Below are positions 1 through 63,816 of a DNA stretch of 63,816 nucleotides, piece after piece. The notes below the pieces were generated by a model that saw nothing but the letters and a program-made list of their open reading frames with translations, was not told the DNA's origin and made no database searches. Position numbers and translations under genes: made by a program. Position 1 is the stretch's first letter; the number at the start of each line of letters is the position of its first letter. The stretch comes from Ignavibacteriales bacterium. Its GTDB lineage: Bacteria > Bacteroidota > Ignavibacteria > Ignavibacteriales > Melioribacteraceae. The stretch lies in assembly GCA_016177735.1 (NCBI GenBank), contig JACOUS010000022.1:1-63816 (forward strand), in the 5' to 3' direction.

Positions 1-142
1 TGGACAAACTTTAGATACTTTCTCATCAGAGTTAAATGGTTTTCTTTATCGTTATAATTATCAACGTCGCCATGGATCATTAAATTACTTGACTCCTTTA
101 GATCGTTTACGTGCTGTTACCGAATTGCTGAAGTAATACACA
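1..142 (+). mobile_element. Right end of an insertion sequence (IS481-like), cut by the window edge
   Basis: The first ~140 bases carry the last 44 codons of a DDE transposase, followed at once by TACACA, a plausible outer end because IS481 elements usually finish in ...ACA. The rest of the element lies outside the window. The junction coincides with the broken 3' end of the hsdS gene on the other strand, so the element probably inserted into or next to hsdS. The exact boundary (about 142) is inferred; the left end and target duplication cannot be seen. Confidence 0.5.
2..136 (+). CDS. Transposase, C-terminal fragment (integrase-core family)
   Basis: The second reading frame is open from the window edge to a TAA at 134-136 and encodes 44 residues including 'FLYRYNYQRRHGSLNYLTP', which matches the typical C-terminal signature of IS481/IS3-type transposases (tyrosine-asparagine-x-x-arginine-x-histidine, then TP). 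The catalytic DDE residues would lie upstream, outside the window. It overlaps the 3' end of hsdS on the opposite strand by 20 bases. Whether the complete transposase is intact is unknown. Confidence 0.65.
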   Translation, partial: GQTLDTFSSELNGFLYRYNYQRRHGSLNYLTPLDRLRAVTELLK

Positions 143-791
143 CGGCGGGCAAGTTTGTCTCCCCCTTAGTAAGGGGGAGAATTGTATCGTTCAATTTGCC
201 GGTGACTGCGTTGGTGATTAGGGCAATGCGTTTTTCTTCGAGTAGTTTAAGAAGTTTTTCTTTTTTCTCTACCAGTTTATCTATTTGTTCGGTTTTGTAA
301 TCGAGAAATTGTGCGATGGATTGTTGTTCTTCAAGCGGAGGTAAACATGTAATTTTAGAACGAATCATCTCACCAGTAACTAATGGTTGTGCATTTTTAT
401 TAGCCATTTCGTTTAAATTCATTGCTATCAACAAATATTTCAGATATTCAATTAAGATTCTAATGCTATAGGTAACTATCAAAGCGTTGTCTGTAATCCA
501 GCACTTCTTATTAAATAAATGAATATTTCCGCACTGAGCTCCAACCCTACCAATAATAATTGATTCGTTAGTTGAATTGTAAAAAGATGTATAAGCAAGT
601 ATGCCATTTCCTCCAACTACTGGATATGGAAATTCATTGTCATTTTCTTTGGAAATAAATTCGTTGGAAATATAGTCCCCAGATTTTGTTCTAATTAGGA
701 AGCCTAATTTTAACACTTCCCAATGTTCGGGAATATCGCCGAGCCATTCGTATTCTGTTTTCTTATACTTAGAATACCCAAGTAAACTCAA
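117..791 (-). CDS. hsdS: Type I restriction-modification specificity subunit HsdS, half-length (truncated)
   Basis: HsdS recognises the DNA target for the HsdM methylase and HsdR nuclease. The 224-residue product has the N-terminal signature 'WLGDIPEHWEVLKL' (residues 16-29), one target-recognition domain (about 30-145) and one conserved spacer helix, 'LPPLEEQQSIAQFLDYKTEQ' (150-169), extending to 'TNAVTGKL' (193-200). A normal HsdS of about 400 residues has two such halves, so only the first is left. The last ~23 residues come from a palindromic repeat (158-180) and from the antisense of the adjoining insertion sequence. The start is TTG at 791, overlapping the hsdM stop (TTGA), which implies translational coupling. 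Half-size HsdS can work as a dimer in some systems, so activity is not excluded. Confidence 0.8.
   Translation of the reverse strand: MSLLGYSKYKKTEYEWLGDIPEHWEVLKLGFLIRTKSGDYISNEFISKENDNEFPYPVVGGNGILAYTSFYNSTNESIIIGRVGAQCGNIHLFNKKCWITDNALIVTYSIRILIEYLKYLLIAMNLNEMANKNAQPLVTGEMIRSKITCLPPLEEQQSIAQFLDYKTEQIDKLVEKKEKLLKLLEEKRIALITNAVTGKLNDTILPLTKGETNLPAVCITSAIR
158..180. repeat. Short palindromic repeat inside the hsdS 3' end
   Basis: The arms TCTCCCCCTT and AAGGGGGAGA are perfectly complementary around an AGT loop. There is no T-run on either side, so it does not look like a terminator. It is translated in hsdS as 'LPLTKGE'. It resembles the REP-like palindromes found elsewhere in this window. 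Confidence 0.6.
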
Positions 792-2965
792 CTAACCACC
801 TCTTTTATCATATCCAAAATCTCTTGCTCAACTTCTTTTATATCCTTTTCAATTTCTTCCAAATCGCGCGGAGGTTTGTAAACATAAAAATGGCGGTTAA
901 TAGGAATTTCATAGCCGATCTTTGTTTTGGAATAATCTATCCAAGCATCCGGCACATGTGGCAGAACCTCTTTCTTCATGTATTCTTCGCAATGTTCTTT
1001 CACTAAAGGAAGAAGTTTATCGAGCTTGGCTTTTTTATCGTAATCCAACGGTAGCGGCAGAGCAATATTATCCGGCAAAGAAATATTTTCGTTGTCTCTT
1101 AAATCAGGGTCAGGTTCCGGGTTGTCTTTGGCATCTAAACAAATATCCGCGGTTTTATCTTTTTCGGAAAGAGCGGAAAGAATCGCTTTCTTTATGGTAG
1201 ATTCAAGACGCAAACTGTGAGAGACAAGAGCTTCTTTTAATACTATCTCAAACTGCTCTTTATTTTTATAAAGTAATTTAGAATCGAGAGACTTTAGAGC
1301 GGCAATTATGCTTTCTTGTAATTCTTTTCCTTCCTCAATTTCCTCATCAATTTTCTTTTTGTCTTTCTTCTTCTTGCTGAGTGCAAGATTAATAAATGCA
1401 GATTCTTGATAAAGTTTATTTATACGTTCTTCACTCGCTTGTAAGTTTAAGCGGAGCGGGCGTTCAACGGTAACTTTTATGTAACCAAATTCCCGGTTAT
1501 CAAAAATTTTGCAGCATACATTTGTTTCTTGTGTGCCGTTGATTCCAACGGTGCTTACATCATTATTTTTATATTCGGCATATAATCTTGTTATTTCTTT
1601 TATGTGAGCGTCGGATAATTCGTTTCTCTTGTTGCCCAAACTCTTTTTCATTTTCTGGAAATGTTTGGCTGCATCAATCAACTGAACTTTACCTTTACGT
1701 TCTTTCGGTTTGCGGTTTGTAACAAACCAGATATAAGTAAAAATACCGGTGTTGTAAAAAAGCTGATCGGGTAATGCAACAATACAATCGAGCATATCAC
1801 TTTCAATAATCCACCGGCGTATGTTACTTTCGCCGGAACCGGCATCGCCGGTAAATAATGGAGAGCCGTTAAAGATGATTGCAATTTTGGAACCGTCGTC
1901 ACCGACTTTTTTATACGGTTTCATTTTAGAAATCATGTGCAAAAGAAAAAGAAATGAACCGTCATTTATTCGGGGAAGACCCGGACCGAAGCGGCTATCG
2001 AAGCCAAATTTTTTGTGTTCTTTTTCAACAACATCTTTTTCAGGTTCCCACTCTACACCAAACGGGGGATTGGCAAGCATGTAATGAAAAGTTTTGTCTT
2101 TGTGACCGTCTCCAGTTTTGCCGTCGCCAAGAGTATCACCGTAGGCAATGTTTGTTATCTCTTCATCTTTGATGAGAAGATCGGAAGTACAGATAGCATA
2201 GGATTCGTCGTTGTATTCTTGTCCATACAAAGTAAGGTGGGCTTTGTTGTTATTTTCTTTTATATACTTTTCAGAAACGGAAAGCATACCGCCGGTTCCG
2301 CAAGCTGGGTCGTAAATAGTTCTTGAGATTCCTTCTTTGTAAATAACTTCTTCACCGGTGTAAATGATGTGAGCCATCAAATCAATTACTTCGCGGGGAG
2401 TAAAGTGGTCTCCGGCTTCTTCGTTCGCTTGTTCGTTGAATTTTCTGATAAGTTCTTCAAAGATGTAACCCATTTGCAAATTGGAAAGAGTGTCCGGATG
2501 AAGATCGATTTCGGGACTGCAAAATTCTTTTATGATAAGGTAGAGGCGATTGCTGCTGTTTAGTTTTTCTATTTCTTGATCGAATTTGAAATAGTCAAAA
2601 ATCTCTTTTGCCTTAGGAGAAAAGCCGTTGATAAAAGTTATTAGATTTTTAGCGAGATGATCCGGATCGTCCAATAATTTTTTGAGGGTATATTTGCTAA
2701 TATTAAATAAGGTCTGATTTCTTTTTGTAGCGTATCTTGCAAGAGCTTCATTTAAAGCGTTGCCTTTAAGTCCACGTGTTTCTAACCTTTTAGATTCTTT
2801 AAGTACGTTTTCGTGAGTAGGTTCCAACACCAAATCGAGACGGCGAAGAACCGTCATAGGTAACATAACTTTGCGGTATTGAGGCGGGCGGTATGGACCA
2901 CGAAGTTTATTAGCAATATTAAAAATGAAACCGACAAGAGTTTGGTGCCGTGCTTCAAGAGTCAT
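788..2965 (-). CDS. hsdM: Type I restriction-modification DNA methyltransferase subunit HsdM
   Basis: HsdM is an N6-adenine methyltransferase that modifies the site chosen by HsdS. The 725-residue protein has an N-terminal helical HsdM domain (about 10-150), the S-adenosylmethionine motif 'DPACGTGG' (219-226) and the catalytic motif NPPF (299-302). It is longer than the classical ~500-residue HsdM; the extra C-terminal part (about 480-725) is charged and helical, ending in a region typical of the large HsdM subgroup. The ATG at 2965 is preceded by AGGAATT. It is upstream of hsdS and overlaps it by 4 bases. No hsdR is present in the window, so restriction activity cannot be judged. Confidence 0.93.
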   Translation of the reverse strand: MTLEARHQTLVGFIFNIANKLRGPYRPPQYRKVMLPMTVLRRLDLVLEPTHENVLKESKRLETRGLKGNALNEALARYATKRNQTLFNISKYTLKKLLDDPDHLAKNLITFINGFSPKAKEIFDYFKFDQEIEKLNSSNRLYLIIKEFCSPEIDLHPDTLSNLQMGYIFEELIRKFNEQANEEAGDHFTPREVIDLMAHIIYTGEEVIYKEGISRTIYDPACGTGGMLSVSEKYIKENNNKAHLTLYGQEYNDESYAICTSDLLIKDEEITNIAYGDTLGDGKTGDGHKDKTFHYMLANPPFGVEWEPEKDVVEKEHKKFGFDSRFGPGLPRINDGSFLFLLHMISKMKPYKKVGDDGSKIAIIFNGSPLFTGDAGSGESNIRRWIIESDMLDCIVALPDQLFYNTGIFTYIWFVTNRKPKERKGKVQLIDAAKHFQKMKKSLGNKRNELSDAHIKEITRLYAEYKNNDVSTVGINGTQETNVCCKIFDNREFGYIKVTVERPLRLNLQASEERINKLYQESAFINLALSKKKKDKKKIDEEIEEGKELQESIIAALKSLDSKLLYKNKEQFEIVLKEALVSHSLRLESTIKKAILSALSEKDKTADICLDAKDNPEPDPDLRDNENISLPDNIALPLPLDYDKKAKLDKLLPLVKEHCEEYMKKEVLPHVPDAWIDYSKTKIGYEIPINRHFYVYKPPRDLEEIEKDIKEVEQEILDMIKEVVS

Positions 2966-3390
2966 AAGAATTCCTATTAAGACAGAAAGAAAAAACTATA
3001 TTAAAATACTGATACTAAAATTCTTTACCAAAAACTGGTTCTGCCGGAGTAAGATTGCAGCAACGTCTAAAATTCTTTGATGCAGCCGTGTGCTACGTAC
3101 GCCAGAATTTTTTGAGTGTCAAGAGTTTCCGATGTTGTTTTTCCTTTGGAACTTGCACACTCAATTTCAAAATAACCATCCTCCCTTCAACTCACCACGA
3201 TTTTTTAATTTTAATTCTACACTCTGCACGCGTTTTCGTTGGGCAAGCTCATCACTCTTCGTTCTGTATTCATCACTCTGCACTCTTTTTGCTGCACCCC
3301 CAAACGAATGGCGGGCAAGCTCAAAATTCCGCATTTTAAAGACAACCTTTTTACGGGACAGAAAGTCTAACTGCATAGAACAGATAAAAG
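2966..3390. other. Intergenic region with degenerate repeat debris
   Basis: These 425 bases lie between the divergent hsdM and ECF sigma genes. No convincing gene is present. The sequence contains AAAATTCT and AGAATTTT in inverted orientation (about 3068-3109), near-repeats of a CACTCTGCACTC-type motif (about 3220-3285) and GGCGGGCAAGCTC (about 3311), all similar to fragments at 21265-21303 and 46500-46550. Promoters for both flanking genes should lie here but none is clear. Confidence 0.5.
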
Positions 3391-3960
3391 ATGAGCTTGA
3401 GCGATAATCAATTAATCCTAAATGCGCAGAAGGGGGACGCAGCTGCTTTCGAGGAGCTTCTCTTCCGATACGACCGGCATGTTCTAAATATTGCCAAATC
3501 ATTTAGGAATAATGATGACGACGCAAAAGATATTTATCAGGAAGTGTTCTTAAGAGTTTTTAGAGGATTGAAAAATTTTCAATTCAAAAGCGAATTTTCA
3601 ACGTGGCTTTACCGGATTACCGCAAATGTCTGCATCACTTATCAATCGCGGAAGAAGCAGCACGAATCGATTGATAAAGAATTAGGGAACGATGACGATG
3701 ACAAAACAACATTTGCTGAACATTTGCCCGGTGAATTGAAAACGGACGATACTGCTGTCGGTTCGGATTTATCGAAGCACATAAATAAGGCGCTCGATAC
3801 TTTACCGCCGCAGCAGAAGATAGCATTCACGTTAAAATATTATGAAGAATACAAAATAAAAGAGATTGCGGAAATTATGCAGTGCAACGAAGGAACAGTG
3901 AAACGTTATTTGTTCACCGCAACTCATAAAATGAGAGAAAGATTGAAAGGAGTTTTATAA
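3391..3960 (+). CDS. RNA polymerase ECF sigma factor (sigma-70 family)
   Basis: This 189-residue protein directs RNA polymerase to a specific promoter set. Region 2 spans about residues 22-90, with 'DAKDIYQEVFLRVFRGL' and 'FSTWLYRITANV' typical of ECF factors; region 4 covers about 134-186, with 'LPPQQKIAFTLKYYEEY' and a helix-turn-helix around 'EGTVKRYLFTATHKM'. It heads an operon with a HEAT-repeat membrane protein and two DUF4097 proteins, so it probably controls an envelope response and its own operon. The adjacent membrane protein is the likely anti-sigma factor. The ATG at 3391 has no strong Shine-Dalgarno sequence. Confidence 0.93.
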   Translation: MSLSDNQLILNAQKGDAAAFEELLFRYDRHVLNIAKSFRNNDDDAKDIYQEVFLRVFRGLKNFQFKSEFSTWLYRITANVCITYQSRKKQHESIDKELGNDDDDKTTFAEHLPGELKTDDTAVGSDLSKHINKALDTLPPQQKIAFTLKYYEEYKIKEIAEIMQCNEGTVKRYLFTATHKMRERLKGVL

Positions 3961-4062
3961 AACCGGGTACGGCGTTAGCCGGACGAAGCATCTCGATGAA
4001 AATAAGCAGGAGATTCTTCTTCCCGATGCTTCAGCACATTCAAGCCGCCCGGCATCGGGACT
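3961..4062. repeat. Degenerate palindromic element between sigma and anti-sigma genes
   Basis: The spacer holds GAAGCATC near 3985 and its complement GATGCTTC near 4023, then CGGCATCGGGA, forming imperfect hairpins. It resembles the intergenic repeats seen elsewhere in this window. It could fold in the operon mRNA and alter the ratio of the two products, but this is inference. Confidence 0.4.
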
Positions 4063-4080
4063 CAGAATTAAGGAGTAAAT

Positions 4081-5043
4081 ATGAACAGAGAAAAATTTAT
4101 AGAACAATCGCATTTGTATTTGATGAACGAACTCGATCAGAAAGAAATCATCGAGTTTGAAAATGAAATGATGGAAAACGATGAATTCGGAAAAGAGTTC
4201 GAATCAATCAAACAAATTTATAATGCGTTTGCGGCAAGCCGTCCGGCAGAAGCGGATGAAAAAGTTCTCGCTTCGGCACGTAATTCATTAATGAGAGTGT
4301 TACGAAGAGAAATTGCAAAACCGTCCGCAAAAGAAAAGGTAATCGAAAGGCTCAAAAATATTTTTGTGACCAACTACAAATTTGCGCTCGGAAGTTTTGC
4401 AATGATGTTTGTCGGATTGTTCGCCGGTTACTTGCTTTTTTCATCAAGTGATATGCCGATGATTGAAACAAGCCGTTCTGTAAATGTTGATAATCTCGGC
4501 GATGGCTCGACAAAAATTACAAACATTCGTTTCCCTTCTCCGTTTTCAGACGGCGGTGAAATTGAAATTGCGTTCGATGCGGTAAAACCGATCAGCTACA
4601 AAGGAACCGCGGAAGATCCGATGATTCAAAAACTTCTTGCAACTGCACTTGTTACGCAAAGTAATCCGGGATTACGCTTGAAAACAGTGAATGCAATTTC
4701 ATCGCAAATCGAATCGGAAAATTTTAATCACGATCCTAAAATAAAATCATCGTTAATCACTGCAATGAAAGTAGATGAAAACCCGGCAGTGCGGCGCGAA
4801 GCATTGAATGCATTGATAAAATTTCCGTTTGATGAAGATATCCGCGATGCATACTTGTTTGTTTTATCGAACGATAGAAATTCCGGCATGAGAGTTTCTG
4901 CAATAAATGCTCTGGCTGAGTTGAAAGTTCAGGGAAAATCACTGGACGAAAAAATTATAAATGAGTTGAACAGAAAAGCACAATATGATGAAAGTGATTT
5001 CATTCGATTACGTGCGGCTTCACTTGTTAAGGAGGTCAACTAA
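4081..5043 (+). CDS. Membrane protein with anti-sigma-like N-terminus and C-terminal HEAT repeats
   Basis: The 320-residue protein starts with a short acidic helical region ('HLYLMNELDQKE', 11-22) like the cytoplasmic part of anti-sigma factors, but lacks the zinc-binding His/Cys residues. One membrane segment lies at about 101-121. The C-terminal half (about 180-320), predicted outside the membrane, contains four HEAT-like repeats, each with an 'NP..R..A' or similar turn, for example 'NPAVRREALNALIKF'. By position after an ECF sigma gene it is probably its anti-sigma factor, with the HEAT repeats acting as periplasmic sensor or partner-binding module. The start has a good GGAGTAAAT Shine-Dalgarno. 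The anti-sigma role is inferred. Confidence 0.75.
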   Translation: MNREKFIEQSHLYLMNELDQKEIIEFENEMMENDEFGKEFESIKQIYNAFAASRPAEADEKVLASARNSLMRVLRREIAKPSAKEKVIERLKNIFVTNYKFALGSFAMMFVGLFAGYLLFSSSDMPMIETSRSVNVDNLGDGSTKITNIRFPSPFSDGGEIEIAFDAVKPISYKGTAEDPMIQKLLATALVTQSNPGLRLKTVNAISSQIESENFNHDPKIKSSLITAMKVDENPAVRREALNALIKFPFDEDIRDAYLFVLSNDRNSGMRVSAINALAELKVQGKSLDEKIINELNRKAQYDESDFIRLRAASLVKEVN

Positions 5044-5044
5044 T

Positions 5045-6196
5045 ATGAGAACAATAAAGATAATATCCGGCTTGATGATTCTTTCGTCAATTTTATTGAA
5101 CAATGTTTATGCTGATCCGGAAAATCAAAAAGAATCAGCGGGCGTTTTCAAAGTTAATAAAGGCGGCAAACTTTACGTAAACGTAAATCCCGGCGATGTC
5201 AAAATTCATACATGGGATAAAAATGAAGTAATAGTTAAAGTAAGAGGACTTGAAGACGACGACGAAGATAATTTGGAAATGAGACTGGAGAACAACACGG
5301 TGTTCGTAAAATATAAACCGCATTGGGGATGGGGAAGCGAAGGCGAATTCTCGATTACAATACCGGTTCATTTTAATGTTGATATTAATACAAGCGGCGG
5401 AGATATTCTTGTTAACGGAGATATTCACGGCGATGCCAATTTTAATTCTATGGGCGGCGATATAAATGTGAAAAACATTAAAGGCAAAACAAAAGTTAAC
5501 TCGCAAGGTGGAGATATTTCTGTTGGCGATATTGACGGCGGACTTTCAATTTCTACGATGGGCGGTAATATTCAAGTTGGAAACGTAAAAGGTGATTATT
5601 CAAAAGTTAGCACGATGGGCGGCGACATCGATATCGGAAAAGTCTCATCGGGTTTAAGTGCCGTTACATACGGTGGCAATGTAAACGTGAACAGTGTCGG
5701 CGGGGATGCCGATGTTAGAACGATGGGGGGTGATATCGATCTCGGCAATGTGAGCGGTTCGGTTAAAATGGAAACCAACGGCGGAAATCTTGCTGTAAAA
5801 AGTGCAAGCGGAAAAGTAAAGGCTATGACTCACGGCGGCGAGATTGATCTGCGCGGAATTACCGGAAGTGTTGAAGCTACTACTACTGCCGGAAATATTT
5901 ATGTTGAACTCGACCCTTCATCGAAAAGTCACAGTAAACTCTATTCCAACAACGGTGGAATTACTATCGGACTTAAATCCAGTGCGAAAGCTACAATTGA
6001 AGCGGAGATCGGTGTGCGAGGTTACTGGAAATCGATGAGAGACGAGTATAAAATTTATTCCGAGTTCGATGCGAAATCTTACAAGACAGACGAGTATTCA
6101 AAAAGCATTAAAGCAACTTATGTAATTAACGGCGGCGGCGGGGTGATTTATGCAAGATCCGTTAACGAAAACATTACAATCAAAAAGGTGAAGTAA
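5045..6196 (+). CDS. Exported DUF4097-family beta-solenoid protein
   Basis: The product (383 residues) has a signal peptide (about 1-23, ending near 'NVYA') and a DUF4097 region of short beta-strand repeats with 'GG(D/N)I' turns, for example 'TMGGDIDIGKV', occurring about ten times between residues 115 and 290. The family forms right-handed beta-solenoids; no enzyme activity is known. I chose the ATG at 5045, which follows AAGGAGGTCAAC and overlaps nothing, over an upstream in-frame start inside the previous gene. It is co-transcribed with the sigma/anti-sigma genes and with a paralogue immediately downstream, so it is probably a target or effector of the sigma response. Confidence 0.85.
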   Translation: MRTIKIISGLMILSSILLNNVYADPENQKESAGVFKVNKGGKLYVNVNPGDVKIHTWDKNEVIVKVRGLEDDDEDNLEMRLENNTVFVKYKPHWGWGSEGEFSITIPVHFNVDINTSGGDILVNGDIHGDANFNSMGGDINVKNIKGKTKVNSQGGDISVGDIDGGLSISTMGGNIQVGNVKGDYSKVSTMGGDIDIGKVSSGLSAVTYGGNVNVNSVGGDADVRTMGGDIDLGNVSGSVKMETNGGNLAVKSASGKVKAMTHGGEIDLRGITGSVEATTTAGNIYVELDPSSKSHSKLYSNNGGITIGLKSSAKATIEAEIGVRGYWKSMRDEYKIYSEFDAKSYKTDEYSKSIKATYVINGGGGVIYARSVNENITIKKVK

Positions 6197-6197
6197 A

Positions 6198-7421
6198 ATG
6201 GAAACGAAATTTATTAAACGGATTGTTTTAATTCTCTCTTTAACATTTGCCGGGCTGTTGTTCATTGCCGCATTTCCTTTGACAAATTATTTCGGTGATG
6301 CCGAAGAAGAAACAAAGACGATTGCATCAGCAGATTCTTTGCCGGATAAACATATGCAGAAAGAATTCAACGTAAAGTTCGGCGGCAGACTTACAATTGA
6401 TCTACGTACCGGCGGCATGATCGAAATTGAAGGATGGGATAAAGAAGTTGTTGACGCACAAGTAACAATCGAAGGAAGCGATGCCGAAGATGTTCAGCTC
6501 GAACTTGAACAAAATGGCAATGATGTTGAGATCATTTCTTTTTATGACGGCGATATGGAAAACGGCTACCACGCCAATACAAATATCGTTGTTAAAATTC
6601 CGAATAAGTATGATATTGATTTTTCTACAATGGGCGGCGGAGTGAAACTCGATAACTTGAACGGAGAGTTGAGCGGAAGAACAATGGGCGGTGAACTAAA
6701 CTTGAGTCATTTACGCGGGATGCTGAATGTTTCTACCATGGGAGGAAATATAACGGTAAAAGACTGCGAGGTTGACGGCGAAGTTCAAACGATGGGCGGA
6801 GAGGTTCGCGTTGAAAATGTTACCGGAGATTTAAACGCCAAAACAATGGGCGGAAAAGTAAAACAAGTAAATGTAAAATCTAAAAAAGGAAATGAAGGTG
6901 ATGAAGTTAATATCTCCACAATGGGCGGTGATATTGAAGTTGACGAAGCAATGAACGGAACAAAAGTTAGAACTATGGGCGGCGATATTACCGTTAATAA
7001 AGCGGCAAAGTTTGTTGATGCCGAAACTTACGGCGGCGATATCAAAATCTATTCTATTGACGGTTCGGTTTCTGCAGAAACTAAAGGCGGCGATGTAAGC
7101 GTAAATATGGCTGGCGATCCGAATGAAGGAGACCACTTTGTGTACATTACTTCTTTTGGCGGCGATATTGTTCTTTCGGTACCTTCGGGATTATCCATGG
7201 ATATAGATATTGAAATTGCTTTCACAAAAGATAAGTGGAGAAAAAACGGAGACGTTAAAATCATCAGCGATTTTGACATAGCACAAAAGACAACAGATGA
7301 ATGGGATGATTCAAAAGGTTCGTCGAGAAAATATTTACGCGGCAAAGGAGAAATAAACGGCGGCAAACATAAAATTAAGATAAGAACAATTAACGGTAAT
7401 GTTACTCTAAAGAAAAGTTGA
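6198..7421 (+). CDS. DUF4097-family protein with N-terminal membrane segment
   Basis: This 407-residue paralogue of the preceding gene has an N-terminal hydrophobic segment (about 9-28, 'IVLILSLTFAGLLFIAAF') that is a signal anchor or signal peptide. From about residue 140 to 310 the repeat 'TMGG' occurs seven times, followed by TYGG, TKGG and a divergent FGG rung, which suggests a regular beta-solenoid. The start lies 1 base after the stop of the first DUF4097 gene, so the two are translationally linked. It is likely envelope-located. Its function is unknown; the family link is clear from the repeats. Confidence 0.85.
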   Translation: METKFIKRIVLILSLTFAGLLFIAAFPLTNYFGDAEEETKTIASADSLPDKHMQKEFNVKFGGRLTIDLRTGGMIEIEGWDKEVVDAQVTIEGSDAEDVQLELEQNGNDVEIISFYDGDMENGYHANTNIVVKIPNKYDIDFSTMGGGVKLDNLNGELSGRTMGGELNLSHLRGMLNVSTMGGNITVKDCEVDGEVQTMGGEVRVENVTGDLNAKTMGGKVKQVNVKSKKGNEGDEVNISTMGGDIEVDEAMNGTKVRTMGGDITVNKAAKFVDAETYGGDIKIYSIDGSVSAETKGGDVSVNMAGDPNEGDHFVYITSFGGDIVLSVPSGLSMDIDIEIAFTKDKWRKNGDVKIISDFDIAQKTTDEWDDSKGSSRKYLRGKGEINGGKHKIKIRTINGNVTLKKS

Positions 7422-7434
7422 TTGAAACCTTGTA

Positions 7435-7456
7435 GGGCGAAGCGTCAGTTTCGCCC
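7435..7456. repeat. Small inverted repeat after the DUF4097 operon
   Basis: GGGCGAA and TTCGCCC flank an 8-base loop. The downstream + strand is A-rich rather than T-rich, so it is not a classical terminator; it fits the REP-like intergenic palindromes of this window. Confidence 0.4.
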
Positions 7457-7504
7457 AAAAAAAATATCTAAAAAATAATTTACACTTCTAACATTCGATG
7501 CATA

Positions 7505-7541
7505 AAACCCGGAACAGATTGTCTCGCGCCGGGTTTTTTTA
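7505..7541. terminator. Bidirectional rho-independent terminator between convergent operons
   Basis: AAACCCGG (7505-7512) pairs with CCGGGTTT (7529-7536) and is followed by a run of seven Ts; on the minus strand the hairpin is followed by TTTTATG. It lies between the convergent DUF4097 and anti-sigma genes and overlaps the stop codon of the latter. Confidence 0.75.
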
Positions 7542-7781
7542 TTCCTTCAATCCCAAAAATTCTATCAGCTTATTGTGTGCATCTTCGGAAATCGTGACGT
7601 TGTATTTTTTGTAAAACTCGATTGTTGTTTCAACGGATTTAAAATAGTGGCGGCAGTTTTCGCAATTTTCGAGATGAGCTTTTATTTCAATGCACTTCGG
7701 CGAATCGAGTTCTTCGCCGAGATTATCGCAGATATGAGCCATAACATCTTTGCATGATGGTGTGTGTGTATGTCCGTTCAT
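7539..7781 (-). CDS. Zinc-finger anti-sigma factor (ZAS type)
   Basis: An 80-residue cytoplasmic protein with the zinc-binding motif H-x3-C-x2-C ('HLENCENC', about 31-38) that defines ZAS anti-sigma factors, plus an upstream His/Cys-rich N-terminus ('HTHTPSC'). It has no membrane segment, so it is a soluble anti-sigma, perhaps redox-responsive like RsrA. It overlaps the preceding ECF sigma gene by 4 bases (ATGA), as usual for a sigma/anti-sigma pair. The target sigma is therefore almost certainly the upstream product. Confidence 0.85.
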   Translation of the reverse strand: MNGHTHTPSCKDVMAHICDNLGEELDSPKCIEIKAHLENCENCRHYFKSVETTIEFYKKYNVTISEDAHNKLIEFLGLKE

Positions 7782-8371
7782 GATTTGAATCTCTCGTTTA
7801 ATTCATTTCTTAAAAATGCACGTGCACGGTGCAGTCTCGATTTTACAGCCGGAACGGAAAGCTCGACAATTTTTGCAGTCTCTTCTGTTGATAATCCTTC
7901 AACGTCTCTCAGCGTAAATACAATTCTGTATTCGGGCGCCAGTTTTTGAATCGCTTCATCCAACATATTTTTTAGTTCGTTGTTTTCGGTTACTTTATCC
8001 GGCGTAACTTTCCAATCGGCAATATTCTTTTCATCGATCAAAGCTTCTTCATCGTCGAGCGAAGTAAATCCGTATTTGTTTTCCGAACGCGCCAGCATCA
8101 AACAATGATTTGCAACAACGCGGTAAAGCCATGTAGAAAGTTTTGATTCACCGCTGAACTGATGAATATTTTTTACCATGCTCAAAAATGTTTCTTGCAT
8201 CGTGTGTTCGGCGCGGTCTTTATGCCGGCAGATTTTATATGAAAAATTATAAACCGTCTGCTCGTACATTTTTACAAGTTCGGCAAGGGCTTTTCTATCG
8301 CCGCCCCGTGCAAGTTCAATAAGTTCTATTTCTTCAATTTGTTTGATGTTTTTAATCCATAATGGTTTCAA
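7778..8371 (-). CDS. RNA polymerase ECF sigma factor (RpoE-like)
   Basis: The product has region 2 with 'TMQETFLSMVKNIHQF' and 'LSTWLYRVVANHCL', and region 4 with 'LAPEYRIVFTLRDVEGLSTE' and the helix-turn-helix 'SVPAVKSRLHRARAFL'. No ATG gives a natural N-terminus; I prefer TTG at 8371 ('KPLWIKNIKQIEE...'), which overlaps the end of the upstream glycosylase gene by 20 bases; an ATG at 8446 would add 25 residues encoded inside that gene. The product is about 197 residues. It is paired with the soluble zinc-finger anti-sigma downstream. Transcription from the glycosylase promoter suggests a link to DNA-damage or oxidative stress, but this is inference. Confidence 0.9.
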   Translation of the reverse strand: MKPLWIKNIKQIEEIELIELARGGDRKALAELVKMYEQTVYNFSYKICRHKDRAEHTMQETFLSMVKNIHQFSGESKLSTWLYRVVANHCLMLARSENKYGFTSLDDEEALIDEKNIADWKVTPDKVTENNELKNMLDEAIQKLAPEYRIVFTLRDVEGLSTEETAKIVELSVPAVKSRLHRARAFLRNELNERFKS

Positions 8372-8984
8372 ATTTGCTGTCCAAACTTTTCCAGAGATAA
8401 AGACTTGCAATAGAGCAGTACGGATGCCAGTCATTCTCTTTCGCAATTTTTACAATCTTTTTCTCTTCGGGCAATTTTCTTAAACCGTAATTTAACATAA
8501 TGGCTTTGCGTATGCCAAGATCGTTCACCGGAAGAACGTCCGTTCTGCCGAGTGTGAAAATCAGAAACATCTGTGCAGTCCAAACACCGACTCCTTTTAC
8601 TTTGATTAACTCGGCAATAATTTCTTCATCACTTCTTTCGGAAAAATTTCTGAGATGAATTTCTTTGTCAATAACTTTTTCGGATAAGTCTTTTACGTAT
8701 TTAGCCTTTGCATTCGAAAGTCCGAACGATCTAAGCACGGCGTGGTCTGTGTTTATTATATCTTCGGGCATAGGATTGTGGTGATAATGCCCGGACAATC
8801 TATTAAAGATGGATGCGGCAGCTTTAACCGATAATTGCTGACCGATAATTGCCCTTAAGAGCGAATTAAAGTATTGTTTGTGAGGTTGTAAATTGCAGTT
8901 GCCGAACTTTTTTATTAATGTTGACATGACTTTATCATGTTTTGATAAATGTTTAACGGCTGAATTTATTGAATCATTTTTCAT
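8352..8984 (-). CDS. DNA-3-methyladenine glycosylase II (AlkA-like, HhH-GPD)
   Basis: This 210-residue enzyme removes alkylated bases from DNA in base excision repair. It has the helix-hairpin-helix 'LIKVKGVGVWTAQMFL' followed by the catalytic aspartate in 'PVNDLGIRKA', plus the N-terminal 'AIIGQQLSVKAA' motif of the HhH-GPD superfamily. No iron-sulfur cysteine cluster is present, which fits the AlkA/Mag1 branch rather than Nth. A GAGGAAA sequence precedes the ATG. It is the first gene of a three-gene unit with an ECF sigma and its anti-sigma, an unusual partner set. Confidence 0.88.
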   Translation of the reverse strand: MKNDSINSAVKHLSKHDKVMSTLIKKFGNCNLQPHKQYFNSLLRAIIGQQLSVKAAASIFNRLSGHYHHNPMPEDIINTDHAVLRSFGLSNAKAKYVKDLSEKVIDKEIHLRNFSERSDEEIIAELIKVKGVGVWTAQMFLIFTLGRTDVLPVNDLGIRKAIMLNYGLRKLPEEKKIVKIAKENDWHPYCSIASLYLWKSLDSKFETIMD

Positions 8985-9014
8985 TCAATATTTCCTCATA
9001 ATTAATCCGCTGAA

Positions 9015-11435
9015 ATGGAAAATCAACTTTTTATAGTGCTCGGAAGAAATAAGCTGCTCAAAAATGTGGATATTTCCGGAATTAACCTAAGCAACATCAA
9101 AGGAAAACTTTTCACAGCAAGCGAAGGGGAAATACTTTACCGCGAAGGCGACCCGGCAGATAAAATTTTTCTTGTCATAAGCGGCGAAGTAAACGTGATG
9201 AAGAAAAGGACTCTCGGCAAAGCCAAATCATATATTTTCAATGAAGATAATTTTTTCGGGAACGATGAATTTATTGAAGAGACAATTCGTTTTTCTACCG
9301 CTGTTGCACTGCGGGATTCTTACTTAATTGCTCTTTCAAGAGATGAAATTGAAGACATGATTACTCAAAGCCGCGAGATAAATTTAAATCTGCGCGAACC
9401 TTCGGAAGAAAATGATGAAATTGTTTCGGGCAGAACAACATTGAGCGACAAAGTTTCTTCGCATCTCAAAAATCTAAATGTTACACTTGCAGAAACTCCG
9501 TCCTTACGCGAAGAAAAAACCGAAGAAGAACAATTTTTTAAATCAATTGCGGATACTTCACTTGCCGATAAAAAAAATATTGTTCAGCAGCTTGAAGACT
9601 TTTCAAAAACTCCGGCAGTAGAACCGGCAAAAGATGACTTTGACGAAAGTGTTTTTTTGAATGAAGACGGAATTCCGAAAGCCGAATTCGATCTATCCGA
9701 ATTGGATTTAACCGCTGACGTAAAGATTGAAGAGACGGCGGAAAAAATCGAAGAGCCCGAAAAAGTAAAAGAAGATTTTGATTTTATTCCACCCGATGCT
9801 TTGAATGAGGATGGAATTCCCAAACCCGAATTTGAACTTCCCGAAATACCAGAAAAACCTGAAGCAGTACCCGCCGCAAGCACTTCATTTGACGACGAGC
9901 TTTTCAAAATTTTAAGCGGCGGCAGTACGGATAATTTTAATGAAACGCCGAAAACTCAACAAGAGGATTTTGGCGAAACGGACAATGCTTTTCTTTCCAC
10001 ACTCGATTTTGATAAACCGGAAGCGCATGAAGAAACAGAGACAAAAGGATCACCGGCTGATTTTGGTTTTCCGCCGGAAGAATTTTTAAAACAAGAAGAA
10101 ACGGAAACGCATCAAGAAGAAAAAAAGCCGGAGAAAGTTTCATTAAATGATTTTGAAGCGGAAGAAATTTTTGCCGAAGCCGATCGGAATATTAAAAGTT
10201 TGGACGAAGAAAAAAAATCCGGCGGCTTTGCTTCCGATGCTTCAACATACGAAGGAGGTATTATGGGTGCGGAACAATTGGAAATGATCATTAAAGCCGC
10301 TGAGCTCGTTAACTCGAATATTAAAATAGAAGAAGTTCTTAAAAATATTGTTGAAGTAGCCGTCAATCTTACGAATGCAGATAGGGGCACTCTCTATTTG
10401 CTCGACCGCGAGAAGAACGAACTTTGGTCGCTCATTGCAATGGGCAGCGAGAAAAAAGAGATCCGCTTAAAACTCGGCGAAGGTCTCGCCGGATACGTTG
10501 CAAAAACCGGTGACATTTTGAATATCAAAGATGCGCGGAAAGATTCGCGCTTCCGTTCGGATTTTGATAAATCGAGCGGCTATATAACAAAAACAGTTTT
10601 AAACTTTCCGATAAAAAATAACCGCGAAGAGATAATCGGTGTTGTGCAGTTGCTCAACAGCAAAAATGAAGAGTTCACAAAACTTGATGAAGAATTGCTT
10701 AATGCAATGTCGATTCATGCGGCATTGGCACTGCAAAATGCAGAGATGGTTGAAAAACTTTTGCAGTCGGAACGAGTGCAATCGCTCGGTAAAATGGCAA
10801 ACTTTTTAATTCAGGATATTAAAAAACCGATTCTTGTCAGCAAGCGTTACGCAGAACATTTGAAGAGTAAAAATTTGCCGCCCGATAACGCGCAAATTGT
10901 AGAAATGCTGCTCGAACAATTGACTCAAGTTGCGGATATCGTGCAGACAACATCGAGCTACTCCGAAGGCAAAACGGTTTTACGAATGTTGAACGTGAGT
11001 GTAAATAATACTTTGACAGATTATAGTTCGCGCATCGGTGCGTATGTAGAATCCCGCAATTGCAAAATTGTTAACGAGTATGATAAAGATGCAACCACCA
11101 AACTCGATGTGAAAGAATTTTATCAATGTTACATGCACATTTGTAAAAATGCTTGCGACGCAATGCCCGAAGGCGGAACGATTTATATTTCTACAAAGAA
11201 GGATGATAAAAAAGTAAAAATATATTTCCGCGATAACGGACTCGGCATTCCCGATTCATTCAAGGACAAAGTGTTCGAACCGTTTATGACGCACGGCAAA
11301 AAAGAAGGAACAGGACTCGGTCTTTCGATAACAAAAAAAATAGTTGAAGCTCATACCGGCACAATAGAAGTTCAAAGCGCACTCGGCGAAGGCGCCACAT
11401 TTATAATTACTCTTCCTACTATTTCTGCGTTGTAG
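9015..11435 (+). CDS. Cyclic-nucleotide-binding / GAF / histidine-kinase-like ATPase protein lacking the phospho-acceptor histidine
   Basis: The 806-residue protein has an N-terminal cNMP-binding beta-roll (about 12-120, 'EGEILYREGDPADKIFLV'), a long acidic low-complexity linker (about 130-410) with two copies of 'LNEDGIPK.EF.L', a GAF domain (about 426-575) and a C-terminal ATPase with N box 'KNACDAMPEGG', G1 'DNGLGIP' and 'GTGLGLS'. In the dimerisation helix the usual 'AHE' is 'IQDIKKP', so the phosphorylated histidine is Gln600. It may be an ATP-dependent scaffold or regulator rather than a kinase. No signal peptide or membrane segment is seen, so it is cytoplasmic. It lies divergently to the alkylation-repair/sigma genes, and an internal start is possible at 10263. 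Confidence 0.88.
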   Translation: MENQLFIVLGRNKLLKNVDISGINLSNIKGKLFTASEGEILYREGDPADKIFLVISGEVNVMKKRTLGKAKSYIFNEDNFFGNDEFIEETIRFSTAVALRDSYLIALSRDEIEDMITQSREINLNLREPSEENDEIVSGRTTLSDKVSSHLKNLNVTLAETPSLREEKTEEEQFFKSIADTSLADKKNIVQQLEDFSKTPAVEPAKDDFDESVFLNEDGIPKAEFDLSELDLTADVKIEETAEKIEEPEKVKEDFDFIPPDALNEDGIPKPEFELPEIPEKPEAVPAASTSFDDELFKILSGGSTDNFNETPKTQQEDFGETDNAFLSTLDFDKPEAHEETETKGSPADFGFPPEEFLKQEETETHQEEKKPEKVSLNDFEAEEIFAEADRNIKSLDEEKKSGGFASDASTYEGGIMGAEQLEMIIKAAELVNSNIKIEEVLKNIVEVAVNLTNADRGTLYLLDREKNELWSLIAMGSEKKEIRLKLGEGLAGYVAKTGDILNIKDARKDSRFRSDFDKSSGYITKTVLNFPIKNNREEIIGVVQLLNSKNEEFTKLDEELLNAMSIHAALALQNAEMVEKLLQSERVQSLGKMANFLIQDIKKPILVSKRYAEHLKSKNLPPDNAQIVEMLLEQLTQVADIVQTTSSYSEGKTVLRMLNVSVNNTLTDYSSRIGAYVESRNCKIVNEYDKDATTKLDVKEFYQCYMHICKNACDAMPEGGTIYISTKKDDKKVKIYFRDNGLGIPDSFKDKVFEPFMTHGKKEGTGLGLSITKKIVEAHTGTIEVQSALGEGATFIITLPTISAL
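10252..10265 (+). promoter_or_regulatory. Internal Shine-Dalgarno and in-frame ATG within the GAF-ATPase gene
   Basis: AAGGAGG at 10252-10258 is followed 4 bases later by ATG (10263-10265), which is in frame as Met417, exactly between the acidic linker and the GAF domain. It is stronger than the site at the annotated start, so a separate GAF-ATPase isoform of about 390 residues may be made. Confidence 0.5.
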
Positions 11436-11701
11436 TTTTATCTGAAGTTATTGCGCGTCATCATTAATAGTAGGACAGCTAGTTGCTGTTTCACCTCTCA
11501 CAGATTATTCGTTAAAACATCTGAAAACATGGTACGCGTATTATTTTTCTCTGTGCCTCTGTGAACTCTGTGTTATTTTTTTTTCACAGAGAAACACTGA
11601 GTTACACACAGATTTTTCATCTTAATATTGCTCTTTATTTCTTGTGTATTGTTTGTCCCGCCGAGGCGGATTGTTATTTGTTGTTTTGGTAATTTTGCAT
11701 C
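11436..11701. other. Intergenic spacer with imperfect inverted repeat
   Basis: The 266 bases before miaA hold an imperfect inverted repeat at about 11544-11616, built from CTCTGTG-type units on one side and CACAGAG-type units on the other around a T-run, and CCGCCGAGGCGG at about 11659. A TAATTTTG match to the Bacteroidota -7 motif (TAnnTTTG) lies at 11690-11697, only 4 bases before the miaA ATG. Confidence 0.45.
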
Positions 11702-12607
11702 ATGAAATATAATTTGATCATAATACTCGGTCCCACTGCTGCTGGCAAAACAAGACTTGCAACACTCCTCGCACACCGCTTCAATGGAGAAATTATTTCC
11801 GCGGATTCACGACAAGTTTACAAAGGAATGGATATCGGCACCGGCAAAGATTTGGATGATTACTTTGTTGAAGGGAACGTTGTGCCGTATCATTTGATTG
11901 ATGTTATCGAGCCGGCGGAGGAATTTAATTTGTATTTGTTTAACAAATTGTTCGAAGAAGCATACAATAAAATTATTTCCAAAAATAAAATACCATTTCT
12001 TGCCGGCGGCACCGGTTTGTATCTTCATTCGGTTATCAAAGGATACAATCTTGAAACAGCAGATTTTGAAAGTGCCGCTTACGAAGAATTGAATTCTCTA
12101 TCAATTGAAGAACTGCGGGCAAAACTGAAATCTCTGAATCCGAAACTTCACAACACGACCGATCTTTTAATCAAAGAGAGAATAATAAAGGCAATCATCG
12201 TTTCCGAAAAAGAAAAGAATACAATTAGTAACGAAGCTAAAAAAAATAATCCGCTTGTTATAGGAATAAATTTGGAACGAAGCGAAATCAAAAAAAGAAT
12301 TACGGAACGATTGAAACTAAGATTGCAAAACGGAATGATTGATGAGGTGAAAAAATTAACAGAAGAAGGAACAACATTTGAGAAGCTCGATTTCTTCGGG
12401 CTGGAATACAAATTTATTGGTAGATATTTGAAGGGCGAACTCAGCTATAACGACATGTATCAAAAACTTAACAGTGCAATTCACAGTTTCGCCAAGCGGC
12501 AGATGACATGGTTTAGAAAAATGGAGCGCGAAGGAATTACAATTCATTGGATTAACGGCGTTGATTATTCTTCAGCAGAAAAAATAATTTTAGAACACTA
12601 CAGATGA
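11702..12607 (+). CDS. miaA: tRNA dimethylallyltransferase MiaA
   Basis: MiaA transfers a dimethylallyl group to A37 of tRNAs that read codons starting with U. The 301-residue protein has the P-loop 'GPTAAGKT' (10-17), the substrate motif 'SADSRQVYKGMDIGTGK' (about 34-50) and the conserved 'LGLEYK'-like motif ('FFGLEYKFIGRYL') and 'KRQMTWFRK' near the C-terminus. Length is normal for the family. It overlaps the following glycosyltransferase gene by 4 bases. There is no clear ribosome-binding site and a promoter-like TAATTTTG ends only 4 bases before the ATG, so a leaderless mRNA is possible. Confidence 0.95.
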   Translation: MKYNLIIILGPTAAGKTRLATLLAHRFNGEIISADSRQVYKGMDIGTGKDLDDYFVEGNVVPYHLIDVIEPAEEFNLYLFNKLFEEAYNKIISKNKIPFLAGGTGLYLHSVIKGYNLETADFESAAYEELNSLSIEELRAKLKSLNPKLHNTTDLLIKERIIKAIIVSEKEKNTISNEAKKNNPLVIGINLERSEIKKRITERLKLRLQNGMIDEVKKLTEEGTTFEKLDFFGLEYKFIGRYLKGELSYNDMYQKLNSAIHSFAKRQMTWFRKMEREGITIHWINGVDYSSAEKIILEHYR

Positions 12608-13950
12608 CAAACCACACCGCAGCAAACAAAAATTTACCGGAATACGTAAAAAAATATTTAAACAAGTACGGCATCAACAACACGCCGGTTAATATTGCTC
12701 TTTCTTCGAAGTTCGATAATATAATTGTTGTGCCGGCTATAGCAGAACACGAAAATATTCTCAACCTTCTGTCTTCGCTTTCGCTGAACGATAAAAAATA
12801 TTTTGATTCAACCCTTCTTCTTTTTGTAATCAACAATCTGAAAAATTCTGCAGATGAAGTTAAAAAGGAAAATCGGCGGACAATGGATTTGTTGAAAAGA
12901 ACTATTTGCGGCGATGCTGAAAATGAAAGAGAAAAGAAGATTCAAGCCGGCGGATTGAATATTGGGTTTATTGATGCCGCTTCGGAAAAATTTGTTCTGC
13001 CTGAAAAAGAAGGCGGTGTCGGATTGGCGAGAAAAATCGGAATGGACACAGCACTTACACTGTTTGATTACAGTAACAGCAAAAAGAAAATTTTGATTTG
13101 CCTCGATGCCGACTGCACAGTTGATGAAAACTATCTCGCTTCGATTATTGATATGTTCAATCAATCAAATATTTCTGCTGCGTACGTTAAATATGAACAC
13201 GCGCTTCCAAAAAATGAGAACGAAAAAGCTGCGATAATCTGTTATGAAATTTTTCTACGCTATTACGTTCTCGGACTGAAATATGCCGGCTCGCCGTATG
13301 CTTTTCCAACAATCGGCTCAACAATGATTTGTGATGCAGAGAGTTATTGCAAAATCGGCGGAATGAACAAACGGAAAGCGGCGGAAGATTTTTATTTCAT
13401 GGAAAAGCTTGCAAAGATTACGAGCATCAATGAAATAAAAAACACAACCGTGCATCCTTCAAGCCGCGGCTCGTGGCGTGTTCCGTTCGGTACAGGACAG
13501 AGAGTTAACAGATTCCTTTCTAAAAACCGGAACGAATATTTGCTCTATGATCCGGAATCTTTTGTCATTCTAAAAAAATGGAATGGTTTTTTTCTAAAAG
13601 AGAAAATTGAGACTGCCGATTATTATTTAGAGAGAGCCGGAGAAATTCATCCTTCGTTAAAAATTTTTTTGGAAGGGAATTTGTTTGCCGAACAATGGAA
13701 GAAAATTTTGGAAGGTTCGAAATCATCCGCACAAATTCAAAAACAAAAAATTCTCTGGTTCGATGGCTTCAGAACATTGAAGCTGATTCACTTTTTACGC
13801 GATTCATCTTTTCCCGAAAAGAATATGTTTGATGCGCTTGATGAAATATTTAAAGTTACGAAGTACGAATTACGAAGTACGAGGACGGAGATGATACCTA
13901 ATTTTGAGCGGCAAATGGAATATCTTGAAGCACTGAAATCGCTGGCGTAA
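12604..13950 (+). CDS. Glycosyltransferase family 2-like protein
   Basis: A 448-residue protein with a GT-A-like core: 'FDNIIVVPAIAEHENI' near the start, 'ILICLDADCTVDENYLA' containing a DAD metal-binding motif (about 163-176), and 'GGMNKRKAAEDFYFMEKLAK', which resembles the acceptor-binding ED motif. There is no membrane segment or signal peptide. Its substrate is unknown. It begins inside the miaA stop (ATGA overlap), so it is made from the same mRNA. Near the C-terminus the residues 'KYELRSTR' are encoded by an in-frame copy of a short intergenic repeat (13856-13886). Confidence 0.75.
   Translation: MTNHTAANKNLPEYVKKYLNKYGINNTPVNIALSSKFDNIIVVPAIAEHENILNLLSSLSLNDKKYFDSTLLLFVINNLKNSADEVKKENRRTMDLLKRTICGDAENEREKKIQAGGLNIGFIDAASEKFVLPEKEGGVGLARKIGMDTALTLFDYSNSKKKILICLDADCTVDENYLASIIDMFNQSNISAAYVKYEHALPKNENEKAAIICYEIFLRYYVLGLKYAGSPYAFPTIGSTMICDAESYCKIGGMNKRKAAEDFYFMEKLAKITSINEIKNTTVHPSSRGSWRVPFGTGQRVNRFLSKNRNEYLLYDPESFVILKKWNGFFLKEKIETADYYLERAGEIHPSLKIFLEGNLFAEQWKKILEGSKSSAQIQKQKILWFDGFRTLKLIHFLRDSSFPEKNMFDALDEIFKVTKYELRSTRTEMIPNFERQMEYLEALKSLA
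13856..13886. repeat. TACGAA-type repeat inside the glycosyltransferase gene
   Basis: Alternating TTACGAAG / TACGAA units are read in frame near the 3' end of the glycosyltransferase gene. The same units recur just downstream (13963-14018), showing that an intergenic repeat has entered the coding region. Confidence 0.6.
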
Positions 13951-13962
13951 ATACGGCACTCT

Positions 13963-14218
13963 AATTACGAAGGACGAAAAAATAATTACGAAGTACGGGG
14001 GTCGAAATACGAATGAATGATAACCAAGAAACAAACAACACCAAATTATTAATAAGCGCAAATTAACAGCATCAAAAATCCAGCATCAAGAATTATGAAG
14101 GACGAATGACAGACAAATGCAAGTGAAGGGGTAGGTGCTCGTCAACTAATTAAGTCAAACTTTCGTATATTTTGCGCGCTTTTTTAGAAGTTATCAGGAT
14201 TAAATTCCCAGAGGATAT
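13963..14218. repeat. Degenerate TACGAA-type repeats and prfA leader region
   Basis: Between the glycosyltransferase gene and prfA lie AATTACGAAGGACGAA, AATTACGAAGTACGG and AAATACGAATGAATG units (13963-14018) and a further GAAGGACGAATGA near 14095. The last 60 bases are different in character and contain TATATTTTG at about 14167, similar to the TAnnTTTG promoter core of Bacteroidota, about 45 bases before the prfA ATG. Confidence 0.5.
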
Positions 14219-15292
14219 ATGGATTTGTACGAAAAATTAAAAGCTATAAAAGATAAATACGATAAGATTACCGAACAGCTTTCCGATCCTTCTGTGTTTT
14301 CGGATCAGCCGAAGTATATCTCTTTAAGCAAAGAAAGAACACAGCTTACAGATATTGTTGATGCTTTCAAAGAGTACGATACTCTGGTAAAAAATATTGA
14401 AGGCAACGAAGAGATTATTGAAACATCCGACGATAAAGAACTGACCGAAATTGCAGAGAGCGAGTTAAAAGAATTAAAAGAAAAAATTCTGGTATCAGAA
14501 GAGAAAATTAAATTTCTTCTCATTCCAAAAGATCCCGATGACGATAAAGGAGTAATTATGGAAATCCGTGCCGGCACCGGCGGAGACGAAGCCGGTTTGT
14601 TTGCGGCTGATCTTTACAGAATGTATTCGCGCTACGCTGAAATCCGCGGGTGGAAAAAAGAATTAATCGATTTGAGCGATACCGGTCTCGGCGGTATTAA
14701 AGAAATTGTCTTCAGTTTAACCGGTGACACCGTTTACGGTGATTTGAAATTTGAAAGCGGCGTTCACAGAGTGCAAAGAGTTCCGGCTACAGAAGCAAGC
14801 GGCAGAGTTCATACATCGGCGGCTTCGGTTGCTGTATTACTCGAAGTTGAGGATGTTGAAATAAATATTGACCCGGGTGATCTTAGAATTGATGTTTACC
14901 GAAGCGGAGGCGCCGGCGGTCAAAATGTGAACAAAGTTGAAACGGCTATCCGCATTACTCACATACCTACCGGACTCGTAGTGCAATGCCAGGATGAACG
15001 CTCGCAATTGAAAAACCGCCAGAAAGCGATGAAGGTTTTGAAAGCCCGTTTGTACGATATGAAACTTCATGAACAGAACAAAGAAATTGCGCAGCAGAGA
15101 AAATCGATGGTAAAAAGCGGCGACCGGAGCGATAAAATCAGAACTTATAATTTTCCGCAGAACAGAGTCACCGATCACCGCATTGGACTTACACTCTACA
15201 ATCTTTCTGAAATTATTGAAGGCGATCTGAACGAGCTGATTGAAAAACTAAAAATCGCAGACCGTACTGAAAAATTGCAAGCGAGTGTTTGA
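14219..15292 (+). CDS. prfA: Peptide chain release factor 1
   Basis: RF1 releases the finished protein at UAA and UAG codons. The 357-residue product has the codon-recognition tripeptide PAT (189-191, the RF1 version of PxT) and the catalytic GGQ (233-235) in 'SGGAGGQNVNKVE'. Length and domain order are typical. The ATG at 14219 follows GAGG at a short spacing. It converges with the small exported-protein gene on the other strand, only 2 bases away. Confidence 0.97.
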   Translation: MDLYEKLKAIKDKYDKITEQLSDPSVFSDQPKYISLSKERTQLTDIVDAFKEYDTLVKNIEGNEEIIETSDDKELTEIAESELKELKEKILVSEEKIKFLLIPKDPDDDKGVIMEIRAGTGGDEAGLFAADLYRMYSRYAEIRGWKKELIDLSDTGLGGIKEIVFSLTGDTVYGDLKFESGVHRVQRVPATEASGRVHTSAASVAVLLEVEDVEINIDPGDLRIDVYRSGGAGGQNVNKVETAIRITHIPTGLVVQCQDERSQLKNRQKAMKVLKARLYDMKLHEQNKEIAQQRKSMVKSGDRSDKIRTYNFPQNRVTDHRIGLTLYNLSEIIEGDLNELIEKLKIADRTEKLQASV

Positions 15293-15294
15293 TT

Positions 15295-15735
15295 TTAGTT
15301 CTTCTTAAAGTCCCAAAGAACGTTTACGATTTTCCACTCGCCATTGTATTTGGCAAGATGAATGTAATCGTAAAATCCCTTTGCAATTGTTTTTACAGAT
15401 GCGTTGTTCCCATCGATATCGAGAATCTTGAATTCTTTAATCTGTTCTTCTTTTGGAATTTTTGTTCCGTAGCCGGCGCGTACAAATTGTATCAATGTTA
15501 ATGCACTCATTTGATCCAGCCGTTGTCTCCCTTGCGGATCGGCTCTTACAATTCTTTTTGCAAGATCCGGATGAATAGCTTTTTCCATCCGCTCTGCGTT
15601 TCCTTCGTACCAGCCTTCCAAATAATTAAAACATGTTTCTTTAATTTGAACCGAATCTTGTGAAGTTTGCGCGCGCGAAGTGTTCGATAGAAATAAAAAC
15701 AAAAAAACAGATGAAACTACAAGATGCTTTTTCAT
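15295..15735 (-). CDS. Exported SnoaL/lumazine-binding-like protein
   Basis: The 146-residue product has a signal peptide ('MKKHLVVSSVFLFLFLSNTS', cleavage near Ala-Gln) and a single cone-shaped NTF2-like fold recognisable from 'CFNYLEGWYEGNAERMEKAI' and 'EWKIVNVLWDF', as in the putative lumazine-binding (PF12893-type) family. Those proteins are mostly of unknown function. I chose the ATG at 15735, which follows GGGGGAAG, rather than one 16 codons upstream. It ends the minus-strand unit that begins with the glycan genes, 49 bases after the asparaginase gene. Confidence 0.75.
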   Translation of the reverse strand: MKKHLVVSSVFLFLFLSNTSRAQTSQDSVQIKETCFNYLEGWYEGNAERMEKAIHPDLAKRIVRADPQGRQRLDQMSALTLIQFVRAGYGTKIPKEEQIKEFKILDIDGNNASVKTIAKGFYDYIHLAKYNGEWKIVNVLWDFKKN

Positions 15736-15784
15736 TACTTCCCCCATTTGATTGTTGATGTATAATAAGAAAACAAAATACATA

Positions 15785-16777
15785 TCACTTAACGAGATAA
15801 TCGCTTTTATATACCTTGCTTTCTTTTGAAGTAGTCAACGCGTATTGAAATCCATCGACAAGGGAGAATGCACCGTGCTCACCGTTTTTGTTGAGCGCGA
15901 GATAGCAGACTTGTATTCCTTCGTTCAATCGGTTCTTTGCATGTTTGTGCGCGCGTTCAACAGCAAACTCGCAAGCTTGCTGCGGCGAAAAACCTTCTCT
16001 CATTTTTTCAACGATCAAAAAAGCGCCGAGAGTTTTCATCATGAATTCACCATTGCCGGTTGCAACAGCACCGCCAACCTCATTATCAACAAACATTGCC
16101 GCGCCGATAATTGGTGAATCGCCGACTCGTCCGTGAATTTTGAATGCCAATCCGCTTGTAGAAACTCCACCGCTCATGTTGTTATTTTTATCTATTGCTA
16201 TCATGCCGATTGTGTCGTGATGAATATTCGGATCGATTCTGTTTTGTCCGTGCGGATATTTTTGTTTCCATTCAAGCCATATTTTTTTCGCTTCGTCGGT
16301 CAAAAGATTTTCTTCTTTGAATCCGTTTTCGAGCGCAAATTTTTTCGCGCCGTTGCCGGCAAGCATAACATGTTTGGTTTTCTGCATCACAAGTTTTGCA
16401 ACGGAGAACGGATTTTTTATTCCTTCGAGTGCAGCGACCGAACCGGCATTCCCGTTCCAATCCATTACGGACGCATCGAGAGTTACAATTCCGTCTTCAT
16501 CGGGCAAGCCGCCGTAGCCGACCGAACTAATAGAAGGATCATTTTCCACAATTCTTATTCCGGCTTCTATTGCATCAAGAGAATTTTTCCCTTCTTTGAT
16601 CAGCTCGATTGTTTTGGCATTTGCAGTGTAGCCGAAATCCCACGTTGTAAGTACAACCGGTCCCGATCCGCTTAAATTATTTTTTGCTTGGATATTTGAG
16701 AGATGGGAAGGAGTGATTAAAATTCCACCGCTTGCGAGTGCACCGGTTTTGATGAAGCTTCTACGCGAGATCTTCAA
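15785..16777 (-). CDS. Tat-exported N4-(beta-N-acetylglucosaminyl)-L-asparaginase
   Basis: Aspartylglucosaminidases cut the bond between asparagine and GlcNAc after peptide breakdown. The 330-residue precursor starts with a twin-arginine signal ('SRRSFIKTGALASGG', 4-18) and has the autocatalytic site 'HHDTIGMIAID', in which Thr189 would become the N-terminal nucleophile of the beta-chain, plus 'GRVGDSPIIGAA' and 'GATGNGE'-like substrate motifs ('GGAVATGNGEFMMK'). Export by Tat suggests folding before transport. The gene starts 1 base after the cytidylyltransferase stop, so it shares its mRNA with the pseudaminic-acid genes. A link to glycoprotein turnover is inference. Confidence 0.88.
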   Translation of the reverse strand: MKISRRSFIKTGALASGGILITPSHLSNIQAKNNLSGSGPVVLTTWDFGYTANAKTIELIKEGKNSLDAIEAGIRIVENDPSISSVGYGGLPDEDGIVTLDASVMDWNGNAGSVAALEGIKNPFSVAKLVMQKTKHVMLAGNGAKKFALENGFKEENLLTDEAKKIWLEWKQKYPHGQNRIDPNIHHDTIGMIAIDKNNNMSGGVSTSGLAFKIHGRVGDSPIIGAAMFVDNEVGGAVATGNGEFMMKTLGAFLIVEKMREGFSPQQACEFAVERAHKHAKNRLNEGIQVCYLALNKNGEHGAFSLVDGFQYALTTSKESKVYKSDYLVK

Positions 16778-16778
16778 T

Positions 16779-17522
16779 TTATTCCCCGAGTTGTTTCTGT
16801 TTTATGTTTTGATTGATGCTGATAAGACCCGGTTCCCGGTCAAAAAGTTTAAGTATGTCGTTGAATAAGAAAATCCTTTGCGGATCGTAAAGAGCTTCAT
16901 AAATTTTTTTGATCAACTCATAATCTTCGGGTGTGTCAACAGTCCAGCGGTGGAATGAATAATCTTTTTCGCCGGCAAAGTTTTTTATTCTGAAAATTTC
17001 GGGATGCTGATAAATGTAGGGTGTAACATGTTCCCGTTCGTAAGTTTGAACAGCTTCGTTAAAAATTTTTTCCAAAACAGCGAACGTAAAAATTTCTGCA
17101 TCAAATCCGCGCGGAAATGTACGTTGAACCGAATTGCTCATGTAATCAAGTTTTTCGGCTTTGCTTGTTGTAATAAACTCTTCAATCATTTTATCGAGAA
17201 TCTGCGGATCGATTACCGGGCAGTCCGAAGTTATTCTAATAATTATTTTCGCTTCAAATTTTTTTGCCGCTTCGTAGTATCGCGAAAGAACATCCTCCGA
17301 GCTGCCGCGCGAGAAAAGAATATTATTCTCGGTGCAGAATTTTTCTATAATGTCGTCTTCCGGAAGAGTTGTGGTTGCAACAATTATTTTATCCAAAAAT
17401 TTTGAATGTGAAAGTCTGTTCACAACATGCCAAAGTACCGGCATGCCGCAAAGGTCTTTAAATATTTTTCCCGGTAAACGTGTGGAGCCAATACGTGCTT
17501 GAACAATTGCGGCTGTTTTCAA
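16779..17522 (-). CDS. pseF: Cytidylyltransferase (SpsF-type), probable CMP-pseudaminic acid synthase
   Basis: The 247-residue protein begins 'KTAAIVQARIGSTRLPGK', the nucleotide-binding signature of SpsF/NeuA-type cytidylyltransferases, and has 'RITSDCPVIDPQILD' for metal binding. It would activate pseudaminic acid with CTP. I chose TTG at 17522 because it restores the family N-terminus and is preceded by GCGAGGG; another TTG at 17552 would overlap pseI. The sequence is of the SpsF rather than the classical PseF type, so the activity is inferred from its place directly after pseI. Confidence 0.75.
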   Translation of the reverse strand: MKTAAIVQARIGSTRLPGKIFKDLCGMPVLWHVVNRLSHSKFLDKIIVATTTLPEDDIIEKFCTENNILFSRGSSEDVLSRYYEAAKKFEAKIIIRITSDCPVIDPQILDKMIEEFITTSKAEKLDYMSNSVQRTFPRGFDAEIFTFAVLEKIFNEAVQTYEREHVTPYIYQHPEIFRIKNFAGEKDYSFHRWTVDTPEDYELIKKIYEALYDPQRIFLFNDILKLFDREPGLISINQNIKQKQLGE

Positions 17523-17533
17523 ATAGACCCTCG

Positions 17534-18574
17534 CTATTCTATCAAACTCCAATCGAGAGGAGTACCTTTTTCAATATCCTCTTTTGCTTTCTTGCCGATT
17601 ATCTCATTAAAAAATTTCGGCGGCAATCCGTCGGAGGGGCGAATTGATTTTATATTTTCTTCAGTAAAAATTTCGCCGGTTTTAATATCTTTTACGACAA
17701 ATAGAGAACGGGCAAACTTTCTGCTCTTTCTTATTTTTTCGGTTAACTCAATTTCAGATTGTCCGAGAGCCTTTTCAACAACACGAATTTCGTCAACCAT
17801 TTTTTTGAACTCATGCGGTTCGAGCGAGAAAGAAGAATCCGGACCACCGATTTTTTTATCGAGTATAAAATGTTTTTCGATTATCATTGCGCCGAGTGCC
17901 GCCGCCGCAACCGGAACCGATGTGCCGAGTGTGTGGTCTGAGAGACCAACGACAGTATTGAATTTTTCTTTTAAGTAAGGAATAGTTTTCAAATTAACAT
18001 CTTCAAAAGGCGCGGGATATTCCGACGTACATTTCAACAGTGCAATTTGATTATTGTTCATTCGCCTGCACGTATCAACTGCTTCTTGAATTTCTCCTTC
18101 CGTTGCAATGCCGGTTGATATTATCATCGGCTTTCCTTTCGATGCAGTGTATTCGATTAAAGGAACATCAACAATTTCGAACGAAGCAATTTTGTAAGCG
18201 GGAACGTTCATCTTCTCGAGAAAATCTACAGCGGATTTATCGAACGGCGATGAAAAACAAATCAGCCCAAGTTCTTCTGCATATTGTTTTAGTTTCGGCT
18301 GCCATTCCCACGGCGTGTAGGCACGTTGATATAGTTTATAAAGAGTAGTACCATCCCAAATTGTTCCTTGCTGAATTTTGAAATAATCTTTGTCGCTGTC
18401 GAGTGTGAGTGTATCTGCTGTATAAGTTTGTAATTTAACGGCATCGGCTCCGCATTCTTTAATTGCTTTGATCGATTCGACGGCGATATTAAAATCCTGA
18501 TTGTGATTCGCGGATAATTCAGCAATGATGAAAACTTTGTTCTCTTTGCCTATTTCAAAATTTCCGATCTTCAT
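17534..18574 (-). CDS. pseI: Pseudaminic acid synthase PseI (NeuB family)
   Basis: PseI condenses the 6-deoxy-altrose derivative with phosphoenolpyruvate to form pseudaminic acid. The 346-residue protein has 'FIIAELSANHNQD' at the start, 'ADAVKLQTYTADT' (about 39-51), 'YKLYQRAYTPWEW' (a PseI-type signature), 'ISTGIATEGEI', 'HFILDKKIGGPDSSFSL' for metal and PEP binding, and a C-terminal SAF domain ('DGLPPKFFNEIIGKKAKEDI'). It lies between the PseG-PseH fusion gene (4 bases downstream of it) and pseF, matching the pathway order. Confidence 0.93.
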   Translation of the reverse strand: MKIGNFEIGKENKVFIIAELSANHNQDFNIAVESIKAIKECGADAVKLQTYTADTLTLDSDKDYFKIQQGTIWDGTTLYKLYQRAYTPWEWQPKLKQYAEELGLICFSSPFDKSAVDFLEKMNVPAYKIASFEIVDVPLIEYTASKGKPMIISTGIATEGEIQEAVDTCRRMNNNQIALLKCTSEYPAPFEDVNLKTIPYLKEKFNTVVGLSDHTLGTSVPVAAAALGAMIIEKHFILDKKIGGPDSSFSLEPHEFKKMVDEIRVVEKALGQSEIELTEKIRKSRKFARSLFVVKDIKTGEIFTEENIKSIRPSDGLPPKFFNEIIGKKAKEDIEKGTPLDWSLIE

Positions 18575-18578
18575 TGAT

Positions 18579-20039
18579 TTATCTTTCCAAAACGTACTTC
18601 AAAAAACTTTCGCCGTTGATTGTTTCTCTGCCGATGGATTTAAACTCTGCCGATTTGAATCCCATGATTGAAGCTGTATTTTCCGGACGAATATACGCAA
18701 TAATATTTTTAATATTATGTGAAGAGAAAATTCTCGCAGCAGCATCAATTAAAATTTTCTTTGATAAACCGATGCCGCGGAAGTCTTGCGTCAAGCTGAT
18801 ACTAACAACAGCCGTTTCTTTTCCCAGTTCAAATTTTACCTGACCAATAAAATTATCTTCTTTATCGAACACCAAAAAAAATATGTAATTGTTGTCGGTC
18901 AGTTTTTTCGAAAACCACTTTTGATGTTCTTCCCACTCAATCTGATTTTGATTGATAGATTGAACTCGTACCGAAGGATCGTTGGAAAGATCAAAAATAA
19001 TTTTGGAATCATCTTGCACTGCTCTGCGGATATAAAAAGATTTTTCATTACAAATTTTTTCGATGAGATATTTTACAATCCTTCTCGCCCCTTGCCCATC
19101 CACACATTCTTTCCCGATACCGCTTAATTTTTTCCGCTGGGAAACGGTTTGCAGAGTCGAAATCTGTTCGGAAATTTTACGCAAGTAACTTTTGTCGTTA
19201 TGAAAAATTGAGTCGAGCAGAAAACCCTTTTTCTTCCATTCCAAAATGTTGCTCTTTTGATTTTCAGCTACTGCAACTGCAATTGCGGGCGTACCGGTAA
19301 CAGCAAGTTCGTAAAGCGTTTGCCCGGCAGCGGTAATTACAATATCGCTTGTTAACATCAACTCTTTCATCGATCCGGCATTCAAAGAGAAAAATAATTT
19401 TGTGTTTGTGTCAGTATATTTTTCAATTCCGGTAGAACTGCCGTTGTTTGAACCGAACACTACATTTTTTTTTGCACCCGGGAATTGATCTCGAAGTGTT
19501 TTAAGAACCGGCAGAGTAAGGTTTCTAATATCCTGTCCTCCGAAAGTTATAAGGAAAGACGAGATACCGTTCTTAAATTTTCTCTGCGGGTTATCCCAAA
19601 ATTCTTTTCGTATCGGAATATACTTTGAGCCGAGAAGGTAACTGCATCCGGCTTTTTTTTTGTAAGAAAAATTTTCGGAATTGATAGTGCCGTTAAGAAT
19701 AATTCCTTCGGGATAATCGAGGCGGAGATTATCATCTACAAAAAGTGAAACCTTGCACAGTTTCGAAAATGTTTCGTAATATTCTTTGCCGGCAAGGTAC
19801 GAATCAATTATCAGCACATCGGAGTTTTTTATTTCCGAAAATAATTTTGTAGGGTGACCGAGCCAGTTGATAATTTTGTGATTCGAATTCGATAAGAAAG
19901 GAAACGCGTTTTCGTCCCCATTCACAAAAAATGTTGGAGTGATTTGTTTCTCTTCGAATGCTTGATAGAGAGAAAGACAGCGCGTTATATGTCCATAACC
20001 GGTGCTTTGAAAGCCTTCTGTAACAATAGAAACTTTCAT
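18579..20039 (-). CDS. PseG-PseH fusion: UDP-sugar hydrolase and GNAT N-acetyltransferase
   Basis: Residues 1-330 match PseG, the GT-B-like hydrolase that removes UDP from the 2,4-diacetamido sugar ('GYGHITRC' with His17, 'VDDNLR', 'ITFGGQD', 'ITAAGQTLYELAVTGTP'). Residues 335-486 match a GNAT acetyltransferase ('FYIRRAVQDD', 'SISLTQDFRGIGLSKKIL'), as expected for PseH, which acetylates the 4-amino group one step earlier. In many bacteria these are separate genes; fusing them joins consecutive steps. The gene overlaps pseC by 4 bases and sits 4 bases upstream of pseI. Assignments rest on motifs and operon order. Confidence 0.88.
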   Translation of the reverse strand: MKVSIVTEGFQSTGYGHITRCLSLYQAFEEKQITPTFFVNGDENAFPFLSNSNHKIINWLGHPTKLFSEIKNSDVLIIDSYLAGKEYYETFSKLCKVSLFVDDNLRLDYPEGIILNGTINSENFSYKKKAGCSYLLGSKYIPIRKEFWDNPQRKFKNGISSFLITFGGQDIRNLTLPVLKTLRDQFPGAKKNVVFGSNNGSSTGIEKYTDTNTKLFFSLNAGSMKELMLTSDIVITAAGQTLYELAVTGTPAIAVAVAENQKSNILEWKKKGFLLDSIFHNDKSYLRKISEQISTLQTVSQRKKLSGIGKECVDGQGARRIVKYLIEKICNEKSFYIRRAVQDDSKIIFDLSNDPSVRVQSINQNQIEWEEHQKWFSKKLTDNNYIFFLVFDKEDNFIGQVKFELGKETAVVSISLTQDFRGIGLSKKILIDAAARIFSSHNIKNIIAYIRPENTASIMGFKSAEFKSIGRETINGESFLKYVLER

Positions 20040-21232
20040 TTTGCCTTTTCTACTGTTTCAATAATTGCTGCGGTAATGTATTCCAAATCTTCATTTGTTA
20101 ATGTTGGATACATCGGGATAGAAATTTCTTGTTCGTAAAATTTTTCTGAAACCGGAAAATCGCCCGGCTTGAATCCGAACTTTTTTCTGTAAAACGGCTG
20201 AAGATGAACCGGTATGTAATGAACTTGTCCAAGGATTCTCTGCGCTTTCAGTTTTGCAAAAAGTTCTTTCTTGGAAATTTTCAGCCGATCAAATTTTATT
20301 TGAAGCGGATAGAGATGATAAGCATGTTTAACATTTTCCGAAATGTGCGGATGAATGAAAGAATTATTCGTTGAAAAAATCGCATCGTAATATTTTGCAA
20401 TCTCTCTTCTTCGTGCAACAAACTTATCAAGTTTAGAAAGCTGGCTTATTCCAAGCGCACATTGCAAATCCGTGATGCGGTAATTGAATCCTACATCGTG
20501 CATTTCATAATACCACGGACCGTCGTTTTTTTCGAGAATTGTTTCATCTTTTGTCATTCCATGTGTACGGAACATTTTTATTTTTTTATCGAGAGTTTCG
20601 TCATTTGTAAGAACGGCTCCGCCTTCGCCGGTAGTAATGTGTTTAACCGGATGAAAACTTAAATTTACCGCGTCTGCATATTTTGCAGCATATTGAATAT
20701 CATTATTGTATTCTGCACCGGGCGCGTGGCAGTAATCATTCACAAGCTGGAAGTTGTATTTCTCTTTCAAATTTTTTAGCGCGTTCCAATTGCAAGGATG
20801 ACCGGCATAATCAACTGCAACAACAGCTTTTACATTTTTATTTTGTGATGCATAAAATTTCAGTTTGTCTTCAAGTTTGTTCGGATCGATTGTATATGAT
20901 AACGGATCGATATCCGCAAAATCAACATCTGCACCGGCATAAATTGCACAGTTGGCACTTGCAAGAAAAGTTATCGGCGATGTAATCACAATATCATTTT
21001 TCTTCCATCCCAAGCCGAGTGCAATTAAATGAAGACACGCGGTTCCGTTGGCGGCAACGGATGCAAATTTACTTCCGAATTTTTCGTTTAATGCTTTTTC
21101 AAATTTTTGAATTGCGGGACCTTGAGTCATCCAATCGCTTTTGAGCGCATCAACAACGGCATTAATATCATCTTCGTCTATTGTTTGTTTACCGTAACTG
21201 TATGTTTTGACCGTAATGTTTTTACTATTCAT
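20036..21232 (-). CDS. pseC: UDP-4-amino-4,6-dideoxy-N-acetyl-beta-L-altrosamine transaminase PseC
   Basis: PseC adds the 4-amino group in pseudaminic acid synthesis using PLP. The 398-residue protein is a DegT/DnrJ/EryC1-family aminotransferase with the PLP lysine Lys197 in 'LSFHPVKHITTGEGG', 'SDWMTQGPAIQKFE' at the N-terminus, and a 'DYAGHPCNW' motif. Length and motifs fit PseC. It is the second gene of the pse unit, with 74 bases of repeat-rich spacer after pseB, and overlaps the PseG-PseH gene by 4 bases. The ribosome-binding site is weak. Confidence 0.92.
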   Translation of the reverse strand: MNSKNITVKTYSYGKQTIDEDDINAVVDALKSDWMTQGPAIQKFEKALNEKFGSKFASVAANGTACLHLIALGLGWKKNDIVITSPITFLASANCAIYAGADVDFADIDPLSYTIDPNKLEDKLKFYASQNKNVKAVVAVDYAGHPCNWNALKNLKEKYNFQLVNDYCHAPGAEYNNDIQYAAKYADAVNLSFHPVKHITTGEGGAVLTNDETLDKKIKMFRTHGMTKDETILEKNDGPWYYEMHDVGFNYRITDLQCALGISQLSKLDKFVARRREIAKYYDAIFSTNNSFIHPHISENVKHAYHLYPLQIKFDRLKISKKELFAKLKAQRILGQVHYIPVHLQPFYRKKFGFKPGDFPVSEKFYEQEISIPMYPTLTNEDLEYITAAIIETVEKAK

Positions 21233-21264
21233 ATTTTTTTAAAGTGTGATGAATTATTATTTGT

Positions 21265-21303
21265 AGTTCTGTTTCTACGTTCTGCACTCTACGTTCTACG
21301 TTT
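21265..21303. repeat. TTCTACGTTCTGCACTC-type repeat between pseB and pseC
   Basis: Short near-repeats (TTCTACG, GTTCTGCACTC, TACGTTCTACG) fill the spacer. Similar motifs occur at 3220-3285 and, in inverse orientation, at 46500-46530 (GAACGCAGAACGTAGAA). Confidence 0.5.
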
Positions 21304-21306
21304 GTT

Positions 21307-22314
21307 TTAATGTTCGCTCACGTTTTCTTTAATTAATTGAACTAATTCTTCAACAGAAAGAAAGTGCTTATTTGTTCCGCTGTTGTAACTGAATCCGTAC
21401 ACGCAGAATTTCCCTTGCTCGCCGTTGCTTTCTTTTCTGAACTTTTCTGTATCCCAAAGTTGTGTTGAAGGGAGTATCACGTAGTAATCTTCGAACTCAA
21501 CCGTGTTAATTGCATCTGTTGCGGTTACCATTTCTTCGTGGAGTTTTTCGCCGGGACGTATTCCTACATTTTCAAGTTTTGCGTTTGGCGCAATTGCTTT
21601 TGCGAGATCAAGAATTTTATAAGAAGGAATTTTGGGAACGAACAATTCGCCGCCCCACATTTTTCCCAATGCCATCAAAACGAAATCAACGCCTTCTTGA
21701 AGTGTAATATTGAAACGCGTCATTCGTTCATCGGTAATCGGGAGAACACCGGCTTTAGCTTTTTCTATGAAGAACGGAATAACCGATCCGCGGCTGCCCA
21801 TTACATTTCCGTAACGGACGACCGAAAATTTTATATCGTGTTTGCCCCGGTAATTATTGGCGGCAATAAAAAGTTTATCCGATGCAAGTTTTGTAGCGCC
21901 GTAAAGATTAATCGGAGCTGCGGCTTTATCCGTGCTGAGTGCAATAACTTTTTTAACACCGCTTGCAAGTGCTGCATCAATTACATTTTGTGCACCGAGT
22001 ATATTTGTTTTAACAGCTTCAAACGGATTATACTCTGCTGCCGGTACTTGTTTTAAAGCAGCGGCATGAACGACAATATCTATTTCAGTCATTGCCATTG
22101 CAAGTCGTTTTTCATCCCGAACATCACCGATAAAATAGCGCATCAACACTCCCTCTTTTTTGTAAAGAGGATTTTGCTGCATCTCGAATTGTTTCAATTC
22201 ATCGCGGCTGTAAATAATTATCTTTTTCGGGGTGAATTTTTTGAGTACCGTTTCGACAAATTTCTTGCCGAACGAACCGGTACCGCCGGTGATTAGAATA
22301 GTTTTGCCGTCCAT
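21307..22314 (-). CDS. pseB: UDP-N-acetylglucosamine 4,6-dehydratase (5-inverting) PseB
   Basis: PseB starts the pseudaminic-acid pathway by converting UDP-GlcNAc to the 4-keto-6-deoxy-altrose derivative. The 335-residue SDR enzyme has the NAD-binding 'TGGTGSFGKK' (9-18), the TDK catalytic triplet (128-130) and 'YGATK' (138-142). The region 'VRYGNVMGSRGSVIPFF' is typical of PseB/FlaA1. It is the first pse gene; a TAAATTTG promoter-like core lies at 22337-22344 on this strand, 23 bases before the ATG. Confidence 0.94.
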   Translation of the reverse strand: MDGKTILITGGTGSFGKKFVETVLKKFTPKKIIIYSRDELKQFEMQQNPLYKKEGVLMRYFIGDVRDEKRLAMAMTEIDIVVHAAALKQVPAAEYNPFEAVKTNILGAQNVIDAALASGVKKVIALSTDKAAAPINLYGATKLASDKLFIAANNYRGKHDIKFSVVRYGNVMGSRGSVIPFFIEKAKAGVLPITDERMTRFNITLQEGVDFVLMALGKMWGGELFVPKIPSYKILDLAKAIAPNAKLENVGIRPGEKLHEEMVTATDAINTVEFEDYYVILPSTQLWDTEKFRKESNGEQGKFCVYGFSYNSGTNKHFLSVEELVQLIKENVSEH

Positions 22315-22336
22315 GGTTCCTCAAATTTTACATGAA

Positions 22337-22344
22337 CAAATTTA
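22337..22344 (-). promoter_or_regulatory. Candidate TAnnTTTG promoter core upstream of pseB
   Basis: On the minus strand TAAATTTG matches the -7 element used by Bacteroidota primary sigma factors, about 23 bases before the pseB ATG. No clear -33 element is visible, so this is a weak call. Confidence 0.35.
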
Positions 22345-22430
22345 GGAAAATTATTTGTGTGTTTTGGGTGAAAGTAAGTAGCGTAATGAAAGCATAAAAC
22401 GACAGAGCAAATGCCGGCAATACAGCGAAT

Positions 22431-23828
22431 TCATCGGAGTAATTCGTTAAATAGAGTTGCGTTGGTATTTTTTTCTTCTATTCGTTTATCCTTATAAAAT
22501 TCTTCGAAGAACGGAATATATTTTTTATAAAGAGACTCAAGTTTTTCCATTTTATAATTTTCAAAAATCCAAAGATGTTTTTTGAATTTATACAGACGTG
22601 AATAAACAGCACGGTTATAAAACGGTCCGGCAATTCTAATTAGAACATAAACAAGCCAATGCCAAAAATGAAACAAGTATTTAGGTTTTATTCTAGAGTC
22701 ATGAGATTCCTTTAGAGTCTGCTGAAAATAATATGAAGCACGAATGTGGTTCATTCCATCACCAAAGCCGATAATATCTTTTATCAGTTTTTCTCTCATT
22801 AATTCTTTGTCTTTATCAAAAAAATTTTCAATTCTATTTTGTAAATAAAATTGGTCAATTAATTTTTGGAACTCGTTATAACTTTGAACGAGCGGCGAAC
22901 CTTTGTAAAGAGGATCGCGGTTGAAATCTTGTTCGGGATTTATAAAAATTGTTTGCTTTCCCATCAACCATGCTTCAAGTGCTGTTGTGGATTCAAAACA
23001 TGTCCACAAATCTGAAACACTAATTAAGTCATGAATAGATTCTTCTGCACACAAATAGACAACATTTTCATAATGAGTTAGTTCGCTCATTTCGTTTTTT
23101 ACCGGTTCGGGGCGCTCCGGCGCGTTTTCTTGCGGATGTTGTTTGAGTACAAATAGAATATCGGGATTATTTTCGATTGACTGTTTTAAAATGTCTCTTA
23201 CTTTTTGCCGTTGCTGCTCGATCCAAGTAAAAATATTTTCGTCACCACGCCCCCAGTAAAGAAGTTCATCTCTGCCGCGCTTATGATCAAGTTTGCCGAA
23301 AGCCCATCCGGCATAGCCGATTATTTTTTTATACTGCTTTTTATCGTACTTATGTAGAAAATCCTCCTTCTTCATGAATTTATATATTGTATACCGGTCA
23401 AATCCAACACCGCCGGTAACCACAATTTTCTGTGAAGCTTCAGCGATTTCTTTTTTTAGAAACTCGGATGTTCGTTCGCTCCAGCAGCAAACATAACTTT
23501 GGTAAAATTTTTTTTTGCGGTTAAATCCCCAATAATCAAAACTGCCGTCGGTTCTAAAATTTCCTTCGGAGATTAACGCGAAGAGAGGAATATTCTGTTC
23601 GTGTGCAATTTTGGAAATTTGGAAATAGAGATTTGAACCGATAGTGTTTGCCTGTAAAATCAAATCAGGTTTGATTCGGTAAATTTGATGAATGTCGATA
23701 TTTAGGGCGTGGTAAAATTCACAATTTAAAAAGCGCTCGGCAAAGTAGCGGACCGGCAAAAGCATTTCTACATCGCGTCCAACGGCATCATCTGTAAAGC
23801 AAAGTATTTTATTTTTTTTGTCTTTCAT
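22431..23828 (-). CDS. Putative GT-B-type surface glycan transferase
   Basis: A 465-residue soluble protein beginning 'KILCFTDDAVGRDVEMLLPV' with two GT-B-like lobes. The C-terminal half has 'DILFVLKQHPQEN' and 'SDLWTCFESTTALEAWLMGK', reminiscent of capsule and teichoic acid transferases in which 'KxHPxE' and 'STTALEA' line the nucleotide-sugar site. No signal peptide or membrane segment. It lies between pseB and a GT4 gene in the glycan cluster, so it could transfer pseudaminic acid or another sugar; the substrate is not known. Confidence 0.6.
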   Translation of the reverse strand: MKDKKNKILCFTDDAVGRDVEMLLPVRYFAERFLNCEFYHALNIDIHQIYRIKPDLILQANTIGSNLYFQISKIAHEQNIPLFALISEGNFRTDGSFDYWGFNRKKKFYQSYVCCWSERTSEFLKKEIAEASQKIVVTGGVGFDRYTIYKFMKKEDFLHKYDKKQYKKIIGYAGWAFGKLDHKRGRDELLYWGRGDENIFTWIEQQRQKVRDILKQSIENNPDILFVLKQHPQENAPERPEPVKNEMSELTHYENVVYLCAEESIHDLISVSDLWTCFESTTALEAWLMGKQTIFINPEQDFNRDPLYKGSPLVQSYNEFQKLIDQFYLQNRIENFFDKDKELMREKLIKDIIGFGDGMNHIRASYYFQQTLKESHDSRIKPKYLFHFWHWLVYVLIRIAGPFYNRAVYSRLYKFKKHLWIFENYKMEKLESLYKKYIPFFEEFYKDKRIEEKNTNATLFNELLR

Positions 23829-23857
23829 CGGAATAATAATTTTGCCGTAACTTCTTT

Positions 23858-25153
23858 CTAATGTGAAATGCTGTTCAAATAATCCGCCAGCTTCTTCGTT
23901 AAGTTTCTATTTGAATAACATGAGATATCTGTTGTGTTAGAAAGAAGCTTTCCTTCCTTATATTTTTGATAAAGTGTCCGTATAGTTTGGATTGTTTTTT
24001 CGAGATTGTCAAAACCGCAAGTAATGCCGGCATTTACTCCGTCTACGATTTTTGAAGCATCGCTTTCCTCGGGACCAATTACGAGTGTAGGTCTTCGAGC
24101 AGCAAGATATTCAAATAACTTTCCGGGCAGCCGTCCGTTTACATTCGGCATATTATTTAAGATCAACAACAGAGCTTGTGAGCGGCACATACGTTCAAGA
24201 GTTTCTTTTCTTGTTAAGTGTGAAAATAATCTTAAATTTTTTTGTAAGCCGAGTGAATTTATCTCATCAATTATTTTGTGTCCTATAAATCCGGCAAGCT
24301 CAATTTCAAGATCGGCGGCAAATTGTAAATTCTCTTTTGCGATAATTGAAAGTGCTTTCCACAAAGTTTTTGCATTTCGGTCGGTACCCAAACTTCCGTA
24401 ATGGCTCAAAGTAAATTTCGGTGAGAGTTCAACGTTAATATCTTTGAAATCGTCTTCATCGTATCCCCAAACAATTACGCCGACATTTTTCGCGCCGATT
24501 GATTCGAGATTGTGTTTCCATGTATCGCTGCAAATAGTAACTTGATCAGCAAAACGAAAGACGCGTTGTTCCATCGTTTGATGAATTTTTTTTGAAATTG
24601 GATTTAACATCAACTGAGGAAAATAATCAACTTGAGTCCAAGGGTCTTGAAAGTCAGCGTGCCAAGGAATGTTCAATTTTTTTTTAACGCCGTGTGCAAT
24701 CATGTGCGTTGATTGCGGCGGTCCATTAGTAAACAAAACATCAACGGGATTTTCATTGATGTACTTCGTTAAAAATTTTACAGAGGGACGAATCCAAAAT
24801 TTTCGTGCATCAGGGATAAAAATATTGCCGCGTATCCAGATTCCGAGTTTGTGACCAAAAGTTGGCTTTTCTTCTTCGAGAAAAACATTGTGGATCCGTT
24901 CTTCTTTTTTCTTTCGGGTAACTAGTTTAAAAAGATGGTACGGTTCCCAAATTTTTGTTTTGAGCACAACAGCACCTTTCGGTACATCGTTAAAATTTCC
25001 TTCGTCAAGCACGGGATATTCGGCGTTATCTGCGGTGCAAATAACCGGCTCCCATCCAAATTCACGAAGATACTTTGCAAATTTTAAGCAGCGATGAACG
25101 GCAATTCCACCGGCCGGCGGCCAGTAGTAAGATATTATCAAAACCTTTTTCAT
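23858..25153 (-). CDS. Glycosyltransferase family 4
   Basis: The 431-residue protein has the N-terminal 'SYYWPPAGGIAVHRCLKFA' of GT4 enzymes, where the glycine-rich loop binds the acceptor, and a C-terminal donor-binding region with 'HYGSLGTDRNAKTLWKAL' and 'LPGKLFEYLAARRPTLVIG', the E-x7-E-like site. It is predicted to be cytoplasmic or membrane-associated and adds a sugar in glycan assembly. Its first codon overlaps the stop codon of the upstream flippase by 1 base (TAATG), a sign of coupling. Confidence 0.85.
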   Translation of the reverse strand: MKKVLIISYYWPPAGGIAVHRCLKFAKYLREFGWEPVICTADNAEYPVLDEGNFNDVPKGAVVLKTKIWEPYHLFKLVTRKKKEERIHNVFLEEEKPTFGHKLGIWIRGNIFIPDARKFWIRPSVKFLTKYINENPVDVLFTNGPPQSTHMIAHGVKKKLNIPWHADFQDPWTQVDYFPQLMLNPISKKIHQTMEQRVFRFADQVTICSDTWKHNLESIGAKNVGVIVWGYDEDDFKDINVELSPKFTLSHYGSLGTDRNAKTLWKALSIIAKENLQFAADLEIELAGFIGHKIIDEINSLGLQKNLRLFSHLTRKETLERMCRSQALLLILNNMPNVNGRLPGKLFEYLAARRPTLVIGPEESDASKIVDGVNAGITCGFDNLEKTIQTIRTLYQKYKEGKLLSNTTDISCYSNRNLTKKLADYLNSISH

Positions 25154-26670
25154 TACTTGATGTTAATCTCCGTATCATCTGTAGTTTTCTTTGTACCGCG
25201 AAGAGTTTGCTTTATCAAATCAAAAATTTTTACCGGACTCAATAAAATTTCTAATTCAGCGCGTTCATAAAATTTGAAAAAGAAAAGTAGTAATGGAAAA
25301 ATCGCAGCCAATACAAACTTAATCATAATCTCCAAAATGGAATTCATTTCCGGTAAAAAATAAATAATGGAAGAGAGCACAACTCCTAAAATAATCATCA
25401 CAACAAGTTTATAGTTCTCGTACGGAATTTTATAGTATTTGTTTGAAAGCGAATTAGTAACAAAATAAAAAATAACAAATGCAACAAGCGTATCAACCGC
25501 GGCGGCAATTATTCCAAACAAAGGAATGAAAATGAAATTCAGAATGATATTGAGAATCGCAGAGCCGAGCGTTATCCAGGCAAGATGTTTTGTGTTCTTT
25601 GTTAACATCATTCCGAGCGATGCAGTTAATCTCATTCCGCTGAATACGTACGAAAGCAGAATCACCGGAACGACAACATAAGCTCCGTAAAACCCGGGCT
25701 GCTCTGCAAAAAGCATAATAATTTCTTTGCCGAACAATGAAAGGAATACAAATCCCCAAAGAAAAAAGAAGGTTGAGTATGTCATCAATTTGCTGAAGAA
25801 TCTTTTATCGTCTTTCTGATTGAAATATTTATAAGCAATCGGCATTAGACTTAAATTGAACGGGAGTATTAAAAACATATTAAGAACGCCGGCAACACGG
25901 TATGCGAGTCCGTATGGAGCGAGTGCTTCAGCACCGAGCAGAAATTTTATAATGTATCTATCGCTCAAATTTAGTAACTGAAAACCAAGCGATGAAAAAA
26001 CCAGCGGCAATCCGAATTTTATTGAAACGGATAATATTGCCGTATCGAACTTAGCTTTCATTTGAGGAATAATCTTTATCAAAAGAAAAATAATGGCAGC
26101 TATTTCTCCAATTAAAGCCGCGTACAAAATACCGGTGATTCCTAAATCGAGTCCGGCTACGAAATAAATTGTAATACATGTTACCAGGATTATTCGTAAT
26201 ATGCTGATAATTGTGTAAAATATTGACTGCTCATCTGCACGTACTTTTGCAAGGAACAAACTATTCATAACACGCAGAAGAACTATGTATGCTATTAAAC
26301 GAATGTAACCCGCCTCAATTAATCTGTTCTCAAACATAGCCGGGAAAAAAGAAATTGCAGACAGAGTTAACAAAACAAGGATTGCGCATATCGCAAAAAC
26401 GAAAAGTGTTAATGTGAATAGCGCAGAGTTTTTTTTCTCTTTATACTCTTCGGTATTATTGAGAAGAATGATTGAACTTGCTTGACCGAATATGAATATT
26501 TCCGAAAGTATTGTAATTGTAATATCGAGGAGATCCCAGTTGCCAAATTCTCCAAGTGCAAGTTTTGAAGTGTAGAGTGGAAGCAGAATTACACCGACTA
26601 TCTTCGGTGCAATGTTGCTCAAGCTATAAACTAACGTATCACGAATAGTGCTCTTTATCCGCTGTAACAT
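25153..26670 (-). CDS. Wzx-type polysaccharide flippase (MATE/PST family)
   Basis: A 505-residue integral membrane protein with about 14 hydrophobic helices, beginning 'LVYSLSNIAPKIVGVILLPL', the usual start of the oligosaccharide flippase family that moves lipid-linked sugar units across the inner membrane. The C-terminus has a short charged tail. It overlaps the downstream GT4 gene by 1 base. Its presence implies a Wzx-type assembly route in which glycan units are built on undecaprenyl phosphate in the cytoplasm and flipped. No Wzy polymerase is recognisable in the window. Confidence 0.88.
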   Translation of the reverse strand: MLQRIKSTIRDTLVYSLSNIAPKIVGVILLPLYTSKLALGEFGNWDLLDITITILSEIFIFGQASSIILLNNTEEYKEKKNSALFTLTLFVFAICAILVLLTLSAISFFPAMFENRLIEAGYIRLIAYIVLLRVMNSLFLAKVRADEQSIFYTIISILRIILVTCITIYFVAGLDLGITGILYAALIGEIAAIIFLLIKIIPQMKAKFDTAILSVSIKFGLPLVFSSLGFQLLNLSDRYIIKFLLGAEALAPYGLAYRVAGVLNMFLILPFNLSLMPIAYKYFNQKDDKRFFSKLMTYSTFFFLWGFVFLSLFGKEIIMLFAEQPGFYGAYVVVPVILLSYVFSGMRLTASLGMMLTKNTKHLAWITLGSAILNIILNFIFIPLFGIIAAAVDTLVAFVIFYFVTNSLSNKYYKIPYENYKLVVMIILGVVLSSIIYFLPEMNSILEIMIKFVLAAIFPLLLFFFKFYERAELEILLSPVKIFDLIKQTLRGTKKTTDDTEINIK

Positions 26671-26727
26671 TTTCCCATTTCAATTACATAAATGTTTGTA
26701 GAATATTACAAATGAAATTTTGGTTGC

Positions 26728-29262
26728 TTACTCTACCATTGTATTATTTGGTTGTCTTTTTCTATTTACAAAAAAAGTAATTCCCAATGAACCGAATAAA
26801 AAGATGTTTAGAATAAGCGATAAATATTTGCCGGCAGCAAATCCAGCCGGTTCATAAATGAATTCCACTTTGTGATCGCCCTTCGGAACAACAACCCCCT
26901 GAAAACCGTAATTCGTTTTGTAAATTTTTATTTCTGCGCCGTCAACAAAAGCTTTCCAGCCCGGCAAGTATGTTGTTCCAAAAAATAAAAAATTATTGTT
27001 CGGGCATTTTGCTTCGACAGTAATTTGTTCGTCATTATACGAAACAATTTTTGCCGTGGCGTTTGAATCTGCTCTGTCGAGTTTAAAATCCGTGTTTTCA
27101 ACGTAAGCAAGTTTCTTTGGATCGAACGAATCATTCTTTATTTCATTTAATATTTTCGCAGAAGATTTTTGTGCAACGCTATCGACAAAATAAATTCTTG
27201 GCAAAGTTTTTTCATTCCGGTAAATAAAAGTTTTTTCCGATTGATGTATGTTTACAAATCCATCCGGAGAGTACGGTCGGTCGGTAACAACATATTTAAC
27301 TCCAAGCATCCTCCACAAAGTAACATTAATCGGGCTAACGGTTTCAATAATATCCTGATAACTGCGCGGCTTAACGGCAGAGTACCCGTAAAAATCTTCT
27401 TGAAGAAAATAAACATTGAAGTTGGCATTATTTTGAAAAGTACCCATCGAACCGTCTTGTTTTAAATTAAGTATCCGGTACTGCTCTTTATCGTTTTGTT
27501 GTTTGATAACCGATATATAATCGGGTTCTCTAAAAAGATCATTCATTTGCGATGCATCCGTATAACTTGCACCGCGGCTTCCAATTCTAAAAAGATCAAA
27601 CAAAATCACAACAACAAATCCGGCGATAAGTAATTCCTTATTAATTTTTGAAACGGCATAAGCATAACTTAAGCCGAAGGTTATTGTAAGCAGAGCGAGA
27701 GCGATTTGAAGATCACCTGTAAACATGCCGGACATATAATCTGCAAGAGCAGTAAACATTTGTGCTTCCTGGTTTTGTCCCAATGCCGAAGCATAATTAT
27801 TAACACGCTGTGTGAACCAGTTTGATAAACTTCCACCAAGCAATAAAGAGAAAACAAATAGTGCGGCAAATACGATCGTAATATTCTTGACAACCTTTTC
27901 AATTTTTTGATTTTTTTCATCACGCAAAGAAATAATTTTCATTACACCCAATCCGGCAAGAATCGGAAAAATGATTTGCAAGACATGCAGAATCATAGAG
28001 GGCACTCGGAAGTTATCAAAGAGAGGGAAGTAATAGTAGAATAGATTAAAAATGACTGGAAAATTTTTCCCGAAGGAAATTAATATAAAAAGTATAACTA
28101 ATATTCCGAAGAACTGAACTATTGGTTCTTTCCACCTTGTAAATAATGCGAACAGAGCAAGTGAAAAAATAATCACTCCCATGTACATCGCAGTATCAAC
28201 ATGCGGCATCTGTCCGAAATAAGTATTTACATCAACGGGCTGATTGTTTGTTAAAGGTCCTTGATAGGTTGATTTTCCAAAACCGAAATATGATGGAACA
28301 ATAAATGTTAAAACTTCGCCTGGCGAGAAAGACCAGTTTGTATTATACTCGTACGAATTTGCTTGCGAAGGTTTTTCAGGATTTTGTGTTTCTGTTATGC
28401 TCTGTGTACCGCGCGTTGAATATGGTTTGTATTGATAAAGCTGTGCATAAGTATCGAAAGACATAGCAAGCGCAATAACCCCGGCAATAGCTGTAATACC
28501 AAGTGATTTTAAAAGTTGATTCTGTAAAAATTTATTTCTTGTTACGAATGAATGAACAAAAAAGTAAATGAAATATATCACCGAAGCGAGAACAAAATAG
28601 AAAACTATTTGCACATGTGCCCCGAGCACAAGTATGTGCATTCCTAAAATGTAAAGAAGGATGTCGAACAATTTAATTTCTTTTTGGAATTTAAAAAGCA
28701 TCATTAATATGAAAGGAAAAATTGCTAGACTCATCAGTTTGGTAATATGCCCGATGTAAAAAAGAACTACTATGCCCGAACTAAAAGTAACTGACGATGC
28801 AGTCAAAAAACTTACGCCTCGCGACGCACCGAAACTGCGCATAAAAAAGAAAGATGTAAAACCAAGGATCAAAAAGTTGAATGTGTATATTGTATTGTAA
28901 TCGCTGAATGCCGCAGAATATATTTTTGAAGCATAGGAATATATATCTGCTGTTAAATCAAACCAGCGCAAAGACATTGAGGTAGTTACCGCCGGCATGC
29001 CGCAGAAAATATACGGATTCCAGAGTGAAAATCCGTCGCGTTCTTTTGTTGCGTACTCGCGCAGACTTTTTACTTGAATTAGATCGCCGGAGGCAACTGT
29101 TTTGCCGCCGAAGAAGATTGGTTCGAAAAAGAGCACGATCAAAAGCAAGAGCAAGAATAGTAATGCCGGAGTTTGAAATTTTTCGGGAATGATTTTACCG
29201 AATGAAAAACCGACTTCTTTTTTTTGTGTCTGCTGTACTGAAATTTTTTTCTGCTTTGACAT
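26728..29262 (-). CDS. YfhO-family multi-spanning membrane protein
   Basis: The 844-residue protein has about a dozen membrane helices in its first ~600 residues, including 'GKTVASGDLIQVKSLREYA' in the first outside loop and 'PYIFCGMPAVTTSMSLRWFD', motifs shared by YfhO-like GT-C-fold proteins, and a soluble outside domain (about 600-810), followed by a last helix. YfhO proteins are linked to glycosylation of lipoteichoic acid or other cell-surface polymers using polyprenyl-linked sugars. The neighbours are the flippase and glycosyltransferases, which supports a role in surface glycan modification. The exact substrate is unknown. Confidence 0.85.
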   Translation of the reverse strand: MSKQKKISVQQTQKKEVGFSFGKIIPEKFQTPALLFLLLLLIVLFFEPIFFGGKTVASGDLIQVKSLREYATKERDGFSLWNPYIFCGMPAVTTSMSLRWFDLTADIYSYASKIYSAAFSDYNTIYTFNFLILGFTSFFFMRSFGASRGVSFLTASSVTFSSGIVVLFYIGHITKLMSLAIFPFILMMLFKFQKEIKLFDILLYILGMHILVLGAHVQIVFYFVLASVIYFIYFFVHSFVTRNKFLQNQLLKSLGITAIAGVIALAMSFDTYAQLYQYKPYSTRGTQSITETQNPEKPSQANSYEYNTNWSFSPGEVLTFIVPSYFGFGKSTYQGPLTNNQPVDVNTYFGQMPHVDTAMYMGVIIFSLALFALFTRWKEPIVQFFGILVILFILISFGKNFPVIFNLFYYYFPLFDNFRVPSMILHVLQIIFPILAGLGVMKIISLRDEKNQKIEKVVKNITIVFAALFVFSLLLGGSLSNWFTQRVNNYASALGQNQEAQMFTALADYMSGMFTGDLQIALALLTITFGLSYAYAVSKINKELLIAGFVVVILFDLFRIGSRGASYTDASQMNDLFREPDYISVIKQQNDKEQYRILNLKQDGSMGTFQNNANFNVYFLQEDFYGYSAVKPRSYQDIIETVSPINVTLWRMLGVKYVVTDRPYSPDGFVNIHQSEKTFIYRNEKTLPRIYFVDSVAQKSSAKILNEIKNDSFDPKKLAYVENTDFKLDRADSNATAKIVSYNDEQITVEAKCPNNNFLFFGTTYLPGWKAFVDGAEIKIYKTNYGFQGVVVPKGDHKVEFIYEPAGFAAGKYLSLILNIFLFGSLGITFFVNRKRQPNNTMVE

Positions 29263-29332
29263 TTAATCTCCATTTTGAAATTCTGATCCCGATTCTGAGT
29301 ACAATCGAAGAACCGGGGGAAGAATCGCTTAC

Positions 29333-30664
29333 TTATAATGTAGGAGACTCTTCTCCCGATAAATCGGGATCAGAGTTTAAAAAAATTGCTCTCGCGTAAT
29401 TTTCCCAGCTCATATTTTTTGCTTGTTCTTCAATGCGTTCGCGCGGAATCGGGTTGTTCAAAAATTCTTTCATAACTTCGTGCATCGAGTCAATATTTTC
29501 AGGTTCGGCAAGATAGCCGTTATAGCCGTGTTTTATTGTTTCGGGAAAATGCCCGACTTTAGTTGCAATGCTCGGCAGCCTAAAATTATATGCGATAGAT
29601 TCCACGCCGGAAGGTGTTGCAACAAGATAAAACAGAACATTGCAATCTGCAGCTTGAAAATATTTGTGCACTTCTTCATTGCCAACGTAGCGGTTAACAA
29701 CAACAGCCTGATCTTTTATCCCAAGTTCGTCAATCAAATCAAGCGGACGGTAATTGCTTTCGTCATCACCTTTCCGCACAAGAATTTTTTTAACTAATCT
29801 AAAAATGTTCTGTTTGATTTTGGTCGACAATTTTTTGGTATCGAGAGTATTCCAAAAGGATTCGCCGACAATCAAAAGTGAAACATCGCTTCTTTCCTTT
29901 GCAAGTTTTGCAAATGAACGAATAACGTTATGTAATCCCTTGTATTTTCTTATAAATCCAAAAAAGAGGAAAACATGTTTTCGCAATCCCAATTCTTGTT
30001 TTACTTTTTCTTTATCAAAGTTCGGGTCGGGGGTAAACATATCGTAAACGGGATGGTACAGTTTAATAACCGATTGCCGGCTGTTGGAAGTACGCTGTCT
30101 GGTGTATGTCAATGAATAATTTGTATCGGGAAAAACTTTTTTCAATTCTTCTAAAGTTTTTAGTGAGTGAACAATAAAAGTATGCGGTTTGGAAAGCGCA
30201 TAGCGCAGTAAAATTTTATCAATCGCGCTTCCTTCCTTTTGTGCTACTACATGAAGATCAAAAATAATTTCACAATTGCACGAACGCATCAATTTCTTTG
30301 CAATAAAACCCATCGGCAAACCTTGAACGGCAATCGCCCACTGAAAAACTACAATATCGGGTTCAATTTTTTTTATAACATTTACTGTCCGCTTCCATGA
30401 AAAAGGATTATTGTAATTGGTTACATATTCAACTTTTATGTTTGTTCCTTCAAAAGGATTTTTTTTACTTGAGCGGTCTATGAAATCGCGCGGTATGATT
30501 GAAGGATATTGATGAGTCCAAGAAACTATATAAACTTCTGCACCGAGTTTATCCAATGCCTTTGCAAGCGAAGACGTATAATTTGCAATTCCGCCTTTGA
30601 ACTGCGGACCCGGACCGAAGATTACAACTCTTTTTTTTACTTGTGTTGCTATAGTATTTATCAT
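29333..30664 (-). CDS. Glycosyltransferase family 4 with repeat-derived C-terminal tail
   Basis: The 443-residue enzyme has the N-terminal 'VVIFGPGPQFKGGIANYTSS' acceptor loop of GT4 enzymes and the donor site in 'VFLFFGFIRKYKGLHNVIRS' and 'LPSIATKVGHFPETIKHGYN'. I chose the ATG at 30664 over a TTG 11 codons upstream. The last ~13 residues ('SDPDLSGEESPTL') are encoded by a palindromic repeat (29354-29369) and flank sequence and are probably not part of the enzyme fold. It belongs to the same minus-strand glycan cluster; the gap to YfhO is 70 bases. Confidence 0.85.
   Translation of the reverse strand: MINTIATQVKKRVVIFGPGPQFKGGIANYTSSLAKALDKLGAEVYIVSWTHQYPSIIPRDFIDRSSKKNPFEGTNIKVEYVTNYNNPFSWKRTVNVIKKIEPDIVVFQWAIAVQGLPMGFIAKKLMRSCNCEIIFDLHVVAQKEGSAIDKILLRYALSKPHTFIVHSLKTLEELKKVFPDTNYSLTYTRQRTSNSRQSVIKLYHPVYDMFTPDPNFDKEKVKQELGLRKHVFLFFGFIRKYKGLHNVIRSFAKLAKERSDVSLLIVGESFWNTLDTKKLSTKIKQNIFRLVKKILVRKGDDESNYRPLDLIDELGIKDQAVVVNRYVGNEEVHKYFQAADCNVLFYLVATPSGVESIAYNFRLPSIATKVGHFPETIKHGYNGYLAEPENIDSMHEVMKEFLNNPIPRERIEEQAKNMSWENYARAIFLNSDPDLSGEESPTL
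29354..29369. repeat. Short palindrome within the GT4 3' end
   Basis: TCCCGAT and ATCGGGA flank a 2-base loop. A related GATCCCGATT occurs at about 29285. It is read in frame as the C-terminal tail of the upstream-coded glycosyltransferase. Confidence 0.55.
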
Positions 30665-30800
30665 TATCCAAAATGTTTTTACAGAATTTGAAAACAAAGT
30701 AAGTACGAACGAATAATAACCAATAAATAAAATTCAATATCAAAAAGTTTTTAAGAATTGGTTGTTGAATATTGTTTGTTATTTGTGATTTGTTTCTTGA

Positions 30801-31847
30801 TTATTTTTTTACATTTGTCATTGCAACATTATATACTCGCTGCATTCCTTCTTCCAATGAAATTTTCGGTTCCCATCCCAAACGTTCTTTTACGAAAGTC
30901 ATATCGCAGTAACGTGAGTGCACGCCAACCGGTTTATCGAGCAATGGTTTTATTGCCGGGTCGTAACCGGCAAACTTGCCGAATAATTTTATAAGATCAA
31001 TAAAGGAAGTTAATCTTCCCGAGCCGATATTGATTGCGGTGCCGTCGTGAATTTTATCCATTGCGAGAAACATGCAATCCATAACATCATCAATGTGAAC
31101 AAAATCTCTTCCTTGTTTGCCGGAGCCCCAAACTTCAAACGGATTTTCTTTCCTTGCCGCACGTGCAGCAATTGCCGGAACCGGATATGATAAATCCTGA
31201 TCTTCGCCGTAACCTGAAAAAGGACGGATGCACACAATCGATATTCCATAATTGCGGGCGGCAATCTTTGCCAAAAATTCTCCCGTCATTTTCGTCCAGC
31301 CGTAAGTTAAATCGGGCATGCCGAGAATATTTCCATCTATATTAATATCGCTTTCTTTGAGCGCAGCAGCGTCACTTTCCGTTTGCATGTGAATCGGATA
31401 AGCTGCAGACGAACTCGGATAGAGCACGCGTTCGGGTTTTGCTTTTGCAATCCAATTAAAAAATTCTGCATCAATCGAAAGATCGAGAGCAACTGCCATC
31501 GGATCGCCTTCTATTTTTGCACGTCCGCCTACAATTGCCGCAAAGTGAAAAGCATCGCCAAGTTCTACTTTTAAACCATATTCATTCTCCAGCCATTTCG
31601 GATCGTCTTGAATCTTCTGTAAAAATTTTCTGAAATCCATTTTCCAGTAGAATAATCTTTCTTCGCTTCCAATTATCTCGACGTCCTTAAATTTTTTTGA
31701 GGAGAAATTAGGAAGCCACGTTGAAGGATGTGTGCCGACCGAAAGATCGTCTATCATCAGTACATTATCGCGGGTACGTTTTAAAAGTTCTGTTACAGTA
31801 TGTCTGCCGACAAATCCGCAAGCACCGGATACAAGATGAAATTTCAT
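30801..31847 (-). CDS. NAD-dependent sugar epimerase/dehydratase (extended SDR)
   Basis: The 348-residue protein has the extended-SDR NAD site 'SGACGFVGRH' (7-16), the catalytic 'YPSSSAAYP' serine region and 'YGWTK' (tyrosine and lysine of the active site). Such enzymes interconvert nucleotide sugars, for example as 4-epimerases or GDP-fucose-type synthases; the exact substrate cannot be told. It is the first gene of the minus-strand glycan cluster, with the T9SS cargo gene divergent at 32193. The spacer upstream contains a repeat element and no clear promoter. Confidence 0.8.
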   Translation of the reverse strand: MKFHLVSGACGFVGRHTVTELLKRTRDNVLMIDDLSVGTHPSTWLPNFSSKKFKDVEIIGSEERLFYWKMDFRKFLQKIQDDPKWLENEYGLKVELGDAFHFAAIVGGRAKIEGDPMAVALDLSIDAEFFNWIAKAKPERVLYPSSSAAYPIHMQTESDAAALKESDINIDGNILGMPDLTYGWTKMTGEFLAKIAARNYGISIVCIRPFSGYGEDQDLSYPVPAIAARAARKENPFEVWGSGKQGRDFVHIDDVMDCMFLAMDKIHDGTAINIGSGRLTSFIDLIKLFGKFAGYDPAIKPLLDKPVGVHSRYCDMTFVKERLGWEPKISLEEGMQRVYNVAMTNVKK

Positions 31848-32192
31848 GAAGAGATTCCTTTCTGTTGATCGAAAAATAAGAATTTTTGTTTGAATGAACG
31901 TATGAGTGACAAGTGTAAAATTTTATGGAGTAACGGTCACTTTATAAAAATAGAACGCGGATAAAATCAGATTAAGCCGATTACTGCGGATTTTTTATCG
32001 TCGTACACAACCAGTTAAAATTGTTTTAGCGAGGCAATCCACAATTATCAGATAGATCATCAAAAATCTGATAAGAATATTTTTACATGTGTTCGCATTT
32101 CACATGAAATTCAAAATCTTTTCTTCGGTACAATTATTGTCATAGTTCTGCTTTCAAAAAAGAAACGTAATCACTTAATAAGGAAACCAAGT
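31848..32192. other. Divergent intergenic region with repeat element
   Basis: The 345 bases separate the epimerase gene from the T9SS gene. At 31949-31996 is AATAGAACGCGGATAA followed by CAGATTAAGCC-type sequence, a degenerate copy of the element at 53611-53690. GGTACAATTATTG at 32127-32139 is nearly identical to a 13-base sequence upstream of the serpin gene and may be a promoter core. Confidence 0.5.
32127..32139 (+). promoter_or_regulatory. Candidate promoter or operator upstream of the T9SS cargo gene
   Basis: GGTACAATTATTG occurs 54 bases before the ATG; a copy with one mismatch (GGTACAATAATTG) is found 36 bases before the neighbouring serpin gene. TACAAT resembles a -10 box. The match of two neighbouring exported-protein genes suggests shared control. 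Confidence 0.4.
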
Positions 32193-33170
32193 ATGCCAAA
32201 ACATAATCTTCTCTTTGTACTGATATTTTTTACAGTAGTAATTAATCTCAACGCTCAAATTTTTGAATATGACTTCACAAGCGACAATCAGGAATGGACA
32301 GGCGATTTTGCAGATTATCCAATCAATGATTCATTGGCATACGAACTAAACTTTTCAAGAACAACATTGCCTGAACCGCTCGATCAAAACAAATATGCAC
32401 TGATGATTACCGGAAATAATCATAGTGATGATTTGTTCATGTTTATCAAAAGGAAAATTACCGGACTAACTCCAAATGCTACTTATAAACTTTTAATTGG
32501 TGTTGAACTTGCATCGAAAGCGCCGACTCATACTTTCGGAATTGGCGGAGCGCCGGGCGAAAGTGTAATTATTAAAGCCGGCGCTTCAATTGCAGAACCG
32601 GGCAAAACAGTTGTTGGCGAGTATTATAGAATGAATATCAACAAGGGAGACCAAACTGAACCCGGGACGGATGTGGATACAATCGGTAATGTTGGAGTAA
32701 CGGATACTACAACAGTATTTACAATGATAAATAGGAACAACTCGAAAAACATATTTACTGTCACAACCGATTCAAACGGAGAAGTGTGGGTTTGCATCGG
32801 CACAGATTCCGGTTTTGAAGGAACAACCACACTTTATTACAGCCGGATTAATTTAACATTCACTTCAACAGCCGGAATTGATGACGATAAAAATACTCCG
32901 AATGAATATTCGCTTTCGCAGAATTATCCGAATCCGTTCAATCCATCAACAACCATAAGTTACAAGCTGCATGTTTCAGGTTACACGACTTTGAAAGTTT
33001 ATGATCTTCTCGGACGGGAAGTTCTTTCACTTGTGGATGGGTATAAAGAAGCCGGAAAATATACTGTAGAGTTTAGAGTGAAGAACACAGAGCTTACAAG
33101 CGGAATATATTTTTACCGTTTGCAAGTTGACTCATTCAACGATACGAAGAAATTTATGTTCTTAAAATAA
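32193..33170 (+). CDS. Secreted protein with type IX secretion sorting domain
   Basis: A 325-residue exported protein with a signal peptide (about 1-20, cleavage after 'NLNA') and a type A T9SS C-terminal domain: 'NYPNPFNPSTTISYKL', 'LGREVLSLVDGYKEAGKY' and 'SGIYFYRLQ' (about 240-325), which is normally removed after passage through the outer membrane. The middle region (about 25-235) looks like a beta-sandwich, with 'NQEWTGDFADYPINDSLAYE' and glycine-rich loops, and resembles no family I can name with confidence. It is monocistronic and shares a promoter-like motif with the serpin gene. Confidence 0.85.
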   Translation: MPKHNLLFVLIFFTVVINLNAQIFEYDFTSDNQEWTGDFADYPINDSLAYELNFSRTTLPEPLDQNKYALMITGNNHSDDLFMFIKRKITGLTPNATYKLLIGVELASKAPTHTFGIGGAPGESVIIKAGASIAEPGKTVVGEYYRMNINKGDQTEPGTDVDTIGNVGVTDTTTVFTMINRNNSKNIFTVTTDSNGEVWVCIGTDSGFEGTTTLYYSRINLTFTSTAGIDDDKNTPNEYSLSQNYPNPFNPSTTISYKLHVSGYTTLKVYDLLGREVLSLVDGYKEAGKYTVEFRVKNTELTSGIYFYRLQVDSFNDTKKFMFLK

Positions 33171-33271
33171 TGTTATCAAAAAACTGAAACTCTTTCAAAA
33201 ATTTGATAGCCGATCATCATGTTTAATAAATAGAAGGTCGTTTTGTCGAATATTTTCTTCACTTGTTAAAT

Positions 33272-33284
33272 GGTACAATAATTG
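33272..33284 (+). promoter_or_regulatory. Candidate promoter or operator upstream of the serpin gene
   Basis: GGTACAATAATTG differs by a single base from the sequence at 32127-32139 upstream of the T9SS gene and lies 36 bases before the serpin ATG. Confidence 0.4.
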
Positions 33285-33319
33285 CCTAATTCAATTCTCA
33301 AACTAAAGGGGGAAGTTAT

Positions 33320-34558
33320 ATGAAAAAGAGCAAGTCCCTATTTGTAATTCTATTAATTGCAGTAATGTTTATCGCACTCACTTTAACAAGTTGTGAATCG
33401 AGTGCAAATGAACCGCAAGAAAAAAAGATCCGCGAACTTTCTAAAACGGAAGAGCAAGTTGTTTCTTCTTCCGTGCAATTCGGTATTGGTCTGTTAAAAG
33501 AATTGATTGATGAGAAAGGGAAAGAAAATGCAATAATATCTCCGCTGAGTGTTTCAACTGCTTTTGGTATGGCTTTGAACGGTGCAGAGAATGAAACGTA
33601 CAATCAAATGCAATCGGTGCTCGGTTTATCGGCGATGAGTTTGAACGAAATAAATGAATCGTACTTGAGCGTGAATGATCTGTTGACCGGCGTCGATAAC
33701 AAAGTAAAATTTTCTTCGGCTAATTCTATCTGGTATAGAAACGGATTTGCCGTCGAAAACAATTTTATCGAAGTGAATAAAAAATATTTTGATGCGGAAG
33801 TTACCGCAGCAAATTTCGATGATCCCTCAACAGTTAACCGCATAAATTATTGGGTTAAAGAGGCAACAAATTTCAAGATTGATAAAATAATTGAGCAGAT
33901 TGATCCGCAGAAGGTGATGTATCTTATCAATGCCATTTACTTCAAAGGAATTTGGAAGTACCGGTTTGATGCAGGCAAAACACAAGATGATACTTTCAAT
34001 TCCGGCAGTGGAACACTTCCGATTAAAATGATGAATCAAAAAAATAAATTCAGGTATATGATCAATTTCGAACTTCAAGCCGTTGAACTTCCATACGGAA
34101 ATGATTTATTCGAAATGATGATACTTCTTCCAAATCAGGGAGAAGAGATAAATAATTTTATACAAAATTTTTCAGAAGAAAAATTTAATAACATCAAGAC
34201 GAATTTTTCTGAAACAGAACTAACACTCTCTCTTCCCAAGTTTAAAGTTGCTGACGAATCCACACTAAATACTCCTTTGAAAAACCTTGGGATGATCGAC
34301 GCATTCAATGAGAACATTGCAGATTTTTCGAAGATTACAAAAGCCGATCAAATATTTATCAGCGAAGTAAAACACAAAACATTTGTTGAGGTGAATGAAG
34401 AGGGGACAGAAGCCGCAGCAGTTACTTCGATTGGGATTGATAAAACATCAGTTGGTGATGAAATATTTTTGCGTGTTGATAGACCGTTCCTTTTTGTTAT
34501 TTACGAAAAGAACACAAACACAATTTTGTTCTTCGGTAAAGTTGTGAAGCCGGAATGA
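33320..34558 (+). CDS. Serpin-family protease inhibitor, lipoprotein
   Basis: Serpins trap serine or cysteine proteases irreversibly. The 412-residue protein has a lipoprotein signal ('LTLTSCESS', cysteine about residue 26), the serpin core ('NAIISPLSVSTAFGMALNGA', 'IWYRNGFAVENNF') and an inhibitory hinge, 'EEGTEAAAVTS' (about 361-371), then the reactive loop and the closing 'RPFLFVIYEKNTNTILFFGK'. The P1 residue is uncertain (near 'DKTSVG'). A Shine-Dalgarno (GGGGGAAG) precedes the ATG. It probably protects the envelope from proteases, perhaps released by other microbes. Inhibitory serpins are uncommon in bacteria. Confidence 0.94.
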   Translation: MKKSKSLFVILLIAVMFIALTLTSCESSANEPQEKKIRELSKTEEQVVSSSVQFGIGLLKELIDEKGKENAIISPLSVSTAFGMALNGAENETYNQMQSVLGLSAMSLNEINESYLSVNDLLTGVDNKVKFSSANSIWYRNGFAVENNFIEVNKKYFDAEVTAANFDDPSTVNRINYWVKEATNFKIDKIIEQIDPQKVMYLINAIYFKGIWKYRFDAGKTQDDTFNSGSGTLPIKMMNQKNKFRYMINFELQAVELPYGNDLFEMMILLPNQGEEINNFIQNFSEEKFNNIKTNFSETELTLSLPKFKVADESTLNTPLKNLGMIDAFNENIADFSKITKADQIFISEVKHKTFVEVNEEGTEAAAVTSIGIDKTSVGDEIFLRVDRPFLFVIYEKNTNTILFFGKVVKPE

Positions 34559-34624
34559 ATTTCGATTTGAACATCGGGACGTTACCACTTTTCACAAAAA
34601 AAATAAAGACAATTGGAGAATCAA

Positions 34625-35200
34625 ATGAAAAAGAAAATTATATATCTCTTGCTGCCGGTTCTGGCTTTATTCGTCTCATGCGGCGACAACGGCACAAACA
34701 ATATTGATAACCAAAATTCGGAGAGAGTATTTTATTCCAATTCGTTCGAATCGGAAACGGATATTTCCGGCTGGCAAGGATTAACAAAAGAAATGATTGC
34801 CGATGAAGCTTTCCCGGCGAACGGACAGCATTCGCTGCATATCAGCGGTGCTTGTCTTCAGCCGGCGGCGTCAATTGAACTTGATAATACAAGCGAAGGA
34901 ATGTACAAACTAAAATTCTGGGCGAAGATGGGACAGCCTTCGCAATCGGCAGCATTGGTTTTAAAAACGGAAGGCGGCGATGATAACAAAATAGAAATTA
35001 CCGCAAATTCTCTTGACTGGCGGTATTATGAATCTGAAAATTATATTCAGGTGCCGGTGGATAAAAAAATGATACTGGAAATTTGGGTTGGCGGAATCGT
35101 TTCAGCCGACGTATATATTGATAATTTAAAGATAGAAAAGTACGAGCCGCTTTTAGCGGCGAAAAGTGTTTATAAATCCGTGATCAATGTTTTTAAATGA
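34625..35200 (+). CDS. Lipoprotein with a carbohydrate-binding-like beta-sandwich
   Basis: A 191-residue lipoprotein: signal 'KKIIYLLLPVLALFVSCGDN' with the lipobox cysteine, then a linker and a domain of about 150 residues with 'YSNSFESETDISGW', 'NGQHSLHISG' and 'VYIDNLKIEKYE', features shared with CBM4/9-like jelly-roll domains. Ligand unknown. The ATG at 34625 has the Shine-Dalgarno GGAGAATCAA; an earlier TTG is less likely. It follows the serpin lipoprotein by 66 bases and may be co-transcribed, and precedes a two-component system. Confidence 0.65.
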   Translation: MKKKIIYLLLPVLALFVSCGDNGTNNIDNQNSERVFYSNSFESETDISGWQGLTKEMIADEAFPANGQHSLHISGACLQPAASIELDNTSEGMYKLKFWAKMGQPSQSAALVLKTEGGDDNKIEITANSLDWRYYESENYIQVPVDKKMILEIWVGGIVSADVYIDNLKIEKYEPLLAAKSVYKSVINVFK

Positions 35201-35274
35201 TGCCGGTAAAAAAAAAATCCATTGTAGGTAGTGCATCAGTAATTTATCTTTCGGCGGAAAATCGATGATAAAAA

Positions 35275-36702
35275 ATGAATATTATACGAAAGTTTTTAAC
35301 AGAGCATTACTATAAAGTTAGAATCATTGTTACGTTTTGTGCCGTTACAATTTTTCTTGTAATCTTGATGACGTGGGCGGGATATGTTTTCGTAAAAGAA
35401 ATGTATCTCGCCGATATTTCGGAAAAAGTAATCAGCGTTTCCAAATTAACTGCCGGCAACATTAATAAAGAATATCTGAACTTATTTGAAATCGGTCCGC
35501 CGACCAAGACAACACAGAATTACTTCGAAGAAATTTTCAACAGATACAAAAAAGTTTATCCCCATCTTCACGTTTTTATCTTTGATAAAAATTTCGAAAT
35601 ACTTTTTCATTCTGAACAGCAGAGATCAACCGGTTTGATCGAACCGGGATTGCAGATAAATCAAAAAGAAATTTTTGAATTGAACGACGGCAACTCTAAT
35701 GCATCACTGCCGTTTAAGGGCGAGGACGACAAATGGTATTTGTGGGGCTTTAACCGGCTAAACAATAATTACTGGCTCGGCATAAAAGAGAGCGCCGCTC
35801 AATTGGAAAAAATAGATGAGCTTGCCGTAAAATTTTTGTTCATCGGAGCTGCCGGAATATTTGCAGCAATAGTTTTGAGTTTGATAATTGCCAAATCTAT
35901 CTCGCGTCCGGTAGATTTGCTTGCAAGTTATAGTTCACAAATCGGCAAAGGTAATTTTCAAATTAAAGCGCCCGAAGAAATGAAAGGAGAATTCGAAAAT
36001 CTCACAAAGGCAATGGAAAAAATGAAAAATGATCTTTCCGATAATCAAAAAGAAAAAGAAAAAATGCTTGCACAAATTGCACACGAAATTAGAAATCCAT
36101 TGGGGGGAATTGAACTGCTTGCCGGTTTAACAAAAGAGGATCTTCAAAGACATCAAATCAACGCGAGCTATGTTGAAAAAATTATTTATGAAATTAACGG
36201 ACTGAAAAAGTTAATTACCGCTTTTCTGGAATTCAGTAAACCTGTACCGGCTAATCCGCAAGTGTGCAATCTGAAATTGTTGGTAGAAGAAGCGCTCGAA
36301 AATTTTGACGGCACGATAAAGTCGAAAGTAATCGGGACTGTGAAAGAGATCAAACAAGAAAAAGTTTTTTTTGATTCCGGGCATTTGAAACAAATATTAA
36401 CAAACATATTAGCCAATTCTGTTGATGCTGTTGAAAACGAAGGAACGATTTCAATCTCTTCTCATTCCGAAAAAGGTTCGTGGAAAATATTGATAACGGA
36501 TAACGGACCGGGTATTCCGGCAGAGAGTATGAATTCCGTTTTCAATCCTTTTTTCACGACTAAGAAGGACGGTACCGGTTTGGGATTGGCGGTCTGCAAA
36601 AAACTTTGTGCTGAAAACAAATCGACAATTGAGATTGAGAGCAAAAACGGTTCCGGTACCACATTAATTATAAGCGGGGCGGATGCAAATGAAATCAGAT
36701 AA
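35275..36702 (+). CDS. Sensor histidine kinase (HAMP, HisKA, HATPase)
   Basis: The 475-residue kinase has membrane segments at about 17-40 and 188-208 around a periplasmic sensor of about 145 residues, a HAMP domain (208-260), the H-box 'AQIAHEIRNPLGGIE' with His270, N box 'NILANSVDAVENEG', G1 'DNGPGIP' and 'GTGLGLA'. The stop overlaps the response regulator gene by 20 bases, so the two are coupled. It passes a periplasmic signal to an NtrC-type regulator. The next two genes in the same direction encode a periplasmic coiled-coil and a beta-barrel protein, which may be involved in the signal. Confidence 0.93.
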   Translation: MNIIRKFLTEHYYKVRIIVTFCAVTIFLVILMTWAGYVFVKEMYLADISEKVISVSKLTAGNINKEYLNLFEIGPPTKTTQNYFEEIFNRYKKVYPHLHVFIFDKNFEILFHSEQQRSTGLIEPGLQINQKEIFELNDGNSNASLPFKGEDDKWYLWGFNRLNNNYWLGIKESAAQLEKIDELAVKFLFIGAAGIFAAIVLSLIIAKSISRPVDLLASYSSQIGKGNFQIKAPEEMKGEFENLTKAMEKMKNDLSDNQKEKEKMLAQIAHEIRNPLGGIELLAGLTKEDLQRHQINASYVEKIIYEINGLKKLITAFLEFSKPVPANPQVCNLKLLVEEALENFDGTIKSKVIGTVKEIKQEKVFFDSGHLKQILTNILANSVDAVENEGTISISSHSEKGSWKILITDNGPGIPAESMNSVFNPFFTTKKDGTGLGLAVCKKLCAENKSTIEIESKNGSGTTLIISGADANEIR

Positions 36703-38059
36703 AATTTTTGTGATAGAAGATAACGAAACTATGCGGCTTGGAATTTCCGAAAGCTTAAAACGCGATGGCTATACAATTTTTGCTTTTGATAACGGACCCG
36801 ACGCACTCAAAAATTATTTGGTGAATCCCGTTCCGGCTGCAATTATTGATTTAAAAATGGAACCGATTGACGGAATACAAATTCTCGAAGAGCTGAAAAA
36901 ACTGAATCCCAAAATCGAAGTGATAATGATTTCTGCATACGGCACGGTTGAAACAGCCGTTAAAGCAATGCAGCTCGGTGCTTGTGATTTTTTGACGAAA
37001 CCGTTTTCGAACGAGGAACTCCGGCTGAAAGTGAAAAAAGTTTTCGAAAAAATTTTGAACGAACAAAAAATTGAAAGCTTGATTGAACAAAACAGAATTT
37101 TGAGCGAAGAATTATATACCGGTTACGATGATATGATCGGCAGTTCCGATGCGATCAAAAAAGTATTTGGTGTAATTGAACAAGTTGCAGATAAAGGCAG
37201 CGTCGTATTGATTCAAGGCGAAAGCGGCACGGGAAAAGAACTTGCAGCGCTTGCAATTCATAAAAAAAGCAGACGTGTATCGGAGCCGTTCATTAAAATT
37301 AATTGCGGCGCGCTAAATGAAAATCTTTTGGAAAGCGAATTGTTCGGACATGAAAAAGGTGCGTTCACCGGTGCAATCAAAAATAAAAAAGGTAGGTTCG
37401 AACTTGCCGATAAAGGCACGCTGTTTCTTGATGAGATCGGCGATGTATCGCCGGCAATGCAAGTAAAACTTTTGCGCGTTCTTCAAGAAGGGGAGTTTGA
37501 AAGAGTCGGCGGCGAAGAAACTTTGAAGACGGATGTTAGAATAATCTGCGCAACGAACCGCGATCTCCACAAATTAATTTCGGAAGGAAAGTTTAGAGAA
37601 GACCTTTATTACAGACTTAGTGTAATACCGATTGATATTCCTCCGCTGCGCAAAAGAAAAGAAGATATTGTTTCTCTCGTAGAACATTTTTTGAAAAAGA
37701 CCGCTGAAAAAAATCATATGACTTGCAGAAGAATCAACAAAGAAGGATTGAAATTATTGATTGAATACCCGTGGCCCGGCAACATCCGCGAAATGGAAAA
37801 TTTGATGGAACGATTATCGGTAATTTCTATCGGCGAAGAAATAGAAGCGGAATCGGTTGCGCAGCATCTCGGACAAACGAAAACCTTTTTTAACAACAAC
37901 GGTAATTTACCTCTTGAAGATGCGGTTTATTCTTACGAAAGAAATTTAATAGTAGAAGCGATGAGAAAAGCCGGCGGAGTTAAAAATCGTGCGGCAAAAA
38001 TTTTGGGCATCGGCACAAGTGTTCTCTATTACAAGCTGGAAAAATTCGGACTGCTGTAA
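36683..38059 (+). CDS. Sigma-54-dependent response regulator (NtrC family)
   Basis: A 458-residue activator: receiver domain with phospho-acceptor Asp56 ('IIDLKMEP'), AAA+ domain with Walker A 'GESGTGKE', the sigma-54 contact loop 'GAFTGA', 'GTLFLDEIGDV' and 'RFREDLYYRL'-type motifs ('KFREDLYYRLSVIP'), and a C-terminal Fis-type helix-turn-helix ('GVKNRAAKILGIGTSVLYYK'). The ATG at 36683 may be replaced by one at 36689. It works with the kinase encoded just upstream. A sigma-54 site for its targets was not found in the window. Confidence 0.95.
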   Translation: MQMKSDKIFVIEDNETMRLGISESLKRDGYTIFAFDNGPDALKNYLVNPVPAAIIDLKMEPIDGIQILEELKKLNPKIEVIMISAYGTVETAVKAMQLGACDFLTKPFSNEELRLKVKKVFEKILNEQKIESLIEQNRILSEELYTGYDDMIGSSDAIKKVFGVIEQVADKGSVVLIQGESGTGKELAALAIHKKSRRVSEPFIKINCGALNENLLESELFGHEKGAFTGAIKNKKGRFELADKGTLFLDEIGDVSPAMQVKLLRVLQEGEFERVGGEETLKTDVRIICATNRDLHKLISEGKFREDLYYRLSVIPIDIPPLRKRKEDIVSLVEHFLKKTAEKNHMTCRRINKEGLKLLIEYPWPGNIREMENLMERLSVISIGEEIEAESVAQHLGQTKTFFNNNGNLPLEDAVYSYERNLIVEAMRKAGGVKNRAAKILGIGTSVLYYKLEKFGLL

Positions 38060-38070
38060 TTGTTGTACTA

Positions 38071-38098
38071 TTAACCCGCGGCTTAAGCCGCGGGTTAA
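38071..38098. repeat. Perfect 28-base palindrome between the regulator and coiled-coil genes
   Basis: The half-arm TTAACCCGCGGCTT is followed directly by its exact reverse complement, giving a 28-base perfect palindrome with no loop. The next bases are CGAAAAAAA rather than a T-run, so termination on the + strand is unlikely; it fits a REP-type element. Confidence 0.65.
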
Positions 38099-38117
38099 CG
38101 AAAAAAATACAAAACCT

Positions 38118-38161
38118 AAAACCGTTTTACCTGTCCGGCGTTCTTTTTGACGGAACGGTTT
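38118..38161. repeat. Imperfect palindrome upstream of the coiled-coil gene
   Basis: AAACCGTT and AACGGTTT flank about 28 bases that contain CCGGCGTTC and a T-run. It follows the perfect palindrome by 20 bases and resembles the same class of intergenic element. Confidence 0.5.
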
Positions 38162-38178
38162 ACCAATATGAAAGCTAT

Positions 38179-39168
38179 ATGAAAATGATTAACAAAAAAT
38201 ATTTTGCGGCACATCAAATTCTGCTGTTCGTGGTTCTCATTTTTTGGGGAAATACATCCGCGCAGACAATTTCATCTTTAGAAAACAGATTCAAAGATTT
38301 ATCGAGCCGCTTGAACACTGAAACTTCTTCCCTCGATTCCTTAAAAAATATTTACAACCAAAAAATAAAAGAGATTGACCGGCTAAAAAGAAATGATGAT
38401 TCGGATCAGAATACAATTAAGAAATTAATGGCGGCTTCGGTCGGTATTTCAAACAAGATCGATCAGAAGCAGAAAAAAGTTAATGAACTAGAAACGGAGA
38501 TCGAAAAGCTAAAGGGAATAATTGAAAAAAGATTTACGGCAACTATTGATTCGCTGGCGGAACTAAAGTCGCCCGGTAATTATAAAGGAAATAAAGAAGA
38601 ACTCGAAAAACAGATTCTGATTTTTACCGAGAAAAAAGTTTTAATGACGCCGAAGATTTATTCGTTGTCATACAATCCCGAAAAAATTCTTACGTTAAAA
38701 CCTTCCTCGGCGGCTTCGATGGAAGAAAAAAATATTTATAATGAATATCTGCGTGAAGCACTCAACGAAACGGAAACAAAGTTGAATCAGATTCGTAATT
38801 TGAATTCGGAAGTTAAGCAGATATTGTTACTCCAAAAGAAAACGAAAAAGTTTCTAGAAGATGTCGAGTTCAGTTCCGGTTTCAGCAGATCGGCACTTGC
38901 AATAAGGGGGCAAGATAAAAACACACAAGTTTCCACATTAACCGGCGGAACAGGCAAAGATTTTATTCAAGTGAATACATATTTGTACATACTCAAACAA
39001 CTCGATGTTAATACGGTGCCGGAAGTAAAAAGTAAAAACAGTTTTTCTTTTGATGCTAAAAACAAAAATTTAACTCTGCAAGAATATTCCGATTTGCTGG
39101 CGGAAGTGGAAAACCGGCTTGCCGATTACCGGCTTGTACTGAAAAATAAAATCAGCACTTCTAATTGA
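38179..39168 (+). CDS. Exported coiled-coil protein of unknown function
   Basis: A 329-residue protein with a signal peptide ('HQILLFVVLIFWGNTSAQ', cleavage after 'TSA') and long coiled-coil stretches (about 35-110 and 170-230) rich in Glu, Lys and Leu, e.g. 'EIDRLKRNDDSDQNTIKKLM'. No known domain is recognisable. It is predicted to be periplasmic. The next gene overlaps it by 4 bases, so the two proteins are likely partners, and both sit in line with the upstream kinase/regulator pair. A Shine-Dalgarno is not obvious; an alternative ATG lies 6 bases later. Confidence 0.65.
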   Translation: MKMINKKYFAAHQILLFVVLIFWGNTSAQTISSLENRFKDLSSRLNTETSSLDSLKNIYNQKIKEIDRLKRNDDSDQNTIKKLMAASVGISNKIDQKQKKVNELETEIEKLKGIIEKRFTATIDSLAELKSPGNYKGNKEELEKQILIFTEKKVLMTPKIYSLSYNPEKILTLKPSSAASMEEKNIYNEYLREALNETETKLNQIRNLNSEVKQILLLQKKTKKFLEDVEFSSGFSRSALAIRGQDKNTQVSTLTGGTGKDFIQVNTYLYILKQLDVNTVPEVKSKNSFSFDAKNKNLTLQEYSDLLAEVENRLADYRLVLKNKISTSN

Positions 39169-40196
39169 GCCGAACAGTGTGGAAATCATTTCTTGCCGGA
39201 ATAATTTTTTTTCTCTTCGCCGCATCCATCTTTCCGCAGATTAATCTTCAAGGCAATCTCGAAGCGGGATTTTTTAAATCATCCGGAAATTTACTGAGCA
39301 ATGAAAATAATTTAATGGTTGCGCTCGAAGGGAAATTCGGTTACAAGTATAAACAAGAGAACACCGAATTTTCCGTTGAGTTGAAAATGCGCCCCGAGAT
39401 TTACGCGATTGACAAGAAACTTTCTACGTTGATATTCAAAGCCGGTGGAAATTTTTTCCGCCGCGAAGAAAATTTTGATTGGGCAATTAATGCCGGCAGA
39501 CAACTGAGTAAAATATCCGGCAATAATATAGATATTAATTACGATCTGTTTTCTATTGAAGGCAATTCAATCTTTTACTGGCTTGAAGACACACCGATTC
39601 TTTTTCTTGCCGGTTATGCTTATCAAAATATTGATTCCGAAACGGATCAAAGCAATGATATTATTTATTTCGAAGGGAAGGCAAACACAAACTTCGGTAC
39701 ATATTTTAAAGCCGGATACGGAGTGTACGCGGAAAAGTTTACGATCGAGGGAGAGACAATAGAAAATTTTATCACAAGCAAAGAAAAAATACCCGGTTAC
39801 AAAGCCGGTCCTTCAATTGAAATTTTTTACATGAAAGATTTTGTATTGAATGCCCGGTATAAATTTCTATTTCATCAATCCAACCGGATTAAATTTCCAT
39901 CCCACGAACAGAGAATTAGAATGATAACCGGAAAAATTCTCTTTGATGATTTCTCTATCTTTCTGCTTGTTGATTATAACTTGCGAAGTATCAAAAAGAA
40001 AGATGACGAGGAGCAGACAAATATTCTTTACTCGCCGTTCAATTTGGAAAATCAGGTGAGCTTGAAATTCAGTTACGAGCTTTCCGAAAATGCAGAAGTT
40101 TATATGAAAGGCAGCTACTTCCGTAACGATCTTGTTTATAACAACTACATGTTCGAAGGCTGGAATCTTTTACTTGGGATAGAATTGAGTAAATGA
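39165..40196 (+). CDS. Probable outer-membrane beta-barrel protein
   Basis: The 343-residue product has an N-terminal signal ('LAGIIFFLFAASIFPQ') followed by alternating polar/hydrophobic strands with frequent aromatic ends ('YFKAGYGVYAEKF', 'NARYKFLFHQSNRIKFP'), typical of outer-membrane barrels, and ends in a beta strand ('EGWNLLLGIELSK'). Start codon TTG at 39165 overlaps the previous stop (TTGA); GTG at 39177 is an alternative. No named family is recognised. It shares an operon with the coiled-coil protein. Confidence 0.65.
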   Translation: MSRTVWKSFLAGIIFFLFAASIFPQINLQGNLEAGFFKSSGNLLSNENNLMVALEGKFGYKYKQENTEFSVELKMRPEIYAIDKKLSTLIFKAGGNFFRREENFDWAINAGRQLSKISGNNIDINYDLFSIEGNSIFYWLEDTPILFLAGYAYQNIDSETDQSNDIIYFEGKANTNFGTYFKAGYGVYAEKFTIEGETIENFITSKEKIPGYKAGPSIEIFYMKDFVLNARYKFLFHQSNRIKFPSHEQRIRMITGKILFDDFSIFLLVDYNLRSIKKKDDEEQTNILYSPFNLENQVSLKFSYELSENAEVYMKGSYFRNDLVYNNYMFEGWNLLLGIELSK

Positions 40197-40234
40197 TTTT
40201 AAATCCAACTGCATGTCAAAGAAATCTTAAAGAA

Positions 40235-41353
40235 TCACTTTCTTTCCTTTATCACATAATCTCTATCGTTCTGAAAATTATGTACCATTAACTCGCCAAG
40301 CAGACCGATTGCAAAAAATTGCACACCGACAATTATCAGCAAAATGCCAAGGAAGAAAATCGGGCGGTTATTGATGCCGATGCCGAAAAATATTTTTTCG
40401 TAAGTGAGCCACAAACTTATTACAACTCCGGCAAATGCAGTTATCATACCGACAAAACCGAACAAGTGCATCGGTCGTTGAATGTAACGAGTTGTGAAGA
40501 GTACGGTGATTAAATCAATAAATCCTTTGAAGAAACGTGAGATGCCGAATTTTGTTTTGCCGTAACGGCGCGGATTGTGCTTTACAACTACCTCGGAAAC
40601 AGAAAAACCTTTCCAGCCGGCAAGCACCGGAATATATCTATGAAGTTCGCCGTAAACATTTATGCTTTGTACAACGTGGCGGCGGTATGCTTTCAAGCCG
40701 CAGTTGAAATCGTGAATCTTTACTTTCGAAAAGAAGCGAGTTACAAAATTGAAAAAACGCGAAGAATATTTTTTTATGAACGGGTCGTATCTTTTCTTTT
40801 TCCATCCTGAAACAAGATCAAAACCCTCGTCAAGTTTTTTCAAAAGACTTGGGATTTCCGCCGGATCGTCCTGAAGATCTGCATCCATTGTGATAACTGC
40901 TTCGCCGGTCGCATGTTTGAATCCGACTTGCAGTGCAGCAGATTTTCCGTAGTTGGTTCTAAAACTTAGAAAATGTACGCGGTTATCGATGCGCGCGAGG
41001 TCTTTAATTACTACAAGCGATTTATCCGTACTTCCATCATCAACAAAAATTATTTCGTGATCGCTGTTAACGGTCTTCAAAGATTTTTTGATTTCGTTGT
41101 AAAGCGGTCTGAGAGATTCTTCTTCATTTAAAAGAGGAACGATGATAGAAACTTTTTTAAAGCTGATAGCTTGTGTTTCAACTGCCGGTTGTTTTTGCTG
41201 CTGAGAAGGATATTTTTTTTTGTAATGATGATATCTTCTGTATGTTTTTTTTTGCTGCTGCGGGCTGTTTTGTTCCGAATTTTGTGAATTCTGGCTTTCT
41301 GGTTTGTTTTGTCCGTTCAAAATTTCATCCGTTTTTCTTAATAAATGCACCAA
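40235..41353 (-). CDS. Polyprenyl-phosphate-type glycosyltransferase (GT2) with a low-complexity N-terminus
   Basis: The 372-residue protein has a Gln/Lys/Tyr-rich N-terminus (about 15-60), then a GT2 domain ('VSIIVPLLNEEESLRPLYNE', 'EIIFVDDGSTDKSL', 'AVITMDADLQDDP') and two C-terminal membrane helices (about 283-305 and 325-350), the architecture of enzymes that attach a sugar to undecaprenyl phosphate. 'NPRRYGKTKFGISRFFKG' is the usual membrane-proximal motif. The start is uncertain: TTG at 41353, GTG at 41350 or TTG at 41320. It is a separate minus-strand gene that may act with the glycan cluster. Confidence 0.85.
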   Translation of the reverse strand: MVHLLRKTDEILNGQNKPESQNSQNSEQNSPQQQKKTYRRYHHYKKKYPSQQQKQPAVETQAISFKKVSIIVPLLNEEESLRPLYNEIKKSLKTVNSDHEIIFVDDGSTDKSLVVIKDLARIDNRVHFLSFRTNYGKSAALQVGFKHATGEAVITMDADLQDDPAEIPSLLKKLDEGFDLVSGWKKKRYDPFIKKYSSRFFNFVTRFFSKVKIHDFNCGLKAYRRHVVQSINVYGELHRYIPVLAGWKGFSVSEVVVKHNPRRYGKTKFGISRFFKGFIDLITVLFTTRYIQRPMHLFGFVGMITAFAGVVISLWLTYEKIFFGIGINNRPIFFLGILLIIVGVQFFAIGLLGELMVHNFQNDRDYVIKERK

Positions 41354-41497
41354 TAGTTTTCATTAATAAAATCACTGGTTTGACACGCCAAAGTTATAGC
41401 TTGCCGTCACTAAAATCAATTTGCACATCTTTTTCTTTACATCAATAAAAATTGAGTTTACAACTTGCCTATTCTAATTTGTCGATTAGTTAGGTTG

Positions 41498-41524
41498 TTG
41501 ACACTACTTATTACAATATATAAT
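41498..41524 (+). promoter_or_regulatory. Candidate sigma-70-like promoter upstream of small membrane protein gene
   Basis: TTGACA (41498-41503) and TATAAT (41519-41524) are separated by 15 bases, 26 bases before the ATG at 41550, which itself has a GAGGAGAAAG Shine-Dalgarno. The spacer is 2 bases short of the ideal. Confidence 0.4.
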
Positions 41525-41549
41525 TTTCTTTTGAGGAGAAAGATTAACT

Positions 41550-41891
41550 ATGGGCGGAATAATATTCTGGGCAATTATCAGGACAGCAGTATTAATTCCG
41601 GCTTTGTGGATCTTGCAAGGTTACATCGAGTATAAATACTGGTGGTGGTTCGGAATTATGGCAATTTACGGAGTCATCATTCATCCGGCGATGATACAAT
41701 ACAGATTATTCAAAGAAGAGAATGACGAAATAATAAACCACACACTCTGTTCAACATGCAAACATTTTGATAAGACAGCAGTAATTTGTTTGATGTACGA
41801 TAAACACCCAACTCTGGATTATCTTCCGTGTGGAGGAACAGGCTGGGAACCGGTGGGTGAGAAAAATGAAGAAAGAGAAATTTATTCTTAA
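41550..41891 (+). CDS. Small membrane protein with C-terminal cysteine motif
   Basis: A 113-residue protein with two hydrophobic segments (about 4-23 and 31-49) and a cytoplasmic or soluble C-terminal domain with C-x2-C ('LCSTCKHF', 67-74), a third cysteine ('VICLMYDKHP') and a fourth in 'YLPCGGTGWEP', a likely metal site. No named family is recognised. Promoter-like and strong Shine-Dalgarno sequences precede it, and it overlaps the next small gene by 26 bases, implying coupling. Confidence 0.7.
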   Translation: MGGIIFWAIIRTAVLIPALWILQGYIEYKYWWWFGIMAIYGVIIHPAMIQYRLFKEENDEIINHTLCSTCKHFDKTAVICLMYDKHPTLDYLPCGGTGWEPVGEKNEEREIYS

Positions 41892-42105
41892 AGAGGATTC
41901 ATTGAAAAAAAGAGTAATCTTTTGTGCCGAATGCGGCGAAGAACTTGAGCTATTCGGGATAGACGATAAAAAAATTAATCTCGAAGAACTTCAAGAGCGG
42001 CACAAAAAATGCAAAGAAGCCGGCAAGTTCAAAGGCGATAAATGTGCAATGCTCTTTATTGCAGAATCCAACGATGAAATTTTTAATCCCGATGAAGACG
42101 ATTAA
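41866..42105 (+). CDS. Small cysteine-containing hypothetical protein
   Basis: The 79-residue product has a C-x2-C pair ('VIFCAECGEELELFG', 15-29) and two more cysteines in a charged helical region ('KKCKEAGKFKGDKCA'), a pattern suggesting zinc or redox binding. The C-terminus is acidic. I chose the ATG at 41866, preceded by GGTGAG, over an earlier in-frame start. It overlaps the previous gene by 26 bases and converges with the binding-lipoprotein gene (overlap 42083-42105). Function unknown. Confidence 0.65.
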   Translation: MKKEKFILKEDSLKKRVIFCAECGEELELFGIDDKKINLEELQERHKKCKEAGKFKGDKCAMLFIAESNDEIFNPDEDD

Positions 42106-42979
42106 ATATATCTAACACTGCTTCGGCAAAACGCGGACCCGGGCGCGAATACAAATCTCTATCTACTAGGAAAAAATTTTTGTTGTTAATGCTTTTCAAC
42201 CGTTTCCATTCCGGGTAAATATTTACAACTCTTTCCAGCTTATCATCAAGTGCGGTCGGATAAAAAATGTAATCGGGATTTTGTTTCAAAAGTTCTTCGC
42301 GGCTGAATACAGGGTAATTCATTTTGATTCCGCTTGCAATATTTTTTATTCCGCAGATTTCAAAAAATTCGCTGAAGAAAGTACTCTCTCCGGCAAGCAT
42401 AATCGGGCTTGCTTCCACCATCAAAGCGGCAGATTTTTTCGAATTATTTTTTGATGAGGCAGATATAAAATTAATTACCGAATCCCATTTTGCAATTTGA
42501 TCTTCTGCAGTTTTTTCAACGCCGAAAATTTTTCCGAAATCCAAATATGTTTTTTTTATGCCTTGATAGTTGCGCGGATTAGAAACGAAAATTTTTAAAC
42601 CGAGTCCGCGGAATTTATCGTACGTTTCTTTCGTGTTCCCCTCAACAGAAATAAAAAGTAAATCCGGTTTTAGTGTAATTATTTTTTCGAAATCGTAAGT
42701 GAGCATATCGCCGACCTTCTCGATTCTTTTTGCATCTTCGGGATAGTTGCAATAAAGCGTGTTGCCAATAAGATGTTTTTGCAGACCGAGACTATAAATC
42801 ATTTCGGTAAGATTCGGCGCAAGTGTAATTATCCTTTCGGGTTTTTTATCGAAGACAAATTTATTACCGAGATCGTCGGTTATCGATATTCCGTTTGTAG
42901 TTTCGCTGCCGCTTTTCGAGCATGAAATGAGAAGCAGTGCGGAAAAAATAAATATGATTGTCAGAAGAATTTTTTTCAT
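42083..42979 (-). CDS. BtuF/FecB-type substrate-binding lipoprotein
   Basis: The 298-residue lipoprotein (lipobox 'LLISCSKSG') belongs to the helical-backbone periplasmic binding family for cobalamin, haem and siderophores: 'ITDDLGNKFVFDKKPERIIT', 'LAPNLTEMIYSLGLQKHLIG', 'GNTLYCNYPEDAKRIEKVGD', and 'WKRLKSINNKNFFLVDRDLY'. The sequence around 'YCNYPEDAKRIEKVGDM' fits the BtuF branch. No BtuC/BtuD genes are next to it and no B12 riboswitch was seen in the 116-base leader. Confidence 0.85.
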   Translation of the reverse strand: MKKILLTIIFIFSALLLISCSKSGSETTNGISITDDLGNKFVFDKKPERIITLAPNLTEMIYSLGLQKHLIGNTLYCNYPEDAKRIEKVGDMLTYDFEKIITLKPDLLFISVEGNTKETYDKFRGLGLKIFVSNPRNYQGIKKTYLDFGKIFGVEKTAEDQIAKWDSVINFISASSKNNSKKSAALMVEASPIMLAGESTFFSEFFEICGIKNIASGIKMNYPVFSREELLKQNPDYIFYPTALDDKLERVVNIYPEWKRLKSINNKNFFLVDRDLYSRPGPRFAEAVLDIFNRLHRD

Positions 42980-43095
42980 ATGGGAATCTCTGTTTGCTGA
43001 TTATTAATTGATGCTTCTCTTTCATCAAAGATAATTATTAACCGGAATATGAACAAAGCGGTACGTTTTAATTTAAATTCCCAATTTCTTAAAAA

Positions 43096-44193
43096 TCATT
43101 TTATCAAAATCATTTTTTTTGTTTGTGAAAAAGAACCGGAAGAAAGTTTATAGAAATAAATTCCGCTTGTTAAACTGCGGCGCAGATTGGAAATCTGTGC
43201 TGCATTAAATTGTACGGAATATTTTCCCGGCGTTTGATATTCATTCACAAGTGTTGTGATTTCCTGCCCGAGTAGGTTATATATTTTTAACGTAACATGT
43301 TGTAGAGACGCTACATGTTTACCCGTCCGTAAGGCGGGCAACGTCTCTACGTTTGGAATAGTGTACTCAATTGCTGTTGATGGATTAAATGGGTTCGGAT
43401 AATTCTGGCTTAAATATGGCTGTGAAGGAATTGTTTCATCGCGGTTTTCTACATCCGTACTAATAAGTGAGGAGTAACTTATAAATTCGGATTGATATAC
43501 TGTTTTGTTTTGAACATTCTGAATGAAAGCTACAAAGCCAAGCTGCGCTGTGTCCCATTGGGTATTGAGTGCTGTAACTTCGCTTAGTTGAACTTCCTGA
43601 TTCACAGAGATTGTAAAATTTTTTCCGCTTGAGCCGGGGAAAATTTTTCTCATCACATTTTTGTGTGAAGAAATTCCATTCCTCCCTTGATAGTTTACAT
43701 TCTCAACAGCAACGATGAATAACGCAAGATTATCGAAACTGCCTTGATCGGCTTGATTAATTTTTGCTGTGATAGTTAAACTGCCGTTAATAATTCCTCC
43801 GCTTAAATTAAGTGTAAACGGTGATTGCTCTGCTGCAAGTCCGTCCAATATTCCGTTCCAGTTCGAATAATTATTTGACTGCACTTGTCCGTTGAAAATT
43901 CCACGCGGCGTTGAACCGAATGGACCATAAAAACTATTTCGCACAGCCGGATCAGTGGTGTTGTGCTGATTCAATTGATCATCGGGATACGGAAAACTCA
44001 TGTGGTAATAAATATATGTTACTTTGTCTTTGCCGGCACTGCTGCCCGCGTAATTATCAACCACAGAGTGTGCACTCGGGCAGAGCGGGCAATGTGAGTT
44101 TGTGAAAACTTCGATTAATACTTTTTTGCCCGAAGGAAAAATTGAAATGCTCATTAATAAAAATAGAGCGAGGGAAAATTTTATCTTTTTCAT
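43096..44193 (-). CDS. Omp28-related secreted protein with T9SS sorting domain
   Basis: A 365-residue protein with signal peptide ('KKIKFSLALFLLMSISIFPS') and an Omp28/thioredoxin-like domain including 'VLIEVFTNSHCPLCPSAH', a CxxC-type site (Cys-Pro-Leu-Cys), followed by beta-sandwich sequence and a T9SS C-terminal domain ('NYPNPFNPSTAIEYT', 'LTSGIYFYKLSSGSF'). The ATG at 44193 has an AGAGG Shine-Dalgarno; a start 28 codons earlier lies in the previous gene. The C-terminal domain carries two in-frame repeat insertions (43180-43200 and 43301-43349). It is third in the TlpA-DUF6029-Omp28 unit. Confidence 0.88.
   Translation of the reverse strand: MKKIKFSLALFLLMSISIFPSGKKVLIEVFTNSHCPLCPSAHSVVDNYAGSSAGKDKVTYIYYHMSFPYPDDQLNQHNTTDPAVRNSFYGPFGSTPRGIFNGQVQSNNYSNWNGILDGLAAEQSPFTLNLSGGIINGSLTITAKINQADQGSFDNLALFIVAVENVNYQGRNGISSHKNVMRKIFPGSSGKNFTISVNQEVQLSEVTALNTQWDTAQLGFVAFIQNVQNKTVYQSEFISYSSLISTDVENRDETIPSQPYLSQNYPNPFNPSTAIEYTIPNVETLPALRTGKHVASLQHVTLKIYNLLGQEITTLVNEYQTPGKYSVQFNAAQISNLRRSLTSGIYFYKLSSGSFSQTKKMILIK
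43180..43200. repeat. Inverted repeat inside the Omp28 C-terminal domain
   Basis: GCGCAGATT and AATCTGTGC (one mismatch) flank a 3-base centre. It is read in frame as 'AQISNLRR', which breaks the usual 'LTSG' spacing of sorting domains. Confidence 0.5.
43301..43349. repeat. 49-base nested palindrome inserted in the Omp28 gene
   Basis: GTAGAGACG (43301-43309) and CGTCTCTAC (43341-43349) form the outer stem; CCCGTCC and GGCGGGC form a second, inner stem at 43321-43338. It is translated within 'ETLPALRTGKHVASLQ', between the 'YTIP' strand and 'VTLKIYNLLGQE' of the sorting domain. Confidence 0.6.
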
Positions 44194-44204
44194 GAATGCC
44201 TCTT

Positions 44205-45803
44205 TTAAATACTGCTTAAAAGTGAAAGTCGAAATCCTTCGAAGGGCAGAAGATAGCGGCACACGCCGTTTGAGCAAAGTTGTCCTCCTTTTTCTTTTCC
44301 GTACGAGATTATTGCAGTGTGATTATTATTAAATCTGTATCCCAATTCAAAAGCAGACCAAAATCGCTTTCCCGAAACATCAAACCGGTTTGTAGAAAAT
44401 TCATAACGAACCGTTAAATTGATTCTTTGATCGATCATGTTTATCAAACTGAAGAAATGGTTGCTGTATTCCGGCTGTTGAGCGTTGAAATTATCATCCA
44501 CCGATTCATATTGATAATCAAACTCAACCGAATAACTGCCGCTGAAAATATTTTTTACCTGAAAAGGAATTACCCGTGATGTTATTTTATGATTGTACAA
44601 GCCGTTGAAAAATTCGTCATATAATATTTTTGATCTTATTGCGACGGCTATTTTTATAACCGAAGCCTCGGTTAAATTTTGTTCGAGCTCGGCAAATATT
44701 TCATAATAAGGAGAATAATTTTTCGATAAGTCCGGTATAATGTTCACAGATTCGATTTTGTCGAAAGAGAAATTATTTTGGTCGTAGTGATAATAACCGT
44801 GTCTGCTCGCAACGCTTGCATTGAAGTTTAGTGATGTAGTTTCGTTCGGTGTGTAAAATATTTCTATCTGCATACCAAGCTCATCGTTGAAATCAACTTC
44901 GTGAATGGAGCGTGTTAGCAAAGTGTACGAATGTTCTTTCATTACTATCGGTGCGTTCTGAAACGGCAATGCTCTTGTTGGACGTGTAATATCGTTTTTC
45001 TCGAATGGATCGCGGAAATCGAACCGGTAATTTTTGTAATCAAAAGTAATTCCCAAACCTTCCTCGTTATAACTTATCGAAGAATAAATTCCGCAGCCGA
45101 TTGATTTGTTTTTGTTATCAAGATCACTTGTTGATCTGTATGCGTAATCGAATAGGAATGAAAAGCTGTCGTTGCTTGCAGATAAATAAAATGAAGGCAG
45201 ATGCGCTTCAATATTTTTATTGGATGGAATTAAATTAAACTCTGCTTTCGAATAAATGTAAGTGAAGCCGATCTTGAAAAAATTCAACGGACTCACTTCA
45301 AAATTTCCGCCGTAGATTTTGTAATCTTCTTTCCTTTTTATTTCGATCGAATCTTCAAATTCCAAAACACCGGCAATAGCAGAGACCGAGTAATTATCTT
45401 TTCTAAAATTAAATTTTATTCCGTCCATCCATGAATCAAATCCCAAACCGCGCGATTCAAATAAATTTAGTGCGAGTCCTCTTCCGTATAATTCGGAAAA
45501 ATTTCCGGCTCGCACGGAGAACTCGTTCCCGTTATATTCAATGAACCGCCGCTTCAAGCCTTTATACTTGATTCCGATTTCGGGAGGATCATCGTACAAT
45601 AATCTTCCGCCGATAGTTACATTGTATGGAAATGTAATTCTCATATCTGTTAGATTTTCTACGTACTTAAACTCTCCTTTGAAATTTCCGAACGATCTTT
45701 CGCCGTTTCCGTAACGAAGAAAATTTGAAATAGAATAAGAAATTTGTCCGGCAGAAAAACTTAACGGCAGAAAAAAGATTATGAACAGAATTCGAATTTT
45801 CAT
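44205..45803 (-). CDS. DUF6029-like outer-membrane beta-barrel protein
   Basis: A 532-residue protein with a signal peptide ('ILFIIFFLPLSFSAGQ') and many alternating strands ending in aromatic residues, consistent with an outer-membrane barrel. The N-terminal 'YSISNFLRYGNGERSFGNFKGEF' and 'LYGRGLALNLFESRGLGFD' match the DUF6029 group that occurs next to TlpA and Omp28 genes in Bacteroidota. Function unknown. It begins 1 base after the TlpA gene and 11 bases before the Omp28 gene, so all three are one operon. Confidence 0.8.
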   Translation of the reverse strand: MKIRILFIIFFLPLSFSAGQISYSISNFLRYGNGERSFGNFKGEFKYVENLTDMRITFPYNVTIGGRLLYDDPPEIGIKYKGLKRRFIEYNGNEFSVRAGNFSELYGRGLALNLFESRGLGFDSWMDGIKFNFRKDNYSVSAIAGVLEFEDSIEIKRKEDYKIYGGNFEVSPLNFFKIGFTYIYSKAEFNLIPSNKNIEAHLPSFYLSASNDSFSFLFDYAYRSTSDLDNKNKSIGCGIYSSISYNEEGLGITFDYKNYRFDFRDPFEKNDITRPTRALPFQNAPIVMKEHSYTLLTRSIHEVDFNDELGMQIEIFYTPNETTSLNFNASVASRHGYYHYDQNNFSFDKIESVNIIPDLSKNYSPYYEIFAELEQNLTEASVIKIAVAIRSKILYDEFFNGLYNHKITSRVIPFQVKNIFSGSYSVEFDYQYESVDDNFNAQQPEYSNHFFSLINMIDQRINLTVRYEFSTNRFDVSGKRFWSAFELGYRFNNNHTAIISYGKEKGGQLCSNGVCRYLLPFEGFRLSLLSSI

Positions 45804-45804
45804 T

Positions 45805-46281
45805 TTACTCGTTTAGCAAATTGATTATTTCTTTCTCGAATGCATTTTCATCGCCCGGTATATAGCCGGTGTGGCGGTAAACGATGTTGCCGCTTCTATC
45901 AATTAATAAAGAGTACGGAAGAACTTGCCCGTTAAATTTGTTGAAGATTTCGAAGTTGGAATCGAGCGCAATCGGGAAATCAATTCTTTGTGATGCGATG
46001 AATGATTTAACTTTTGAAACACTCTTCGGCGTGTCTTGATTAATTCCGAGTATAGTAATTCCTCTTCCTTTGTATTTCTCATAGAGCTTGTTTAAATGCG
46101 GCAGTTCCGATTTGCACGGCTGGCACCAGAGTGCCCAAAAATTTATAAGTAGTGCACCTTGCCCGTACAATTCTTTTAAGTGTAGTGTTTCGTTTTTTAT
46201 GCTCTGAACTTTTATTTCGGAGAGTGACTGTGCTTCTAAAATCAAAAAGGAAAACAATAACATCAAAATTGTTTTTTTCAT
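45805..46281 (-). CDS. TlpA-family periplasmic thioredoxin
   Basis: The 158-residue exported protein has a signal peptide ('MLLFSFLILEAQS' region) and a thioredoxin fold with the redox site WCQPC in 'NFWALWCQPCKSELPHLNKL', 'GINQDTPKSVSKVKSF' and 'LPYSLLIDRSGNIVYRHTGY', in which the cis-proline is visible. It reduces or exchanges periplasmic disulfides. I chose the ATG at 46281 because GAGGA is 6 bases upstream; another ATG lies at 46287. It leads the TlpA-DUF6029-Omp28 operon, so the T9SS Omp28 protein with its own CxxC motif is a likely redox partner. Confidence 0.9.
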   Translation of the reverse strand: MKKTILMLLFSFLILEAQSLSEIKVQSIKNETLHLKELYGQGALLINFWALWCQPCKSELPHLNKLYEKYKGRGITILGINQDTPKSVSKVKSFIASQRIDFPIALDSNFEIFNKFNGQVLPYSLLIDRSGNIVYRHTGYIPGDENAFEKEIINLLNE

Positions 46282-46399
46282 CCCCATTCCTCTGTTAGGA
46301 GTTGTTATATAATTAATAAAGACGTTCTGAAATTCAAAAACTTACAGCTTGACGATTCTAATCAATTACCGCAAACAAGGATGAATTTTTTAGATAAGG

Positions 46400-46416
46400 T
46401 ATTTTTGTTATTTTTG
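46400..46416 (+). promoter_or_regulatory. Two TATTTTTG promoter-like cores before tRNA-Lys
   Basis: TATTTTTG occurs at 46400-46407 and 46409-46416, both matching TAnnTTTG. The first would place transcription start about 8 bases before the tRNA. No -33 element is visible. Confidence 0.35.
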
Positions 46417-46420
46417 CCAC

Positions 46421-46493
46421 GCACCTTTAGCTCAGTTGGTAGAGCATCTGACTCTTAATCAGCAGGTCGGGGGTTCGAATCCCCCAAGGTGCA
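46421..46493 (+). tRNA. tRNA-Lys (anticodon CTT)
   Basis: The 73-base sequence folds as a cloverleaf: acceptor arm GCACCTT paired with AAGGTGC, D arm with GCTC/GAGC, anticodon loop CTCTTAA (anticodon CTT), variable AGGTC, and T arm GGGGG-TTCGAAT-CCCCC, ending in discriminator A with no encoded CCA. The outer anticodon-stem pair (T-C) is mismatched. Confidence 0.96.
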
Positions 46494-46551
46494 CTAAAAT
46501 GAACGCAGAACGTAGAACTTGCCCGGCGAAGACGGGTGATGAGTGTAGAGT

Positions 46552-46580
46552 AAACCCCGCAATTGCGGGGTTTGTTGTTT
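46552..46580 (+). terminator. Rho-independent terminator downstream of tRNA-Lys
   Basis: AACCCCGCAA and TTGCGGGGTT form a perfect 20-base palindrome, followed by TGTTGTTTT. It ends transcription of the tRNA unit and separates it from the convergent minus-strand gene. Confidence 0.75.
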
Positions 46581-46630
46581 TAAACATAGTTGTGTGTAAG
46601 AGTCTAAAGATTATAACCCTCACTTTGCAG

Positions 46631-47974
46631 TTAGAGATTATTAAAATCCATCATCGAAACTGTTAAACCCGGTTCACCTTGATAAACAAGTAATAAATAT
46701 GTTAGACCACCAGTTGTAAACTGAACCGGAGATGGAGTGCCTCTTCCTTGAATGCTGCTTAAATTTGTCATTCTACTCCACGAGTAATTTGGTCCGCGGC
46801 TTGGTCTTGAGTAATCGCTGGACACCATATTTGCAGTATTGACCATTTTATGAAATGCATAAACTTTTTGAACGGAACTCATATACCCGACCCCGGCGGC
46901 AGATTTGTTAACTTCAGTGAGTTCAACTGTTCCTCCCACACTATTTGAAGGAGTACTCCAAACAACATCATTCGGCGGAATAACTGTTCCGATAGAATAC
47001 ATCAATTCGGAGTTGTTGTTATTCATATATGCAGCTACAAGAAAAGCATCTGCAAAATTTGTTAAAGCCGGTCCTCCTTGGCATAAAAGTCTGTGAGCAC
47101 CCAGGGGTGAAGACCAGTTTGTGCCGTTGAAATAACAGCTATATATTCTTCCGGAGCTATCCCGATAAATCATATACAAACGATTTTTAACTACGGCAAT
47201 AGATGGGGCATCAGTGCTAACAGCGCCGGTAATAGTGCCCAAGTAAGACCACGAATTAGAACTTTCGTTGTAACTCGCGTAACAAAGTTGATTACTTGAA
47301 TTGCTGTAGCACATATATAATGTACCGTTATATACTGCAAGTGATGGTCCGTCATAACTTTCATCCGAACTGAATGCCGGCTGAGGAGTCTGCCATGTTG
47401 TGCCGTCTGTTGATGTTGTGAAATAAATTTTATCATCTGGACTAATAACTGCATACGGATTTGGTGGACCTGAAGGATCGGGAGTTATTGTACCCGGGAT
47501 TAAAGGTGTACGTTTTTTATAAGCGATGATTATTTTGTTGTTAATTACTGCAACACCCGGCTGACGGTGTGTGTATGTATTGGGAATAACGGTTGTAACA
47601 CAAGATTCTTTTGTGCCCTTAAACCCGGTTCCTCCTCCGCCATAAGGAAATGCAACACCGGCAAAAGATTTAACACCATTTGTTTCCGAAAAAGTGATGT
47701 TCGCAGAAATTAGATTATTGCTTACACCAATGTTTGGTGAAAGTGTGAACGAAACTGTATTACCGCTGACAGCAAGATTATTTACGGTTTGCGAACCGAA
47801 TTTAACAATGCCCGCGGTTGTTACCTCCAACCGGGATTCATAAGGATTCCACGGTGCGTAATTACCGCCCCATTGCCCGGCAGTTTGATAAATACCGGCA
47901 AAGTTCTGATAAAAATTTGACTGAGCATAAAGCATGCTCAAATTTATTAATAGTAAAACGAGTAATCTTTTCAT
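46631..47974 (-). CDS. Exported beta-propeller-like (sialidase/lectin-fold) protein
   Basis: A 447-residue exported protein (signal 'KRLLVLLLINLSMLYAQ') with repeated blades of the type 'YDGPSLAVYNGTLYMCYSNS', 'TDAPSIAVVKNRLYMIYRDS' and 'GPALTNFADAFLVAAYMNNN', consistent with a sialidase-like or fucose-lectin-like propeller at about 120-440. The N-terminal region (about 25-110) looks like a small beta-sandwich ('TVNNLAVSGNTVSFTL'). No Asp-box catalytic set and no T9SS sorting domain are seen, so it may be a binding protein. The ATG at 47974 follows AGGAGGCACC. Confidence 0.65.
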   Translation of the reverse strand: MKRLLVLLLINLSMLYAQSNFYQNFAGIYQTAGQWGGNYAPWNPYESRLEVTTAGIVKFGSQTVNNLAVSGNTVSFTLSPNIGVSNNLISANITFSETNGVKSFAGVAFPYGGGGTGFKGTKESCVTTVIPNTYTHRQPGVAVINNKIIIAYKKRTPLIPGTITPDPSGPPNPYAVISPDDKIYFTTSTDGTTWQTPQPAFSSDESYDGPSLAVYNGTLYMCYSNSSNQLCYASYNESSNSWSYLGTITGAVSTDAPSIAVVKNRLYMIYRDSSGRIYSCYFNGTNWSSPLGAHRLLCQGGPALTNFADAFLVAAYMNNNNSELMYSIGTVIPPNDVVWSTPSNSVGGTVELTEVNKSAAGVGYMSSVQKVYAFHKMVNTANMVSSDYSRPSRGPNYSWSRMTNLSSIQGRGTPSPVQFTTGGLTYLLLVYQGEPGLTVSMMDFNNL

Positions 47975-48007
47975 GGTGCCTCCTATTGTTTGTTGATTAG
48001 TTAACAA

Positions 48008-48536
48008 ATACTCTCACCTTAACCAAAAGGTGAAGGCATGCTGCTCAATTATAAACTATATCGGGAGGTATAATAGAGTACAAAAATTACATCAACATTC
48101 TTGCGCAAAACATTTCCAGGCGCAAAGACAACGCTGCTGCGGTTATTATTATTTTGGTTCGCAGTAATGGAGGATTGTTTTCATAAACTGCTTACAAAAA
48201 AATCCAATTCAACTTTCGATGAAAAAGAAAAATTAGTTTAACGGATTTTTGCCCTCGTGCAGCAGTTCAATCAATTGCAATTGGAAAATAAAAAAACTTT
48301 CGAAAAGGGGAAATTTTATTAACAAAATTTTTTCAATCACATCTCGATTAAAGAAAATCCTTATAAAAAAGAAGATGTTTTTAACAAAGTAAATTTTTTT
48401 TACTCAGGATGCCGAAGGTTTTAACAACCTTTGAGGTTCTTTTCTTGATCATAAATTTTTTCAAGTATTAAACCGAAAAAATCATTTCTCTGTCCAACCC
48501 GAAAAGAAAAACAAAAAATCAAAGAGGAGAAAAAGT
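48008..48536. other. Long intergenic region before the efflux operon
   Basis: No gene is visible in these 529 bases. Hairpins include CACCTTAACCAAAAGGTG at about 48014 and AAGGTTTTAACAACCTT at about 48415, the latter a REP-like motif followed by TGAGGTTC. The region is AT-rich and may hold the promoter of the Spy-like gene. Confidence 0.45.
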
Positions 48537-48902
48537 ATGTTGAAGAAAATATTGTTGTTTTCGGTTTTGGCATTATTGGTTTTATCAGCATCAAGTAATG
48601 CACAAATGAGAATGAGTCCGTCCGGAAGGGCAAAACAGTTAGCCGAACAATTAAGCTTGAATGCAGATCAAACAAAAAAAGTGGAAGTGATATTTACAAA
48701 CTCACAAAATAAAACCGAACAAATAATGGGAAAAGACGGATTTGGAAATGGAGAGAATAGAGACAAGATGATGAAAATACGTGAAGATACTAACAACGAG
48801 GTCATGAAAATTTTGAACGACAAACAAAAAAGCGAATTCAAAAAAATAATTGAAGAACAACGAAAACGAATGGAAGAACGAAGCCAAAACAGAATGAACT
48901 AA
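48537..48902 (+). CDS. Spy/CpxP-like periplasmic protein
   Basis: A 121-residue protein with signal peptide ('LFSVLALLVLSASSNAQ') and a helical, Met- and Gln-rich mature part ('LAEQLSLNADQTKKVEVIFT', 'EVMKILNDKQKSEFKKIIEE') resembling the LTxxQ-type helices of Spy/CpxP and of periplasmic metal-sensing proteins. The match is by pattern only. A Shine-Dalgarno AGAGGAGAAAAAG precedes the ATG. It opens the MacA-ABC-MacB-TolC operon, so it is probably an envelope-stress or metal-related partner. Confidence 0.7.
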   Translation: MLKKILLFSVLALLVLSASSNAQMRMSPSGRAKQLAEQLSLNADQTKKVEVIFTNSQNKTEQIMGKDGFGNGENRDKMMKIREDTNNEVMKILNDKQKSEFKKIIEEQRKRMEERSQNRMN

Positions 48903-48920
48903 TTTATTAATAGGCACACA

Positions 48921-50219
48921 ATGAAAAAGAAAATCATCTTTTACGGAATAATTACCGCCGGAATTTTATTAGCCGGGTATTTTCTGCTCGGCGGAGACGA
49001 AAGCAAAGAAAGCAAATACACTTTTGCTGCTGTTACACGGGGCGATTTGAATGTTGTTATAAGCAGTTCGGGCAAGCTGGAGGCAGTGTCAACAGTTGTA
49101 GTTGGAACACAAGTATCCGGAAGGATTGCAAAATTATTTGTTGATTTCAACAGCGAAGTAAAAAGGGGGCAGCTGCTTGCAATACTTGATACGGTAACTT
49201 TGGCGGCAACCGTGAGGGATCAGCAGGCTAATCTTGAAAAAGCAAAAGCACAGTACAATCAAACGATAGCAGTTCATGAAAGAAATAAGAAACTGTACGA
49301 GAAAAATTTTATTTCCGAACTCGATTTTATCGAATCGCAGACAAATGTCGAATCGGCTAGCGCATCATTGAAATCTGCAGTGTCTGCACTCGAGCGCGCG
49401 AAGACAAATCTGGAATATGCTTTCATTTATGCGCCGATATCGGGGAAGATAATCAACAGAAGTGTTGAAGAAGGACAGACTGTTGCCGCAAGTTTATCTG
49501 CGCCGACACTTTTTACAATTGCAGAAGATCTTTCTTCGATGAGAATTTTGGCAAGTGTTGATGAAAGCGATATCGGGCAAATTCAGGAAGGGCAAAAAGT
49601 TAAATTCACCGTGCAGACATATTCCGATAAAACATTCGAAGGATTTGTATCACAGATCAGGCTGAATGCCGAGGTAGTTTCAAACGTAGTTAATTATACC
49701 GTTGTAGTAAAAGCCGGTAACGATGAAAAATTACTTCTGCCCGGCATGACTGCAACTGTAGATTTTTATGTTGACTACCGCGAGAATGTTTTGACCGTTC
49801 CGAACAGTGCGCTGAGATTTCAGGCAACCGATGAAATGATGGAAGAATTCGGAAAGAATATGGAAGAAGAAATTGCGAAGATGCCCGATAGTTTGAAAAA
49901 TAAATTTGAAAGCCAGCGTGGAAGATTTATGTCCGGCGGTGCAATGGGAATGAACGGAGGGAACTCGAATGGAAAGAAACGAAACGTTAATAGAGTTTGG
50001 TATCTCGATGAAAAAGGGAAGTTGAAGATGAGTCCCGTTATGACCGGTTTGTCCGACGGAAAAAATACGGAGATAGTTAGAGGAAGAAATATTAAAGAAG
50101 GTATGAAAATTATTTCCGGCATAGTTGAAGTAGGCACAGCAACAACCAAAAGTTCCAATCCCTTAACCGGAACACAGAGTAATCAACCGCGCGTGATGAT
50201 TGGACCGGGACCGTTCTAA
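48921..50219 (+). CDS. MacA-type periplasmic adaptor (HlyD family)
   Basis: The 432-residue adaptor has an N-terminal membrane anchor (about 5-22), a biotinyl-lipoyl split domain ('SSGKLEAVSTVVVGTQVSGR', 'IYAPISGKIINRSVEEGQTV'), a helical hairpin between them (about 90-165) and a beta-barrel region ('VDESDIGQIQEGQKV'). It would link the inner-membrane ABC transporter to TolC. An insertion near residues 300-360 is rich in Met, Gly and Asn. The gene is 18 bases after the Spy-like gene. Confidence 0.92.
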   Translation: MKKKIIFYGIITAGILLAGYFLLGGDESKESKYTFAAVTRGDLNVVISSSGKLEAVSTVVVGTQVSGRIAKLFVDFNSEVKRGQLLAILDTVTLAATVRDQQANLEKAKAQYNQTIAVHERNKKLYEKNFISELDFIESQTNVESASASLKSAVSALERAKTNLEYAFIYAPISGKIINRSVEEGQTVAASLSAPTLFTIAEDLSSMRILASVDESDIGQIQEGQKVKFTVQTYSDKTFEGFVSQIRLNAEVVSNVVNYTVVVKAGNDEKLLLPGMTATVDFYVDYRENVLTVPNSALRFQATDEMMEEFGKNMEEEIAKMPDSLKNKFESQRGRFMSGGAMGMNGGNSNGKKRNVNRVWYLDEKGKLKMSPVMTGLSDGKNTEIVRGRNIKEGMKIISGIVEVGTATTKSSNPLTGTQSNQPRVMIGPGPF

Positions 50220-50234
50220 AAAGGAGAAGAAATT

Positions 50235-50984
50235 TTGGATAATGTAATTATAAAAACTGTTGAGCTTTCAAAAACTTATAAAGCCGGCGAGATTGAAATA
50301 CCGGCATTAAAATCAGCCAGCATTGAAATTAAGAAAGGTGAGTTCATTGCAATTATGGGCGCGTCCGGCTCGGGCAAATCAACTTTGATGAATCTTTTCG
50401 GTTGTTTGGATACGCCGACTTCCGGTGAATATTTTCTCGACGGACAGAACACGAGCAAACTTACAAAAAACGAGTACGCGGCTGTCAGGAATCAGAAAAT
50501 TGGTTTTGTATTTCAGGGGTTTAATTTACTGCCGCGTACAACAGCGCTTGAAAATGTTGAACTCCCTTTGATGTACAAGAGAACCAATCATTTAAAAGAT
50601 TACAGCACGAAAGCAAAACTTGCACTTGATAAAGTCGGGCTTTCCGATAGAATGCATCATGTACCGAGTCAACTATCAGGCGGTCAACAGCAGAGAGTTG
50701 CAATTGCACGTGCACTTGCTAGCGAGCCTTCGCTGATTTTAGCAGATGAACCGACCGGCAATCTTGACAGCAAAACTTCCGTTGAAGTTTTTCATCTCTT
50801 CCAAAAGTTGAACGATGAAGGAATTACAATTGTAATGGTTACGCACGAAAGAGATTTCGCAATGTTCGCAAAGAGAATAATTGAAATGCGCGACGGAAAA
50901 ATTATAAAAGATGTTGCGGTTAAAGAACGTCTCTATGCGGCAGAGGAATTGAAAAAAATTGAAGCAGAAACAAATGCAGAGTAG
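50235..50984 (+). CDS. ABC transporter ATP-binding protein (MacB/LolD type)
   Basis: A 249-residue ATPase with Walker A 'GASGSGKS', Q-loop 'VFQGFNLLPRTTALENVELP', signature 'LSGGQQQR', Walker B 'LILADEPTGNLD' and the H-loop 'MVTHERD'. The pattern is that of the LolD/MacB ATPase subgroup. Translation begins at TTG (50235) after AAGGAGAAGAAA. In E. coli MacB the ATPase and permease are one protein; here they are separate neighbouring genes. Confidence 0.93.
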   Translation: MDNVIIKTVELSKTYKAGEIEIPALKSASIEIKKGEFIAIMGASGSGKSTLMNLFGCLDTPTSGEYFLDGQNTSKLTKNEYAAVRNQKIGFVFQGFNLLPRTTALENVELPLMYKRTNHLKDYSTKAKLALDKVGLSDRMHHVPSQLSGGQQQRVAIARALASEPSLILADEPTGNLDSKTSVEVFHLFQKLNDEGITIVMVTHERDFAMFAKRIIEMRDGKIIKDVAVKERLYAAEELKKIEAETNAE

Positions 50985-50999
50985 AAAAGGAATTTAAAG

Positions 51000-52217
51000 A
51001 TGCAGCCAAAGATCATATTTAAAGTTGCAGTAAACAGCATAATGAAATCACGGATGAGAAGTCTGCTCACCGCACTTGGAATTATTATCGGTGTGGCGGC
51101 GGTTGTTGTGATGGTTGCAATTGGAGACGGCGCACAGTTGCAAGTCGAAAATCAGATTGCATCGCTCGGTACGAACTTGATTATCATTACTCCGGGCACA
51201 TCAACAACCGGCGGAATACGGGGCGGCGCCGGAACGTTTAACAGATTTACGATGGATGATGTCGAAAAAATAAAAAGTGAAGCAGTGTTAATCAGCGGTG
51301 TTTCGCCGATTGTTCAATCGGGCGGACAAATAATCGGCGGTGTTGGCAACTGGTTCACGCAAATTCAAGGAGTGTCGCCGGATTATCTTGAAATCCGTTC
51401 GTGGAATTTAAAGAGCGGAGAATTTTTTACCGAAAGAGATGTTATGTCGAGAGCTAAAGTTTGTATTCTCGGCTCCGAAGTTGCTGATAATTTATTCCCG
51501 GATGAGGATCCGGTTGGTCAGCAAGTGAGAATCAGAACAATTCCGTTTAAAATAATTGGCGTGCTTAAATCAAAAGGACAAACAGCAGTTGGAACAAGCA
51601 GTGACGATTTAATTCTTGCGCCTTCCAAAACAGTTCTTGATCGTCTTTCGGGAAGAAGATTTATTTCTTCGATACAAGTAAGCGCGGCATCGAGTGATAA
51701 AAACGAAGCCGCTCAAGCCGAATTGAAAAGTATTATGAGAGAATCCCACAAACTCGAACAAGGCGAAAGCGACGACTTTACAATTAGAGATCAATCCGAT
51801 CTTGCCGAGACTGCAACGGAAACATCGCGCATACTAACAATACTTCTCGCATCTGTTGCCGGAGTTTCGTTGATTGTCGGCGGAATCGGAATTATGAATA
51901 TCATGCTTGTATCGGTAACAGAAAGAACACGCGAGATCGGCATTCGTTTATCGGTCGGTGCGCGCGCTTCGGATATTTTGATTCAGTTTTTAACCGAAGC
52001 AATTGTGTTAAGTTTATCCGGCGGAACAATCGGGGTAGCTCTCTCATTTTTGATAACATACATTTTGAACAACTACTCCGATCAATCGGCATACATTAAA
52101 CCGGAGATAATTGTTATAGCATTTGGGTTTGCCGGTGCAATTGGAATTTTCTTCGGTTTTTACCCGGCAAAAAAAGCCGCAGCTTTGAACCCGATTGATG
52201 CACTACGGTACGAGTAA
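51000..52217 (+). CDS. MacB-like ABC transporter permease (FtsX family)
   Basis: The 405-residue permease has one N-terminal helix ('RSLLTALGIIIGVAAVVVMV'), a large periplasmic MacB_PCD domain (about 45-270) and three C-terminal helices with the FtsX motif ('IGIRLSVGARASDILIQFLT', 'YPAKKAAALNPIDALRYE'). It pairs with the ATPase upstream to export a peptide, lipid or drug through TolC. It starts 15 bases after the ATPase stop. Confidence 0.93.
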   Translation: MQPKIIFKVAVNSIMKSRMRSLLTALGIIIGVAAVVVMVAIGDGAQLQVENQIASLGTNLIIITPGTSTTGGIRGGAGTFNRFTMDDVEKIKSEAVLISGVSPIVQSGGQIIGGVGNWFTQIQGVSPDYLEIRSWNLKSGEFFTERDVMSRAKVCILGSEVADNLFPDEDPVGQQVRIRTIPFKIIGVLKSKGQTAVGTSSDDLILAPSKTVLDRLSGRRFISSIQVSAASSDKNEAAQAELKSIMRESHKLEQGESDDFTIRDQSDLAETATETSRILTILLASVAGVSLIVGGIGIMNIMLVSVTERTREIGIRLSVGARASDILIQFLTEAIVLSLSGGTIGVALSFLITYILNNYSDQSAYIKPEIIVIAFGFAGAIGIFFGFYPAKKAAALNPIDALRYE

Positions 52218-52269
52218 GTTTTTTTAAGAGATGTTTTTAAATAATGATTCTAAAACCAGAGCAGATAAA

Positions 52270-53595
52270 ATGAAAAGACAATCAGCAATAATTTTTATAG
52301 CGACTTGTTTATTAATTACCGGCGGAATCTTCGCACAGAAAAAACTTTCCTTAAATGATGCGATCACGATTGCATTGAACAGAAATACAAACATGATTAA
52401 AACGGAGAACTCGCTCGCAACTTATGAAGCGGGTGTTAAAAACGCTTACGGAAATTTTCTACCGAACTTGAGTGCCGGCGGCTCGTGGGGCTGGCAGCGA
52501 ACTGATGATGACGGCAGCGCACAACTGGATTATCTCGGCGAAGAGAAGGCTACTTCCTCCGCACAAAAAGAAAGCCACAGTTATTCTCTTTCTGCCGGTG
52601 GAAGTGTAACATTGTTTGACGGGCTGGCAAGTTTTGCAAATTTGAATCAGAAAAAAAATAATTACGAAGCGGCAAAACTCGATCTCGAAAAATTAAAACA
52701 AGATATTATTTATCAAACTGCTTCGTACTATTTCACGGTAATCAGTTACGATAAACTATTGAAGTATCAGGAAGAGAATTACAAGTATAATGTCAGCCAA
52801 CTCGATAAAATCCGCGAGATGAAAGAATTGAAAATGATTCCGGTTTCCGACGTTTATTCACAGGAAGTGCAGACCGCAAACTCGGAATCTGCTCTTCTGC
52901 AAGCGCAGAACAATTATGAGAAAGCAAAGATTACTCTTTTAAATTTTCTATCGCTCGATATTGCTGATTTGTACATTTTCGAATCGGAGGGTTTTGAAAA
53001 AGATTTTATTAATTATTCCGGCGAATCGTTTGAGCAATTAAGCGCCGCAGCATTTGCAAACCGGAAAGATTATCAGAGTCAAAAATTAAAATTGGAAGGC
53101 ACGAACGATCAGTTAACAATTGCAAGTGCAGATTATTTACCGAGTTTGAGCGGAAGCTACAAATTTTCTACAAGCGCGCTAAATTTGGGTGATTTGTTCA
53201 ACCGCCGCGTTTATAATTTGGGGTTATCGCTGAACGTACCGATCTTTTCTCGATGGTCAACGGATTATGCAGTAGAGTCGGCAGAAGTGCAAATCAAAAA
53301 CACAAACGAAGAACTGCTGAATCTTGAACGAAGCATAAAAAGCGAAGTGAAAAATGTTATGCTCGATCTTCAAACAGCGAAGAAGCAAGTTGAAGTAACA
53401 CAGAAGGCAATTCTCTCGGCACAAGAAAGCTGGAAGATCAAAAAAGAAAGTTATGAACTCGGCAATGTTACGTTTATCGAACTTCAGCAATCGTATAGCG
53501 ATCTTCTGCAAGCACAGAACAACAATGTACAGGCTCTCTATAATTACTACACAAAAAATTACGAGTTAATGAATGTGCTTGGAGTGATTCAATAA
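52270..53595 (+). CDS. TolC-family outer-membrane efflux channel
   Basis: A 441-residue outer-membrane factor with signal peptide ('SAIIFIATCLLITGGIFAQ'), two structural repeats each with long coiled helices, e.g. 'KLSLNDAITIALNRNTNMIK' and 'YNLGLSLNVPIFSRWSTDY'. The Met at 52270 puts the signal peptide at the N-terminus; an upstream ATG at 52231 would add 13 residues. It completes the tripartite efflux system coded by the previous three genes. Confidence 0.9.
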   Translation: MKRQSAIIFIATCLLITGGIFAQKKLSLNDAITIALNRNTNMIKTENSLATYEAGVKNAYGNFLPNLSAGGSWGWQRTDDDGSAQLDYLGEEKATSSAQKESHSYSLSAGGSVTLFDGLASFANLNQKKNNYEAAKLDLEKLKQDIIYQTASYYFTVISYDKLLKYQEENYKYNVSQLDKIREMKELKMIPVSDVYSQEVQTANSESALLQAQNNYEKAKITLLNFLSLDIADLYIFESEGFEKDFINYSGESFEQLSAAAFANRKDYQSQKLKLEGTNDQLTIASADYLPSLSGSYKFSTSALNLGDLFNRRVYNLGLSLNVPIFSRWSTDYAVESAEVQIKNTNEELLNLERSIKSEVKNVMLDLQTAKKQVEVTQKAILSAQESWKIKKESYELGNVTFIELQQSYSDLLQAQNNNVQALYNYYTKNYELMNVLGVIQ

Positions 53596-53610
53596 AAACA
53601 AAAAAGAAAT

Positions 53611-53690
53611 AGAACGCGGATAACGCGGATGAAACGGATTCTCGCAGATAAAAATCCGTGTAAATCTGTGTTATCCGTTTAATCTGCGGT
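53611..53690. repeat. AACGCGGAT-type repeat after the efflux operon
   Basis: Sequence with AGAACGCGGATAACGCGGAT on one side and ATCCGTGTAAATCTG, TTATCCGTTTAATCTGCGG on the other forms an imperfect inverted repeat. It shares AATAGAACGCGGATAA with the copy at 31949-31996. Confidence 0.55.
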
Positions 53691-53776
53691 CTGCTAAGTT
53701 AACCGCACGGCTTACGAAAGAGAAGGGCTTTTAAATTTTGTTTATATTTCGCCCGTGAATTTGTAAGGGTTGTGCG

Positions 53777-54664
53777 ATGAGCAAAAAATTTTCAATCGGG
53801 CTTCTTCAACTTGCATTCTCTTCCGATACAAACGACAATTTAAAGAAAACACTTTCATGGGTAGAAAGAGCTGCCAAGCAAAGCGCGCAAATTATTTGTC
53901 TGCCCGAACTTTACCGGTCGCAATATTTCTGCCAGAAAGAAGATTCATCGTTGTTCGATCTAGCAGAAACAATTCCCGGTGTTTCAACCGATGCATTTCA
54001 AAAAGCCGCAAAAGATTTTAATGTTGCAATCGTTGTTCCGCTTTTCGAAAAACGCGCACTGGGAGTTTATCACAACAGCGCTGTTATTATCGATGCCGGC
54101 GGAGAAATTCTCGGCACATACAGAAAGATGCACATTCCCGATGACCCGGCATATTATGAAAAATATTATTTCGCTCCGGGCGATCTCGGATTTAAATCTT
54201 TTCAAACAAAGTTTGGAAAAATCGGAACATTGATTTGCTGGGATCAGTGGTATCCCGAAGGTGCACGGTTGACTGCATTGAAAGGTGCGTCCGTTTTGTT
54301 TTATCCAACAGCAATTGGCTGGCATCCGAAAGAAAAAGAAAGATACGGTGCCGCACAAAAAGATTCGTGGATTACAATTCAAAGATCGCACGCAATTGCA
54401 AACGGTGTTTACGTTGCATCTGCAAACAGAATCGGTTTGGAAAAACCGGTTGCCGGAACCGACGGAATACAATTTTGGGGATCGTCTTTCATCTGCGATC
54501 CGCAAGGAGTTTTTGTTGCACAAGCTTCGGAAGATAAAGAAGAAATTCTGCTCGCTGAAATTGATCTTTCACATCTCGAAACAATTAGAAGAAACTGGCC
54601 ATTCCTCCGCGATAGAAGAATTGATGCGTACGGAGAAATCACAAAAAGATTTTTGGATGAATAG
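53777..54664 (+). CDS. aguB: N-carbamoylputrescine amidohydrolase
   Basis: The 295-residue nitrilase-family enzyme hydrolyses N-carbamoylputrescine to putrescine, carbon dioxide and ammonia. The catalytic triad is Glu44 ('CLPELYRSQYF'), Lys117 ('TYRKMHIPDD') and Cys154 ('LICWDQWYPEGAR'). The family mark 'FAPGDLGFKSFQTKFGKIG' is present. It lies 3 bases before the agmatine deiminase gene. A weak TATATTTCG promoter-like core is about 35 bases upstream of the ATG. Confidence 0.95.
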   Translation: MSKKFSIGLLQLAFSSDTNDNLKKTLSWVERAAKQSAQIICLPELYRSQYFCQKEDSSLFDLAETIPGVSTDAFQKAAKDFNVAIVVPLFEKRALGVYHNSAVIIDAGGEILGTYRKMHIPDDPAYYEKYYFAPGDLGFKSFQTKFGKIGTLICWDQWYPEGARLTALKGASVLFYPTAIGWHPKEKERYGAAQKDSWITIQRSHAIANGVYVASANRIGLEKPVAGTDGIQFWGSSFICDPQGVFVAQASEDKEEILLAEIDLSHLETIRRNWPFLRDRRIDAYGEITKRFLDE

Positions 54665-54667
54665 CCG

Positions 54668-55708
54668 ATGAATAAAAATTTGTACCGCTTGCCTGCCGAA
54701 TGGGAACCGCATAAATCAACAATAATTTGCTGGCCTCATCAAAAAGAAGATTGGCCCGGAAAGTTTGCGCCGATACCGTGGGTTTACACAGAGATTGTTA
54801 AAAATATTGTACCGGGTGAATTGGTACGAATCATCGTGCAGTCGCAAGATGAAAGAAAGAAAGCGCAGAAATGTTTAGAACGCGCGCACGTTGATTTAAA
54901 TAATGTCGAGTTCATTATCACGCAAACCGACAGAGGATGGATGCGCGATTCATCACCCGCATTTGTAAAAAACGGAAATGAGACCGCTGCTGTAAAATTT
55001 GTTTTCAACGGCTGGGCGAAATATTCCAACTGGAAGAAAGATAAAAACATTCCGCGCACTCTTTCCAAAGTTTTGGATTTGGAATTAATCGAAGCAGAAT
55101 ATAAAAAGAGCACAATTGTGCTCGAAGGCGGAGCGATCGATTCGAACGGATGCGGAACTTTATTAACAACGGAAGAATGTCTGCTCGATGAAAAAGTACA
55201 GACGCGAAATCCCGGCTTCTCAAAAAAAGATTATGAAACCGCATTCAAAAAATATCTCGGGATAACAAATATAATTTGGCTCGGCAAAGGAATTGCCGGA
55301 GACGATACACACGGGCATGTTGATGATCTCTGCCGCTTCGTAAATAAAAATACAGTTGTGTTGTGCAGAGAAAAAAATTCCTCCGATGAAAATTATAAAG
55401 TTCTCGAAGAAAATTTTGAACGGTTGAAAGACGCACGCCTGGAAGACGGATCCAAATTAAATGTTGTCGAATTACCGATGCCGAAACCGTTGCACTTCGA
55501 AGATTTGAGACTGCCGGCAAGCTACGCAAATTTTTACATTTCGAACCGTGCAGTACTTGTTCCAACATTCAACGACCCGAACGATAGAATAGCATTGAAC
55601 ATCATAAAAGATTTTTTCCCGGACCGCGAAGTTACCGGCATTCATGCTGTCGATCTTGCGTGGGGACTCGGAACAATTCATTGCTTGAGCCACGAAGAAC
55701 CGGCGTAA
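54668..55708 (+). CDS. aguA: Agmatine deiminase
   Basis: The 346-residue enzyme converts agmatine to N-carbamoylputrescine, the step before AguB. It belongs to the Porphyromonas-type peptidylarginine/agmatine deiminase family, with 'RMRDSSPAF'-like sequence ('WMRDSSPAFV'), 'LEGGAIDSNGCGTLLTTEEC', 'GDDTHGHVDDLCRF' and the catalytic Cys339 in 'GTIHCLSHEEPA'. With AguB it forms a two-step polyamine route; an arginine decarboxylase gene is not in the window. Confidence 0.95.
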   Translation: MNKNLYRLPAEWEPHKSTIICWPHQKEDWPGKFAPIPWVYTEIVKNIVPGELVRIIVQSQDERKKAQKCLERAHVDLNNVEFIITQTDRGWMRDSSPAFVKNGNETAAVKFVFNGWAKYSNWKKDKNIPRTLSKVLDLELIEAEYKKSTIVLEGGAIDSNGCGTLLTTEECLLDEKVQTRNPGFSKKDYETAFKKYLGITNIIWLGKGIAGDDTHGHVDDLCRFVNKNTVVLCREKNSSDENYKVLEENFERLKDARLEDGSKLNVVELPMPKPLHFEDLRLPASYANFYISNRAVLVPTFNDPNDRIALNIIKDFFPDREVTGIHAVDLAWGLGTIHCLSHEEPA

Positions 55709-55774
55709 CTAAATGGTATTGTGTTAGAGAAATTGAATACTTAATTTCAATCAGCCAATAAAAGGTTCGATGAA

Positions 55775-55966
55775 ATGAACGAAGCAACCACTAAACAAAA
55801 AATTATTAATGCCATAAATGAATTGCCCGATAAAATAAAAGTAGAAGATGCTATAGAAAAACTTTACTTGCTTTACAAGATCGAAAAGGGCATTGAACAA
55901 GAAAAGAAAGGAAAAACACTCTCGCACGGTACAGTTAAAGAGAAAATGAATAAATGGCTCGAATAA
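55775..55966 (+). CDS. Antitoxin of a ParE/RelE-type module
   Basis: A 63-residue, highly charged protein ('IEKGIEQEKKGKTLSHGTVK') with helix-rich N-terminus, whose gene overlaps the toxin gene by 13 bases, as in toxin-antitoxin pairs. The C-terminal part with 'TLSHGTVKEKMNKWL' probably wraps the toxin. The N-terminal sequence does not match a ribbon-helix-helix or other DNA-binding fold that I recognise. Confidence 0.7.
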   Translation: MNEATTKQKIINAINELPDKIKVEDAIEKLYLLYKIEKGIEQEKKGKTLSHGTVKEKMNKWLE

Positions 55967-56235
55967 GCTGGACCGAACAAGCCCTCTCTGATATTCAAGA
56001 AATTTGTGGATTTATTGAAAAGGATTCCTTCCGCTATGCTCAAATTTTTGCGGATAAAGTTTTTGCAGCCGTTGAAAATCTTTCCAAATATCCCGAACTA
56101 GGGCGCGTTGTTCCTGAATACAACAACGCAAGAATCAGAGAAATTATTTTTGGCAATTATCGAATTATCTATAAATACAAACACGATGAAATAGTAATAC
56201 TCACTGTTTATCATTCAGCACGACTTCTTGACTAA
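55954..56235 (+). CDS. ParE/RelE-superfamily toxin
   Basis: The 93-residue protein has the ParE-type fold pattern 'WTEQALSDIQEICGFIEKDS', 'FADKVFAAVENLSKYPELGR' and 'FGNYRIIYKYKHDEIVILTV'. ParE toxins inhibit gyrase while RelE types cut mRNA on the ribosome; the target cannot be decided from this sequence. The start ATG lies within the antitoxin gene. It is located between the agmatine genes and the SurA-like gene and forms a transcription unit with the antitoxin. Confidence 0.88.
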   Translation: MARISWTEQALSDIQEICGFIEKDSFRYAQIFADKVFAAVENLSKYPELGRVVPEYNNARIREIIFGNYRIIYKYKHDEIVILTVYHSARLLD

Positions 56236-56342
56236 TTGGGTCTCTCAAATCATAACTTGCCTTTTATTTTATCGACTGTTTAGATATACTTGCGATGCTC
56301 GATTATTCCACATTAACAAGTTCGCTTACTACAGGTTAAACT

Positions 56343-58193
56343 ATGAAAATTAATTTTTCCAATAAGATAATCCCGTTTTTCCTTCTTTCGTTTGTCCTGA
56401 ATAGTTCGACAAATATTTTTGCGCAATCGGAAAAAGATATTGTTGCAAAAGCCGGCTCGATAAAAATTACAAAAGAAGAATTTATAAAAAGATATGAACT
56501 TGGTGCGCATCCGAACCGCGAAGGATTGGATAGTGCGGCTTTGAAAACGGAATTTTTGCACACTTTGCTTGCCGAAAAACTTTTGGCTCAGTCTGCCTCT
56601 GCAAAAAATTTGGAGAAAGAACCAAATTTTGCCGCGATGATGGAATACTTGAAGAAGATTTATTTGAGAGACATTCTCTACCGCAAAGAAGTAAAAGAAA
56701 AAATTGTTGTTGCTGATTCCGATATGGCAATTGGCAGAGAAAGAGTTTTGAAAACGCTCAAAGTGAAATTTATTTTCTCCAACGATGAAAAAGAGATAGC
56801 CGATATTTACAAATCACTTGCCGGTGGCGCACCTTTCGATTCGATATTGCAAACACGTACAGAAAATAATGAACAGAAAGAAACCGCAGAAGTAACGTTC
56901 GGCAAAATGGATCCCGCTGTGGAGGACGCGATCTACAAATTATTTCCCGGTGAATTTACACAGCCAATCGAACTTCAAGAAGGATGGTACATTTGCAAAG
57001 TTTACGATATCGTTATTAAGGGGAATTACGAAAAAGAAGATGAATCGACAATGAAAAAAGTTGTTGAGACGAGAGCCGAAGACAAACTTTACGACAGCTT
57101 TTACAGAAAATTTTTTAAAGGTGTAAATATTAATGCAGACCGCGCGCTCTTCAGTAAGCTTGCAAAACTTTTTTATGAATACCTCTCGGTGAACCAAAAT
57201 CAATTTCAGGAAATCAAAGGAATCAAATACCGTTTTGGCGAGCCGGAAATTGTAAAGCTTTCAAAAAATATTAGCGGGGAAGACAAAAAGAAAATTTTTA
57301 TAAAGTTTGAAAAAGACCCGGTAACGTTCGGCTCTTTTATTTTGCAGATGCGGTTGAACGGAATAGATTTTAATCAGCTCGATGAAAAACATGTTGTTAA
57401 CATACTCAACAATTACGTTTACACTTTCATACAGAATGAACTGCTTTCGCGCGAAGCACAGAAACGCGGGTATGATAAACTTCCCGAAGCTGCAGACGAA
57501 TTAAAAATGTGGAAAGAATATTATCTTTCTCGCGAAGAGATGAAAACAATTTTCAAGCAACAGGCTGTTGCAGACGACGAAGCTGAAAAGTTTTTTGAAA
57601 AGGCAAACCGCGCTGTTCAGCAGCCGGACAGCGTTAAAATATTGGAGATACTAACTTCATCACTCGAAAATGTTGAACAGGTTTTAAATGAAGTAAACAA
57701 CGGCGCTGACTTTAAGGAGCTTGCGGAAAAATATACTCTGCGTGATTCTCTCAAAACAAAAGGCGGGGAATTCAATTATTTTCCGGTAACGGAAAACGGA
57801 GAACTCGGCAGAACAGCCGCCGGAATGAAAATCGGTGATGTCTTCGGACCGATAACTTTGCCCGAAGGTTATTCGATTATAAAATTAATTGATAGGAAAG
57901 AAGGGAAGAAAAAAACCTTTGCCGCATTTGATGAAGCAAAAGAAGAAATAAAAAATATTTTACGAACAGAAAAAATGTATTCCGCTCTCGATGAAGTTAC
58001 TTCGGAGATTGCTGTTCAAAAAGGTGTTGGTATTAACGAGTCTGTTCTCAAATCATTGAAAGTTACGAACGTTAACATGGTAGTTTTAAGAAGATTCGGT
58101 TTCGGCGGGCAGCTTCTTGCAGTGCCCGATGCACAGCCGTATTCTTCATGGTTTAAAAAATATCAGCAAAAAATAAAATCGCAATTACCTTAA
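56343..58193 (+). CDS. SurA-like parvulin peptidyl-prolyl isomerase
   Basis: A 616-residue exported protein (signal 'KIIPFFLLSFVLNSSTNIFA') that looks like a periplasmic chaperone with two parvulin-like domains, one at about 125-220 ('FGKMDPAVEDAIYKLFPGEF') and a more typical one at about 430-535 ('KGGEFNYFPVTENGELGRTA', 'FGPITLPEGYSIIKLIDRKE'). It probably helps outer-membrane proteins fold. TATACTTGC upstream (about 56286) resembles a promoter core. It is followed by a solute-binding gene after only 2 bases, so the two are co-translated. Confidence 0.85.
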   Translation: MKINFSNKIIPFFLLSFVLNSSTNIFAQSEKDIVAKAGSIKITKEEFIKRYELGAHPNREGLDSAALKTEFLHTLLAEKLLAQSASAKNLEKEPNFAAMMEYLKKIYLRDILYRKEVKEKIVVADSDMAIGRERVLKTLKVKFIFSNDEKEIADIYKSLAGGAPFDSILQTRTENNEQKETAEVTFGKMDPAVEDAIYKLFPGEFTQPIELQEGWYICKVYDIVIKGNYEKEDESTMKKVVETRAEDKLYDSFYRKFFKGVNINADRALFSKLAKLFYEYLSVNQNQFQEIKGIKYRFGEPEIVKLSKNISGEDKKKIFIKFEKDPVTFGSFILQMRLNGIDFNQLDEKHVVNILNNYVYTFIQNELLSREAQKRGYDKLPEAADELKMWKEYYLSREEMKTIFKQQAVADDEAEKFFEKANRAVQQPDSVKILEILTSSLENVEQVLNEVNNGADFKELAEKYTLRDSLKTKGGEFNYFPVTENGELGRTAAGMKIGDVFGPITLPEGYSIIKLIDRKEGKKKTFAAFDEAKEEIKNILRTEKMYSALDEVTSEIAVQKGVGINESVLKSLKVTNVNMVVLRRFGFGGQLLAVPDAQPYSSWFKKYQQKIKSQLP

Positions 58194-58195
58194 AA

Positions 58196-59524
58196 ATGGC
58201 TAAGCTAAAAAAATATTTTAGGACTTTTTACTTTTCTATTGCCGCAATAACTCTGCTTGTCTTTACGGTTTTTATTTTCATGTCGCTTGTTGGAGATTAT
58301 TTGCTGATAAAGAAAAGTTCGTTAAAGAAAATTTATTTTGCCGATAATATTTCGCCGGGGCATAAACTTGTTATAGATAAGTTCAACGAAAAACATAAAG
58401 GCGAAATAGAAGTAGTGCCGGTTGATCTTCCGTTCGAAAAATTTAGTACGAACGAACGGAAGGAACTGCTGATAAGATATTTAAGAAGCAAGAGCGAGCG
58501 GATTGATATTTTTTCCGTTGATCAAATATGGGTGCCGCGCTTTGCAAAATTTGTTGAACCGCTTGGTAATTATTTCACGGCAAGCCAGCGTGAACAATTT
58601 ATCGAGCCGGCATTTGAATCATGTTTTTATAAAAATCAGCTCGTTGCAATTCCTCTCTACATCGATTTCAGCGTTATGTATTACAATGTTGAGGCTCTGA
58701 AAGAACTGCCCGATTATAATGAAGTTGCAGACGAGTTGAAAAATTTTATTACATGGGACAGATTTGTTGAACTCGGCAGACGGATGAAAGCCAAAGGAAA
58801 TCCGTATTATATTTTTCCGGCGGATGATTATGAAGGATTGATGTGCAGTTTCGTAGAAATGCTTGAATCGCAAAATGAAAAACTTTTTTACGGAGATTCC
58901 GTAAAACTAACTTCGCCGGCAGCAGTAAGAACATTAAATCTTTTAGTCGATCTGGTTCACAAGTATCAACTTTCCCCGAAACAAGTTGTTGATTTTAAAG
59001 AGACAGAATGTGACTTGCATTTTCTTAGTGAGAAGGGAGTTTTTCTGCGCAACTGGCCCGGCTTTTATAAGTGGTACGAAACATTTTTCAACAGAAATAT
59101 TCCGGCAGAAAAATATGAAAGAGCGCCGCTACCGTATTTTAAAGGTGGTGAAAAAACTTCGCTTATCGGCGGCTGGAACTTGATGGTTTCTTCTTATTCC
59201 AACCATAAGCAAGAGGCTGTTGAGTTTATAAAATATTTAAACAGCGAAGAAGCACAGCTGATAATTCTGAAAGCCAGCGGCTATTTACCGATTACAAAAA
59301 ACTTTTACATAGAAAAAAGATATCTTGATAATTATCCCGATCTAAAATTTTACAGCGGGATAAAAGATTATGCGGTCGCGCGCCCGTATCTCGAACAATA
59401 CACACGGTACTCGGATGTGATTGCGCATTACCTGAATCTTGCAATTAAAAAAGAAATAGGTCCGGAAGAAGCACTCGCACAAGCGGAAAAAATTATTAAA
59501 TCCGGCGATATATTTATTAAGTAA
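58196..59524 (+). CDS. Membrane-anchored extracellular solute-binding protein (family 1)
   Basis: The 442-residue protein has an N-terminal hydrophobic segment (about 10-37, no lipobox cysteine) and a family-1 sugar-binding-like fold: 'IYFADNISPGHKLVIDKFNE', 'FSVDQIWVPRFAKFVEPLGN', 'IPLYIDFSVMYYNVEALKEL', 'LIGGWNLMVSSYSNHKQEAV' and 'EEALAQAEKIIKSGD'. No permease or ATPase is nearby. Because the next genes are a sensor ATPase and a sigma-54 activator, it may act as the ligand-binding receptor of that system. It starts 2 bases after the SurA-like gene. Confidence 0.85.
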   Translation: MAKLKKYFRTFYFSIAAITLLVFTVFIFMSLVGDYLLIKKSSLKKIYFADNISPGHKLVIDKFNEKHKGEIEVVPVDLPFEKFSTNERKELLIRYLRSKSERIDIFSVDQIWVPRFAKFVEPLGNYFTASQREQFIEPAFESCFYKNQLVAIPLYIDFSVMYYNVEALKELPDYNEVADELKNFITWDRFVELGRRMKAKGNPYYIFPADDYEGLMCSFVEMLESQNEKLFYGDSVKLTSPAAVRTLNLLVDLVHKYQLSPKQVVDFKETECDLHFLSEKGVFLRNWPGFYKWYETFFNRNIPAEKYERAPLPYFKGGEKTSLIGGWNLMVSSYSNHKQEAVEFIKYLNSEEAQLIILKASGYLPITKNFYIEKRYLDNYPDLKFYSGIKDYAVARPYLEQYTRYSDVIAHYLNLAIKKEIGPEEALAQAEKIIKSGDIFIK

Positions 59525-59888
59525 ATGGATTAAAACCGAATAAGATTTAATGAAGAAAATCTTTCCGGAAAGAATATAAAAAAGAGATACTGTTATTTTA
59601 TGCGAGGGATTATAAAGAAAAAATTGCCACGACATTTTCCGTGTAAACGGAATCCCGCTTCGCGGTGATATGTCGGGGAAGAAAAACAAAAAACACTTCT
59701 TGGCTTTAGTGCAATTCAATATGTGACTGAAGTCGAAAAAAGTTTTATAATTTGAACCCACGACCTGAAGGTCGCGGCAATTCTAAAAGTTACGAAAATA
59801 AGTTACACGACAGATTTTGAAAGCCGGGAATAAATTGTACTAAACAAAATTAGGGTTAGATAAAAGTATTGAATGATTTTAATAAAAT
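59525..59888. other. Intergenic region with REP-like palindromes
   Basis: The 364 bases between the binding-protein and sensor genes contain CCACGACA / TGTCGGGG (about 59627-59675), CTTGGCTTTAGTGC and GACTGAAGTC (about 59699-59734), and CGACCTGAAGGTCG (59761-59774) as hairpins. These match the repeat style of other spacers. A promoter for the next gene is not evident. Confidence 0.5.
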
Positions 59889-61367
59889 ATGGAAAGAAAT
59901 AAATTTTTTGAAAGCCTAAAAAAGTATCACTTTGAATTCAAGCACTTGACAGTGTTGTTTGTCGGTTTGATAATTTTTCAGTTGATACTTTCATTCATTC
60001 ACAAGTCTTCGCTCAGTTCTTTTGTTGAGAACACGCAAGAATGGTATCAAAAACATTCAACCGAAAGACTTGCGGAGTTCAGCACAACAACACTCGAACT
60101 TCTGCTCGAAACATCTTTGATACGTGAACCGAAAAGCGAAGAAGAAAAAAGAAAGATCATTCAATTCTTCGATATTATTTTGAACCAGCAAGTGCTTCAG
60201 CAGAACATTGAAGAAATTTGTCTGCTCGTTAACAACCGTGGTAAAATCCGGGCGCTCGATAACGGGAGAGACCTTTACGAATTTATTTTTGCGGAAAAAT
60301 TTGATTCTCTGCGGATAAACAAGATGCACGATAACGCAATTGTTTTGTACGGTCAGGTAAAAAATGAGTTAATGAAGAACGAACAGATTGTGAACATTCT
60401 GCGTGATAAAAACACGTATCATATTTTTGTTCCTTTTGTACCGAACGGTGAATACATCGGCGCACTCTATTTGAAAAACACGCCGGACTTTTCTTTTATT
60501 CAGCGCGAGGTTGTTTCCAATTACGAAGAGACGTCAATCATTTACTCCGCACTGTTCCTTCTCGGTCTGCTTGCTATGTATTACATTTCAACATACACGG
60601 TACGCGAAAGGGACGAGGCGCAGAATCTTCTTCTCGAAGAACACGAACGGAGTATCAAACGGCAAATTGATCACGAGAAAGAATCTCTTTTCACAAAAAG
60701 AATTTATCACACGCATCACAAAGCCGAAAAAGTGATGGGATTCATCAAAGATGATTTGCGTGCGCTTTCAACAAAAAATATTGATGAAATAAAATACAGA
60801 ATGATGAAGTACTCCAATTTTATTTCGCGCGTAATTTACGATATGAAATGGTACGATCCGCCGGTTCAAACGATACGGAACGCGGCGTTCAATACAAATC
60901 TGAACGAAGTAGTAAAATTTATTACCGAAAATATTTTTAACAGAACTTCAAAAAAATCCGGCTCGTTCGAAATCAAACTCGATCTCGATGAAAAAGTTCC
61001 GCCGGTAAAGATTAACGAATTTGTAGTGTGGGAAGTTTTGGAACCGTTAATTCAAAACAGTATTGACCACGGCGGCGACTTCAATCTTTTGATTACTGTT
61101 GCTACGAACTTCAAGACGGAAACAAAAACAACGGTATTAACCATCAGCGATAACGGGAAAGGTGTTCATCCCGAACTGCTTGAGAAAAACGAGAAGGGAA
61201 TTAAAAAACTTTTTCTCGAAAACGTAACAACAAAAGGAGCCGTGCAATCGGGCGGCTACGGATGTTACATTGCATACGAAATTTCAAAACAAAGATGCGG
61301 CTGGAATATTGATGTAGAAAATCTTTCCAACGGCGGATGCCGCTTCACAGTTATAATTCCAAATTAA
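59889..61367 (+). CDS. Membrane sensor with histidine-kinase-type ATPase and atypical dimerisation region
   Basis: The 492-residue protein has membrane helices at about 20-37 and 216-235 around a ~175-residue periplasmic domain, then a coiled region with 'RIYHTHHKAEKVMGFIKDDL' (272-291; His274, His276, His277) and an HATPase domain (367-492) with N box 'EPLIQNSIDHG' and G1 'DNGKGVHPELLE'. The usual H-box (HExxNPL) is absent and the G2 loop is 'GGYGCYIA'. It is followed after 12 bases by a sigma-54 regulator with a receiver domain, so phosphotransfer is likely but the phosphorylated residue is unclear. Confidence 0.8.
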   Translation: MERNKFFESLKKYHFEFKHLTVLFVGLIIFQLILSFIHKSSLSSFVENTQEWYQKHSTERLAEFSTTTLELLLETSLIREPKSEEEKRKIIQFFDIILNQQVLQQNIEEICLLVNNRGKIRALDNGRDLYEFIFAEKFDSLRINKMHDNAIVLYGQVKNELMKNEQIVNILRDKNTYHIFVPFVPNGEYIGALYLKNTPDFSFIQREVVSNYEETSIIYSALFLLGLLAMYYISTYTVRERDEAQNLLLEEHERSIKRQIDHEKESLFTKRIYHTHHKAEKVMGFIKDDLRALSTKNIDEIKYRMMKYSNFISRVIYDMKWYDPPVQTIRNAAFNTNLNEVVKFITENIFNRTSKKSGSFEIKLDLDEKVPPVKINEFVVWEVLEPLIQNSIDHGGDFNLLITVATNFKTETKTTVLTISDNGKGVHPELLEKNEKGIKKLFLENVTTKGAVQSGGYGCYIAYEISKQRCGWNIDVENLSNGGCRFTVIIPN

Positions 61368-61379
61368 ACGAGGAAACAG

Positions 61380-62840
61380 ATGACCAACAGCGAGCAAATT
61401 AAAGTACTGCTGATCGAAGACGAAGAATTTGATGCGAGACGTGTTGAAAATACTATCAAACCGTTTGCCGGTAGAATTAAAATCTGCGACATGGTTTCGG
61501 ACGGCAAATCGGCAATGGATCTGCTCGAACTCAAAAAAAATTTTTACGATATCGTAATCATGGATTTCCAAATAGCCGGCGGCTTGCGCGGCGAACAACT
61601 CGTTAAAAAAATAAAAGATATCGATCCCTCGCTGCAAATTATTGTTATTACCAAAATGACAATCAACATAACCGATTACGAATTTGCTCACGGATTGATT
61701 GAAGCCGGTGCGTTTTGGTACTGCACAAAATATCCGGGTGATATCGAAGAATATATTTACCAGCCGACAGATTTTATAATGAGCATTTTCAATGCGTACG
61801 AAAGAAGAAAACTTATAAAAGAGAAACAGAGATCAACTCAAAAGCTGCGTAAGAATGTTGAAGATATTCTTGCCGGCAAAAAAATTATTGGAATTTCCGA
61901 AGCCGCAAACAAACTGAGAGAGCAAATTGCAAAATATTCCAACAGCAATGTTCCGGTTTTAATCAGCGGATTTTCCGGAACGGGAAAAGAATTGGTTGCG
62001 TACAATCTGCATTATAACAGTCCGCGCAAGTATGAAAATTTTGTTCCGATAAACTGCGGCGGCATTCCCGATCAATTGATTGAAAGCGAACTCTTCGGTT
62101 ATGAAAAAGGCGCATTCACCGGCGCCGATAAAAGCAAACCCGGTCTCTTTGAAATTGCAAACCACGGAACAATTTTTTTGGATGAGATTTCCGAACTGCC
62201 TCTTTCTGCACAGGTGAAACTTTTACGTGTTCTTCAGGAAGGTGAAGTTGAAAAAATCGGCAGAACAGATAAAATAAAAGTTGATGTGCGGGTTATTTCT
62301 GCATCAAACAGAAATCTTGAGGAAGAGATAAAAGAGAAACGCTTCCGCGAAGATCTATATTATAGATTGAATGTTGTTCCCATTTCGGTGCCGCCGCTTC
62401 ATCAAAGAAAAGACGATATCATTTATCTTGCCGATTATTTTATGAACGAGTTTGCGATTGATATGGGAAAAGAGATTCCAACGATTAACGAAGATGCAAT
62501 GAAAGTTTTGATCGATTACAACTGGCCCGGCAACGTGCGCGAACTTAAAAATCTTGTTCAGCGCCTTTTGTTTTACGATGAAAAAATTGTCACACCGGAA
62601 TTGATTGAATCGGCGCTCGGCAAAAAAATTTCACAGCTCGATGCATATTTCGGAATTGACGGCGTAAGTTTCAAATCGCCCGATCAGCCGTTTTCTTTAA
62701 GACAGATGGAAAAAATTTTCCGTGAAAAATATTTCAAGTACATCCGCAATCAGGCAGAATCGGATTCCGAAGCTGCAAAAAAACTTGGTCTCGCCCCGCC
62801 GAATTATTATAGGATGTGCAAAGAGCTTGGGTTGAAGTAA
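61380..62840 (+). CDS. Sigma-54-dependent response regulator (NtrC family)
   Basis: A 486-residue activator: receiver domain with Asp62 ('VIMDFQIAGG'), AAA+ domain with Walker A 'GFSGTGKE', the sigma-54 contact loop 'GAFTGA', 'GTIFLDEISELPLSAQVKLL' and 'RFREDLYYRLNVVPI', and a C-terminal Fis-type helix-turn-helix ('SDSEAAKKLGLAPPNYYRM'). The receiver ends in a coil containing 'FWYCTKYPGD', where the usual lysine of the output face (K in KP motif) is present as 'TKYP'. It follows the sensor ATPase and is its likely partner. Confidence 0.95.
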   Translation: MTNSEQIKVLLIEDEEFDARRVENTIKPFAGRIKICDMVSDGKSAMDLLELKKNFYDIVIMDFQIAGGLRGEQLVKKIKDIDPSLQIIVITKMTINITDYEFAHGLIEAGAFWYCTKYPGDIEEYIYQPTDFIMSIFNAYERRKLIKEKQRSTQKLRKNVEDILAGKKIIGISEAANKLREQIAKYSNSNVPVLISGFSGTGKELVAYNLHYNSPRKYENFVPINCGGIPDQLIESELFGYEKGAFTGADKSKPGLFEIANHGTIFLDEISELPLSAQVKLLRVLQEGEVEKIGRTDKIKVDVRVISASNRNLEEEIKEKRFREDLYYRLNVVPISVPPLHQRKDDIIYLADYFMNEFAIDMGKEIPTINEDAMKVLIDYNWPGNVRELKNLVQRLLFYDEKIVTPELIESALGKKISQLDAYFGIDGVSFKSPDQPFSLRQMEKIFREKYFKYIRNQAESDSEAAKKLGLAPPNYYRMCKELGLK

Positions 62841-63031
62841 TCTCATAAGCGGTTTAGTAAACAACCACTAATTTCTTTACGCATTTTAGAAATACTTCCA
62901 TCTTTTTGGCTGACAAAACAACACGTCATATCCGCAAACGTGCAAGAATTTTTCTCCCATCGTTCGTAGAAAAATACTTGCGAATCTTGATTAATGTTTT
63001 AAACTTTCGTTTGTAAACTATGAGGGCAGTA
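62841..63031. other. Intergenic spacer before the FG-GAP gene
   Basis: These 191 bases include a possible imperfect hairpin with CTTGCGAA / TTTTCT-rich segments, but no clear promoter, terminator or repeat is identified. Confidence 0.3.
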
Positions 63032-63816
63032 AATGAAAAAAATATTTGCAATACTCTTTTTATTATGCACACAACTATTTGCACAAGGTGAACTAAAATT
63101 ATTAACTACAATCCATGGCGAGAAGGAAGGAGATGAGTTCTCCGATGTTGATGCAATTGGCGATATTAACGGCGATGGATTTGATGATTTTATTGTTGGG
63201 AAAAAAAATAGGGGCTCATATCTAAAACTTTATTTTGGTGCCTCTCCTTTTGACACACTTAATTGCATAAAATTTTTGGAAGGAACTCGCAAAATAGTTT
63301 ATGCTTCCGGTTGTGGAAAAGGGGACTTAAACGGGGATGGGTATAACGATTTTGTAATCAACACCCTTTATGATGTTAATGATTATAGAGTAGAAATTTA
63401 TTATGGAGGAAAAGACAAAAAGATTTATGACAACCCGGATTTGATAATAACCAACAATGGATGGTATTACAGTTTTGGTGCAAGGTCAATAAACGGAGAT
63501 TTGAATAATGACGGCTACGATGACTTGGTAATAACCGCACCGAACGATGATTTTGATGCACGAGGGAGAGTATATATTTATTTGGGCGGTAAAGAGATGG
63601 ATGATATTTGTGATGTATTCTTAGAAGGGAAAGAAGAGTTCGATATGTTTGGAGCCTCTGCAGAAATAATTGGAGATGTTAATGCAGACGGGTATGATGA
63701 ACTGCTGGTAGGTGCACCTCAAGACTTAAAGGATAAGGGAGGGAAAGCATATCTTTTTTTCGGAGGAGATAGCATTGGATTTAATCAGTCGATCGAATTA
63801 ATTGGCGATACGACCA
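63032..63816 (+). CDS. Exported FG-GAP/VCBS repeat protein (cut by window end)
   Basis: An open frame runs from ATG at 63032 (preceded by GAGGGCAGTAA) to the edge, 261 codons so far. It has a signal peptide ('KKIFAILFLLCTQLFAQ') and FG-GAP repeats with calcium-binding 'DINGDGFDDF', 'DLNGDGYNDF', 'DLNNDGYDDL' and 'DVNADGYDEL' loops followed by 'YFGA', 'YYGG', 'YLGG' and 'FFGG' ends, typical of integrin-like propellers. Such proteins in Ignavibacteria often end in a T9SS sorting domain, but the C-terminus is not visible. Because it has no stop in the window, it could be missed by simple gene calling. Confidence 0.85.

Follow-up and report, generated by a model that had tools for sequence, protein, structure and literature searches.

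Glutamine at the phosphoacceptor position of a probable pseudo-histidine kinase kept across the Ignavibacteriales

The bacterial pseudo-histidine kinases that we found in print (DivL, RocA and an evolved ChrS) have been described singly; here an entire order carries one. In DivL orthologues the phosphoacceptor histidine is replaced by Tyr, or by Ala in one species. The cited part of PMC4211667 describes DivL as having neither kinase nor phosphatase activity, as binding and sensing DivK~P through its DHp surface, and as binding TNP-ATP weakly (57 uM). RocA of Streptococcus pyogenes is a membrane protein that works on CovS and whose putative histidine can be replaced without effect; a two-hybrid test saw no interaction, according to the cited part of PMC7028121. 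The evolved ChrS pseudokinase acts through HrrS, and ChrS-HrrS heterodimers were seen by two-hybrid in the section of PMC9491836 that concerns us, while another His-less kinase domain in Caulobacter is mentioned in an excerpt of PMC11481889. Our search of the open-access literature for pseudo-histidine or His-less kinases and for Ignavibacteria or Melioribacter kinases found no paper on the family described here.

The gene that we studied lies in a window of 63,816 nt, by which we mean the whole stretch of DNA that was analysed, and its features are collected in Table 1. Its product has the domain order CNBD, acidic linker, GAF, DHp and ATPase. The Pfam listing of the protein at E<=0.1 held no HisKA model, and in place of a PAS domain, which is absent from the listing, it held the CNBD and the GAF domain. 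The AlphaFold2 model, a monomer of moderate quality (mean pLDDT 72.7, pTM 0.43), has mostly good confidence in the CNBD, GAF, DHp and CA parts and poor confidence in the linker, and contains a DHp hairpin made of helices 556-618 and 623-651. The DHp-CA part of the model matches solved kinases at Z 20-24 (ZraS 24.2, HK853 ~23, DivL (4q20) 22.7); neighbouring Z values are ties, and in this model they are evidence of fold and not of function.

The preliminary description of this gene had placed a Gln at residue 600, where the phosphorylated histidine would be expected, and had called the ATPase boxes intact. Both statements were confirmed. The helix reads GKMANFLIQDIKKPILVSKRYAEHL, with Gln600 in the phosphoacceptor position of DHp helix 1, and all six key ATP residues of the N, G1 and G2 boxes (N712, D740/G742/G744, G767/G769) are present. 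The change had also been written as 'AHE' to 'IQD'; the Gln stood, but the nearest His-bearing relatives read IHDIKNP, so that the change is H to Q at 600 plus N to K at 604 (+4). The pseudo-kinase reading of the gene product is well supported by the alignments, with the His absent from nearly all homologues of the order and the ATP boxes mostly kept.

Table 1 Features of the locus in the window, with strand and basis of each assignment
Feature	Position	Strand	Basis or remark
zf-HC2 putative anti-sigma factor	7539..7781	-	Pfam
ECF sigma factor, divergent	7778..8446	-	Pfam
HhH-GPD (AlkA-like) DNA glycosylase, divergent	8352..8984	-	Pfam
Putative pseudo-histidine kinase gene	9015..11435	+	ORF with ATG start, 806 aa
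CNBD, residues 36-118	9120..9368	+	Pfam cNMP_binding PF00027
Acidic low-confidence linker, about residues 128-416	9396..10262	+	pLDDT mostly <50; composition and motif
GAF domain, residues 438-573	10326..10733	+	Pfam
DHp helix 1, residues 591-617	10785..10865	+	Conservation and structure model
Gln600, codon CAG, phosphoacceptor position	10812..10814	+	Alignment to homologues
R611 codon	10845..10847	+	Specificity position in DHp helix 1
H615 codon	10857..10859	+	Specificity position in DHp helix 1
HATPase_c, residues 698-802	11106..11420	+	Pfam; key residues intact
MiaA-like IPP transferase, one of two in the genome, downstream	11702..12607	+	Pfam IPPT
Conserved neighbour, 448 aa	12604..13950	+	No Pfam match

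The first homologue search covered 58 relatives, the window's own genome included, and found a strong homologue (E<=1e-45) in 43 of them. A class-wide profile search covered 294 genomes, 139 of which had a match at E<=1e-50, and 60 regions spread over the genera were taken. Rows with identical ends were removed before counting, as were, by hand, seven GAF-kinase paralogues (L080, L159, L160, L161, L162, L163 and L165). Of the 118 distinct sequences that remained, 72 were assigned to the order; the other 46 come from sister orders in the class, two of them sharing one genome. The 72 rows include that of the window and nine from named records, which were assigned by sequence; the order was named Ignavibacteriales through its best-matching named relatives, labelled Melioribacter or Ignavibacteriales.

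His is absent at position 600 in 71 of the 72 order homologues and present in all 46 from the other orders. The residues found in the order (n=72) are Q in 44 rows, S in 6, E in 5, N in 5 and D in 3, with G, R and K (2 each) and T, Y and H (1 each) being rarer. The +4 position of HisKA kinases carries the phosphatase residue, Asn or Thr; the window protein has neither (K604), and K is found there in 56/72 order rows, the sisters having N in 43/46 and S in 3/46. Among the paralogues within the window's genome (29 loci taken from 58 other genome matches, not all kinases), all 27 with a letter at the aligned column have His and 2 more are gapped. Gln600 is beyond chance, given His in 27/27 paralogues and its lack in 71/72 order rows against 0/46 sisters. 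An alignment to close homologues had been proposed as a check; the nearest relatives also carry Gln, which excludes a His codon in close relatives and rules out a sequencing error or a single-genome mutation at codon 600. Three rows of genus g2 (L080, L159, L160) had looked like a second paralogue with Gln; this was rejected as an alignment slip: L159 reads MSHEIRTPFN, and L080 and L160 are near-copies of this His-bearing sequence by their aligned letters. The remaining excluded paralogues (L161, L162, L163 and L165) show HEI in the aligned letters. A scan of the phylum (395 genomes, E<=1e-95) matched 50 genomes, all within the same class, and at this cutoff only the family looks class-limited.

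The age of the loss was read from a tree built by a 'quick' method, with SH-aLRT as its only support and with the alignment masked at columns 600 and 604. It covers 82 rows, 62 from the order and 20 from the sister group; the ten of 72 order rows that are missing are fragments and near-copies, and 26 of the 46 sisters are also missing. The order forms one side of a branch with an SH-aLRT of 100. The His state at 600 changes twice on this tree, and the pattern is best read, from these sequences, as a single loss of His at the root of the order and a single regain. Long branches are seen in eight rows, most of these branches being in family f3, and L084 and L085 may have been joined falsely. Within the order we relied on two placements only, the nesting of L075 beside L076 (98) and a 41-row clade that holds the window (92). 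L075 (3231-4295, minus strand) is the sole order row with His at 600 (AHDIKKP, codon CAC). It still has Lys at +4, its neighbour L076 has Tyr (TAC), and its source is a fragmented genome (G020, 68% complete, 460 contigs). A natural regain of His in L075 is possible from its sequence; a His in this position makes reactivation possible, and counts against the reading that we prefer.

This preferred reading, which we regard as moderately probable, is that the window protein is a DivL-like pseudo-histidine kinase with a single origin at the base of the order, and that it docks a partner but transfers no phosphoryl group. We infer ATP binding, absence of phosphotransfer, partner docking and ligand gating. 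The ancestor would have been a soluble CNBD-GAF-HisKA kinase of the kind that still reads HDIKNP in the sister orders; the acceptor His would have been lost at the base of the order and the phosphatase-type Asn at +4 in most descendants, and a long acidic linker would have been gained. The input of the GAF domain (perhaps also of the CNBD) and the ATP occupancy of the ATPase domain may then set the posture of the DHp helix. This helix would reversibly dock a partner, most likely the receiver domain of a response regulator, through re-tuned specificity positions L607, V608, R611, E614 and H615.

In order to see how the DHp helix is held, we compared conservation over residues 425-802 only, in the 41-row clade holding the window. 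Conservation is highest in the helix around residue 600: residues 591-617 average 0.49 bits against 1.25 for the GAF domain and 1.20 for the CA domain, and the best 27-residue segments all begin at 586-593. Five residues do not vary at all (K603, P605, K610, Y612 and H615), and R611 is replaced in a single row (R in 40/41). Site 600 itself, with 1.29 bits, ranks 214th of 378, and among the 27 helix sites only the end residue 617 varies more; the residues at site 600 are Q 32, E 3 and N 2, then S, R, H and Y. A loosely held site in a frozen helix is expected if phosphotransfer is gone and the surface is still used, and the lasting preference for Gln (32/41) indicates that site 600 is not fully free.

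By HMMER alignment V608, R611 and H615 correspond to positions 268, 271 and 275 of HK853. Counted from His243, the specificity residues of EnvZ fall at +7, +8, +11, +12, +14 and +15. The title of 4jas states that A268V, A271G and T275M rewire the kinase-regulator interface of HK853, and the cited part of an EnvZ study gives T250, R251, L254, A255, E257 and M258 as specificity residues (PMC2991266); the cited part of PMC7005713 has no bearing on DHp specificity sites. The commonest residues at +7, +8, +11, +14 and +15 are L, V, R, E and H in the order and G, T, V, Q and V in the sisters, and Tyr is the commonest at +12 in both. We read this pattern as a docking surface that may have switched partner and then become fixed, although the conservation of the helix could instead reflect dimer packing.

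A rival reading is a heterodimer helper (RocA- or ChrS-like) that pairs with an active histidine kinase and tunes it, or whose intact ATPase phosphorylates the His of its partner in trans. Intact ATP boxes and the precedents of RocA and the evolved ChrS (PMC7028121 and PMC9491836, in the parts cited above) agree with such a helper, but no close His-bearing paralogue was found in the genome, the best match being 31% identical over 577-802, and the specificity positions have moved away from the sister pattern; we hold this to be unlikely. A protein that is still a kinase, its phosphoacceptor having moved to H615 or another residue, seems improbable to us. H615 would be the natural candidate, being found in 41/41 clade rows and in 60/72 order rows, but it is missing in 8 of the 66 homologues with complete ATP residues, and it sits close to the end of helix 1 in the model (556-618), where it aligns with the HK853 rewiring site 275. 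Phosphorylation on another histidine, which the preliminary description had named as a finding that would overturn its claim, is thereby disfavoured, H615 standing 15 residues on and near the hairpin.

All six ATP residues are kept in 66/72 order rows and 46/46 sisters. Of the remaining six, L058 is truncated and five show altered ATP residues, most strongly L164, L166 and L167. Judging from these residues, most lineages would probably use ATP binding, and a few in family f3 would have lost it; the changes in 5/72 rows, together with the decayed syntenic forms, mean that ATP is not needed in every lineage.

Nucleotide binding had also been proposed for both input domains, and the cNMP part of this proposal was weakened for the window protein. 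The phosphate-cassette Glu and Arg-Ser have in a CNBD the roles that they have in CRP. Both the Glu and the Ser after the cassette Arg are found in 46/46 sisters; the window protein keeps the Arg (R92) and has Asn83 (codon 9261-9263) for the Glu and Phe93 for the Ser. Among the 39 readable CNBDs of the 41-row clade, L053 alone has Glu at the first of these positions, where H (14), Q (12) and Y (4) lead and one further row is gapped; at the Ser position Thr is commonest (21), with Ser and Phe in 4 each, and the window protein belongs to the Phe group. Order rows outside the clade keep the Glu in 20/29. With the cassette Glu absent and the Ser replaced, binding of cAMP or cGMP by the CNBD of the window protein is doubtful. 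The motif of cNMP-binding GAF domains is N-K-x-n-F-x3-D-E; in the window protein N548, F554 and D558 are conserved (set A2), with a spacing that differs from this motif: NSKNEEFTKLDE. Its closest solved relatives by sequence and fold are the GAF domains of the adenylate cyclase 1ykd (presumably CyaB2) and of PDE5/PDE2 (3lfv, 3ibj), and this good match makes a cyclic nucleotide bound by the GAF domain plausible. The linker of the window protein holds two copies of the motif NEDGIPK[AP]EF. A motif around DGIP (NEDGIPKAE-like), in one to three copies, is found in 18/68 order proteins and is a candidate short binding motif.

The surroundings of the gene are largely conserved. In 19/20 order loci an ECF sigma gene lies on one side and the MiaA-like gene with the 448-aa neighbour, which by eye looks like a family 2 glycosyltransferase, on the other; the AlkA-like gene is found in 13 and a release-factor gene in 15 of the 20. 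The exception is L198 (G049), whose genome has a MiaA paralogue elsewhere. In the window, the listed start of the ECF sigma gene overlaps the glycosylase gene, which makes a later true start probable. Between the kinase-like gene and the MiaA-like gene, the gap could be measured at 44 of 48 places (G035 twice); its median is 12 nt and it is at most 88 nt in 42/44, and such short gaps suggest an operon. The window's own gap (11436-11701, 266 nt) is an outlier. It contains an imperfect inverted repeat as well as short segments found again in the genome. The MiaA-like protein of the window is 36% identical to the genome's other copy. The neighbouring copy is present in 56/58 relatives, mostly with another copy elsewhere, and the two relatives that lack it (G010 and G045) also have no kinase-like homologue at the cutoffs used. 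Three of the 46 His-bearing sister loci (L148, L149 and L173) are likewise beside an ECF sigma gene, which supports orthology across the His loss. Elsewhere in the window, 3391-7421 holds a second ECF sigma gene and then two DUF4097 (toastrack) proteins.

A more far-reaching reading is a kinase whose output was reversed at the root of the order, in which the acceptor site is nearly free within a frozen helix, the ATPase domain acts as an energy or nucleotide sensor, and the paired MiaA-like product is controlled directly. We give this only a small chance; if it were true, nucleotide signals would be linked to tRNA modification via the second MiaA-like tRNA isopentenyltransferase.

In ten of the 15 relatives (of 58) without a strong match, the place next to the MiaA-like gene is taken by a diverged or decayed version (G029, G030, G031, G035, G039, G044, G046, G048, G051 and G054). 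G036 and G038 have a clean gap at the locus, with the MiaA-like gene kept and the kinase-like gene absent, and in G022 the MiaA-like paralogue runs to the contig start. Shortened or decayed syntenic forms (L230, L232-L238) have lost or changed GAF, DHp or ATP boxes; L233 and L235 keep the ATP-box motifs by eye, with the GAF domain seemingly missing. They make up a natural series of decay states, L230 being apparently frame-shifted. A decaying relic under relaxed selection and heading to loss would account for such forms, for the clean absence in G036 and G038 and for the long branches, most of them in family f3. However, constraint on the helix and on the ATP residues is strong throughout the window's 41-row clade, and 53/58 relatives keep some form of the gene, and we consider a relic very unlikely.

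Kinases of the RsbW/SpoIIAB type have a GHKL domain without a DHp hairpin. A GHKL Ser/Thr kinase of this anti-sigma type, acting on the neighbouring ECF sigma/anti-sigma pair, would suit the intact GHKL boxes and the ECF sigma gene close by in 19/20 order loci and at three His-bearing loci, but is highly improbable: the model predicts a complete DHp hairpin, with a conserved first helix, the closest folds are HisKA-type kinases, and ATP residues have been lost in some orthologues that share these neighbours.

The DivL-like reading gains interest from the breadth of the family, which offers His-bearing sister orthologues, a loss that can be placed, ATP boxes that are mostly retained, end states of decay and perhaps a natural regain of His. 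It makes testable what ATP binding is for without phosphotransfer, and what a DHp helix does when freed from catalysis. Compared with the sister CNBD-GAF-HisKA kinases (such as L119, L120 and L149), the order proteins share the domain order CNBD-GAF-DHp-CA, whereas the sisters have the His, the CNBD Glu and the CNBD Ser intact and other specificity residues, and their median ORF is 557.5 aa against 761 aa in the order. By analogy, DivL of Caulobacter crescentus (4q20) is the nearest known way of working. Both share the DHp-CA fold and a non-His acceptor position throughout the orthologues, which in our case was found in the counts and in the tree, and regulator docking without phosphotransfer, shown for DivL, is what we propose for the order protein. 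DivL differs in having PAS domains and Tyr or Ala at the acceptor position, where the order protein has a CNBD and a GAF domain, Gln, Glu, Ser, Asn and others at that position, and complete ATP boxes. RocA is alike as a sensor-kinase homologue that works without kinase activity. From DivL, RocA and ChrS alike, the order family is set apart by its domains, by the drift of its acceptor residue and by its complete ATP boxes.
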